Shown: positions 1 to 35,221 of the stretch, in pieces
Layout: the number at the start of each line of letters is the position of its first letter
How positions within the stretch are numbered: the first letter of the stretch is position 1
Assembly (NCBI GenBank): GCA_018969605.1
Contig: JAGWXY010000016.1
Coordinates: 1-35,221 of the forward strand
Source: Verrucomicrobiota bacterium
GTDB lineage: Bacteria > Verrucomicrobiota > Verrucomicrobiia > Verrucomicrobiales > Akkermansiaceae
DNA length: 35,221 nt
Reading direction: 5' to 3'
The notes under the pieces: model-generated
What the model saw: the letters and a program-made list of their open reading frames with translations, nothing else
Databases searched by the model: none
What the model was told of the DNA's origin: nothing
Translations under genes and position numbers: made by a program

Positions 1-1002
1 CCAACCGATCGCGTTGGCGACATTGTTTTGCTCGACCACCACATAGCCGGGCCATGGGCGGTAGCCGCCGTAGTACGAGAAGTAGGGTCGGCGATGGTAA
101 TAGTTGCTGCTCCATCCGCAGTTCCATGATCCGCCGTACCACGGGCGGACGGTCGGGCGGTTCCACCATGGGTTGTAGCCCCAGTAGCGGCGGTCGGTTG
201 ACCAGTTGACGTTGTTTTGGAAGTTGTTGTTGATCTGGATTTGGTTGTTGGTCTGGTTGTAGATCGGGCGGTTGATTGATTGGTTGGAATCCCACCATGG
301 CCGGGTGGTGGGGCGCAGGTTGGTGCCGGTGTTGGTTGCGTAGTTCAGCTGTGGGCGTTGGACTGGGCGCGAGTTGATGCCGGGTCGGGTGATGGGGCGT
401 TGTGGAGCGGGTTTGGTGGCGATGCCGGGGAGCGTCTGCGGTTTTTGCGGGCGCGGGTAGGTGACTTGCCCGGGCAGGGCTTCGGGGCGGACTTGCGGGC
501 GCTGGAAATTTTCCGGACGATTCAAGGTGCCAGGTGCCGGGCGGTTGGCGATGTTGGGTCGGGTTTCAGGGCGTTGGACTGGGCGGGTTTCAGGGCGTTG
601 GAAATTTTCCGGGCCTTGCTGGATTTGAGGCGCCGGACGATTTTGCGGGCGAGTGAGTTGTGGCGGCTCGGTGGGAGCTGGCCGATTTTGCGGGCGGTTG
701 ATTTGCGGTGTTTCGATTGGTGCCGGGCGGGTGGTCGGGCGCTGGATTTGTGGGGCGGGCCTTTGGCTTGGGCGTTGGATTTGGTTCAGCTCCGGGCGGT
801 TGATCGGACGCGGTGTGGGTGTGTCGATTCTCGAATTCGTGATCGGGTTGCGATTTGAATGCTGCTGCGGGTGGATGTTTGGGCGTTGAGCGCGGTTGCT
901 GCGATCACGGAGGTCGCCGCGATCGAAATCGCGGGCCGTGGCACCCGTCATGAGCGTGAGCAAGCAGGCCGGAACAAACAGGAAACTGGTGATGGATTTC
1001 AT
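1..1002 (-). CDS. Secreted Arg/Pro/Asn-rich repeat protein, 3' end cut by window
   Basis: The reading frame stays open for 334 codons from an ATG at 1002 to the window edge, so the C-terminus is missing. It begins MKSITSFLFVPACLLTLMTG, a clear signal peptide, so the product is exported. Residues about 50-230 are low-complexity, dominated by RP-containing short repeats such as QRPETRPV and ENFQRPE, with many Gln and Asn. The part nearest the window edge changes to Tyr/Trp/Gly-rich sequence (RRYWGYNPWW, FSYYGGYRPWPG), a composition seen in envelope or matrix proteins. No enzymatic motif is visible. The start lies 19 bases after the stop of the SnoaL-like gene on the same strand, so the two are probably cotranscribed. 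Family unknown; a structural envelope role is inference. Confidence 0.75.
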   Translation of the reverse strand, partial: MKSITSFLFVPACLLTLMTGATARDFDRGDLRDRSNRAQRPNIHPQQHSNRNPITNSRIDTPTPRPINRPELNQIQRPSQRPAPQIQRPTTRPAPIETPQINRPQNRPAPTEPPQLTRPQNRPAPQIQQGPENFQRPETRPVQRPETRPNIANRPAPGTLNRPENFQRPQVRPEALPGQVTYPRPQKPQTLPGIATKPAPQRPITRPGINSRPVQRPQLNYATNTGTNLRPTTRPWWDSNQSINRPIYNQTNNQIQINNNFQNNVNWSTDRRYWGYNPWWNRPTVRPWYGGSWNCGWSSNYYHRRPYFSYYGGYRPWPGYVVVEQNNVANAIGW

Positions 1003-1021
1003 GATCGGATGGTGTGGAAAA

Positions 1022-1957
1022 TTATTGTTCGGATGGCTTGGCCTCGGTGGTCTCTTCGGCATCGGGTGGCCGTTTCACGACGCGCACCGATCCATCGGGC
1101 AACGAGTTGCCACCGATGGTTTGGTCGCGTGTGGACCAGATGTAATGTTGCAGCGAAGAATCGGGTTCGATCGTTTGGGTCGAGTGGTTTACTTCTCCAT
1201 CGGCGGTGACGCCCGAGGTGCGCAGCAGCCAGCCGCTGCTGTTTTTTGTCCACTGAGAAATCATGTGTCCGCCAAAGGTGTCGAAGGCCCATGAGATGTA
1301 GTTCTTGCGGTTGTTGTTCCAACCGATGCGGTAGGTGCTGCTGGTGTTCTCCTCGCCAGCCATTTCGGTGACCGCTTTGCCGTCGATGAAGGGTCCGTCG
1401 TCACTCCACTTGAAGGTGAGGAAAGTGCGCAGGCCGTTTTTCTCGATGATCCAATCGCCGATCATCCACTCAAGCGGCAGGAGTTTTTCGCTGGCGGGTG
1501 CGACATCCTCGATTTCGTCGCGGATGCTGGCGGTGAGCCATGATCCGTCGTCCTGTTGCATTTGGGTCGAGGTGTAGTGGTGGGAGATCACTTCGCCGGT
1601 CGGGCGGGTGACATGGAGCGTGCCGTCCTCGATGGCGAGCTTGGGGGTGACGAAGCGCACTGAGCCTGCTTCGAGGGCTGCGCGCGGGCGTTTTTCGCCG
1701 GAGAAAAGGTCGGCGTAGAATTGCTGGATTTCGGCGCGGCCGGAGACGATTTCGCCGGAGCTGAGGATGATTTCGCCCTCGGGGATGAAGAGTTTGGCGA
1801 TTGCCTCGGCGTTGCCTTCGTTGTGGGCGTTGACGTAGGCCTGCGCGTTGGCGGCGAGTGCTTCGAGAGAGGCCTTGTTGGGGTCGGTGTCCTGGCTGCG
1901 TGCGCTGGCGAGTGAGAGCAGCAGCATGGCGGATGGGAGAGCGAATGATCGGATCAT
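1022..1957 (-). CDS. Secreted SnoaL-like / nuclear transport factor 2-fold protein
   Basis: The 311-residue product starts with a signal peptide (MIRSFALPSAMLLLSLASARS). Residues about 28-150 look like a SnoaL/DUF4440-type domain (NAQAYVNAHNEGNAEAIAKLF, later SGRAEIQQFYADLF), a cone-shaped fold used by many small ligand-binding or isomerase proteins. Residues about 155-300 form a second domain beginning WMIGDWIIEKNG with a conserved-looking GWNNNRKNYISWAFDTFGGH segment, resembling DUF1579-like lipocalin-type domains. This two-domain layout is, as far as I recall, common in secreted planctomycete and verrucomicrobial proteins often labelled 'SgcJ/EcaC family'. Substrate unknown. It is followed by the RP-rich secreted protein gene after 19 bases, so a shared envelope role is possible. 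The tail is Pro/Glu-rich and probably disordered. Confidence 0.75.
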   Translation of the reverse strand: MIRSFALPSAMLLLSLASARSQDTDPNKASLEALAANAQAYVNAHNEGNAEAIAKLFIPEGEIILSSGEIVSGRAEIQQFYADLFSGEKRPRAALEAGSVRFVTPKLAIEDGTLHVTRPTGEVISHHYTSTQMQQDDGSWLTASIRDEIEDVAPASEKLLPLEWMIGDWIIEKNGLRTFLTFKWSDDGPFIDGKAVTEMAGEENTSSTYRIGWNNNRKNYISWAFDTFGGHMISQWTKNSSGWLLRTSGVTADGEVNHSTQTIEPDSSLQHYIWSTRDQTIGGNSLPDGSVRVVKRPPDAEETTEAKPSEQ

Positions 1958-2060
1958 GGAATGACTTGGGGTGAGGCTGCGGATGTACCGCGCTTGTGTT
2001 AGACTAGGAAGTTTTGCTGTCCTTAGGCAAGCCCTCTGGCAAGGTGTTTTTTGCCGGGAT

Positions 2061-2822
2061 TTACCATGCGATCAATGGCGGCAGGAGGATGCGTGGGCTT
2101 TTCTTGGAGTGGTCTTTGCTTTCCTCGATGGCGGTGGCAATTTGATTTTCGAAATCCACATTGATGCGGCTTTTTTCCTCCTGCGTGATGTGTGAGAGCT
2201 GACGATAAGGCGTGCCGGTGGTGGGGTCGACCCGTGTGATGTAGTGTTTGACCTCCTCGTAGCGGACATATTCCCAGAGCGCTGTTTCGCCGGCCTCGGT
2301 TTTGCGGCTGCTGGTTTTGGTGGGTTTGCCGAGCACGCGTGAGATTTCCTCCATCGTCATGCCGCAGGCGATTTGGTTGGCGGCGATGAGTTCCTGGACT
2401 TGGATTTGGCGATTGTAGAATTGTTTGAGTTTGGCGGCGAACTCCGGGTCGTTTGGGGAGAATGCCCATGGCGCGACCCATCCGGCGATGCCTCCGCGCG
2501 TGCCCATGCCGCGGACGCGGTAGACCTTGTCGGTGATCGCCTCGATGCGGGCGATTTGATTGGCGGCGAGGGTGCCGAGCTGGTGTTTGCCTTCCTTGTC
2601 GGAAAAAACCGGTGCTTCACGGATGACCTTGAGTTCAAGCGGTTTGACCGATGCCTGTTCGAGGTAGACCACGCCGGGTTCCGAATCGAGCAGCGACTTG
2701 CGTGGTGTGCGTTTCACCTGGGCATCGAGCGGGATCGCCAGAAGGCAGGTGAAGAGAATGGCCATTGCCGGTCTCATGGTGGGCAAGTTAACCTGAATTT
2801 TTGGAAACTGAATCTTTTTCAT
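2061..2822 (-). CDS. Secreted SH3-like domain protein
   Basis: The product has an N-terminal hydrophobic export signal (MRPAMAILFTCLLAIPLDAQ), either at the very start (ATG at 2777) or after a 15-residue basic extension (ATG at 2822, MKKIQFPKIQ). I chose 2822, but 2777 is equally plausible. Residues about 50-125 resemble a bacterial SH3-like domain (LKVIREAPVFSDKEGKHQLG, ending GWVAPWAFSP). The C-terminal half contains GMTMEEISRVLGKPTK followed by WEYVRYEE, a pattern reminiscent of SmpA/BamE-type lipoproteins, in which a short helix precedes a G-x-P turn. No catalytic motif is visible. It is transcribed divergently from hemL with about 49 bases between starts. Function unknown; an envelope-associated role is inferred from the signal and SH3 fold. 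Confidence 0.7.
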   Translation of the reverse strand: MKKIQFPKIQVNLPTMRPAMAILFTCLLAIPLDAQVKRTPRKSLLDSEPGVVYLEQASVKPLELKVIREAPVFSDKEGKHQLGTLAANQIARIEAITDKVYRVRGMGTRGGIAGWVAPWAFSPNDPEFAAKLKQFYNRQIQVQELIAANQIACGMTMEEISRVLGKPTKTSSRKTEAGETALWEYVRYEEVKHYITRVDPTTGTPYRQLSHITQEEKSRINVDFENQIATAIEESKDHSKKSPRILLPPLIAW

Positions 2823-2871
2823 CGGGTGATTCGGTGTTGGACGTGGGCTGGGTCTGTAGCAAAGTCGGCGC

Positions 2872-4161
2872 ATGCATTCTGTGGGTCCGCTTTCCGAGAA
2901 GATGTTCGAAATGGCCAAGCGTTACACGCCGGGAGGGGTGAATTCTCCGGTGAGGGCGTTCCGCAATGTTGGGGGGGAGCCGTTTTTTGTGCGTCGTGCG
3001 GCGGGCAGTCGGATTGAGGACATCGATGGCAAGAGCTACATTGACTACATCGGCTCGTGGGGGCCGAACATTTTGGGTCATGCACCGGTGGTGATCACCA
3101 ACACGATTCATGAGGTCGCCAAGAGCGGGATTTCATTTGGCATTCCGAATCCCTTCGAAGTCGAGATGGCGCGCAAGGTCTGCGAGTGGGTGCCATCGGT
3201 GGAAAAGGTGCGGATGTGCAATTCCGGCACTGAGGCGACCATGTCGGCGATCCGCTTGGCGCGTGGTTTCACCGGGCGGGATTTGATCGTGAAATTTGAC
3301 GGCTGTTATCATGGTCATAGCGACTCGTTGTTGGTGGCGGCGGGTTCGGGTGCTTTGACGCATGGCGAGCCCGACTCGGCGGGTGTGCCGCGCGCGGTGG
3401 CATCGAACACCCTGGTGCTGCCGTACAATGATCCCGAGGCGCTCGAGAAAATTTTTGCCGCATGTGGTGAGAACATCGCGGCGATCATCGTCGAGTCGTA
3501 TCCTGCGAATGCCGGATTGGTTTTGCCGCGTGCGGGGTATTTGCAGCTGCTTTCATCGATCACCAAAAAATACGGAGCGCTGCTGATTTTTGATGAGGTC
3601 ATGACCGGCTTCCGATTGGGCAAGGCGGGAGTGCAGGGGATTGAGGGCATCGTGCCGGACCTCAGTTGTTTCGGCAAAGTGATTGGTGGTGGTTTGCCGG
3701 TGGGGGCTTTTGGCGGTCGTGCCGATGTGATGGATTTTCTTGCGCCGCTCGGGCCGGTCTACCAAGCCGGCACGCTTTCCGGGAATCCGCTGGCGATGGC
3801 GGCCGGGCTTGCTCAGTTGCGCGAGTTGGAAAAGCCATCCGGCTTTGCGCGGCTTGAAGAACTTGGCGCGCATTTCGAGAATGGCCTGCGCGCTGTGATG
3901 GAGGCGAGGGGCATCGCACACCGCATTCATCGCGTGGGGTCGATGTTCTGTTTGTTCTTCACCGACCGCGAAATCGTCAATGTCTCCGATGTGATGAAGC
4001 AGGATCTCGGGCTGTTCAAAAAGTTCTTCTGGGGCTGCCTTGAAAAAGGGATCTATCTCGCGCCGAGTCCGTATGAAACCGGATTTTTGAGCCTCGCGCA
4101 TACCGAGGCGGACTTGGATGAAACGCTCGGTGTCTTCGACGAAGTGCTGGCGAAAATTTGA
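2872..4161 (+). CDS. hemL: Glutamate-1-semialdehyde 2,1-aminomutase
   Basis: This PLP enzyme converts glutamate-1-semialdehyde to 5-aminolevulinate, the last step of the C5 route to tetrapyrroles, in the cytoplasm. The 429-residue length is normal for the family. Visible hallmarks are the N-terminal YTPGGVNSPVRAF, the cofactor-phosphate segment CNSGTEATMSAIRLARGFTG (residues 116-135), YHGHSD (146-151), the Asp that contacts the pyridine ring in LLIFDEVMTGFR (D241), and the Schiff-base lysine in FGKVIGGGLPVGAFGG (K269). The segment after VE at about 208 reads SYPANAG, where the usual text is PVAGNMG, so this position is slightly atypical. No other haem genes lie beside it. It is divergent from the SH3-like gene and convergent with the endonuclease-family gene, 7 bases apart at the 3' ends. 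Confidence 0.95.
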   Translation: MHSVGPLSEKMFEMAKRYTPGGVNSPVRAFRNVGGEPFFVRRAAGSRIEDIDGKSYIDYIGSWGPNILGHAPVVITNTIHEVAKSGISFGIPNPFEVEMARKVCEWVPSVEKVRMCNSGTEATMSAIRLARGFTGRDLIVKFDGCYHGHSDSLLVAAGSGALTHGEPDSAGVPRAVASNTLVLPYNDPEALEKIFAACGENIAAIIVESYPANAGLVLPRAGYLQLLSSITKKYGALLIFDEVMTGFRLGKAGVQGIEGIVPDLSCFGKVIGGGLPVGAFGGRADVMDFLAPLGPVYQAGTLSGNPLAMAAGLAQLRELEKPSGFARLEELGAHFENGLRAVMEARGIAHRIHRVGSMFCLFFTDREIVNVSDVMKQDLGLFKKFFWGCLEKGIYLAPSPYETGFLSLAHTEADLDETLGVFDEVLAKI

Positions 4162-4168
4162 TTTTTCC

Positions 4169-5209
4169 TCAACGGAAAACCGCGAGCATCGGGCGGTGGT
4201 CGGAGGCTTTGCTCCAGAGGCGATCGTCGATGATGCGCGATTCCTTGAAGTCGACATCGCGGCGCAGGGCGGCCGAGGTCATGATGAAATCGATGCGCGA
4301 GTAGACATCCTCGCCCGACCAATGATGGGTCCATGCCTCGCCTTCTGAGTCCTTGAGATAGATTGGCGTGATGCGCAAATTTTTGGCGGCGGATCCCGTC
4401 ACGGCGCGGAGTGTGTTGCTGCGGTAGGTGTCGTTGAAATCGCCGTAAACGATGAGATTCGTATTGGGATTTTGGCCGAGGATTTTGTCGATGTGGCGGC
4501 GCAGGAGGTGGGCTTCCTGCAGGCGCATTTTTGCCTGATCCCCGCCATCGACGGAGCGTTTCGATTTCAGGTGGACGCCGACGAAGCGGTATTCTTTGCC
4601 GCGGGCCTTGATGGTCGCATCGAGGATGCCGCGGTTGATGGTGAAGCTGCGGCCTTCGAGGGTGTATTGGGTTTGCGCGGGAGAGCTGGTCGATGTGATG
4701 GGAAATCGTGAGAGCAGCCCGAGGTGGCGGACCGTGTCGGAGCCGCCGGTGTAATGCGAGTGGGGCAGATCGAGTCCGGCGGACTTGAGGGCTTGCTGGA
4801 TTTCCGCGAGGTCGGCTTTGGTGCCGATTTCGCAGAGGCCGATGACATCCGGATTGTTTTTGAGCAGGATGCGCAGGACAGCGGATTTTTCCGAATCGGG
4901 CTTTGGTTGGTTGGCGACTTCGCGGCGGTCGATGATGCGATCCATGGTCAGCCAGTTTTCCACATTGTAGGCAATGAAGCGCAGGTTGCCGGCGTTCGGG
5001 TTGCCGCTTGGCCGGGTGGTCTCGGCTGGCTCATTGGCATCGGCTTGGGTGAGCCAAGGTTTTGATGCGGCCGATTTGCGTGAGGCGTCTTGCGAATCGG
5101 CGCCCGAGCGGTCGCAGCCGGAAAGAATCAGCGCGAAAAAAATGCAGCAGAGCGCGCCGAGGGATTTCGGGGCGTGCGTTTTCCGCGCGCGGTTTCGCAG
5201 GGCGCGCAT
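4169..5209 (-). CDS. Secreted lipoprotein, endonuclease/exonuclease/phosphatase family
   Basis: The 346-residue product starts with a basic n-region and a lipobox (ALILSGC, Cys32), so it is probably anchored at the outer face of a membrane. The catalytic core covers residues about 76-346 and carries the family motifs in order: N82 in AYNVENW, E127 in GLCEIG, H213 in GVHLKSKRS, D257 and N259 in VYGDFNDTYRS, D307 in SRIDFIM, and the SDH triad at 336-338. These residues bind Mg2+ and hydrolyse phosphodiester or phosphomonoester bonds in DNase I-like enzymes. The substrate cannot be fixed; extracellular nuclease or phosphodiesterase are the main options. It starts 5 bases after the tatA stop, so both are probably one transcript, although a lipobox signal of this kind normally uses Sec. 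Confidence 0.88.
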   Translation of the reverse strand: MRALRNRARKTHAPKSLGALCCIFFALILSGCDRSGADSQDASRKSAASKPWLTQADANEPAETTRPSGNPNAGNLRFIAYNVENWLTMDRIIDRREVANQPKPDSEKSAVLRILLKNNPDVIGLCEIGTKADLAEIQQALKSAGLDLPHSHYTGGSDTVRHLGLLSRFPITSTSSPAQTQYTLEGRSFTINRGILDATIKARGKEYRFVGVHLKSKRSVDGGDQAKMRLQEAHLLRRHIDKILGQNPNTNLIVYGDFNDTYRSNTLRAVTGSAAKNLRITPIYLKDSEGEAWTHHWSGEDVYSRIDFIMTSAALRRDVDFKESRIIDDRLWSKASDHRPMLAVFR

Positions 5210-5214
5210 GGCGA

Positions 5215-5427
5215 TCAGGAGTCGCGTGGCTCCTTGCCGGGGGCGTCTTTGGTGCGGGCGTCGGTCTCGGCGTGGGTGATCTCGCGTTCGAAATCATCGC
5301 GGGCTTTTTTGAATTCGCCCATGCTCTTGCCGATGCCGCGTGCGAGCTCGGGGAGTTTTTTGGCTCCGAAGAGCAACAGGATCACGACGAAAATCATGAT
5401 CATTTCAGGCATTCCGATGGGTCCCAT
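5215..5427 (-). CDS. tatA: Twin-arginine translocase subunit TatA/TatE
   Basis: This 70-residue protein has the TatA layout: a short N-terminal transmembrane helix (MIMIFVVILLLFGAKKLPEL) with the characteristic FGAKKLPELA hinge, then an amphipathic helix (GIGKSMGEFKKARDDFEREI) and a charged tail. TatA oligomers form the passage through which TatC delivers folded, twin-arginine proteins across the cytoplasmic membrane. I chose the ATG at 5427 (MGPIGMPEM) because the upstream in-frame extension to 5478 lacks the family's short N-terminus. tatB and tatC are not nearby, which is common for TatA outside Proteobacteria. A likely Tat substrate, the M15-type peptidase, lies about 1.3 kb away at 6687-7373. 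Confidence 0.93.
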   Translation of the reverse strand: MGPIGMPEMIMIFVVILLLFGAKKLPELARGIGKSMGEFKKARDDFEREITHAETDARTKDAPGKEPRDS

Positions 5428-5506
5428 GGTGGTTGTGTTGGTTGGTGGAAGGCTAGCCACGGAGGCGGGGGCGCGCAATCGAATTACCGCGAAAGTTTCG
5501 GCGCTT

Positions 5507-6457
5507 TCATGAATGTGCAGGGGTTACATCGATTTCCGCCATGCGGGTGAGGACATCCGCTTTGGGCGGAAGCTGGCGTTCGACGCTTGCGAGCGAGCAA
5601 CGGGCAAAGGTCGTCGCGAGTTGGGCGCGTGCGGTGGCATCGAGACCAGTGCTGAGGCCTGCGAGGTAGCCTGCGAGCAGGGCATCGCCGGCGCCGACCG
5701 TGCTGGCGACGGAAATGGGCGGAGCTTTGGCCATGAGGGTGGCGCAGGGGTCGAGGAACAAGGCGCCCGCTTCGCCGAGCGATAGAATGACGCGCGGGAT
5801 GCCCTTCGACCGGACTTCGAGGGCGGCCGATTGCGCGGCGGCGAGATCGGGGATGTCGCGGCCGAGGAGCTCGGCGATTTCGTGTTGGTTGGGCTTGATG
5901 AGGTCGGCCTTGCGATCGATCGCAATGCGCAGGGCGTCGCCACTGGCATCGACCGCGACAAGCGCGCCTGCGGATTTGAGCAGTTCAATCAGCGCTGCGA
6001 AATCATCGAGCCCGAAGCCTGGCGGCAAACTGCCACCGATCAGGCACCATGATCCGTGCAGGTCGAGTCCGCGCAGATTGCTGTGGAGTGCCTCGATGTC
6101 TTGCGGGCTGACTTGAGCGCCGGGGAGGTTGATGTCGGTGGTGACTTCGCCGTTGCGCTCGACAAGTTTGATGCCGGTGCGGGTGCGACCAGGGATGCGC
6201 ACGAAGGCGTCGCGGATCGGGATTTTGGAAAACAGCGTGGTGAAGTGCGTTTGATTTTCCGCGCCCAGAAATCCGGTGGCGGTGCTGCCGATGCCGAATT
6301 CGCCCAAACGCGCCGAGACATTCACGCCCTTGCCGCCGGCTTGGTGGTGGCTTTGTTCGGCGCGGTTGACCGAGCCGGTTTGCAGTGATGACAAAATAAT
6401 CGTCTGATCGATCGCTGGATTGAGCGTGATCGTGATGATCTGGTTTGAGTTGTTCAT
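5507..6457 (-). CDS. fruK: 1-phosphofructokinase-type PfkB sugar kinase
   Basis: This 316-residue kinase belongs to the PfkB/ribokinase superfamily. It shows the hexose-phosphate kinase opening TLNPAIDQTI (11-20), the substrate loop GGKGVNVSARLGEFG (41-55), KPNQHE in the middle, and the anion-hole and catalytic-base motif STVGAGDALLAGY, with D258 as the base. TLNPAID plus GGKGVN is typical of 1-phosphofructokinase and tagatose-6-phosphate kinase (FruK/LacC), which make fructose 1,6-bisphosphate or tagatose 1,6-bisphosphate. No PTS fructose gene lies next to it, so the true substrate is uncertain. The start is set at ATG 6457, since upstream residues do not resemble the family. A strong 25-base dyad lies about 54 bases upstream (6511-6535) and may be its operator. 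Confidence 0.85.
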   Translation of the reverse strand: MNNSNQIITITLNPAIDQTIILSSLQTGSVNRAEQSHHQAGGKGVNVSARLGEFGIGSTATGFLGAENQTHFTTLFSKIPIRDAFVRIPGRTRTGIKLVERNGEVTTDINLPGAQVSPQDIEALHSNLRGLDLHGSWCLIGGSLPPGFGLDDFAALIELLKSAGALVAVDASGDALRIAIDRKADLIKPNQHEIAELLGRDIPDLAAAQSAALEVRSKGIPRVILSLGEAGALFLDPCATLMAKAPPISVASTVGAGDALLAGYLAGLSTGLDATARAQLATTFARCSLASVERQLPPKADVLTRMAEIDVTPAHS

Positions 6458-6510
6458 ATGCACTGCTTCGCGATGTGAATAAGTCGTGAATAAATGGTGA
6501 ATCAATGCGG

Positions 6511-6535
6511 AATCGCGACAAAATGTCCCGATTCA
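6511..6535. promoter_or_regulatory. 25-base near-perfect dyad upstream of fruK (candidate operator)
   Basis: The sequence is GAATCGcGACA, a 3-base centre AAA, then TGTCcCGATTC: 11-base arms with one C/C mismatch. It lies 54 bases upstream of the fruK start and about 150 bases upstream of the M15 peptidase start, in the shared divergent region. No T-tract follows on either strand, so an operator fits better than a terminator. The binding protein is unknown. Confidence 0.5.
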
Positions 6536-6686
6536 GGTGGGTGAGGAAATTTTTGGGTCTTTTTTCCTTGTGCCAGATCCGTCGTCTGGTTCCCTCGCGG
6601 CGAAATTTGCCGGTGGTGATGATTTCCGGCAAATTTCGGCACACAAAACGCTAACCTGCGGCCGACTGGCTGCACCGACCAAGACG

Positions 6687-7373
6687 ATGATCCCAACAAA
6701 CGACAAAACGCATAGGACCGAGGAAATTGAATCCACCATCATGAGCCGCAGGAGCTTGTTGAGTGGTGTAGGCATGGCAGGCTTGGGATGGTTAGGTTCT
6801 TCGGTATTGGGTTCGGCGTTTTCATCGCCCCCGAGAGTTTCCGTCGTTACCAGTCGCGGCAATGCCGCCCCTGCAGCACAGAGCCAAACGGCCACTAGCC
6901 TTACGATGCCGGATCTGCCGGAAGAATGGCTTGCGATGCATGGCAGACAAGCCAGCGAATATTTCCGTTATCTGAGTGCGCTCAAGCTCAAGCGCGTCGA
7001 TGCCGCCCAGGTGCTGGAGTCGCATGCCAAGGAAAAGGGCGGCGTGTGGAATAGCATTCCGCCGAGGGCATCATGGCGCCGCATGGGTTACACCTTGCGG
7101 GTTGCCGAGCGCATCGCGCAGGAAATGAATGTTTCCGAAGTGGAGATCATTTCCGCTTATCGTTCGCCCGAATACAACGCCCGCTGCCGTGGTGCGAGAA
7201 CTCATTCGTGGCATCAGCAAAACATTGCGGTCGATGTGAAGTTCCCGATGCGTGCCTCGAAGGTCACCGCCATGGCGCGCCAGCTCCGCGATGAGGGTCT
7301 CTTCCGCGGTGGTGTGGGTGGTTATTGGAACTTCACGCACATCGACGCACGCGGCCAGAACATCAACTGGTGA
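6687..7373 (+). CDS. Tat-exported M15-type (YcbK/DUF882-like) peptidase
   Basis: The product carries a twin-arginine signal: SRRSLLSG (residues 20-27) followed by a Gly/Leu-rich hydrophobic stretch (VGMAGLGWLGSSVLGSAF). The C-terminal half is an M15A/DUF882-type domain, whose relatives cut D-Ala-containing peptidoglycan peptides in a Zn-dependent manner. Visible landmarks are SAYRSPEYN (156-164), the pair H176 and D183 seven residues apart in SWHQQNIAVDVKF, and H218 in WNFTHID, matching the HxxxxxxD...H zinc ligands. I start it at ATG 6687, giving a 19-residue n-region; ATG 6741 (MSRRSLL) would also keep the Tat motif. It acts outside the cytoplasmic membrane on the cell wall (inferred). tatA is encoded nearby. 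Confidence 0.85.
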   Translation: MIPTNDKTHRTEEIESTIMSRRSLLSGVGMAGLGWLGSSVLGSAFSSPPRVSVVTSRGNAAPAAQSQTATSLTMPDLPEEWLAMHGRQASEYFRYLSALKLKRVDAAQVLESHAKEKGGVWNSIPPRASWRRMGYTLRVAERIAQEMNVSEVEIISAYRSPEYNARCRGARTHSWHQQNIAVDVKFPMRASKVTAMARQLRDEGLFRGGVGGYWNFTHIDARGQNINW

Positions 7374-7417
7374 TCGGGTCTGCGGTTATGGTCGTTGGCG
7401 TGATGCCGATGGCCAAA

Positions 7418-8266
7418 TCAAGTTTTGAAGTCGCGTAACTGGAAGGATGTCCAGCCGATGACGAAAAGTGTGATGTTGAGCCCGCCTAGCAATGCGTAGG
7501 ACTCGATGAGTTTCGGCCAAGGGATATTTTGCTCCATGAGGAAGATCCAGTTGCCCATGCGCCAGGTGATGAAGAAGCTTTCGTAGGGTTTGAAGAAGGG
7601 GAAGTTTTGCAGGATCATATCGACGAATAGGATCGTGAGCGTGATGATGGTCGCTGCGGCGGGCTTGATTTTTAAGCATGAAAACATGAATGCGATGGAT
7701 GAGAGCGTGATCATGCTCAGGCCGATGCCGGCTGCGGAAAGGGCGAGCCGCCAGGCGCCTTCCCACCATTCGGGGTAGGCGGCAAAGACCTTCATTTTTG
7801 GCTCCATCACGAATAGCCCGCCCTGCCAGCCGACAGCGGCTATCGCCATCAGGTAGCCAGTGATTCCGACGAAAAAAACAAAACTGAAGGTATAGAGTGA
7901 GACCGCCGTGTATTTTACCAGAAGCAGGCGCAAGCGGCTAATGGGGCGTGAGAAAACCATGCGCAGGTTACCGTCCTCGTTTTCCTTGGCGACGATGTCG
8001 CCGGCGACCAGGGCGAAGTAAATCGAGCCGAGCAGAAACATGCTCAGCAGCATGATGGTGAAGGTGATGGTGAGCGAGCTGTAGTAACTGCCGAACTCGA
8101 GGCCGTTTCGCTCGATGATTCCGCGCATGTGTTGTTGGCTGCGCTCGAGTTTGTAAACGAAGAGGATGAGCGCCTCCATGATCAGAAAGGCGCCGTAGCC
8201 GATCCAGGTGCGCGGGCGGGCAAAAAGTTTCTGCAGCTCGCCGCGAAGTTGTTGGAGGAATAGCAT
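7418..8266 (-). CDS. ABC-2 type transporter permease
   Basis: This integral membrane protein of about 282 residues has hydrophobic segments near WIGYGAFLIMEALILFVY, LTITFTIMLLSMFLLGSIYFALVAGDI, FSFVFFVGITGYLMAIAAV, LSAAGIGLSMITLSSIAFMF, TIITLTILFVDMIL and LLGGLNITLFVIGWTSF, giving six helices as in ABC-2 exporters. The motif DIVAKENEDGNLRMVFSRPISRLRLLLVKY is typical of the NatB/ABC-2 coupling region. It follows the ATPase gene, and the pair forms an exporter of unknown cargo. Two starts are possible: GTG 8284, overlapping the ATPase stop by four bases, and ATG 8266, which has the same CAAACGCC context as the ATPase start. I prefer 8266. Confidence 0.85.
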   Translation of the reverse strand: MLFLQQLRGELQKLFARPRTWIGYGAFLIMEALILFVYKLERSQQHMRGIIERNGLEFGSYYSSLTITFTIMLLSMFLLGSIYFALVAGDIVAKENEDGNLRMVFSRPISRLRLLLVKYTAVSLYTFSFVFFVGITGYLMAIAAVGWQGGLFVMEPKMKVFAAYPEWWEGAWRLALSAAGIGLSMITLSSIAFMFSCLKIKPAAATIITLTILFVDMILQNFPFFKPYESFFITWRMGNWIFLMEQNIPWPKLIESYALLGGLNITLFVIGWTSFQLRDFKT

Positions 8267-8280
8267 GGCGTTTGTAGAGA

Positions 8281-9171
8281 TCACATTTTTTTCCCTTCGA
8301 GCAGCTCCATGTAGACGTCTTCGAGCGAGCGCCGGACGGGAGAGAACGATCGCAGCTTGATGCCCGCTTGGACGAGTGCCGCCAGCAGAATGGAAGGGTC
8401 ACTGCCTTGAGGGATCTGAATGATTCCGGGTGCGGTTATTTTTCCGCCGTTGGAGAGGATCACGGGCATGGCCTTCTCCCAACAATCCAGATCAGCTGCG
8501 AAGCGGTCGGTTTCCTCGCGAAGTCCATCGATGGCTCCCTCGAACACCAGTTCTCCTTGGCGCAAAATGGTGACGCGGTCGCACATCAGTTCCACTTCGG
8601 CGAGCAGGTGGGAGTTGAAAAGCACGGTCATGCCGCGGCTGTCGCGGAGGTTGAGGATGAAGTCGCGGAACCACTTGATGCCTTCCGGGTCGAGGCCGTC
8701 GGTGGGTTCGTCGAGCAGAAGGAGTTCCGGTTCGGGCAGCAAGGCTTGCGCGAGGGCGAGTCTTTGCCGCATGCCGTGGCTGTAGGTCCGAACCTTCGAG
8801 TGGATTCGTTGGGTGAGCCCAACTTCATCGACGGTTTTCTGCGCGGCATCGGCATCGAATCCGCCTGAGTATCCCATGAGAATGCGCAGGTTTTCCCAGC
8901 CGCTGAGATAATCGTAAAAGGCAGGCGCTTCAAAAATCGCGCCGACCTTGCGGAGAGCTTGGGAGCGTTGTGTGGAAACGGGAATGCCGTCGATGGTGAC
9001 TTCGCCGGAATCCGCCATCACCATGCCGAGAATGATGCCGAGTGTTGTGGATTTGCCGGCACCGTTGTGGCCCAGCAGGCCATGGATTTCGCCTTTGCCG
9101 ACTGAAAAGGAAAGGCCACGCAAGGCGGGTTTGCCGCCGAATGATTTGCGGAGTGCGTTAATTTCCAGCAT
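8281..9171 (-). CDS. ABC transporter ATP-binding protein
   Basis: The protein starts MLEINALRKSFGG (ATG 9171). It holds a Walker A motif in LLGHNGAGKSTT (residues 32-43), the signature YSHGMRQRLALAQALL, Walker B LLLLDEPTDGLDP and the switch histidine in NSHLLAEVE. This is an NBD of the CcmA/NatA exporter class, with a C-terminal extension of about 90 residues after the core, common in ABC-2 partners. It energises the permease encoded immediately downstream. It sits 13 bases after the pilin-like gene and is the third gene of a four-gene operon. Cargo is unknown; bacterial ABC-2 systems of this type move lipids, drugs or surface polymers. Confidence 0.92.
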   Translation of the reverse strand: MLEINALRKSFGGKPALRGLSFSVGKGEIHGLLGHNGAGKSTTLGIILGMVMADSGEVTIDGIPVSTQRSQALRKVGAIFEAPAFYDYLSGWENLRILMGYSGGFDADAAQKTVDEVGLTQRIHSKVRTYSHGMRQRLALAQALLPEPELLLLDEPTDGLDPEGIKWFRDFILNLRDSRGMTVLFNSHLLAEVELMCDRVTILRQGELVFEGAIDGLREETDRFAADLDCWEKAMPVILSNGGKITAPGIIQIPQGSDPSILLAALVQAGIKLRSFSPVRRSLEDVYMELLEGKKM

Positions 9172-9184
9172 GGCGTTTGAGGGT

Positions 9185-9700
9185 TCAGTTGCCGGTGGCA
9201 AAGCGGAGTTGGTTTGAGCTGCTTGAGTCGGCGTAGAGGACATTCACGCCGCTCGGGTGCCAAGACTCCTTGTCGGAGACGAGCGGGATTTTGTCGGGGC
9301 GGTTTTCGATTCCGAAAAACGACAACTGGGTGATGTGTCTGCCGCTTTGGGTGTTGTTCCAAAGGTAGCTTGATCCGGATTTTGCGTGGAGCTTTGTATC
9401 CTGTGGGCATTTGAATGCTCCTTCATTTTCGAGGTATGGCTTCAGAACGGTGTCGAGCACCGGTGTTTCGTCGGTTTTTGAAATCCGGCCGGCGGCGATA
9501 TCCGGCAGTTTTTGCTGATGATCCTGAAGGTAGGATTGCAGTGCGCCGCCGATGTTGCGGAGTTGGCCGATGCAAGCCGCCTCGCGGGACTTTGCCAGCA
9601 TCGACTTGCCGAGCGGGATGCCCACACCTGCGAGTGCAGCCATGATTGTGATGGTGACAAGCAACTCCACCAGGGTGAATGCGCGGCGAGTGGGGGTCAT
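9185..9700 (-). CDS. Type II/IV pilin-like protein (pseudopilin)
   Basis: The 171-residue product begins MTPTRRAFTLVELLVTITIM, the classic prepilin site: a short basic leader, then F-T-L-V-E-L-L with Glu at +5 of the mature protein, followed by a hydrophobic helix that anchors it until assembly. After the helix comes a globular region with CIGQLRNIGGALQSYLQDHQ and KCPQDTKLHAKSGSSYLWN, and it ends in GVNVLYADSSSSNQLRF, a pattern like the DUF1559/PulG-like proteins abundant in Planctomycetes and Verrucomicrobia. Its ATG overlaps the stop of the upstream membrane protein by four bases, so translation is probably coupled. Exact role unknown; a surface or secretion-related pseudopilin is likely. 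Confidence 0.85.
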   Translation of the reverse strand: MTPTRRAFTLVELLVTITIMAALAGVGIPLGKSMLAKSREAACIGQLRNIGGALQSYLQDHQQKLPDIAAGRISKTDETPVLDTVLKPYLENEGAFKCPQDTKLHAKSGSSYLWNNTQSGRHITQLSFFGIENRPDKIPLVSDKESWHPSGVNVLYADSSSSNQLRFATGN

Positions 9701-10341
9701 CGTTGGCCGGGTCCGAACTGGTTGCCACGCATCCCTTGCATGGTTTCGTTGATGGCTTGCATCAGTGGCGCGAGATCGAGTTTTGTCTCCATGCTCGACT
9801 TTTCGAAGTAGGCGCGCATGCCCTCACGGGTAATTTTGTCCAGCAGTTCGCCGCTCATTTCGCCGGTGCGTGCGATGTCCGAGCTGGTTTTGCCATCGCT
9901 GATTTCCTTAAGCCCCTGTTCGACGAATTTTTTGCGTTGGTCTGCGGGCATCGCATCCAGTGATTCCATGAAGCGATTCATCGATTCCATGATGGTGAGA
10001 TCGATGAAGAGTGATTTTTCCCGCGTGTTGAGTTTGCGGAAAAATTCTTCGCCACCGCGTTGACGGCGGTTTTTCTGGCGTTCTTGGAAATCGAGTCTGT
10101 TGACGAGATCGGCGATTTCGCGGATTTCCTTTTCGCGGCGTGCGGATTCCTTTGCGTTGTTGCCTGCTGCGTTTTCAGACCAATCGGCAAAGCGCGCTTG
10201 CTCGATGCGAAGGTTGATTTTTTCCGCAGTGACCTTGCGAGAATTGGCGTAGGCGCGGACGCCCCAAATCACAAGCCAGACCAGTACAAGCGCGCCCAAG
10301 GCGCGGAAGATGGTTCCTTGTCGAGTCATTGCGCCGATCAT
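9697..10341 (-). CDS. Single-pass membrane protein with helical tail, unknown function
   Basis: I do not recognise a family. The 214-residue product (ATG 10341; ATG 10329 also possible) has one transmembrane helix (IFRALGALVLVWLVIWGVRAYA) near the N-terminus, then a long, highly charged, mainly helical region rich in Glu, Lys and Arg (SARREKEIREIADLVNRLDFQERQK), suggesting a coiled coil. Repeated Met/Phe spacing near the end (ETMQGMRGNQFGPGQR) is likely flexible. The frame is open further upstream but turns into Pro/Arg/His-rich shadow sequence, so I trimmed it. It is the first gene of an operon with the pilin-like gene (four-base stop/start overlap) and the ABC exporter, and may form a membrane scaffold for them (inference). 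Confidence 0.65.
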   Translation of the reverse strand: MIGAMTRQGTIFRALGALVLVWLVIWGVRAYANSRKVTAEKINLRIEQARFADWSENAAGNNAKESARREKEIREIADLVNRLDFQERQKNRRQRGGEEFFRKLNTREKSLFIDLTIMESMNRFMESLDAMPADQRKKFVEQGLKEISDGKTSSDIARTGEMSGELLDKITREGMRAYFEKSSMETKLDLAPLMQAINETMQGMRGNQFGPGQR

Positions 10342-10399
10342 AAGCGTGTCGGCTTGCTGCACAAGCAATGGCTGTGGGGCTTTTTCATGCGGGATGCGT

Positions 10400-10427
10400 T
10401 TGACACCCGTGTACCGACACCGATAGT
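10400..10427 (+). promoter_or_regulatory. Candidate sigma-70-type promoter of menH
   Basis: A perfect TTGACA (10400-10405) is followed after 16 bases by GATAGT (10422-10427, four of six consensus positions). The predicted start site would leave a leader of about 18 bases before the menH ATG at 10452. No experimental support. Confidence 0.4.
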
Positions 10428-10451
10428 GCGTCGCATGGCGTTTCACCGGGC

Positions 10452-11237
10452 ATGATCCAGCGCACGAGACAGACTGACGAGATTCGCGGTGCTGGGGCCA
10501 TCGAATGCTGGTGTCTGCATGGTGCAGTGGGATCGGCGGGTGATTGGCGGCAATTTGCGGCGGCGATGTCGGCGGATTCGATCGCATCTCGTGCGGTGGA
10601 CTTGTGGCGATTTCTTGCCTGCGAGCCGATGTCGATGCCGCGCGTTGGCGAGGCCTTGAATGCCGAGGTGAATGATGTGGGCGCGGGGCGGGCGAAGCGG
10701 GTCTTGGTCGGGTATTCGATGGGTGGCAGGTTGGCATTGCACGCCTTGGCGCGGGCGGATGCGCCGTGGGATGCGGCGGTGATCGTATCGGCGCATCCGG
10801 GTCTGGAGCATGCGGATGAGCGTCGGGCACGATTGGCGCAGGATTCCGGATGGGCGACAAAGGCATTCGCGGGCGATTGGCAAAAATTTTTGAGCGAGTG
10901 GAACTCGCAATCGGTCTTGGCGGGTCGGCCGCTGCGCGATGCCGATGGATCGTCGCGGCTGGTGATGCGTCGGCGCGAGATTGCGCGGAGTTTTGTCGAT
11001 TGGTCGCTCGGTGCGCAGGAGCCGATGTGGGGCGAGCTTGGGCGGATCAAGATCCCGGTGTTGTGGGTTGTCGGCGAGCGGGACGAAAAATTTCACGGGC
11101 TTGGCCAGCGTGCCGTTTCGATGATGCCGCAGGCGCGGCTGGCAGTGGTGCCGGGTGTGGGTCACCGCGTGCCGTGGGATTGCGGCGATTGGTTTGCGGC
11201 GCGGGTGGTGGAATTTGTTCGGGCCTCGGTGAGTTGA
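10452..11237 (+). CDS. menH: Alpha/beta hydrolase, probable SHCHC synthase
   Basis: The product (261 residues) is an alpha/beta hydrolase that probably performs the MenH step: removal of pyruvate from the SEPHCHC adduct to give 2-succinyl-6-hydroxy-2,4-cyclohexadiene-1-carboxylate in menaquinone synthesis. Seen: the oxyanion-loop start CLHGAVGSAGDW (21-32), the nucleophile elbow GYSMGGR with S89, the acidic residue D211 in VVGERDEK and the general base H238 in GVGHRVP. The segment DERRARLAQDSGWA and W150-N-S-Q are typical of MenH cap regions. The neighbour 51 bases downstream encodes MenB on the same strand, which supports this assignment over a generic esterase. Confidence 0.8.
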   Translation: MIQRTRQTDEIRGAGAIECWCLHGAVGSAGDWRQFAAAMSADSIASRAVDLWRFLACEPMSMPRVGEALNAEVNDVGAGRAKRVLVGYSMGGRLALHALARADAPWDAAVIVSAHPGLEHADERRARLAQDSGWATKAFAGDWQKFLSEWNSQSVLAGRPLRDADGSSRLVMRRREIARSFVDWSLGAQEPMWGELGRIKIPVLWVVGERDEKFHGLGQRAVSMMPQARLAVVPGVGHRVPWDCGDWFAARVVEFVRASVS

Positions 11238-11288
11238 CGCGCGAATCTCCGGTTGCGGCCAAGGCTTCGAGCGTTCAGGCTCATTCGC

Positions 11289-12104
11289 ATGTGGACGACC
11301 GCACGCGAGTTTGAAGACATCCGATACCAAACAACGGATGAGGGGAAGATTGCCAAGATCACGATCAACCGCCCGGAAGTGCGCAATGCGTTTCGGCCGA
11401 AGACGGTGGCCGAGTTGCTGCAGGCTTTCGATTTGGCGCATCAGGATCCGCAGGTGGGTGTGATCATTCTCACCGGCGAAGGGGATTTAGCATTTTGTTC
11501 TGGAGGTGATCAAAAGGTGCGCGGCCATGCGGGCTACATCGGTGATGACGGCGTGCCCCGGCTCAATGTGCTCGATTTGCAAAAGAAGATCCGCTCGCTG
11601 CCCAAGCCGGTGGTGGCGATGGTGGCCGGTTACGCGATTGGTGGTGGTCATGTGTTGCATGTCGTATGTGACCTCACGATCGCGGCGGACAACGCGCGCT
11701 TCGGTCAGACCGGGCCGAAGGTTGGTTCGTTTGATGGCGGGCTTGGATCGAGTTACTTGGCACGCATCGTTGGTCAGAAAAAGGCGCGCGAAATTTGGTT
11801 TCTCTGCCGCCAGTACGGCGCGCAGGAGGCACTCGACATGGGCTTGGTGAATACGGTTGTGCCCTTGGCCGAACTCGAAAAAGAAACACTCAAGTGGTGC
11901 CGTGAAATGCTGGCGCATTCGCCATTGGCATTGCGCTGCCTGAAGTCCGCCCTCAACGCCGATTGCGATGGCCAGATCGGCTTGCTCGATCTCGCCGGCA
12001 ACGCAACTTTGCTCTATTACATGAGCGAGGAAGGTCGTGAGGGCAAACAGGCGTTCCTTGAGAAGCGCGCGCCGGACTTCGGTAAATTCCCGCGAGTGCC
12101 TTGA
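11289..12104 (+). CDS. menB: 1,4-dihydroxy-2-naphthoyl-CoA synthase
   Basis: This crotonase-family enzyme closes the second ring of the menaquinone naphthoquinone from o-succinylbenzoyl-CoA. The text closely follows the E. coli type: [10 protein letters not shown] near residue 75, [60 protein letters not shown] and a C-terminal [11 protein letters not shown]. The QTG in the active-site loop marks the bicarbonate-dependent class. I start at ATG 11289 ([11 protein letters not shown]); an upstream in-frame TTG at 11253 adds residues with no family support. It forms an operon with menH; the rest of the pathway is outside the window. Menaquinone would serve as the respiratory quinone. Confidence 0.95.
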
Positions 12105-12124
12105 TTTTTACGGCGATTTCATGA

Positions 12125-12152
12125 TTGCCAAATTGGCGGATGCTGGTTTAAT
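12125..12152 (+). promoter_or_regulatory. Candidate promoter of tRNA-Gln
   Basis: TTGCCA (12125-12130, five of six consensus) is separated by 16 bases from TTTAAT (12147-12152, five of six). The predicted start site would lie about 30 bases upstream of the mature tRNA, with a GC-rich leader between. Good geometry, no experimental support. Confidence 0.45.
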
Positions 12153-12186
12153 TTCCGCCCGCCGACGGGCCCAACTGGGCTCCAAA

Positions 12187-12257
12187 AGCCTCATAGTGTA
12201 ATGGTAACACCCCGGATTTTGATTCCGTTATTCTAGGTTCGAATCCTAGTGAGGCTA
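12187..12257 (+). tRNA. tRNA-Gln (anticodon TTG)
   Basis: A full cloverleaf of 71 bases can be folded: acceptor stem AGCCTCA/TGAGGCT, D arm GTGT-AATGGTA-ACAC, anticodon arm CCGGA-TTTTGAT-TCCGT with anticodon TTG (reads CAA and CAG), a four-base variable loop, and a perfect T arm CTAGG-TTCGAAT-CCTAG. The outermost pair of the anticodon stem is a C/T mismatch. The discriminator base is A, and the 3' CCA is not encoded, so it must be added after transcription. It stands alone between menB and the terC-family gene. Confidence 0.95.
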
Positions 12258-12668
12258 CTTTTTACCTCGGCGTGAAATGGCATGCCCGTCTCGCGCGCTG
12301 CCCTTTGCGCATCGCATGCCATCGAGCTTTCAACCCGAAAACAGAAGTTGAAACCACGAAACACACGAAATTTCACAAAAGGCATGGGATTTCATGCCGT
12401 GCTTGTTTCACCATTTTTTAAAAGCCCTAAAATCCCCCAAGGGCTTCTTTTTTCGTGTTGTTTGGTGACTTTCGCGGTTCCTTCTTCGGAATCTGAGTTC
12501 AAAAAACTCTTGGCAACATAGCGTTAAGGGCTATACCCGCTTCCGGCGAAAAGGAGCCGAAAAATTTGCTATTCCGCCATAACTCAAGGCATCTAGGTTG
12601 ATTTTTACCAAGACGCCCTCTTTGACACAGCATCACAGGTCCAGCACCAAAACAAACTACCAGAATTC
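12258..12668. other. Gene-free gap between tRNA-Gln and terC-family gene
   Basis: I see no convincing protein gene here; the short open frame across 12282-12521 contains the repeat and hairpins below and looks non-coding. The stretch holds a PVC-type repeat (12350-12361), a perfect GGCATG/CATGCC hairpin with a six-base loop (12381-12398), an intrinsic terminator (12421-12453), and a CGGC/GCCG hairpin near 12547-12563. A TTGACA lies at 12622-12627 but no -10 box follows at a normal distance. Confidence 0.6.
12421..12453 (+). terminator. Intrinsic terminator downstream of tRNA-Gln
   Basis: AAGCCCT (12422-12428) pairs with AGGGCTT (12440-12446) across an 11-base loop, followed by C and six T. 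It lies about 165 bases after the tRNA and would end its transcript before the terC-family gene. Confidence 0.6.
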
Positions 12669-13874
12669 ATGATCGACTTTCTTCTTCTCGCCGCCGATGC
12701 GACCACGACCTTGGCATCCAATCCCGCCTCGATGAAGATCTGGGCCTATGTCGCCTTCATCGGTCTCGTGATTCTGTTCCTTGCTCTCGACCTTGGCGTT
12801 TTCCACCGCGAGGCACACGAGGTTACCATGAAAGAGGCGGCCACCTGGTCCGTTATCTGGTTGTCCTGCGGCATTGCTTTCTCCGGATTCGTCTACAAAG
12901 CATACGACGAGCATTGGCTCGGTCTCGGCCTCGAAACTCCGCGCTACAACACGCACCAGCTCGCGGGACAGGTACCCGATCAACCCATCATCATCACCGG
13001 TGAGGTGACGGGCCCTGAAGCGGCGAAGCAGTACCTCGTCGGATACGTGGTCGAGAAGTCGCTGGCGATGGACAACATCTTCGTCATCGCGCTGATCTTT
13101 TCTTTCTTTGCTGTGCCCGCGAAGTATCAGCACCGCGTGCTTTTCTGGGGCATCATCGGCGCCTTGCTGATGCGTGGCGGCATGATCGGCCTGGGAGCGG
13201 GGCTTATCATGAAGTATCAGTGGATCCTCATCGTCTTTGGCGGGTTCCTCGTCCTGACGGCTCTGAAGATGGCACTCATTAAGGGCAACGATGATCCCTC
13301 GCAAAACATTGCGGTGAAGCTGTGCAAAAAGTTCCTGCCGACGGTTGAATTCTACGATGGTCAGCGCTTTTTCACGAAGCGCACCGTCAAGCCGACCTAC
13401 AGCACCGACCCCAAGACGGGCAAGGAAGTGATGGATCCCCCGCCAGCCGGAACGCTTTCCGCCCGATGGGCGATCACCCCGCTTTTCCTGGCGCTGATCC
13501 TCGTCGAGATCACCGACCTCGTCTTCGCGGTCGACTCGATCCCCGCGATTTTCGCGATCACCCCAGATCCTTTCATTGTCTTCACCAGCAACATTTTCGC
13601 GATTCTAGGCCTGCGCGCGCTTTACTTCTGCCTTGCCGCGCTCATCGCCAAGTTCCGTTTCCTGAAGCCGGCGCTGATCCTGATCCTCGCGTTTGTGGGT
13701 GTGAAGCTTCTGCTTCTTAGCGTGCCGCCTTACCTCGATGTTTTCGGACTTGAGCCGCAAAAGTCGATCAAGATCGACACCACGGTTTCGCTCTTCATCG
13801 TGCTCGGCACGCTCGCTCTGGCGACGGTGCTCAGCGTGCTGGTTCCGGCCAAGGAGAAGGAAAAAGCGGCGTAA
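12669..13874 (+). CDS. TerC/Alx-family integral membrane protein
   Basis: The 401-residue protein belongs to the TerC/Alx family of multi-pass membrane proteins, whose members affect tellurite tolerance or export Mn2+ and help metallation of exported enzymes. Family landmarks are visible: FLALDLGVFHR near residue 37, an acidic-helix motif VEKSLAMDNIFVIALIF (about 128-144), KYQHRVLFWGIIGALLMRG, and a second repeat ITDLVFAVDSIPAIFAIT. The two Asp-containing helices (EKSLAMDN and DLVFAVDS) are the proposed metal path. It is longer than the usual 300-350 residues because of a soluble loop around residues 80-115 and another around 230-270. No yybP-ykoY-like Mn2+ riboswitch was convincing upstream. 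Start chosen at ATG 12669. Stands as a single gene. Confidence 0.9.
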   Translation: MIDFLLLAADATTTLASNPASMKIWAYVAFIGLVILFLALDLGVFHREAHEVTMKEAATWSVIWLSCGIAFSGFVYKAYDEHWLGLGLETPRYNTHQLAGQVPDQPIIITGEVTGPEAAKQYLVGYVVEKSLAMDNIFVIALIFSFFAVPAKYQHRVLFWGIIGALLMRGGMIGLGAGLIMKYQWILIVFGGFLVLTALKMALIKGNDDPSQNIAVKLCKKFLPTVEFYDGQRFFTKRTVKPTYSTDPKTGKEVMDPPPAGTLSARWAITPLFLALILVEITDLVFAVDSIPAIFAITPDPFIVFTSNIFAILGLRALYFCLAALIAKFRFLKPALILILAFVGVKLLLLSVPPYLDVFGLEPQKSIKIDTTVSLFIVLGTLALATVLSVLVPAKEKEKAA

Positions 13875-13910
13875 GGGTCTTGGCGGCCGATGCGCGGCGG
13901 GGGGCGCAAG

Positions 13911-13945
13911 AGCGGGAAAATCTATGTTTCCCGCTTGATTTGTTA
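13911..13945 (+). terminator. Weak intrinsic terminator after terC-family gene
   Basis: AGCGGGAAA (13911-13919) pairs perfectly with TTTCCCGCT (13927-13935) over a seven-base loop, followed by a short mixed T-rich stretch (TGATTTGTT). The stem is strong, the T-tract poor, so termination is likely but unproven. Confidence 0.4.
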
Positions 13946-13981
13946 AGGGATCCGAAATAATTCTCGTGCCCTTCCCGAATC

Positions 13982-14914
13982 ATGAGCAGGCGCACGGACA
14001 AGGTTTCTATGCGGCGAGTTTCGGCCAATCAGCGCCGGACGCGTGGGTCGTTTTCGGAAATGTTGAGCACGGCCAACCGTCGGGCCCACGAGCAGGCGAA
14101 CCGCCGGGGTGATCGGCGTGAAATGAAATCCGTGCGTGCGGCGATTGCGGCGACTGGTGAGTTGGAGGATGCGATCTCGATCGAGTGGTGGAGGCGGCTT
14201 GGGAGGTGGATGTTGGCGCTCTGCCTGCTGCCGTTTTGCTGGGTGACGACATGGACTTTCCTGTCGCGTTTTTCGCGCGCGACCTTGGAGCGGGGGTTTT
14301 GGCATTCGACGGAGTTTTGGTATTTTGCGGTCGGCGCGCTATTGATGGTCGGCTGGTTTTGGTCGGGTTTGATCCGATCGTTTTTCCTCTATCTTTATGT
14401 CTTGGGCCATGAGTTGACGCATGTGCTTTTCGTGCTGTGCTGCCGCGGCAAGGTGACGGATTTTCATGTGAGCACGGAGGGGGGCTACATCACGACCAAC
14501 AAGACCAACATGCTCATCGCATTGTCACCGTACTTCGTGCCGTTCTGGTCGGTGCTCTGTGCGGTGATTTACATGGCGCTGAGGTTTTTTGTGGAATTGT
14601 CGCCATGGTGGGACTTGGTGATGTATGGTTTGATGGGACTGACTTGGACTTTTCACATGATCTGGACGCTGTGGATGATCCCGCGTGATCAGCCCGACCT
14701 AAAGGAAAATGGCATCTTTCTGTCGTTGGTCGTGATTTACCTCGCGAACCTGTTGGTGCTTGCGGGCTTGCTGTGTGTGGCGGGCGATGCGCCGCTGCGT
14801 GACACGCGGGAATTCGCGCACGAGTGGCTGCGTCATGCGGCAACTTGGGGGCAGCTTTTCTGGCGATTGGGCATCGAGATGGTGGTGGAAATGCGGGCGC
14901 ATTGGGGGCTGTGA
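13982..14914 (+). CDS. Membrane protein with HExxH motif (M50-like)
   Basis: The 310-residue protein has a basic, Arg-rich N-terminal tail of about 65 residues that would stay in the cytoplasm, then some six hydrophobic segments: ALCLLPFCWVTTWTFL, FWYFAVGALLMVGWFW, IRSFFLYLYVLGHELTHVLFVL, LIALSPYFVPFWSVLCAVIYMAL, LVMYGLMGLTWTFHMIW and FLSLVVIYLANLLVLAGLL. The third carries HELTH (H143, E144, H147), the zinc-binding pattern of intramembrane M50 (site-2) proteases. I do not see the canonical second M50 motif (LDG), so the protease assignment is tentative; the following GGYITTNKTN strand and YFVPFW helix are as in M50-like membrane proteins without known substrates. Single gene, function unknown. 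Confidence 0.7.
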   Translation: MSRRTDKVSMRRVSANQRRTRGSFSEMLSTANRRAHEQANRRGDRREMKSVRAAIAATGELEDAISIEWWRRLGRWMLALCLLPFCWVTTWTFLSRFSRATLERGFWHSTEFWYFAVGALLMVGWFWSGLIRSFFLYLYVLGHELTHVLFVLCCRGKVTDFHVSTEGGYITTNKTNMLIALSPYFVPFWSVLCAVIYMALRFFVELSPWWDLVMYGLMGLTWTFHMIWTLWMIPRDQPDLKENGIFLSLVVIYLANLLVLAGLLCVAGDAPLRDTREFAHEWLRHAATWGQLFWRLGIEMVVEMRAHWGL

Positions 14915-15252
14915 TGGAATTTTTGTGGCGGACTGAGCAAAAGTGAATTTCTTCACCTGATAGATGATTTGTCTGGTCTGCGCGTGTTCCAAGAGGCCCG
15001 TTTGCCCCGCCAAAAAAATCGTGGAGGCCGAACTGCTGCGCGAATCCCCCAAACGCGGCCCAATGCCCCGCCGCCGCTGGCAGATCACACCCGGAGAAAC
15101 CAAGCAGCTTACCATCGTCCAACAAACCGATACGCATCTAAGCCCATTTGACAATCTTGTCGAACTGTCCACTTTTGCTCAGACGCCGAAAGTGCATGCA
15201 TGAAACATTGACAAATTGAGCATCGCCTACCTGATACGAAAAAACCGACTCC
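14915..15252. other. 338-base gap with a 13-bp inverted repeat and a 79-codon open frame
   Basis: No recognised gene. CTGAGCAAAAGTG (14933-14945) and its exact reverse complement CACTTTTGCTCAG (15170-15182) bound a 224-base interior. Inside, a plus-strand frame from 14964 to 15203 (starts MICLVCACSKRPVCPAKK) has many C/G third bases and could be a gene or relic, but it has no known family, and other frames on the minus strand are open too. A stop codon directly precedes its ATG. A TTGACA (15208-15213) lies just upstream of the next gene, without a good -10 box. Confidence 0.35.
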
Positions 15253-17280
15253 ATGAATATCAGATCCCAAAATCGACGGTACCGCTTGGCCGACAAGGGC
15301 CTATGTTTTTTCTTGGCCCTCTGCAGCTTTGGCACGGCCTTGAGTCAGACCTCCTTGACCTACGTCGGTTCGCAAAGCATCGCGACCGGTACTCTAGTGA
15401 ACGGAGTCGAGGTTGGTGGGTTATCAGGCATTTCCTACAATCCGTACACGGACCGCTTCATCGCGATCAGCGATGATTCGCGCAGCGACGGGGCCAGTCG
15501 GATGTGGACGATTGATCTGGCCTACAACGGCAGCTCCTTCACCTCGGCGACGGCAACGTCATCCATCGGTTTGAAAAAGCCCGATGGCAGCACGCTTCCC
15601 TTGGCGGATACCGAGGGCATCGCGGGAAACCTCGATGGATCATTCTTTGTTTCACACGAGGGTTTGGCGGCGGGTGTTGATGCGACTTATAGCATCCCGC
15701 CGTGGATCGCGCGCTTCAACGGTTCGACCGGCAACAAGGAGGCCGATGTGGCCCTGCCGGTGAAGTTTCTGCCGCGCGACGGCTCGGGAAACCCCGTGGC
15801 ACCCAGTGCCTCAAACCAGACGAGTGGTGTGGTCTCGAACCTCTCGCTCGAGTGCCTTGGGATCACTCCCTCTAAGAAAGTGCTCTTCACCGCCAATGAA
15901 GCCGCGCTCAAGCAGGATTACAATGGTACCTATAACAATGACACGAACCAGGCGCAGAACAGCCTAAGTCGCATCGTGCGCTTCACTGGCGTGCCTGGCA
16001 ATCCCGTGGCGGCTGAGGAAAAGGTCTATCAGGCCGATCTGGGAACAGTCTACATCATCGTTCGCCGCTTCAACACGGTGCCCGAGATCCTGCCGGTGGA
16101 TGATTCCGGCCGGATTTTCGTGATGGAGCGTGGGTTGACCGCGAACAACACCAACACCGGCAGCTATCGGATTAGAATTTACGAAGTGAATTTCAATCAG
16201 ACAGGCACCACCAACGTCGCGGGCGTCAACTCGTTGCAGGGAGCCACCTATACGAGGCTGAGTAAGACGCTGCGTTGGGAGTCCTCCACCAACATGGACA
16301 ATGTCGAGTCGATGTGTTTTGGGCGCGATGTGAATGGATTTCGGACCCTGGTGCTGGCCTCGGACAATAACTTCAACACCTCGCAGACCACTCAGTTCCA
16401 TGTTTTTACCACCAACATTCCTGCGGTAACGCGACGCACACTGGATACTTCGAGCACGGGAAGCGGCAGCATCACGGCATCGCCCTCCGTCGCATGGTAT
16501 CCGGACGGCAGTGAGGTTTCTCTCGCCGCCACACCGGGGGCATTACATGCCCTCGGCAGTTGGAGCGGTGGCGCGAGCGGTAACAGCAACCCGCTTGCGC
16601 TCACGATGGATGCCAACAAATCGGTGACCGCCAATTTCCTATCTACGGTTGCGACGCTGAGCAATCTCGCTTTGAGCTCGGGTAGCCTGAGTCCAGCCTT
16701 TGCTTCATCGACCACGAGTTACACGGCCGTTGTGGCCAACGCGGTCAATGCACTCACGGTGACTCCAGCCCTCACGGAAAGCGCCGCATCGGTGAAGGTC
16801 AATGGGGTGGCGGTGGCATCAGGTTCGGCGAGCGGGTCGATTCCACTTTCAGTCGGTAGCAACACGCTCACGGTGCTGGTCACGGCACAAGATGGTACGA
16901 CCACCAAGACCTACACGGTCACGGTCACTCGTCGGTTAAATTACGATGATTGGGCTGTTGCCAATGCCGGTGGCCAAGCAGCTAATCTGGATTACGACAA
17001 CGACGGAGTCTCCAACGGCGTTGAGTACTTCATGAATGCTGCCCCCGGTTTCACCGCCAATCCAGGTTTCATGGGAAATACGGTGACTTGGGTGAATGGT
17101 GGCAATATTCCGCACATCGCATACGGCACGCAGTTTGTCGTGCAAACATCGAGTGATCTCTCGAGTTGGACAAATGTTCCAGCGAGCCATAACACCCTCA
17201 ACAATACTGAAAGCTCGCTTTCCTATGGTGTCACTGGCGCGAGCAGGCAGTTTGTGCGCCTGAGGGTGACTGCGGACTGA
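15253..17280 (+). CDS. Large secreted protein: phytase-like, repeat and cadherin-like domains
   Basis: The 675-residue product has a signal peptide after a basic start (GLCFFLALCSFGTALSQ). Residues about 33-390 look like an esterase-like-activity-of-phytase beta-propeller (GLSGISYNPYTDRFIAISDD, DTEGIAGNLDGSFFVSHEG, DNVESMCFG), a family acting on phosphoesters outside the cell. Residues about 392-465 match an InlB-type divergent repeat (GSGSITASPSVAWYPDGSEV ... MDANKSVTANF). About 465-561 form a cadherin-like beta-sandwich domain (LSNLALSSGSLSPAF ... TKTYTVTVTR). The C-terminal 115 residues contain an Asp-rich, possibly calcium-binding piece (LDYDNDGVSNGVEYF) and a strand-rich end (VVQTSSDLSSWTNV), a tail typical of verrucomicrobial secreted proteins. 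No obvious partner genes; substrate unknown. Confidence 0.85.
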   Translation: MNIRSQNRRYRLADKGLCFFLALCSFGTALSQTSLTYVGSQSIATGTLVNGVEVGGLSGISYNPYTDRFIAISDDSRSDGASRMWTIDLAYNGSSFTSATATSSIGLKKPDGSTLPLADTEGIAGNLDGSFFVSHEGLAAGVDATYSIPPWIARFNGSTGNKEADVALPVKFLPRDGSGNPVAPSASNQTSGVVSNLSLECLGITPSKKVLFTANEAALKQDYNGTYNNDTNQAQNSLSRIVRFTGVPGNPVAAEEKVYQADLGTVYIIVRRFNTVPEILPVDDSGRIFVMERGLTANNTNTGSYRIRIYEVNFNQTGTTNVAGVNSLQGATYTRLSKTLRWESSTNMDNVESMCFGRDVNGFRTLVLASDNNFNTSQTTQFHVFTTNIPAVTRRTLDTSSTGSGSITASPSVAWYPDGSEVSLAATPGALHALGSWSGGASGNSNPLALTMDANKSVTANFLSTVATLSNLALSSGSLSPAFASSTTSYTAVVANAVNALTVTPALTESAASVKVNGVAVASGSASGSIPLSVGSNTLTVLVTAQDGTTTKTYTVTVTRRLNYDDWAVANAGGQAANLDYDNDGVSNGVEYFMNAAPGFTANPGFMGNTVTWVNGGNIPHIAYGTQFVVQTSSDLSSWTNVPASHNTLNNTESSLSYGVTGASRQFVRLRVTAD

Positions 17281-17320
17281 GCACCCACGATTTCGTCTGA
17301 GATACTGAGGAAGGCAATGA

Positions 17321-17842
17321 TTACTGCGGGTTTCGCGAAATGGTTTTTTCCAACTCCGCAGCGCGCATCTTGGCCTGAGCGAGTTCCTCTTTTGAAAGCC
17401 CGAGCGCCTCGATCTCGCCTGCTGCATCTTGTTGAATTGCAGCGTTGTTGCTCTTGCCTGCGGTGAGAAACCAGGCGGCCGCCTCGATTCGGTTGGCCGG
17501 TTCATTGAGCGCCGCCCGCCCGGTCCAAAGCATAGCGGTGGAGTCACCATGGTGGGCGGCTTTTTTTGCCCATACTACAGCCTCCTGCGGATCGGCGGGC
17601 ACGCCTTTGCCGAAGAGAAGGCGGGTCGCCAGCTCTCTCTGTGCCACGGCTCCACCTTTTTCAGCAGTCTCACGAAGCGACTCGAGGCTCGTGGGCGGCT
17701 TGTCCGAGCTGTTCGAAATGGCGGCAGCGACATGGGGGTCCTGTTTCACTTTGCTTGCATCCCTCGCCGGGGATTTTCGTGAACACGCAGCACAGAGAAT
17801 CAAAAGAAGAACGGAACAAAGCCCCAACCGACTCATGTACAT
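17321..17842 (-). CDS. Sel1-repeat lipoprotein
   Basis: The product has a lipoprotein signal (LLLILCAACS, lipid on the second Cys) and one to two Sel1-like repeats: SLRETAEKGGAVAQRELATRLLFGKGVPADPQEAVVWAKKAAHHGD and then TAMLWTGRAALNEPANRIEAAAWFLTAG. Sel1 repeats are helical solenoids that bind other proteins; the lipid anchor places it at an envelope membrane. It lies opposite the phytase-like gene, 40 bases apart at the 3' ends, and upstream of nothing obviously related. ATG 17842 or ATG 17836 could be the start; both keep the signal. Partner unknown. Confidence 0.8.
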   Translation of the reverse strand: MYMSRLGLCSVLLLILCAACSRKSPARDASKVKQDPHVAAAISNSSDKPPTSLESLRETAEKGGAVAQRELATRLLFGKGVPADPQEAVVWAKKAAHHGDSTAMLWTGRAALNEPANRIEAAAWFLTAGKSNNAAIQQDAAGEIEALGLSKEELAQAKMRAAELEKTISRNPQ

Positions 17843-17998
17843 GCCAGATCAAATCATTAGCCATACCCCGTATCAACCTGTATTTGAAAATCGATAGGCA
17901 CCGATCCGGTACCGCGCAGCGCCCCAAAAGTCCGGGTAACAAGTACGCTCTGAATAAGCATGATTCAGCTACGACAAAATAGTGGTGTTTTTTTTTCC

Positions 17999-18011
17999 AC
18001 TTCGATGTTCG
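17999..18011. repeat. Copy of dispersed ACTTCGATGTTCG repeat
   Basis: The 13 bases ACTTCGATGTTCG here are identical to 26469-26481 in the hairpin-rich gap. It lies directly after the stop of the Gfo/Idh/MocA gene at 18018. Short repeats of this 'GAACATCGAA' type are scattered in intergenic DNA. Confidence 0.5.
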
Positions 18012-18017
18012 TCTGCA

Positions 18018-19196
18018 TCACTCTACCAATCGCATCCAGCGTGCATTGTGACGTGAGCTTTCGACAACGGCTTCGATGAAGGCCATGCCGCGGATGCCGT
18101 CTTCGATTTTTGGGTAGTCAAGTGATGCGGGGTCGGGTGTGGTGCCATCGATGACGGCGCGGAGGTGGTTGGCGAAATGGCGGTAGATGTTGGCGAAGGC
18201 TTCGAGGTATCCTTCCGGGTGGCCGGCTGGCGTGCGGGTGTTGGCGGCGGCCTTGGCACCGAGGTAGCCCATGCCGGTGCGCCAGACTTCGATCGGTCGG
18301 TCGATGGATTTCACAAGCAGCGTGTTGGGTTCCTTTTGATGCCACTCGATGCCGCCAAGTTCGCCATAGACGCGCAGCGAAAGGTTGTTTTCTTCGCCGA
18401 CGGAAATTTGTGACGCGTGAAGAATGCCTTTGGCACCGTTGTCGAAACGGAGGAGCACATTGCCATCGTCATCGAGCGCGCGGCCTTCGACAAACGAAGT
18501 GAGATCGGCAGCAAGCTCGCGGATTTTCAGACCGCTGACATACTCGGCGAGGTTTTCGGCATGAGTGCCGATGTCGCCGATGCAGCCTGCGGCACCGGAC
18601 TTCGTGGGATCGGTGCGCCAGGCGGCTTGTTTTTGTCCGCTTTCTTCAAGGCGCGTGGCGAGCCAGCCTTGCGGGTATTCGACGACGACCTTGCGGATTT
18701 TTCCGAGTCGGCCCGAGCGGACGATTTCGCGAGCTTCCTTGATGATCGGATAGCCGGTGTAGTTGTGCGTGAGGCCGTAGGGGAGTCCGCAGCGGGCGAC
18801 GATTTTTCCGAGTTCTTTTGCTTCGGCGAGGTTGAAGGTGGCGGGCTTGTCGGAGAGGACGGGGAAGCCGTGTTCGAGCGCGCATTTTGCGGCGGGAAAG
18901 TGCAGGTGATTGGGCGTGACGATCGAAACAAAATCCATGCGCTCGCCAAGCGGGAGGGCGGCCTCGGCGATCATCATTTCTTCGAAGCTTCCGTAGCAAC
19001 GCGAGGGTGGCAGGAAAAAATCGGCACCGGAATCGCGCGAGCGTTGCGGGTCGCTGCTGAAGGCGCCGCAGACGAGTTCGATTTGTCCATCCATGTTGGC
19101 GGCGATGCGGTGAACGCCGCCGATGAAGGCGCCACGTCCGCCGCCGACCATGCCCATGCGGATCTTGCGTTGTGAGGCGGGTAGGGGAGTGCTCAT
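18018..19196 (-). CDS. Gfo/Idh/MocA-family oxidoreductase (1)
   Basis: This 392-residue NAD(P)-dependent dehydrogenase has an N-terminal Rossmann fold ([20 protein letters not shown], residues 11-30), the conserved lysine in LSDKPATFN (the family's EKP variant here as DKP), the pattern [18 protein letters not shown] in the substrate domain, and [20 protein letters not shown] near the end. Members oxidise or reduce hydroxyl groups of inositols, sugars and sugar derivatives, in the cytoplasm. Its neighbours are galM, the MocD-Rieske-reductase fusion, a second MocA-family gene and a ThuA-like gene, so it probably belongs to the same sugar-oxidation set. It is separated from galM by a 355-base gap with repeats, so it may have its own promoter. 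Substrate unknown. Confidence 0.9.
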
Positions 19197-19551
19197 GTGC
19201 TTTGAGTGGGAAATTTTCTCATGTCATTTCACCAAGAAATGACGCCGGCAAGTCTCCGGGCGCGGAGGGTGAAGTCAAGACCGGGAAACGCGGGTTTGCT
19301 TTGGGTAGCATTACGAAGAAGAAACCACGAAAAGCACGAAGGACACGAAGGGGGGGTGGTGGTCTGACTGGCCGAATGGGTGATTCTCGGAAATGACTAC
19401 TGATGGTACTGATTTACTGATTTTTGATGAGAAGAAATCAGCGTTGGATCGGCATCTCTTTTCTATCAGTTCATCGGTCAAATCAGCGGTCAAATCAGCA
19501 ATTGCCTGTTCATCGGACTTGCGGCTGGAGCCTCAAAGTTGTGCGGGTGCC
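19197..19551. other. 355-base gap with PVC-type repeats
   Basis: No gene is visible. The stretch contains GAAACCACGAAA (19321-19332) followed by two further CACGAA units up to 19350, then a repeat-rich patch (19396-19500) made of CTGATTT/AAATCAG words in opposing orientation, ending in a tandem pair of CGGTCAAATCAG (19475-19486 and 19487-19498). These look like mobile or dispersed intergenic repeats rather than regulatory DNA. Confidence 0.55.
19396..19500. repeat. Composite CTGATTT/AAATCAG repeat patch
   Basis: The left half has three CTGAT words (two followed by TT, near 19400-19431) and the right half has AAATCAG twice inside a perfect 2 x 12 tandem, CGGTCAAATCAG (19475-19498). The opposing words allow a long imperfect hairpin. 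No coding potential seen. Confidence 0.5.
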
Positions 19552-20625
19552 TCATGGGCACAGCGCATTGGAAAACGCGTAGACCGTGGTGTGGTCGTAG
19601 CGTTCTCCGGGCCGGAGGATGATCTCGCCGAGTTCCGGCGTGTGGACGGCACCGGGGCAGGCTTGGCATTCCAAGCACATCCCTGCGTGCTTGATGTAGG
19701 GCTTGCCGGATTTGCCGGTGAGGCTGCCATCGAGCACGGTGGCGGTGAAAATTTGCACCGAGTCCTGCGTGGTGAGTGTGGTCATGACCAAACCGCTCGC
19801 CGGATCGCTCATCACAGCTGTGGCAAGCAGCTTGCCTTTTTCGTGCGCTTGGCGGCGGATGAAGTGGTTGTCGCCGTGGTGGTTCAGCAGCTGCGGAATC
19901 GCATCGCCGAGCCGGCGGAGCTTGTTGAAGTCATTGCCGTTGCCCGCCACGGGGGCCTTGGTTCCGAGCAATGTCATTGCCGTATCCGTGATTGCGATTT
20001 CATCCGAGAAAATCTGCAGCCATTGATCGTTCACATCGCCGCTGCCCTCGCCGGCGAGGTTGAAGTAAGAATGGTTGGTGAGGCTTAGGGGTGTGGCTTT
20101 GTCGGTCTCGGCATCGTAGTGAATGACGAGTTCGTTTTTGCGGTTGAGCGAGTAGCTGACCTTGACCCGCAGATTGCCCGGATAACCTTCCTCGCCATCG
20201 CGGCTCAGGTAGCTGAGTTGGAGCGTGGGGATGCCGTCCTTTTCGACGACGTCCGCGTCCCAAAGTTGTTTATCGAATCCGCCCGGACCTCCGTGAAGGT
20301 GGTTGGGCGCGTCATTGGCGGCGAGCGGGTAGTCGCGTCCTTCGAGATGAAACTTCGCATCGCTGATGCGGCCCGCGACGCGTCCGACGATGGTGCCGAA
20401 ATACGGATGCGGGCCGAGGTAGTCCTGCAGATTGTCGAAGCCCAGCACGACATCCACCTCCGAACCATCAGCGCGGGTCACCCGCAGAGCGGTGATGATG
20501 CCGCCGTAGTTGGTGATGTCGCAGGAGAGCCCGCAAGCATTGTTGAGTGTGAAGAGTTCCGCCGCGCGTCCATCGGGAAGATTTCCGAAAGGGCGGCGAT
20601 GAATGGATGCGGTGGTGTTTGACAT
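19552..20625 (-). CDS. galM: Aldose 1-epimerase (mutarotase)
   Basis: The 357-residue protein converts alpha and beta anomers of aldoses such as galactose or glucose. Visible family signs: FDNLQDYLGPHPYFGTIVGRVAGRI (63-87), the NHLHGG loop (108-113), the catalytic acid H185 in SLTNHSYFNLAG, and the catalytic base Glu in CLECQACPG, followed by LRPGERYDHTTVYAF at the C-terminus. The length is normal and no signal peptide is present, so it is cytoplasmic. It begins 12 bases after the stop of the desaturase-Rieske-reductase fusion and is surely cotranscribed with it, so the mutarotase probably prepares the correct anomer of the sugar handled by that pathway. Confidence 0.93.
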   Translation of the reverse strand: MSNTTASIHRRPFGNLPDGRAAELFTLNNACGLSCDITNYGGIITALRVTRADGSEVDVVLGFDNLQDYLGPHPYFGTIVGRVAGRISDAKFHLEGRDYPLAANDAPNHLHGGPGGFDKQLWDADVVEKDGIPTLQLSYLSRDGEEGYPGNLRVKVSYSLNRKNELVIHYDAETDKATPLSLTNHSYFNLAGEGSGDVNDQWLQIFSDEIAITDTAMTLLGTKAPVAGNGNDFNKLRRLGDAIPQLLNHHGDNHFIRRQAHEKGKLLATAVMSDPASGLVMTTLTTQDSVQIFTATVLDGSLTGKSGKPYIKHAGMCLECQACPGAVHTPELGEIILRPGERYDHTTVYAFSNALCP

Positions 20626-20637
20626 GCGGGGCGTGAC

Positions 20638-22932
20638 TCAAAATTCATCGAATGCGATGTGTTCTTTGTCAACGCCCATTCCCTCGAGCATGGTGCGCGC
20701 GGCTTGGATCATCGGCTGCGGTCCGCAGAGGTAGTATTCCACGGCCGCGGGGTTGGCATGATTGCCGAGGTACTCGCGGCGCAGCACTTCGTGGATGAAG
20801 CCGGTGTGCGAGGTCCAGTTGTCTTCGGGCAGAGGCTCGGAGAGTGCGACATGGAACTCGAAGTTCTCGAACTTGCGTGCGAGGTCCTCGAAGTATTCCT
20901 GATAGAAAACCTCCTGCCTCGAGCGAGCGCCGTACCAGAAGCTGACCTTGCGTCCGGTCTGGAGCGTTTCGAAGAGGTGTGAAAGGTGCGAGCGCAGTGG
21001 AGCCATGCCGGCACCACCACCGAGGTAGACCATTTCGTTTTGCGTTTCCTTGATGAGGAAATCGCCAAAGGGTCCGAAGGCCTTGACCGTGTCGCCGGGC
21101 TTCAAGTTCCACACATACGAGGACCCCACGCCGGCCTTGCAGTCCTGGCCGCGCGGCGGGGTGGCGATGCGGACATTGAACCGCAGTTGCGTGTCCTTGT
21201 CGGGGTTGGTCGCCAGCGAGTAGTTGCGCCGCAACTCCGAGTGGTTTTCGGTTTCGTAATCGAAAACATGATTGGCTCTCCAGACCGCGTCGTAGGGTGG
21301 GCGGATCTTGAAACTTTCGAATGAAATTTTGCCGTAGGCGGGAATCGCCATCTGGATGTACTGACCTGCCTGGTACTTGAGCTTTGGCGAATTTGGCAGC
21401 GGCTCGAGGACGACCTCCTTGATGAAGGTCGAGACATTCTCATTGCTGACGACGCGGAATTCGTAGGTTGTCGCGGCTTGCTTGGCGCCGATGCCGCCGG
21501 CCTTGTACACATTCATGAAGATGCGGCCATCGCTGATGCGCACCGGATAAGTTTTGAGCGCGACGCAGACCGGCGGGCGTTGGGTGGATCCGTCGCGCAC
21601 ATCGAAGCGGCCGTTGTGTTTTGGGCATTCGATGAGGTTGCCTTTCACCAATCCGGTGGCGAGGTGGGTGTTGCCGTGCGTGCAGATGCCGTCGGTGGCG
21701 TAGTATTGGTCCTCGCCCGAGCGATAGACCGCATAGGTGGCACCTCCATAGTCGAAGCGCAGCACATCCTCACGCAGCAGCGAGTCGGCAGGCGCGACCT
21801 CGATCCAACCTTCGGCATCGGCAATGCCGGTGGAAACCACGGTTTTTGCCGCCTCGTTCGCCGCCGAGCGCACCGTTGGGGTCGGCAGTTTGCGTTTCAC
21901 GAAATAGCCGGGGTCCTTCACCTGACGAAGCACGGCCGGGATGATCTCACGCCACGCGTCGAAGAGGCTGCGGTAGGGCGTGGGCATGTCCTCTTTCACC
22001 ACCTCGTGGAGTCGCGGCAGGTTGTGATAAGGCACCAGCGGGAACATGTGGTGTTCGACATGGTAGTTCATGTTCCAATACAGGAAGCGATTGATTGGAT
22101 TCATGTAAACCGTCCGGCAGTTCATGCGGTGATCGAGCACATTCTCCGCAAGACCGGCGTGTTGGGTGAAACCATAGATAGGCATCAGCCATGCACCGAG
22201 GAGGTTGGGCAGGCCGATGTAAAGCAGCGGCAGGATGCTGCGGTAATAAATGCATGCGGCGATCACCGCGACATAGATCAGCAGGCTGATGCGGGCCTTG
22301 AAATAAATCGTGGGACGCGCCGACTCGGGGATGTAGGTGGCTTCTTCTGCATCGAGGCTTCCCGCAGCGTGGCGAAACACTTTTTTGAAATACGCGATCG
22401 CTGCCGGATAGCCGAGAAATGCGGTGATGAATGCCTTCATGTCCGCCGGGCGTGGCACGGCGATTTCCGGATCACGACCAACGACGATCGTGTCGCTGTG
22501 GTGGCGGGTGTGGCTCCAGCGCCAGACGGTGCTTTCGCGCATCACCATGAACGATGAAATTTCATAAAGCACGTTGTTCATCCAATCGCTTTTGAAGGCG
22601 GTGCCGTGGCTCGATTCGTGCCAGCGAGAATCGGAGGTCGTGCCATAGATGACCCAGTAAATCATGAACGGGATGAGCGCCCACGCGCTGGGCCAAAGCA
22701 GAAAAGCGGCGTAACCCGAAACTCCGAGCAACGCGAACCAGATGATTGTATCGCGGATCGCCGGGCCGTTCTTGCGCTCGAGCAATTCGCGCATCACATC
22801 GCGCGGAACGGGACACTGATACCACTCGGCCTCGGCGAGGCCTTTTTCGACAGCCAGTTTGGAATTCACCCCGACGAGGCTGTAATCGCTCAGTTGGTGG
22901 GGTTTCGCTTCGGGTTCGGCAATGGCACTCAT
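20638..22932 (-). CDS. Fused MocD-type desaturase/hydroxylase + Rieske ferredoxin + NqrF-like reductase
   Basis: Three modules are fused in 764 residues. Residues about 35-345 are a membrane di-iron desaturase/hydroxylase with hydrophobic helices and the histidine boxes HESSH (105-109), HTRHH (141-145) and HVEHH (291-295), plus H258; the run TVWRWSHTRHHSDT and GRDPEIAVPRP recall MocD of rhizopine catabolism. Residues about 375-475 are a Rieske [2Fe-2S] domain: C417-x-H419, sixteen residues, C436-x2-H439. Residues about 488-764 match the FAD/NADH part of Na+-NQR subunit F: RNYS (569-572), GGGAGMAP (638-645), FWYGARSRQE, EDNWTSHTGFIHEVL and YLCGPQP (734-740). NqrF's own plant-type [2Fe-2S] domain is absent. 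The protein thus seems to be a self-sufficient NADH-dependent oxygenase. In Rhizobium the three activities (MocD, MocE, MocF) are separate. A lipid desaturase is the alternative reading. Start ATG 22932. Confidence 0.9.
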   Translation of the reverse strand: MSAIAEPEAKPHQLSDYSLVGVNSKLAVEKGLAEAEWYQCPVPRDVMRELLERKNGPAIRDTIIWFALLGVSGYAAFLLWPSAWALIPFMIYWVIYGTTSDSRWHESSHGTAFKSDWMNNVLYEISSFMVMRESTVWRWSHTRHHSDTIVVGRDPEIAVPRPADMKAFITAFLGYPAAIAYFKKVFRHAAGSLDAEEATYIPESARPTIYFKARISLLIYVAVIAACIYYRSILPLLYIGLPNLLGAWLMPIYGFTQHAGLAENVLDHRMNCRTVYMNPINRFLYWNMNYHVEHHMFPLVPYHNLPRLHEVVKEDMPTPYRSLFDAWREIIPAVLRQVKDPGYFVKRKLPTPTVRSAANEAAKTVVSTGIADAEGWIEVAPADSLLREDVLRFDYGGATYAVYRSGEDQYYATDGICTHGNTHLATGLVKGNLIECPKHNGRFDVRDGSTQRPPVCVALKTYPVRISDGRIFMNVYKAGGIGAKQAATTYEFRVVSNENVSTFIKEVVLEPLPNSPKLKYQAGQYIQMAIPAYGKISFESFKIRPPYDAVWRANHVFDYETENHSELRRNYSLATNPDKDTQLRFNVRIATPPRGQDCKAGVGSSYVWNLKPGDTVKAFGPFGDFLIKETQNEMVYLGGGAGMAPLRSHLSHLFETLQTGRKVSFWYGARSRQEVFYQEYFEDLARKFENFEFHVALSEPLPEDNWTSHTGFIHEVLRREYLGNHANPAAVEYYLCGPQPMIQAARTMLEGMGVDKEHIAFDEF

Positions 22933-23254
22933 GATGATGGTGAATGGTTGGGGTGTTGTAGGTTTTCAGCTTGTGAATTGAGATGTTTTTGTGAATTCCG
23001 ATACAAATCGAAATGATGCATGCGATAGATTCATGATAGACGATCGACCGCCAATGCCAATGGTTGGGGCTCCGATAAATATGCACAAAATTCGCATTCA
23101 GTTTTGCCGTTCCTTGACCTTCTATCTCATTCCTCAGAATGGAAATGGTAGGCATGGCGGTTGAAAATCGTCCAGACCATCAGGCGTTTTTTTGTTCCGC
23201 CACGTCGCTGCGCCTCATTGCCGCCAGAGTGAAGAAGCCGCTTTGCCTCCCGCA
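22933..23254. other. 322-base gap holding the fusion-gene promoter region
   Basis: No gene is seen. The half next to the fusion gene holds the dyad described at 22994-23014. The other half, next to the second MocA-family gene, has a plus-strand T-run (23187-23193, GTTTTTTTG) and a GGCAATGAGGCGCAGCGACG-like piece on the minus strand, but no clean terminator. Sigma-70 boxes are not obvious. Confidence 0.5.
22994..23014. promoter_or_regulatory. Candidate AraC-regulator operator upstream of the fusion gene
   Basis: AATTCCG, eight bases, then CGAAATG form an imperfect dyad; the 12 bases ACAAATCGAAAT (23003-23014) are identical to 25251-25262 in front of thuA. Over 22 aligned bases 18 match. The 12-base core starts 71 bases from the fusion gene's ATG, against 74 bases for thuA, with the same orientation relative to the gene. 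Confidence 0.6.
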
Positions 23255-24364
23255 TCAAATTTTCACCGCTTTGCCGAGGTGGTTGGATTTGATGCAGGCG
23301 TCGAGAAGTTTTTGGACTTCGGCGCCGCGGGCGAAGTCGGGTTTGCCCGGTGTGTTGCTGCGGATGGCGGTGATGAAGCGTTGATAAATGTTGGGGGTCT
23401 TCGGGGCCTTGAGGGTTTTCCATGCGGCCTTGTGGATGTCGGCTCCAAGGCAGACTTCGAGTTCGTCCATTGAGCGGTCGAGGTCGATGCGCAGCGCGCC
23501 TTTGGTGCCGTGGATTTGCAGGTAAAGGGAGTTGGCGTGACCTGTGGCCCAGCGGGTGGTGTGGATGACGCCGAGCGCGCCGTTGGCAAACTCGACTTGC
23601 ATGATGGCGCTGTCGTTTGCATCAAGCGGATATTCGCCGAGGCGTTTGCCCTTGAGTGCGGTGAAGGTTTTGAGGCGCGATTGGATGCTGCGGACTGGGC
23701 CGACTGGGAACGAGGCGAAGTCGAGGATGTGCACGCCCACATCGCCGAGCACGCCGTGGCTGCCGTGCTTGGTGGAAAGGCGCCACAGCCATGCGGGCGT
23801 GGTTTTCCAATCGCCCCAAACCTTGCTGGAGAGCCAGCTTTGGCGGTAGCTGGCCTCGACATGGACGATCTCGCCGAGCTTGCCGGCCTGCACGAGTTGC
23901 GCGGCTTTTTGCAATGCGGGCGCGTTGCGATAACTGAGGTTCACCATGTTGATGACGCCGGCTTTTTGCGCGGCACGGGCCATGCGCGTGGCATCGGCGT
24001 GATTGGTGGCGAGGGGTTTTTCGCAAAGGATGTGTTTGCCGGCAGCGATCACTTGGAGTGAGAGCGGCGCGTGGAGTTTGTCGGGCGTGACATTCGACAC
24101 CGCGTCGACATCCGCCTCGCGCAGGAGCTTGCCGAGGTCGGTGAAAACCGCCGCAGTGCCACCGTGCTTGGCGGCGAATTCCTGCGCGCGTTGCGCATCG
24201 ACATCGCACACCGCCGCGAGCACGACGCCTGAGATTTTTCGAAATGCCTCCGCATGCGCGTTGGCCATGCCACCAGCGCCGACGATGGCGAGGCGGATGA
24301 TGCGGCCTCGCTTGGTGCTGGTCTTGGTGGATGCGGATTTCTTTTTCGGGGAAATGTTTTTCAT
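23255..24364 (-). CDS. Gfo/Idh/MocA-family oxidoreductase (2), ThuB-like position
   Basis: The 369-residue enzyme begins with a Lys/Ser/Thr-rich tail (MKNISPKKKSASTKTSTKRG), then the Rossmann motif RLAIVGAGGMANAHAEAF. The conserved CEKPLATN lysine, LSYRNAPALQKAAQLV and GDVGVHILDFASF follow, and the substrate domain is complete. ATG 24364 is chosen; an upstream in-frame start at 24400 adds unrelated residues. The gene lies 39 bases after the ThuA-like gene on the same strand, so they form an operon. In Sinorhizobium, ThuA and ThuB (a MocA-family dehydrogenase) act together on trehalose through 3-keto sugars; the pairing here is the same by layout. The basic tail is unusual for the family. Substrate unknown. 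Confidence 0.9.
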   Translation of the reverse strand: MKNISPKKKSASTKTSTKRGRIIRLAIVGAGGMANAHAEAFRKISGVVLAAVCDVDAQRAQEFAAKHGGTAAVFTDLGKLLREADVDAVSNVTPDKLHAPLSLQVIAAGKHILCEKPLATNHADATRMARAAQKAGVINMVNLSYRNAPALQKAAQLVQAGKLGEIVHVEASYRQSWLSSKVWGDWKTTPAWLWRLSTKHGSHGVLGDVGVHILDFASFPVGPVRSIQSRLKTFTALKGKRLGEYPLDANDSAIMQVEFANGALGVIHTTRWATGHANSLYLQIHGTKGALRIDLDRSMDELEVCLGADIHKAAWKTLKAPKTPNIYQRFITAIRSNTPGKPDFARGAEVQKLLDACIKSNHLGKAVKI

Positions 24365-24403
24365 GTCGTGTGTGGGGCAATGCTCCGTAGGCGGTTGCAA
24401 GAA

Positions 24404-25177
24404 TCAGCGGAATCCAAGGGTCGGGCGTTCGGCGGCCTCGGGATCATCCGGCAGCGGCTCGAGGGCGGGGGAATTCGGGCAATCGTCGGCGATGCAGACG
24501 GTCGGTCGCGCCCAGTGCACGGCATTGGTGATGACGCGTTGGACATCGGCGTTGTGATAGGTCGGATATGTTTCGTGACCCGGGCGAAAGTAAAACACGC
24601 GGCCATTGCCACGCTGCCATGTGGCCCCGCTGCGGAAGACTTCGCCGCCGGTGAACCATGAGATGAAGATCAACTCGTCGGGCGTCGGGATGCCGAAAGG
24701 TTCGCCGTACATCTCCTCGGCAGGGATTTCGAAATACTCGCCGACGCCTTGGGTGATCGGATGATGCGGCGCAATGTTCCAGACGCGTTCCTTGTCGGTC
24801 GACTCGCGCCACTTGAGCGAGCAGGTAGTGCCCATGAGGCGCTTGAAAATTTTTGCATAGTGCCCCGAGTGCAGCACGATGAGGCCCATGCCTTCCAGCA
24901 CGCGGCGCTGCACGCGGTCGACCACTTCATCGGCGACTTCGCCGTGAGCCATGTGACCCCACCACAGCAGCACATCCGTTTGCTCGAGCACCGCTTCAGT
25001 GAGTCCATGCTCGGGCTGGTCCAGCCATGCGGTCGAGACCTTCAGGCCCGGTGTTTCGCGAAGAAACGCCGCGATGGTTTCGTGCATGCCATCGGGATAA
25101 ATTTCGGCAACCTTCGGATTCTTTTTTTCGTGGCGGTACTCGCCCCAGACAAGGACATGGATGGTGGAATTCATCAT
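24404..25177 (-). CDS. ThuA-like domain protein
   Basis: The 257-residue protein has the ThuA fold: [15 protein letters not shown] at the N-terminus, [52 protein letters not shown] and [34 protein letters not shown]. ThuA-like proteins have a glutamine-amidotransferase-like fold and are tied to sugar catabolism, notably trehalose oxidation to 3-keto derivatives with the dehydrogenase ThuB. It is followed by a MocA-family gene (39 bases), and the AraC regulator is divergent on the other side. A dyad lies about 64 bases upstream. The role may be isomerase or hydrolase-like on a keto-sugar; not certain. Confidence 0.88.
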
Positions 25178-25226
25178 AATACGATTTGCAATTTTTCGAA
25201 AAGCGTTGGCTTTCGATCAATAAAAT

Positions 25227-25270
25227 AAGTGGTAATTCGGCAATTTCGCAACAAATCGAAATTGCCACTT
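25227..25270. promoter_or_regulatory. Candidate AraC-regulator operator between thuA-like and araC-like genes
   Basis: CAATTTCG (25241-25248), eight bases, and CGAAATTG (25257-25264) form a perfect dyad. Outside it, AAGTGG (25227-25232) and CCACTT (25265-25270) form a second pair with unequal spacing. The core ACAAATCGAAAT (25251-25262) recurs upstream of the fusion gene. It lies between the divergent starts of the ThuA-like and AraC genes; a TAAAAT box (25221-25226) adjoins it on the regulator side. No binding data. Confidence 0.6.
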
Positions 25271-25300
25271 GGCGACATTTATAGCACTTTTCCGACATCG

Positions 25301-26173
25301 ATGAAAGATGACTCCATGCGTTGCTACGAGGCCGACCTCACGCGCCTGCTCTCGCGCTTTGCCACGCGCCCGCCCAAGGTGGTGATTCCCGAAATGATAG
25401 CGCTGCATCGCCGCAGCCCGGGTGCGCACTTCCATGCCTTTCCCGAGTTTTTTCTGCAGACCGGTGGCGCCAGCGACTTCGTGTGTCCGGGCGGCAAGTT
25501 TCGTCTCAAGCAAGGCGATATTTGCATCATGCCTGCCGGTGTGGCTCATGCGGAGAGTCCGGTCGATCTGCGCAGCCGCTATGGCATTCTCGTGCTGATG
25601 CAGAACATCGACCATGTCACGCTGCTGCGTGGTGCGAGTGATGCGAAGAGAAACATCAGCAGCACGCAAGTCACCCAACTGCCACTGCCGACGCGCGCCT
25701 TCGATTGCCTCAACACCGCCTGCGAAAGCACTGCGATACGCCGCTCCTTGCGCGGTGCGTTCATCAACGGCTGCGTGCAGTCCTTTCTCGCATCGGTCCT
25801 CACCGCCCTGCGCCAGCCCGCGCCCGTGGCTTCGCTGCGCGGATCACCGCTCGTTGCCGAGGCGGAAAAACTGGTGCGCGTCGACATCTCATTGCCCGAT
25901 TTAAGCGTGGCCTCGCTGGCGGCTCGGCTCGGCTGTTCGCCCGATCATTTGGCGCGATGCTTCCGCCACGAGCATGGGATCACACCCGCCGCATGGATCA
26001 CCAAAGAACGCATCGATCTTGCCTGTGAAATTCTCGCACGCATGGACCGCAACATTTCCGAAGTCGCGTGGAGCTGCGGCTTCGTGACGCCCTCATATTT
26101 CATCAGGGTCTTCCGCAAGCACAGGGGCATGACCCCGCTTGCTTGGCGTCGGCTGCATGGCGTTAGGGCGTAG
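25301..26173 (+). CDS. AraC-family transcriptional regulator
   Basis: The C-terminal part (about residues 190-285 of 290) has two helix-turn-helix units: DLSVASLAARLGCSPDHLARCFRHEHGITPAAWI and ISEVAWSCGFVTPSYFIRVFRKHRGMTPLAWR, the AraC signature. The N-terminal part has a cupin-like ligand domain (GAHFHAFPEFFLQTGG, GDICIMPAGVAHAE), the type that binds sugars or similar ligands. Starts at GTG 25229, ATG 25301 and ATG 25316 are possible; I chose 25301 because the upstream text overlaps the dyad. Divergent from the ThuA-like gene, so it probably controls the sugar-oxidation set through the dyads described here. Ligand unknown. Confidence 0.88.
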   Translation: MKDDSMRCYEADLTRLLSRFATRPPKVVIPEMIALHRRSPGAHFHAFPEFFLQTGGASDFVCPGGKFRLKQGDICIMPAGVAHAESPVDLRSRYGILVLMQNIDHVTLLRGASDAKRNISSTQVTQLPLPTRAFDCLNTACESTAIRRSLRGAFINGCVQSFLASVLTALRQPAPVASLRGSPLVAEAEKLVRVDISLPDLSVASLAARLGCSPDHLARCFRHEHGITPAAWITKERIDLACEILARMDRNISEVAWSCGFVTPSYFIRVFRKHRGMTPLAWRRLHGVRA

Positions 26174-26515
26174 GAGAGAGGGGGCGAACATTGAACATTG
26201 AACATCGAAGTAGAAGAGCATCAAGAAGCCGATGGGGTAAAAGCTGAAATGAAGAGGTCAGAGGTCAGAGGTCAGAGGTCAGTATGAAAAAGCCGCTTCT
26301 TCATGTAGCTGGGACATCCTGTCCCAGGCCGTCCTTGGAGCATCTTGCTCCAAGTTTTGTGGCGTCAAAGAGGAAGCTGCTTGCTCTTTGACGCTGCTCC
26401 CTTTTGATGCGGCAGAAGAGCACGACAAGAGTGTCGTGCCTCCTCAGGAAGTCTGTTCATTCTCCTCTACTTCGATGTTCGAAGTTGGATGTTCGATGCT
26501 CACCACCTCTTCTTT
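26174..26515. repeat. Hairpin-array element between two regulator genes
   Basis: A 342-base stretch without genes. GAACAT-type 7-base words sit on both ends in opposite orientation (26186-26210 and 26469-26498). The outer arms 26200-26218 and 26462-26480 pair at 18 of 19 positions. Between them come four GAGGTCA copies (26254-26281) and four perfect hairpins: CTGGGACA/TGTCCCAG (26309-26327), CTTGGAGC/GCTCCAAG (26334-26354), GCGTCAAAGAG/CTCTTTGACGC (26362-26394) and GCACGACA/TGTCGTGC (26420-26439). No promoter or coding frame is evident. Confidence 0.7.
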
Positions 26516-27523
26516 TCATTCCACTTCACTGCCGTGCAGCAGTTTCGATGCGGCGGATTTGCCGAGCTTTTGAAAATCGATGTCGAGTCTTGAGCTGGGG
26601 GAATGGATCAGCCCCGTGCCTTGGGTGGCGAGGAGCAAGAGTTTGTTTGGCGGGTTGCCGACTGATTCCATTTTTTCCAGCAACGCTTTGGCGGTGTTGT
26701 CCTCGGGGCAGATGAACAGGGTTTTGCCTTCGGTTTTTTTGGCGCTGCCCGGGCGGATGCGGCGGCGCGCTTGATCGAAGCTGGTCTTGTGCGCGTCGAG
26801 GTGGGCGAAGGTTTGCAGGATCAATGATACGGATGCATCGATGGCGGGGTCGCCTTGAAAGGGGGATACGACCAGAATTTTTTTTGCGTCGTGCGATTGG
26901 GCAAATTGCAGGGCGCGCTTGGCGGTGCCGTGATAGTCCGGCGCGAAGACCGGCATGTGCTTGGTTGATCCGTGAAGCAACTGGGCTTTGGGGGTGATGA
27001 GGGATGCGCTCAGTGCGAGTGCGGAATCTTTCCAAAGGTGGTCGAAGAGGATGGCGCCGCAATGACGCGGGACCGATGGCAGCAGCGCGGCGAGTTCTTT
27101 TTTCTGCGTGGCAGCGCTTGCGAAATCGGGCGGCTTGGTCGGGTCGTCCTGACTGACGAGTGAGGGCGCGGAGAGCAGGATCAGCGGGCTGCCATTGGCC
27201 GAGCAGACTTCGGAAACGCCCTTGAGGATGTCTTGGTAGAGGCGGCTCCAGTGCCACATTTCGCGGCCAATGAAACAAACCGGGGCACCCTTGAGGTTGT
27301 GGCTGCGTCCGGCAACGGGGAAGTACCTGCCGCCGGGGCTTTGCCAGACGAGGCCTTCGTTTTCCATTTCGCGCAGCATGCGTGACATCGTCGAGGCATG
27401 CAGGTCCCAACGCGCGCCGAGTTCGCGCACCGTGGGCAGTGCCGACTCGGGCGGCAATTGGCCGATCAGGTCGGCGAGGGCGGATCTTGCCTTGCAGGCT
27501 AGCAGGGTGGGTTTGCGCGGCAC
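26516..27523 (-). CDS. GntR-type regulator with LacI-like sensor domain
   Basis: The product has an N-terminal winged helix of GntR type (KARSALADLIGQLPPESALPTVRELGARWDLHASTMSRMLREMENEGLV) and, from about residue 70, a periplasmic-binding-protein-like sensor region (VCFIGREMWHWSRLYQDILKGV ... VFAPDYHGTAKRALQFAQSHDAKKILVVSP) of the LacI/RbsR sort. Such chimeras respond to sugars. I chose GTG 27523 as start: the only earlier in-frame option is a TTG at 27613, and the winged helix usually starts near this point. With the shorter start, the palindrome 27554-27575 lies upstream as an autoregulatory operator. Divergent from the amino-sugar operon it presumably controls. Ligand unknown. Confidence 0.82.
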   Translation of the reverse strand: MPRKPTLLACKARSALADLIGQLPPESALPTVRELGARWDLHASTMSRMLREMENEGLVWQSPGGRYFPVAGRSHNLKGAPVCFIGREMWHWSRLYQDILKGVSEVCSANGSPLILLSAPSLVSQDDPTKPPDFASAATQKKELAALLPSVPRHCGAILFDHLWKDSALALSASLITPKAQLLHGSTKHMPVFAPDYHGTAKRALQFAQSHDAKKILVVSPFQGDPAIDASVSLILQTFAHLDAHKTSFDQARRRIRPGSAKKTEGKTLFICPEDNTAKALLEKMESVGNPPNKLLLLATQGTGLIHSPSSRLDIDFQKLGKSAASKLLHGSEVE

Positions 27524-27553
27524 AATGGGAAAGTCGTCGCCCCCGATTCTATT

Positions 27554-27575
27554 TGCAACAAAAAAATTTGTTGCA
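27554..27575. promoter_or_regulatory. Perfect 9-bp palindrome, candidate GntR operator
   Basis: TGCAACAAA, four A, TTTGTTGCA: perfect arms of nine bases with a four-base spacer. It lies in the divergent region between the regulator and the ROK-like gene, about 31 bases upstream of the regulator's GTG start and 113 bases upstream of the ROK-like ATG. Confidence 0.65.
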
Positions 27576-27687
27576 TTATCAGCTTGCTCCGGCTTGAGTG
27601 GGTCATCCGCCAAGGCTGTGTGATGGCACGGCTATGGCGGATTGACCATCGCAACATTTTTCAAGATTCATTCAACGATCCGATTCC

Positions 27688-29067
27688 ATGGCTACCAAAG
27701 ACATCACCGTTCCCGGGCTTGATCCCCGTTTTTCGCCGCTTGGTTTGTTTCACCGCGAGCAATCGCGTGAGGCCCTGCAATCGGGCAAGGGCAACACATT
27801 GCGGTTGGCCCTGGAGCGCGAGAGTGGTCATGTCTCGGTGTTTGAGACGGCGATCGGCGATGCGGGCCAGGCTGCGACTTTGCTGCACGCCGAGCGTTTG
27901 GCGAAGTTTCTGCTTTGGTCGGTGGGTGGTTGGCGTCTGCATGTGAGCGCGCCGCGCGAAGTGGCGCAGCATTTGGTGTCGACATATTCACGTGGCGGGG
28001 TTCGTGGCTTTGATGTCGAGTTGATGGAGAAGGTCTACGAGAAGCCTTTTGAGGTAGTCGTCGTAGAGGCCGGAGAAATGCCGGCCGCGCGTGAATCGGC
28101 GATGGCCTTGGGTGGAAATCTTGATGGCTGCCGGATCGGTTTTGACCTTGGTGCAAGCGATTACAAGGTCGCGGCGGTGCGCGATGGCGAGGTGGTTTAC
28201 AGCGATGAGTTTCCGTGGAATCCGAAGGATGAGGCGGATCCGGAATATCATTACAATCATTTGAACGAAGGCTTGCGCAAGGCCGCCTCGCATTTGCCGC
28301 GTGTCGATGCGATTGGCGGAAGTTCCGCGGGCGTGATTGTCGACAACCGCTTCATGGTGGCTTCGTTGCTGCGTTCGATCCCTGCCGACAAGCTGCCGCA
28401 AGCGCGCGATCTTTTCCTGCGTTTGCGCAAAGAGTGGGGCGTGCCTTTCGAGGTGGCCAATGATGGTGACATCACGGCGCTGGCGGGTGCGATGTCGCTC
28501 GGTGTCACTGGCTTGCTTGGCATCGCGATGGGATCGAGTGAGGCCGCTGGCTATATCAATCCCGCGGGAAAAATGACCGGCTGGCTCAACGAGTTGGCCT
28601 TCGCGCCGGTCGACATCAACCCCGAGGCTGCGGCCGATGAGTGGTCGGGCGATCGCGGGGTGGGCGCGCTGTATTTTTCGCAACAAGCGGTGAACAAACT
28701 TTTGCCTGCAGCCGGCATCGAGGTGGCTGCGGAGCTGGGGCTTCCCGAGCGGCTCAAGCATGTGCAAGCTCTCATGGCCAAGGGTGATCCCGCCGCTGCG
28801 GCGATCTACGAAACCATCGGCGTTTACCTCGGCCACACGCTGCCGCTTTATTCCGAGTTTTATCAAATCGAGCATGTGCTCGTGCTTGGTCGCGTGACGA
28901 CCGGTGAGGGCGGCAACATCGTGTTGAAGCATGCCAAGGCCGTGCTCGAGCGAGATTATCCGGATCTCGCGGGCAAGATCAGCCTCCATTTGCCTGATGA
29001 AAAAAGCCGTCGCGTGGGTCAAGCAGTGGCCGCCGCGAGTCTTCCCAAGTCGCAGGCGAATGCATAA
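27688..29067 (+). CDS. ROK-like sugar kinase with N-terminal extension
   Basis: The 459-residue protein has about 145 residues of extra N-terminal domain, then an actin-like ATPase core: RIGFDLGASDYKVAAVRDGEVV (D153 phosphate-binding), GGSSAGVIV (adenosine side), and PFEVANDGDITALAG with D259 as catalytic base. This is the ROK family pattern of sugar kinases. The family's usual Zn motif (H plus CxCGxxGC) is absent: at that place it reads NPAGKMTGWLNELAF. It lies first in the amino-sugar operon, next to a GntR regulator. Probable role: phosphorylation of an amino sugar or related hexose in the cytoplasm; a regulator role without kinase activity cannot be excluded. Confidence 0.75.
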   Translation: MATKDITVPGLDPRFSPLGLFHREQSREALQSGKGNTLRLALERESGHVSVFETAIGDAGQAATLLHAERLAKFLLWSVGGWRLHVSAPREVAQHLVSTYSRGGVRGFDVELMEKVYEKPFEVVVVEAGEMPAARESAMALGGNLDGCRIGFDLGASDYKVAAVRDGEVVYSDEFPWNPKDEADPEYHYNHLNEGLRKAASHLPRVDAIGGSSAGVIVDNRFMVASLLRSIPADKLPQARDLFLRLRKEWGVPFEVANDGDITALAGAMSLGVTGLLGIAMGSSEAAGYINPAGKMTGWLNELAFAPVDINPEAAADEWSGDRGVGALYFSQQAVNKLLPAAGIEVAAELGLPERLKHVQALMAKGDPAAAAIYETIGVYLGHTLPLYSEFYQIEHVLVLGRVTTGEGGNIVLKHAKAVLERDYPDLAGKISLHLPDEKSRRVGQAVAAASLPKSQANA

Positions 29068-29076
29068 GATTCCCTC

Positions 29077-29733
29077 ATGATTCGCGACAAAGACATCATC
29101 CTGTTCCAAGGCGACTCCGTCACCGATTGCGGTCGGTTTCGCGATGCTGAGGATCTTGCCAATCATCACGGAGCGCTGGGCAGTGGCTATGCCTTGATGG
29201 CAGCCGCCAACTTGCTTGGAAGGATGCCTGCGGCCGGTTTGCAGTGCTACAACCGCGGCATCAGCGGCAACCGCGTTGTCGATCTTTATGCGCGCATCCG
29301 AAAGGACATCATCAACCTCAGGCCGAATGTGCTCAGCATCCTGATCGGCGTGAACGACACCTGGCATGAGTTTGCTTTTCCTGGGAAAAACGGCGTGCCG
29401 GTTCCCAAGTACGAACGGGTATATCGTGAAATGCTGAATGAGGTGCGCGAGGCCTTGCCTGAGGTGAAACTGGTCCTGTGCGAACCGTTCGTGCTAAAGT
29501 GCGGTGTGGTCGCCGACGCTTGGATCGGCGAGATCGAACAAAGGTGTGAAGTTGTTGCCAAACTGGCGGATGAGTTCGATGCGGTTTTGGTGCCGTTTCA
29601 GTCGATGTTCAACGATGCCGTAAAGTCCGCGCCACCAGCCTACTGGGCGGAGGACGGTGTGCATCCATCCGCCGCAGGTCATCAGCTGATGGCGCAAACA
29701 TGGCTCTCATCTGTCGGGGCATCGATCATATGA
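29077..29733 (+). CDS. SGNH/GDSL-type hydrolase
   Basis: The 218-residue enzyme shows block I GDSVTD (S14 nucleophile), block II NRGISGNRVVDL, block III GVNDTWH and block V EDGVHPSAAGH (D193 and H196), the complete SGNH catalytic set. No signal peptide, so it acts in the cytoplasm. Members remove acetyl or other acyl groups from sugars and lipids; the operon context suggests acetyl-ester hydrolysis on an imported amino sugar. It starts nine bases after the ROK-like gene. Confidence 0.88.
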   Translation: MIRDKDIILFQGDSVTDCGRFRDAEDLANHHGALGSGYALMAAANLLGRMPAAGLQCYNRGISGNRVVDLYARIRKDIINLRPNVLSILIGVNDTWHEFAFPGKNGVPVPKYERVYREMLNEVREALPEVKLVLCEPFVLKCGVVADAWIGEIEQRCEVVAKLADEFDAVLVPFQSMFNDAVKSAPPAYWAEDGVHPSAAGHQLMAQTWLSSVGASII

Positions 29734-29773
29734 AAATTTTCGTTCAAACAATCCAATACTCCATCAACGCATC

Positions 29774-30628
29774 ATGAAATTCCACCAAGCCAACGCAGAG
29801 CTCTTCATTCCCGATGGGCTTGAGGAAACAGCCGCCTTGTCGCGGGTCACGCATCTCGGCATCGGCGCGCACCAGGACGACCTCGAGTTCATGGCCTTTC
29901 ACGGTATCCTTGCATGTTATCAAAACGAGAGCGAGTGGTTTGGCGGCGTGACTTGTACGAATGGTGCTGGCAGCGCGCGCACGGGATCTTACGAGCGCTT
30001 CACCGATGCGCAAATGCAGGAGGTGCGGCGCGAGGAGCAGAAGCTTGCGGCGCGGATCGGTCAGTTTGGCGCGATGGTGCAGCTGGATTTCCCGAGCTCG
30101 GCGGTCAAGGACCCGCAGGGTACGGCGCTGCGCGATGATTTGATCGAGGTGCTGCGCGCCACCCGGCCGCGTGTGGTCTACACGCACAATCCCGCCGACA
30201 AACACGACACGCACATTGGCGTGACCATTGCGGCGATTCAGGCAATGCGCGCGCTGCCCGTCGAGCAACGCCCGGAGGCGGTGCATGGCTGCGAGGTGTG
30301 GCGCAATCTCGACTGGATGTGCGATCACGAAAAAGTCGTTCACGATGTCGGCTCGCGCGACAACCTCGCGGCCGCTCTCAATGGCGTGTTTGATTCGCAG
30401 ATCGCCGGTGGCAAGCGCTATGACCTCGGCGTGCTTGGCCGCCGCCGCGCGAATGCCACTTTCTTCGAGTCGCACGCGGTCGATCGCGCCGAAAGCATTG
30501 CCTTTGCGATGGACCTCACCCCGCTGGTGCGCGATGAGTCGATCGATGTCGCGGAGTATGTCGATGGTTTCATCGCCCGCTTCCGCGAAGATGTTTTCAC
30601 CAAACTGCAAAAACGGCTCGGCCGCTGA
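29774..30628 (+). CDS. PIG-L/LmbE-family N-acetylsugar deacetylase
   Basis: This 284-residue enzyme has the PIG-L signatures: AHQDD (H33, D35, D36; the usual AHPDD with Gln for Pro) and HNPADKHDTHIGV with H138, H144 and H147, the zinc ligands of deacetylases that act on GlcNAc moieties (GlcNAc-PI, bacillithiol and mycothiol precursors, chitobiose). No signal peptide. Between an SGNH esterase and nagB, it may remove the N-acetyl group before deamination, the role normally done by NagA, which is absent here. Substrate not proven. Confidence 0.88.
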   Translation: MKFHQANAELFIPDGLEETAALSRVTHLGIGAHQDDLEFMAFHGILACYQNESEWFGGVTCTNGAGSARTGSYERFTDAQMQEVRREEQKLAARIGQFGAMVQLDFPSSAVKDPQGTALRDDLIEVLRATRPRVVYTHNPADKHDTHIGVTIAAIQAMRALPVEQRPEAVHGCEVWRNLDWMCDHEKVVHDVGSRDNLAAALNGVFDSQIAGGKRYDLGVLGRRRANATFFESHAVDRAESIAFAMDLTPLVRDESIDVAEYVDGFIARFREDVFTKLQKRLGR

Positions 30629-30637
30629 ATCATCACC

Positions 30638-31423
30638 ATGGAAATCATCATCCTACCCACCGCCGAAGAAGCCAGCGAAGTTGCCGCGAGGTTGGTTGCG
30701 CGTCAGGTCCGCGAAAAGCCCGCCTCGGTGCTCGGCCTCGCCACCGGCAGCACGCCTTGCAAGCTCTATGATCTCCTCGCGCGCAAGCATCGCGAGCAAG
30801 GTCTCGACTTCGCGCAAGTGACCTCTTTCAACCTCGACGAGTATGTCGGTCTCGGCCCGGATCATCCCGCGTCCTACCACCGCTTCATGGAGGAAAATCT
30901 TTTCTCGCATGTGAACATTCCGCGCGAGCGCATCCACATTCCCGATGGCCTTGCCACCGATGTGCCTGCTCACTGCGCGGCATACGAAAAAGCAATCGCC
31001 GATGCGGGTGGCATCGATTTGCAGATCCTCGGGCTTGGTTCCGACGGGCATCTGGGTTTCAACGAACCCGGTTCCTCGCTTGCCTCGCGCACGCGCATCA
31101 AGACACTCACCGAACGCACGCGCAGCGACAACGCGCGTTTCTTCACCGCCGAGGAACAAGTGCCGCATCATGTCATCACGATGGGCCTCGGCACGATCAT
31201 GGAAAGCCGCATGTGCCTGCTGCTGGCATTTGGCAAAGCCAAGGCCGAGGCAGTTGCCGCTAGCATCGAAGGCCCCGTGACGGCAAATGTTCCGGGCTCG
31301 CTGCTGCAGTTCCACCCGCGCACCAAAGTTCTCCTCGACGCCGAATCAGCATCCCTGCTGCAACGCGCCGACTATTATCAATGGGTCTATAAAAACAAAC
31401 CATCATGGCAAACCGATCTGTAA
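30638..31423 (+). CDS. nagB: Glucosamine-6-phosphate deaminase
   Basis: NagB converts glucosamine-6-phosphate to fructose-6-phosphate and ammonia. At 261 residues the length is normal. Motifs: LGLATGSTPCKLYDLL (phosphate loop, about 32-47), SFNLDEYVGL with catalytic D67, GLGSDGHLGFNEPGSSLASRTR with D136, H138 and E143, and VTANVPGSLLQFHPRTKVLLD near the end. It starts nine bases after the deacetylase gene and overlaps the start of the next gene by 19 bases, so it is translated in the middle of the operon. It feeds the amino sugar into glycolysis. Confidence 0.95.
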   Translation: MEIIILPTAEEASEVAARLVARQVREKPASVLGLATGSTPCKLYDLLARKHREQGLDFAQVTSFNLDEYVGLGPDHPASYHRFMEENLFSHVNIPRERIHIPDGLATDVPAHCAAYEKAIADAGGIDLQILGLGSDGHLGFNEPGSSLASRTRIKTLTERTRSDNARFFTAEEQVPHHVITMGLGTIMESRMCLLLAFGKAKAEAVAASIEGPVTANVPGSLLQFHPRTKVLLDAESASLLQRADYYQWVYKNKPSWQTDL

Positions 31424-32526
31424 CTCCATCCCTCGAAGACTTCCGCAAGGTCGTCGCTCCGTTTTCCCTGCCCGGCATCCTGCTCGATGCCGAACGCTAT
31501 GGCAGCGGTCACATCAACGACACCTTTGTCGCGAATTATGATCAGGCCGGCACCCGCGTGCGTTACATCCTGCAACGGGTGAACCACCACATCTTCAAAA
31601 ATGTGCCGGAGCTGATGGAAAACATCATCCGCGTTACTTCGCATGTGGAATCAAAAAACACCTCCAACGACAGCCGCCGCGCGCTGGCCTTGCGCAAGAC
31701 GGCTGACGGCTTGTCGTACCATCAGACGCCGGAGGGCGATTTCTGGCGGGTCTATCTTTTTGTCGAAGGTGCCCGCACTTATGATGCCGTGGAGCACCCG
31801 CGCCAGGCATACGAAGCCGCGCGCGCGTTTGGCCTGTTTCAGCAGGCGCTTGCCGATCTTCCCGGCGGTCGTTTGCACGAGACGATTCCGCACTTCCACG
31901 ACACGCCGAAGCGTTTTGAAAACCTTCGCAAGGCGGCCGAGGAAGATGTCGCGGGCCGCAAACATGAAGTGCTCGCGGAGCTGGAGTTTGCCTTCAAGCG
32001 TGAGCCGGAAGTTTCGAGGCTGCTCGATCTCGTTGCCAAGGGAGAGATCCCCGAGCGCGTGACTCACAACGACACCAAGCTCAACAATGTCATGCTCGAC
32101 GATAAAACGGGCGAGGGGATCTGCGTGATCGACCTCGACACCGTGATGCCAGGTCTTTCGCTTTACGATTTCGGCGACCTCGTGCGCTTCGGCACCAACA
32201 CCGCCGCCGAGGACGAGACCGATCCGGCAAAGATCGATGTTTCGCTGCCGGTCTTCGAGGCGATCGTCGAAGGTTATGTCGCCGGTGCCGGAAACATCCT
32301 CACCGATGCCGAGTGGGACAACCTCGTGTTTGCCGGCAAGCTCATGACCTATGAGGTCGGCATCCGCTTTCTCACCGACCACTTGCAGGGCGACATATAC
32401 TTCAAGATCAAGCACCCCGGGCACAATTTGGAGCGCGCGCGCAACCAGCTACGCCTGGTCGACCGCATCGAGGCTGCCGATGAGGCCCTGCAGGCAATCG
32501 TCCGCAAGTACCGCGCGGCGCGCTGA
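31405..32526 (+). CDS. NahK-like N-acetylhexosamine 1-kinase (APH-type)
   Basis: The 373-residue protein has the phosphotransferase (APH/ChoK) fold: GSGHINDTFVANY (34-45), ILQRVNHHIFKNVPELMENI, and the catalytic RVTHNDTKLNNVMLD (D223 base) with metal site CVIDLDTVMPGLSLYDFGD (D243, D245). This combination is that of N-acetylhexosamine 1-kinase (NahK), which makes GlcNAc-1-P or GalNAc-1-P. Its start overlaps the end of nagB by 19 bases in another frame, a sign of coupled translation. No sugar-1-P uridylyltransferase or phosphorylase is nearby, so the product's fate is unclear. Confidence 0.85.
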   Translation: MANRSVTPSLEDFRKVVAPFSLPGILLDAERYGSGHINDTFVANYDQAGTRVRYILQRVNHHIFKNVPELMENIIRVTSHVESKNTSNDSRRALALRKTADGLSYHQTPEGDFWRVYLFVEGARTYDAVEHPRQAYEAARAFGLFQQALADLPGGRLHETIPHFHDTPKRFENLRKAAEEDVAGRKHEVLAELEFAFKREPEVSRLLDLVAKGEIPERVTHNDTKLNNVMLDDKTGEGICVIDLDTVMPGLSLYDFGDLVRFGTNTAAEDETDPAKIDVSLPVFEAIVEGYVAGAGNILTDAEWDNLVFAGKLMTYEVGIRFLTDHLQGDIYFKIKHPGHNLERARNQLRLVDRIEAADEALQAIVRKYRAAR

Positions 32527-32535
32527 AGGCATCAC

Positions 32536-32587
32536 GCCGAAACGGGAATTTCCCGCCCGATCCGGGGCGGGGAGACCCGATTTCGGC
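32536..32587 (+). terminator. GC-rich hairpin after the amino-sugar operon
   Basis: GCCGAAA plus CGGG (32536-32546) pairs with CCCG, one extra A, and TTTCGGC (32576-32587). The stem encloses a second GC-rich segment. No T-run follows, so it may work as an RNA 3'-end stabiliser or a weak stop rather than a classical terminator. Confidence 0.3.
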
Positions 32588-32638
32588 GGCTCGCAGGCGA
32601 AAATTTGATCCAATCGGCGGGATTTTTCCGCATTCTTC

Positions 32639-32667
32639 TTGACACCATTTCCTCGGTGACCTAGAAC
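32639..32667 (+). promoter_or_regulatory. Sigma-70-type promoter of rplI
   Basis: TTGACA (32639-32644) and TAGAAC (32662-32667, four of six consensus) are separated by 17 bases, the ideal spacing. The rplI ATG lies 26 bases after the -10 box, so the leader would be about 20 bases. Strong candidate, no experimental support. Confidence 0.6.
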
Positions 32668-32693
32668 CTCCGCCCCCACTCAATCCGACCCTC

Positions 32694-33164
32694 ATGGCCA
32701 ACGCACAAGTCATTCTCAAAGAAAAAATCGAAGGCCTTGGTGCCGAAGCAGATGTCGTCAAAGTACGCGCTGGTTACGCCCGGAACTTCCTCATTCCCCA
32801 AGGCAAGGCCTACGAGGCAAGCCGCTCGAACCTTCGCCATGTCGAGGCCCTCAAGGCTGCCCGCGCCCGCCGCGAAGCCGAAGAGATCGCTGCCTTCCAA
32901 GAGATCGCGACCAAGATTTCCAAACTTTCTCCGAAGTTCACCCTGTCCACCGGTCAGGGCGGCAAGGCCTTCGGTTCGGTGACCAGCATCGACATCCACA
33001 AGGAGCTCGAAGCCAATGGGATCGTCATCGATCGTCACGCCATCGACCTTGAAAAGCCGATCAAGAAATCCGGCAAGAGCGATGTGAGCATCCGCCTGCA
33101 CCCGCAAGTGGCCGCCATCCTCACCATCTCGGTAGAGGCTGGAGAAGAATCGGAAGAAAGCTAA
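32694..33164 (+). CDS. rplI: 50S ribosomal protein L9
   Basis: The 156-residue protein shows L9 features: MANAQVILKEKIEGLGAEADVVKVRAGYARNFLIPQGKAYEAS at the N-terminus, the long helix about residues 45-75 linking two domains, and the C-terminal domain with GKAFGSVTSIDI and HPQVAAILTISV. L9 binds near the L1 stalk of the 23S rRNA and supports translation fidelity. A few acidic residues (EEASEES-type tail) end the chain. It stands alone here, with a promoter of its own and a strong terminator, unlike the rpsF-rpsR-rplI cluster common elsewhere. Confidence 0.95.
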   Translation: MANAQVILKEKIEGLGAEADVVKVRAGYARNFLIPQGKAYEASRSNLRHVEALKAARARREAEEIAAFQEIATKISKLSPKFTLSTGQGGKAFGSVTSIDIHKELEANGIVIDRHAIDLEKPIKKSGKSDVSIRLHPQVAAILTISVEAGEESEES

Positions 33165-33190
33165 TTTTCGTTGGTGTTCGTGTTTCATGC

Positions 33191-33231
33191 AAAAACCCCC
33201 GACTCGGATTCGAGTCGGGGGATTTTTTTTA
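33191..33231 (+). terminator. Perfect intrinsic terminator of rplI
   Basis: CCCCCGACTCG (33196-33206) and CGAGTCGGGGG (33211-33221) form an 11-bp perfect stem with the loop GATT, followed by A and eight T (33223-33230). Upstream A-run makes it partly bidirectional. Clear rho-independent terminator. Confidence 0.95.
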
Positions 33232-33556
33232 AGCATGAATGATTGAGACAGGGAGATTTTTGACTTCGCCGCGCTGCCGACTGGCAGGAAAAGGCAGAAA
33301 ATGAATTCGGCTTCAAAAGAAGCCAGTTCTTCGAGCACAAAGCAGAGTAGGGAGCAGCGAAGCGCCTACGCTGTATGCTGCCCCTACTCTAGATCCACGA
33401 CTAGCAAGAACGCGGCCATGGACAGAAGATTCCGCTGTTTGAATCAGATTCGGCAAAGCCGCAAATTTTCCACGCCCAACTCTAGGCATCGGCTATAGAT
33501 TTGAGCAAAATGCTCAAGTAAAGCAAAGCCGATAGGCACAACATTTTACTCTCATT
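33232..33556. repeat. Hairpin-rich gap before the Ig-domain gene
   Basis: No gene is seen. Perfect pairs occur in series: GGCTTC/GAAGCC with loop AAAA (33309-33324); AGAGTAGGG with GCAGC against GCTGC with CCCTACTCT (33344-33390, one bulged A; inner AGCG/CGCT); CGGC/GCCG (33451-33461); and TTGAGCA/TGCTCAA (33501-33517) nested inside ATCGGCT/AGCCGAT (33488-33494 and 33527-33533). Resembles the hairpin array at 26.2-26.5 kb in style, not in sequence. Confidence 0.6.
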
Positions 33557-35221
33557 TTACTCCAAAATAAATGCGGCCGTCCTAAAGCTACCCTTTGCTC
33601 CGCTGATTGGCACCCTGATGAGACCTAATCCGCTTGTTAACCCCCATTTCTTTTCCTGCAAAAGCAGCCCACTGACTGCACCAGAGCCAGCAATTCCATT
33701 TGCCGCGACCCCCGCAGGAAGCGTAAATGAGCCTGAGAAAGACCCGACACCACTCACGACGCTGCCACTCCAAATGATGGTTGAAGTGTTGACGGGTGCG
33801 ATGAGCTTGAAGGTCTTATCGAGAGTGAACTCGGTAGGTAACTGCGAAGCTCCTTGTTGCGATACATTGGAAAGCCCTGCTCCATAGATTTTTACTTTGC
33901 ATTTTTCCCCACCCAGCCAACCCAACGAATTTCCAAGTGCTGTGTGAGTGGCTGGAACAAGCCAGCTACTACCCGAAACGGATATGTTATCAAATGAGAA
34001 GCCACTGGGATAGCTGAGTGTTTTGGTGTCAGCGACCTTCACCCATGAAACCCTAGGCTCCAGTGCCTCGTATTGATTGGCATTTGGGACCAAGTCGACC
34101 AGGTCGACAACACCACCGATGAAAGAATTTTTGTTTGCGTATGGCTGCGCCCACAGGATGGCTTGGCCCGTTACTGAAAGGCGAAGTGGGAAGCTGCACG
34201 CTGTCGCATCGCCCAGCATTCCCCTGAATGTGCCTATTCCTGTTTTGGCAAATGACCCAGAGGCCCAGCCCTTGCCGGCTGGTTTGTCCAGTGCTTCCAC
34301 CTCGCCCTGATCCATGATAAGGTTGTAAAGTATTGGCTTTGTAGCACTAGCCAAGGAATCGACCATTTTGAAGCCTTCAAGCGCGCCCGCTCCGTGGGTG
34401 CCAAACAGATAGGGAGAGCTGCCATCGAGCGTGAAATTTAAGGCTATCGCAGGAGCTGTTTTGCTTGCAGCAAACTTGGCCTCCAAAGAGGCTGAATCAG
34501 CCCCCCGTTGCAAAACAAAGCTCCCTTTGGCTGTTCTCCTGGCCTGCCCCAAGGTTTCCAAAGAGGCCGTCCAAACATTCCTCCCAGTGGTCAATTTGAA
34601 GATTCCAAATGGAACGCCATTCTGGCCTTTCAACAAGGCCTCGTAGTTACCCAAAAGCGAAGTGGGGAAGTTGCCGACCGAAATCGGCAAGGGAATGGTC
34701 TGCGATACGGCTTTGTTTTGAATGACTTGGATGCTCGGCGTGAAATTTCCAGCGTTGCCACTCACGGTGCCTGATATTTGCCATGTTTTTGTGTTCAAGC
34801 TTAGCCCTGCAGGCAGCTTGCCCAAGAGCTTCAGTGTTTTTCCGCCAGTCGCCAGCGGGCCTAGGTCTGCGGAAAACTGATCCCCAACACGAATCTCCCG
34901 AGGCCACGCGACTAGTACGGATCCCGTGGAATCAACGGATCCGATCACGTTGGTAACCCTGACCCAGTAGCTGGCGTTGTTTGTTAGCGATGGAATCGTG
35001 AGAGATGGGGAATCGCCACCAACAGGTTTTGAGGTGTCGCCGCGTGCTCCTTGGTACCATTGATATGTGAGATCGGTACCTGTGGCTGATGCAATTAGTG
35101 TTGCTGCGGAACCAGCATTCACAATTTGCGTGGCAGGCGGTTGGGATGTGATTTTTGGAAAAGTCAACTTCAAGTCGGCCTTCACATTCAGAGAACTCAC
35201 CATGGTGCCTTCATAGCTGTT
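33557..35221 (-). CDS. Large surface protein with Ig-like domains (5' end beyond window)
   Basis: The frame runs open to the right window edge: the codons upstream of the ATG at 35203 continue without a stop, so the true N-terminus lies outside. The first visible part is an Ig-like domain (TSQPPATQIVNAGSAATLIASATG ... TYQWYQ ... SYWVRVTN), followed by a putative-Ig/cadherin-like domain (PREIRVGDQFSADLG ... AGLSLNTKTWQISGTVSG). The rest (from about FPTSLLGNYEALLKG) is made of beta-rich repeats with GIFKLTTGRNVWTASL, GTFRGMLGD and, at the end, GSFSGSFTLP. This end module is seen in big verrucomicrobial secreted proteins as far as I recall. No catalytic motif; likely an adhesin or surface scaffold. 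Terminates at TAA, 33557-33559. Confidence 0.85.
   Translation of the reverse strand, partial: NSYEGTMVSSLNVKADLKLTFPKITSQPPATQIVNAGSAATLIASATGTDLTYQWYQGARGDTSKPVGGDSPSLTIPSLTNNASYWVRVTNVIGSVDSTGSVLVAWPREIRVGDQFSADLGPLATGGKTLKLLGKLPAGLSLNTKTWQISGTVSGNAGNFTPSIQVIQNKAVSQTIPLPISVGNFPTSLLGNYEALLKGQNGVPFGIFKLTTGRNVWTASLETLGQARRTAKGSFVLQRGADSASLEAKFAASKTAPAIALNFTLDGSSPYLFGTHGAGALEGFKMVDSLASATKPILYNLIMDQGEVEALDKPAGKGWASGSFAKTGIGTFRGMLGDATACSFPLRLSVTGQAILWAQPYANKNSFIGGVVDLVDLVPNANQYEALEPRVSWVKVADTKTLSYPSGFSFDNISVSGSSWLVPATHTALGNSLGWLGGEKCKVKIYGAGLSNVSQQGASQLPTEFTLDKTFKLIAPVNTSTIIWSGSVVSGVGSFSGSFTLPAGVAANGIAGSGAVSGLLLQEKKWGLTSGLGLIRVPISGAKGSFRTAAFILE

Follow-up and report, generated by a model that had tools for sequence, protein, structure and literature searches.

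The 342-bp gap between two convergent genes in the window, by which we mean the whole stretch of 35,221 nucleotides analysed, is most probably an intergenic, BIME-like mosaic of REP sequences built by separate insertions (probability of about 0.85). Hairpins 1 and 2 of the array (Table 1) would together be one isolated terminal repeat, of a type that delimits a lineage of REP-associated tyrosine transposases (RAYTs) found in frame inside ispG. Hairpin 4 would likewise be an isolated repeat, with a GGAG tag, of a type seen at the ends of another RAYT lineage, which is free-standing. The repeats occur in many copies with shared edges, their stems carry compensatory changes, their layout recurs at RAYT ends, and related species hold them at different sites.

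Table 1. Features of the convergent gap, in positions of the window.
Feature	Position	Strand	Basis
Convergent intergenic gap, repeat mosaic	26174-26515		own-genome matches cover parts only, the locus itself excepted
GAACATT heptamer array, 3.4 copies; left outer arm	26186-26209	+	TRF
AGAGGTC (= GAGGTCA) heptamer array, 4.3 copies, 100%	26253-26282	+	TRF
Two-hairpin REP-type repeat, about 56 bp: GTAG, hairpin 1, G, CCGTC, hairpin 2, TTTTG	26305-26359	+	own-genome matches, edges, pattern
GTAG tag	26305-26308	+	GTNG in pattern matches
Hairpin 1, 8 bp, loop TCC (3)	26309-26327	+	perfect stem, covariation
Hairpin 2, 9 bp, loop TCT (3); terminator-like, TTTT after	26334-26354	+	perfect stem, covariation, terminator scoring
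Hairpin 3, 11 bp, loop 11	26362-26394		perfect stem
GGAG-tagged REP-type repeat: AGGAG, hairpin 4 (26420-26439), TCTTC	26415-26444	-	own-genome matches, tag, pattern match 26418-26444 (minus)
TTCGATG heptamer array, 4.0 copies; right outer arm, inverse of left	26471-26498	+	TRF

The Gap and Its Four Hairpins

The interval singled out by the first-pass annotation coincides exactly with the space between an AraC-family gene (PF12833), which ends at 26173, and a minus-strand ORF of 365 aa, which ends at 26516. Both had been described as regulators facing each other; the convergence and the AraC-family gene stand, and for the 365-aa ORF a regulatory role is suggested only by winged-helix matches below the Pfam cut-offs. 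Positions 26309-26439 (131 nt) hold four perfect stems of 8, 9, 11 and 8 bp, the second of which (26334-26354) had been counted as 8 bp. Their density is, as claimed, far beyond chance: when the 131 nt were shuffled 2000 times with dinucleotides preserved, 1945 of the sequences lacked any such stem, 53 contained one, 2 contained two, and none contained four. The entire window contains 10 such perfect stems; strong ones elsewhere lie at 6601-6638 (13 bp, loop of 12) and 33196-33221 (11 bp, loop of 4).

BLAST of the window's own genome with the full region returned 67 matches, and the locus itself was the only one of full length. The partial matches fall on the stretch of hairpins 1 and 2, on that of hairpin 4 or on the GAACATT arms. 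The exceptions to such single-module matches are a few that run from hairpins 1 and 2 partway into hairpin 3 (on contigs C133, C52, and C76); at C35:6479-6572, hairpin 4 and the right heptamer arm come one after the other as they do in the gap, so some modules may move jointly or lie side by side. Hairpin 3 was rejected as a dispersed repeat, since BLAST of the region found its whole length nowhere else in the genome and the matches extending into it (C76:8111-8163 and C133:2780-2872) are partial. By comparison with genome G014, it could possibly be a templated quasi-palindrome.

A Two-Hairpin Repeat

Positions 26284-26360 gave 22 BLAST matches in the own genome, the locus included, with the consensus GTNG, hairpin, n, nCGTC, hairpin, TTYTG. 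In the 16 of these 22 copies taken into the edge analysis, information measured in blocks of ten bases climbs from 0.74 to 1.69 at GTNG and drops from 1.21 to 0.57 past TTYTG, so the unit measures about 56 bp and has sharp edges. The pattern GTNGCTGG-N11-CCAGNCCGTC matches once in the window (26305-26333), 21 times in the own genome and 43 times in G026, and it was found in 20 of 41 genomes of the same genus, against 0/41 for the reversed pattern. Among the 149 listed matches (42 of them from G026, compared with 43 by full count), the tag, in which G, T, and the final G are prescribed by the pattern, reads GTGG in 109, GTAG in 32, GTTG in 5, and GTCG in 3, and all four inner pairs left free by the pattern are standard in 140. 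The surroundings of the copies vary, some being translated in frame inside coding genes, and in G014 and G013 the closest copies sit in different surroundings.

These recurrences weigh on the reading of the array as an ordinary bidirectional terminator, or a transcription barrier between convergent genes, kept for that use. Although the convergent setting suits such a role and the stem at 26334-26354, with the TTTT that follows, is terminator-like, scoring for a GC-rich stem with a T run yielded one site, against 0.4 (sd 0.6) in shuffles, and none on the minus strand; a locus-specific terminator also does not account for units that recur at many places, even in frame in coding genes. We consider it improbable. 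The first-pass annotation had kept an ordinary terminator for the case of no other copies and no covariation, and both copies and covariation were found.

In an alignment of 27 copies from the own genome and relatives, 97.5% of the cells are paired and 10 of 17 pairs are altered on both sides; 0/500 shuffles scored as high on any of five measures, and slid structures reached at most 43.5% paired. The extraction pattern, which kept 28 copies (L087 was omitted, its stem 2 being offset), fixed CTGG, CC[AT]G, and CGTC. Since the outer letters of stem 1 were thus fixed, the free evidence lies in the inner pairs and in all of stem 2; with identical rows counted once there are 24 distinct copies. The copies of some genomes share one set of inner letters (9 of 11 copies in G005, 33 of the 42 counted in G026), and these letters differ between genomes with the pairing kept.

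Conserved pairing through sequence change had been offered as the sign of an RNA. The compensatory changes in stems 1 and 2 are indeed strong, but a DNA hairpin read by a RAYT predicts equal covariation. The copies lie in varied surroundings and are in part translated, the region has no Rfam match at gathering thresholds, and no sigma-70-like promoter was found in 26100-26600; a structured noncoding or cis-regulatory RNA is therefore very unlikely. Any Rfam RNA was rejected, the only Rfam match in the window being a tRNA.

A GGAG-Tagged Repeat

Hairpin 4 belongs to a second dispersed family. It reads on the minus strand as CTGAGGAG, an 8-bp stem, a CTCT loop (4), the stem again, and TCTTC. The segment 26400-26460 has 16 matches in the own genome, the locus included. 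The pattern AGGAG-N5-ACA-NTYN-TGT-N6-C occurs in 23 of the 41 genus genomes, and its reversal gave two matches in all. Among 50 distinct matches of this type, taken from genomes other than G006, all five free pairs are standard in 29, four in 18, and three in 3. The free-standing RAYTs of G031, G003, G032, G005, and G035 carry a hairpin of this type at one or both ends. In G031 (L122) both flanks show the stem GCACGACA/TGTCGTGC, the same as that of the window, and L112, L118, L126, and L127 are similar. With its type at both ends of a RAYT, hairpin 4 is a RAYT-associated repeat in the wide sense; it is not a GTAG-tagged REP, as GGAG stands ahead of the stem in 12 of the 14 own copies extracted. 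By eye, some of the RAYTs bounded by this hairpin adjoin genes resembling ffh and miaA.

The idea of a mobile miniature element was accordingly right as to kind, in that two multicopy families with common edges are present, and wrong in supposing a single unit where there is a mosaic: hairpins 1 and 2 and the GGAG repeat recur with the same boundaries, while the outer arms are not element ends and hairpin 3 as a whole has no second match in the own genome.

Heptamer Arrays and Outer Arms

TRF found three arrays of period 7 in the window, all inside the gap. The four tandem copies of GAGGTCA reported earlier are confirmed (Table 1), and the outer arms of 19 bases pair at 18 positions as described (26200-26218 with 26462-26480); the repeat search lengthens them to 40 nt at 83% (26185-26224 and 26456-26495). 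The right arm has 29 matches in the own genome, the locus included, and by their coordinates the members of the family stand singly, in direct pairs (C67, C140, C147), or in inverted pairs (C60, C124). What looks like an outer inverted repeat is thus made up of two opposite copies of a dispersed heptamer array, and the arms were rejected as the ends of one element. A composite miniature transposon (MITE) forming one unit between the arms is, for all their pairing, the least probable reading: apart from the locus, none of the 67 own-genome matches extends across the whole region, even the longest of the partial matches include one or two modules, and the arms do not recur there as a pair around the same inside.

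Loci fetched with the REP queries also carry unrelated heptamer arrays (GGTCATT, GTTTCAA, TTTCTGC, AAATCAG, GAAAGCG, and others). Period 7 accounts for 44 of 91 TRF rows from 70 loci, a sample biased by the 29 loci that had been fetched with a heptamer query. In intergenic DNA of the own genome (L003, L006, L008, L024, L028, L055, and others) we observed many tandem arrays of unrelated heptamers. The heptamer arrays are a repeat class separate from the REP-type hairpins. Heptamer tandem arrays in intergenic DNA are known from the STRR sequences of cyanobacteria. TAACTGA heptamer repeats have been described in Beggiatoaceae (PMC4679880). The arrays of the gap are like both in their seven-base units and intergenic position and differ in that many unrelated heptamers occur per genome, mixed with REPs.

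Comparison with Described REP Families

Several traits link the repeat of hairpins 1 and 2 to the GTAG-tagged REPs, REPtrons, and BIMEs described in PMC3733652 and PMC2817692: a short, perfect stem with a loop of 3 bases carries a GTAG/GTGG tag on one side, the copies are numerous and their stems have undergone compensatory change, and two inverted copies enclose a RAYT gene, as they do here at the insert in ispG, both in the own genome and in several relatives. The gap shares with them the intergenic and convergent position, and Opitutus terrae, of the Verrucomicrobia, is described as rich in GTAG-type repeats with GTGG variants (PMC3733652). Unlike in those systems, the unit here consists of two hairpins joined by nCCGTC, the tag of hairpin 4 is GGAG, and the RAYT that carries the repeat of hairpins 1 and 2 lies in frame inside ispG. 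Hairpin 2 follows the letters CGTC, as do the CGTC-tagged REPs, whose stems of 8-9 bp start with A/T pairs and enclose loops of 4-5 bases and which the relevant section of PMC3733652 describes without a RAYT. We do not assign hairpin 2 to them: its stem has 9 bp, but its loop has 3 bases and its first pair is C-G, and it occurs at a RAYT, always joined to a GTNG hairpin. According to PMC3733652, the RPE of Rickettsia and intragenic REPs are likewise short palindromes in frame in genes, whereas here a whole transposase lies between the palindromes inside the host frame. The sections on described REP families in the accounts consulted mention neither the two-hairpin unit nor the GGAG tag. It is well supported that the gap is a REP/BIME mosaic of a known kind, set apart by description through these two features.

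RAYT Transposases Embedded in Housekeeping Genes

The transposases were identified as RAYTs by an HUH motif, a catalytic Tyr, and similarity to TnpA-REP (PDB 4er8, E 1.4e-9); against NCBIfam NF047646 they score 57.7-75.9 bits, below the cut-off of 80. Across this genus of Verrucomicrobiota, whose nearest named records are MAGs of Akkermansiaceae and Verrucomicrobiaceae, they include gene-specific lineages in frame in ispG and metH, each forming one clade, as well as RAYTs in leuS; some relatives lack them or show what appear to be in-frame scars. Six RAYT matches were obtained in the own genome. Among the five listed, the one on C36 (200 aa) stands free, and the two-hairpin repeat occurs about 190 bp beyond its end; four lie in frame in leuS (L009/L103), metH (L104), ispG (L105), and alaS (L106), with the host frame open on both sides and the HUH and Tyr motifs kept.

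The ispG insert of the own genome has the layout of hairpins 1 and 2 at both ends, inverted, tags outermost, and translated. This layout recurs at the insert ends of relatives, where the second hairpin is decayed or different in some. The inner letters at the own ispG-RAYT ends are AGCG/CGCT, those of the window copy GACA/TGTC, and those of the own dispersed copies mostly AGCA/TGCT (10 of 21) or ATCA/TGAT; because of this difference, the present ispG RAYT may not be the direct source of the window copy or of the dispersed copies. G002 and G012 hold 18 and 10 copies of the pattern, yet have a short ispG without RAYT, and G011 and G028 have the RAYT and no pattern match.

Among the matches listed for 59 genomes, 71 of 150 RAYT rows lie in an open frame of at least 400 aa. 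A comparison of stop codons between embedded and free RAYTs (0/71 against 7/79) was dropped as circular, since a stop shortens the measured frame and the row becomes "free". The fetched loci yielded 124 distinct RAYT domains, 37 of them with flanks from a named host (ispG 14, leuS 12, metH 9, alaS 1, and valS 1; for R041 the host was assigned by hand as valS in place of leuS), and HxH and YxxxNP are kept in 37/37. In a tree of 76 of the 124 domains, picked by host match or a score >225, the ispG RAYTs form a single clade (99/91), as do the metH RAYTs (99/88), and the leuS RAYTs need three changes; all host labels together need 11 changes, compared with 40.1 in shuffles.

At the leuS site, 24 of 30 loci could be classed, six having no anchor: nine hold a RAYT, seven a 48-residue linker, and four short in-frame inserts, and the state of four is ambiguous. 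By eye, the short inserts (G007, G001, G026, and G006; L222, L234, L227, and L246) are repeat remnants. At the ispG site, 22 of 30 loci were classed and eight lacked an anchor; 11 hold a RAYT, eight are short without remnant, and three (G007, G014, and G018; L261, L262, and L264) keep what by eye are remnants of the RAYT terminal repeats. A single leuS match was found in each of the 36 genus genomes (of 41) that had any, so no leuS other than the RAYT-fused one was seen in the own genome, which is 98.7% complete. For metH, distances between RAYTs follow those between their hosts (9 rows, Spearman 0.60, a value equalled or exceeded in 42 of 2000 permutations); for ispG (11 rows, 0.02) and leuS (11 rows, -0.19) they do not. 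RAYTs may possibly have been exchanged at the same site in ispG and leuS; saturation could also blur the signal. In an AlphaFold model of the LeuRS-RAYT fusion, the host fold was not obtained (mean pLDDT 59, pTM 0.33, 449 of 1060 residues below 50), and the RAYT part (about residues 421-600) has block means of 65-89.

Frames of at least 400 aa occur in 21 of 80 named loci. Among the 16 scanned, the hosts are leuS, valS, metH, a RarA-like ATPase, and recF, six (L176, L177, L180, L186, L188, and L203, from other phyla) are large proteins weakly like BREX or DUF1156 methyltransferases, far below the model cut-offs, and in three no host was found. Further relatives contribute two carB hosts, a TPR protein and, in L113, an HsdR-like protein. 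A link of the RAYTs in the BREX- or DUF1156-like and HsdR-like proteins to defence loci is possible.

Inteins and homing endonucleases occupy one fixed site per host gene, in frame, with presence and absence among relatives. The embedded RAYTs are like them in these respects; unlike inteins they are HUH tyrosine transposases, and protein splicing is not proposed. We tentatively suggest, at somewhat short of even odds, that they are lineages persisting as in-frame internal domains of single-copy housekeeping enzymes, at one fixed site each in ispG, metH, and leuS, with a lineage of their own for ispG and metH and a few lineages for leuS. Any mutation that broke the RAYT frame would also destroy the host enzyme, and the RAYT would be protected in this way; it would re-enter the same site in other genomes in a homing-like manner, leave in-frame scars on loss, and spread its terminal repeats into intergenic arrays like that of the window, whose hairpins would be footprints. 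A specialist would find the embedded RAYTs the surprising part. No published account of in-frame RAYTs was found in the open-access literature searched, and a few unexpectedly long proteins were discarded as gene fusions or annotation errors in the survey reported in PMC6006769. The persistence of such repeat populations over millions of years is posed as an open problem in PMC8049555. One answer to it could be tested directly with RAYTs in frame in leuS, ispG, and metH, where close relatives have the same site empty, filled, or in a scar-like state.

Possible Origin of the Array

E. coli TnpA-REP processes single-stranded REP in vitro (PMC8266576). By analogy with this known chemistry, the HUH tyrosine enzyme would recognise tag and hairpin on single-stranded DNA, cut there, and spread the repeat, and RAYT-driven transposition would have brought the repeats into the gap. 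The stems would be retained since the enzyme requires the fold, and selection on the host enzyme would shield an embedded RAYT. RAYT lineages with different tags could then drop solo repeats into one gap, and the locus illustrates how a dense hairpin array is possible without a single element. The array need not be of use to the neighbouring genes, and any weak termination at it could be incidental. The window copy has no empty counterpart among the relatives: of 38 searched, one had a match to the flanking 365-aa gene, at 32%.

Two further proteins were noticed. A second, longer IS200-like Y1 protein (L010-L016; 415 aa in L016) was seen at eight places, several of them at contig ends. Within the window, positions 20638-22932 encode an ORF of 764 aa that by eye resembles a fusion of fatty-acid desaturase, Rieske, and ferredoxin-reductase parts.
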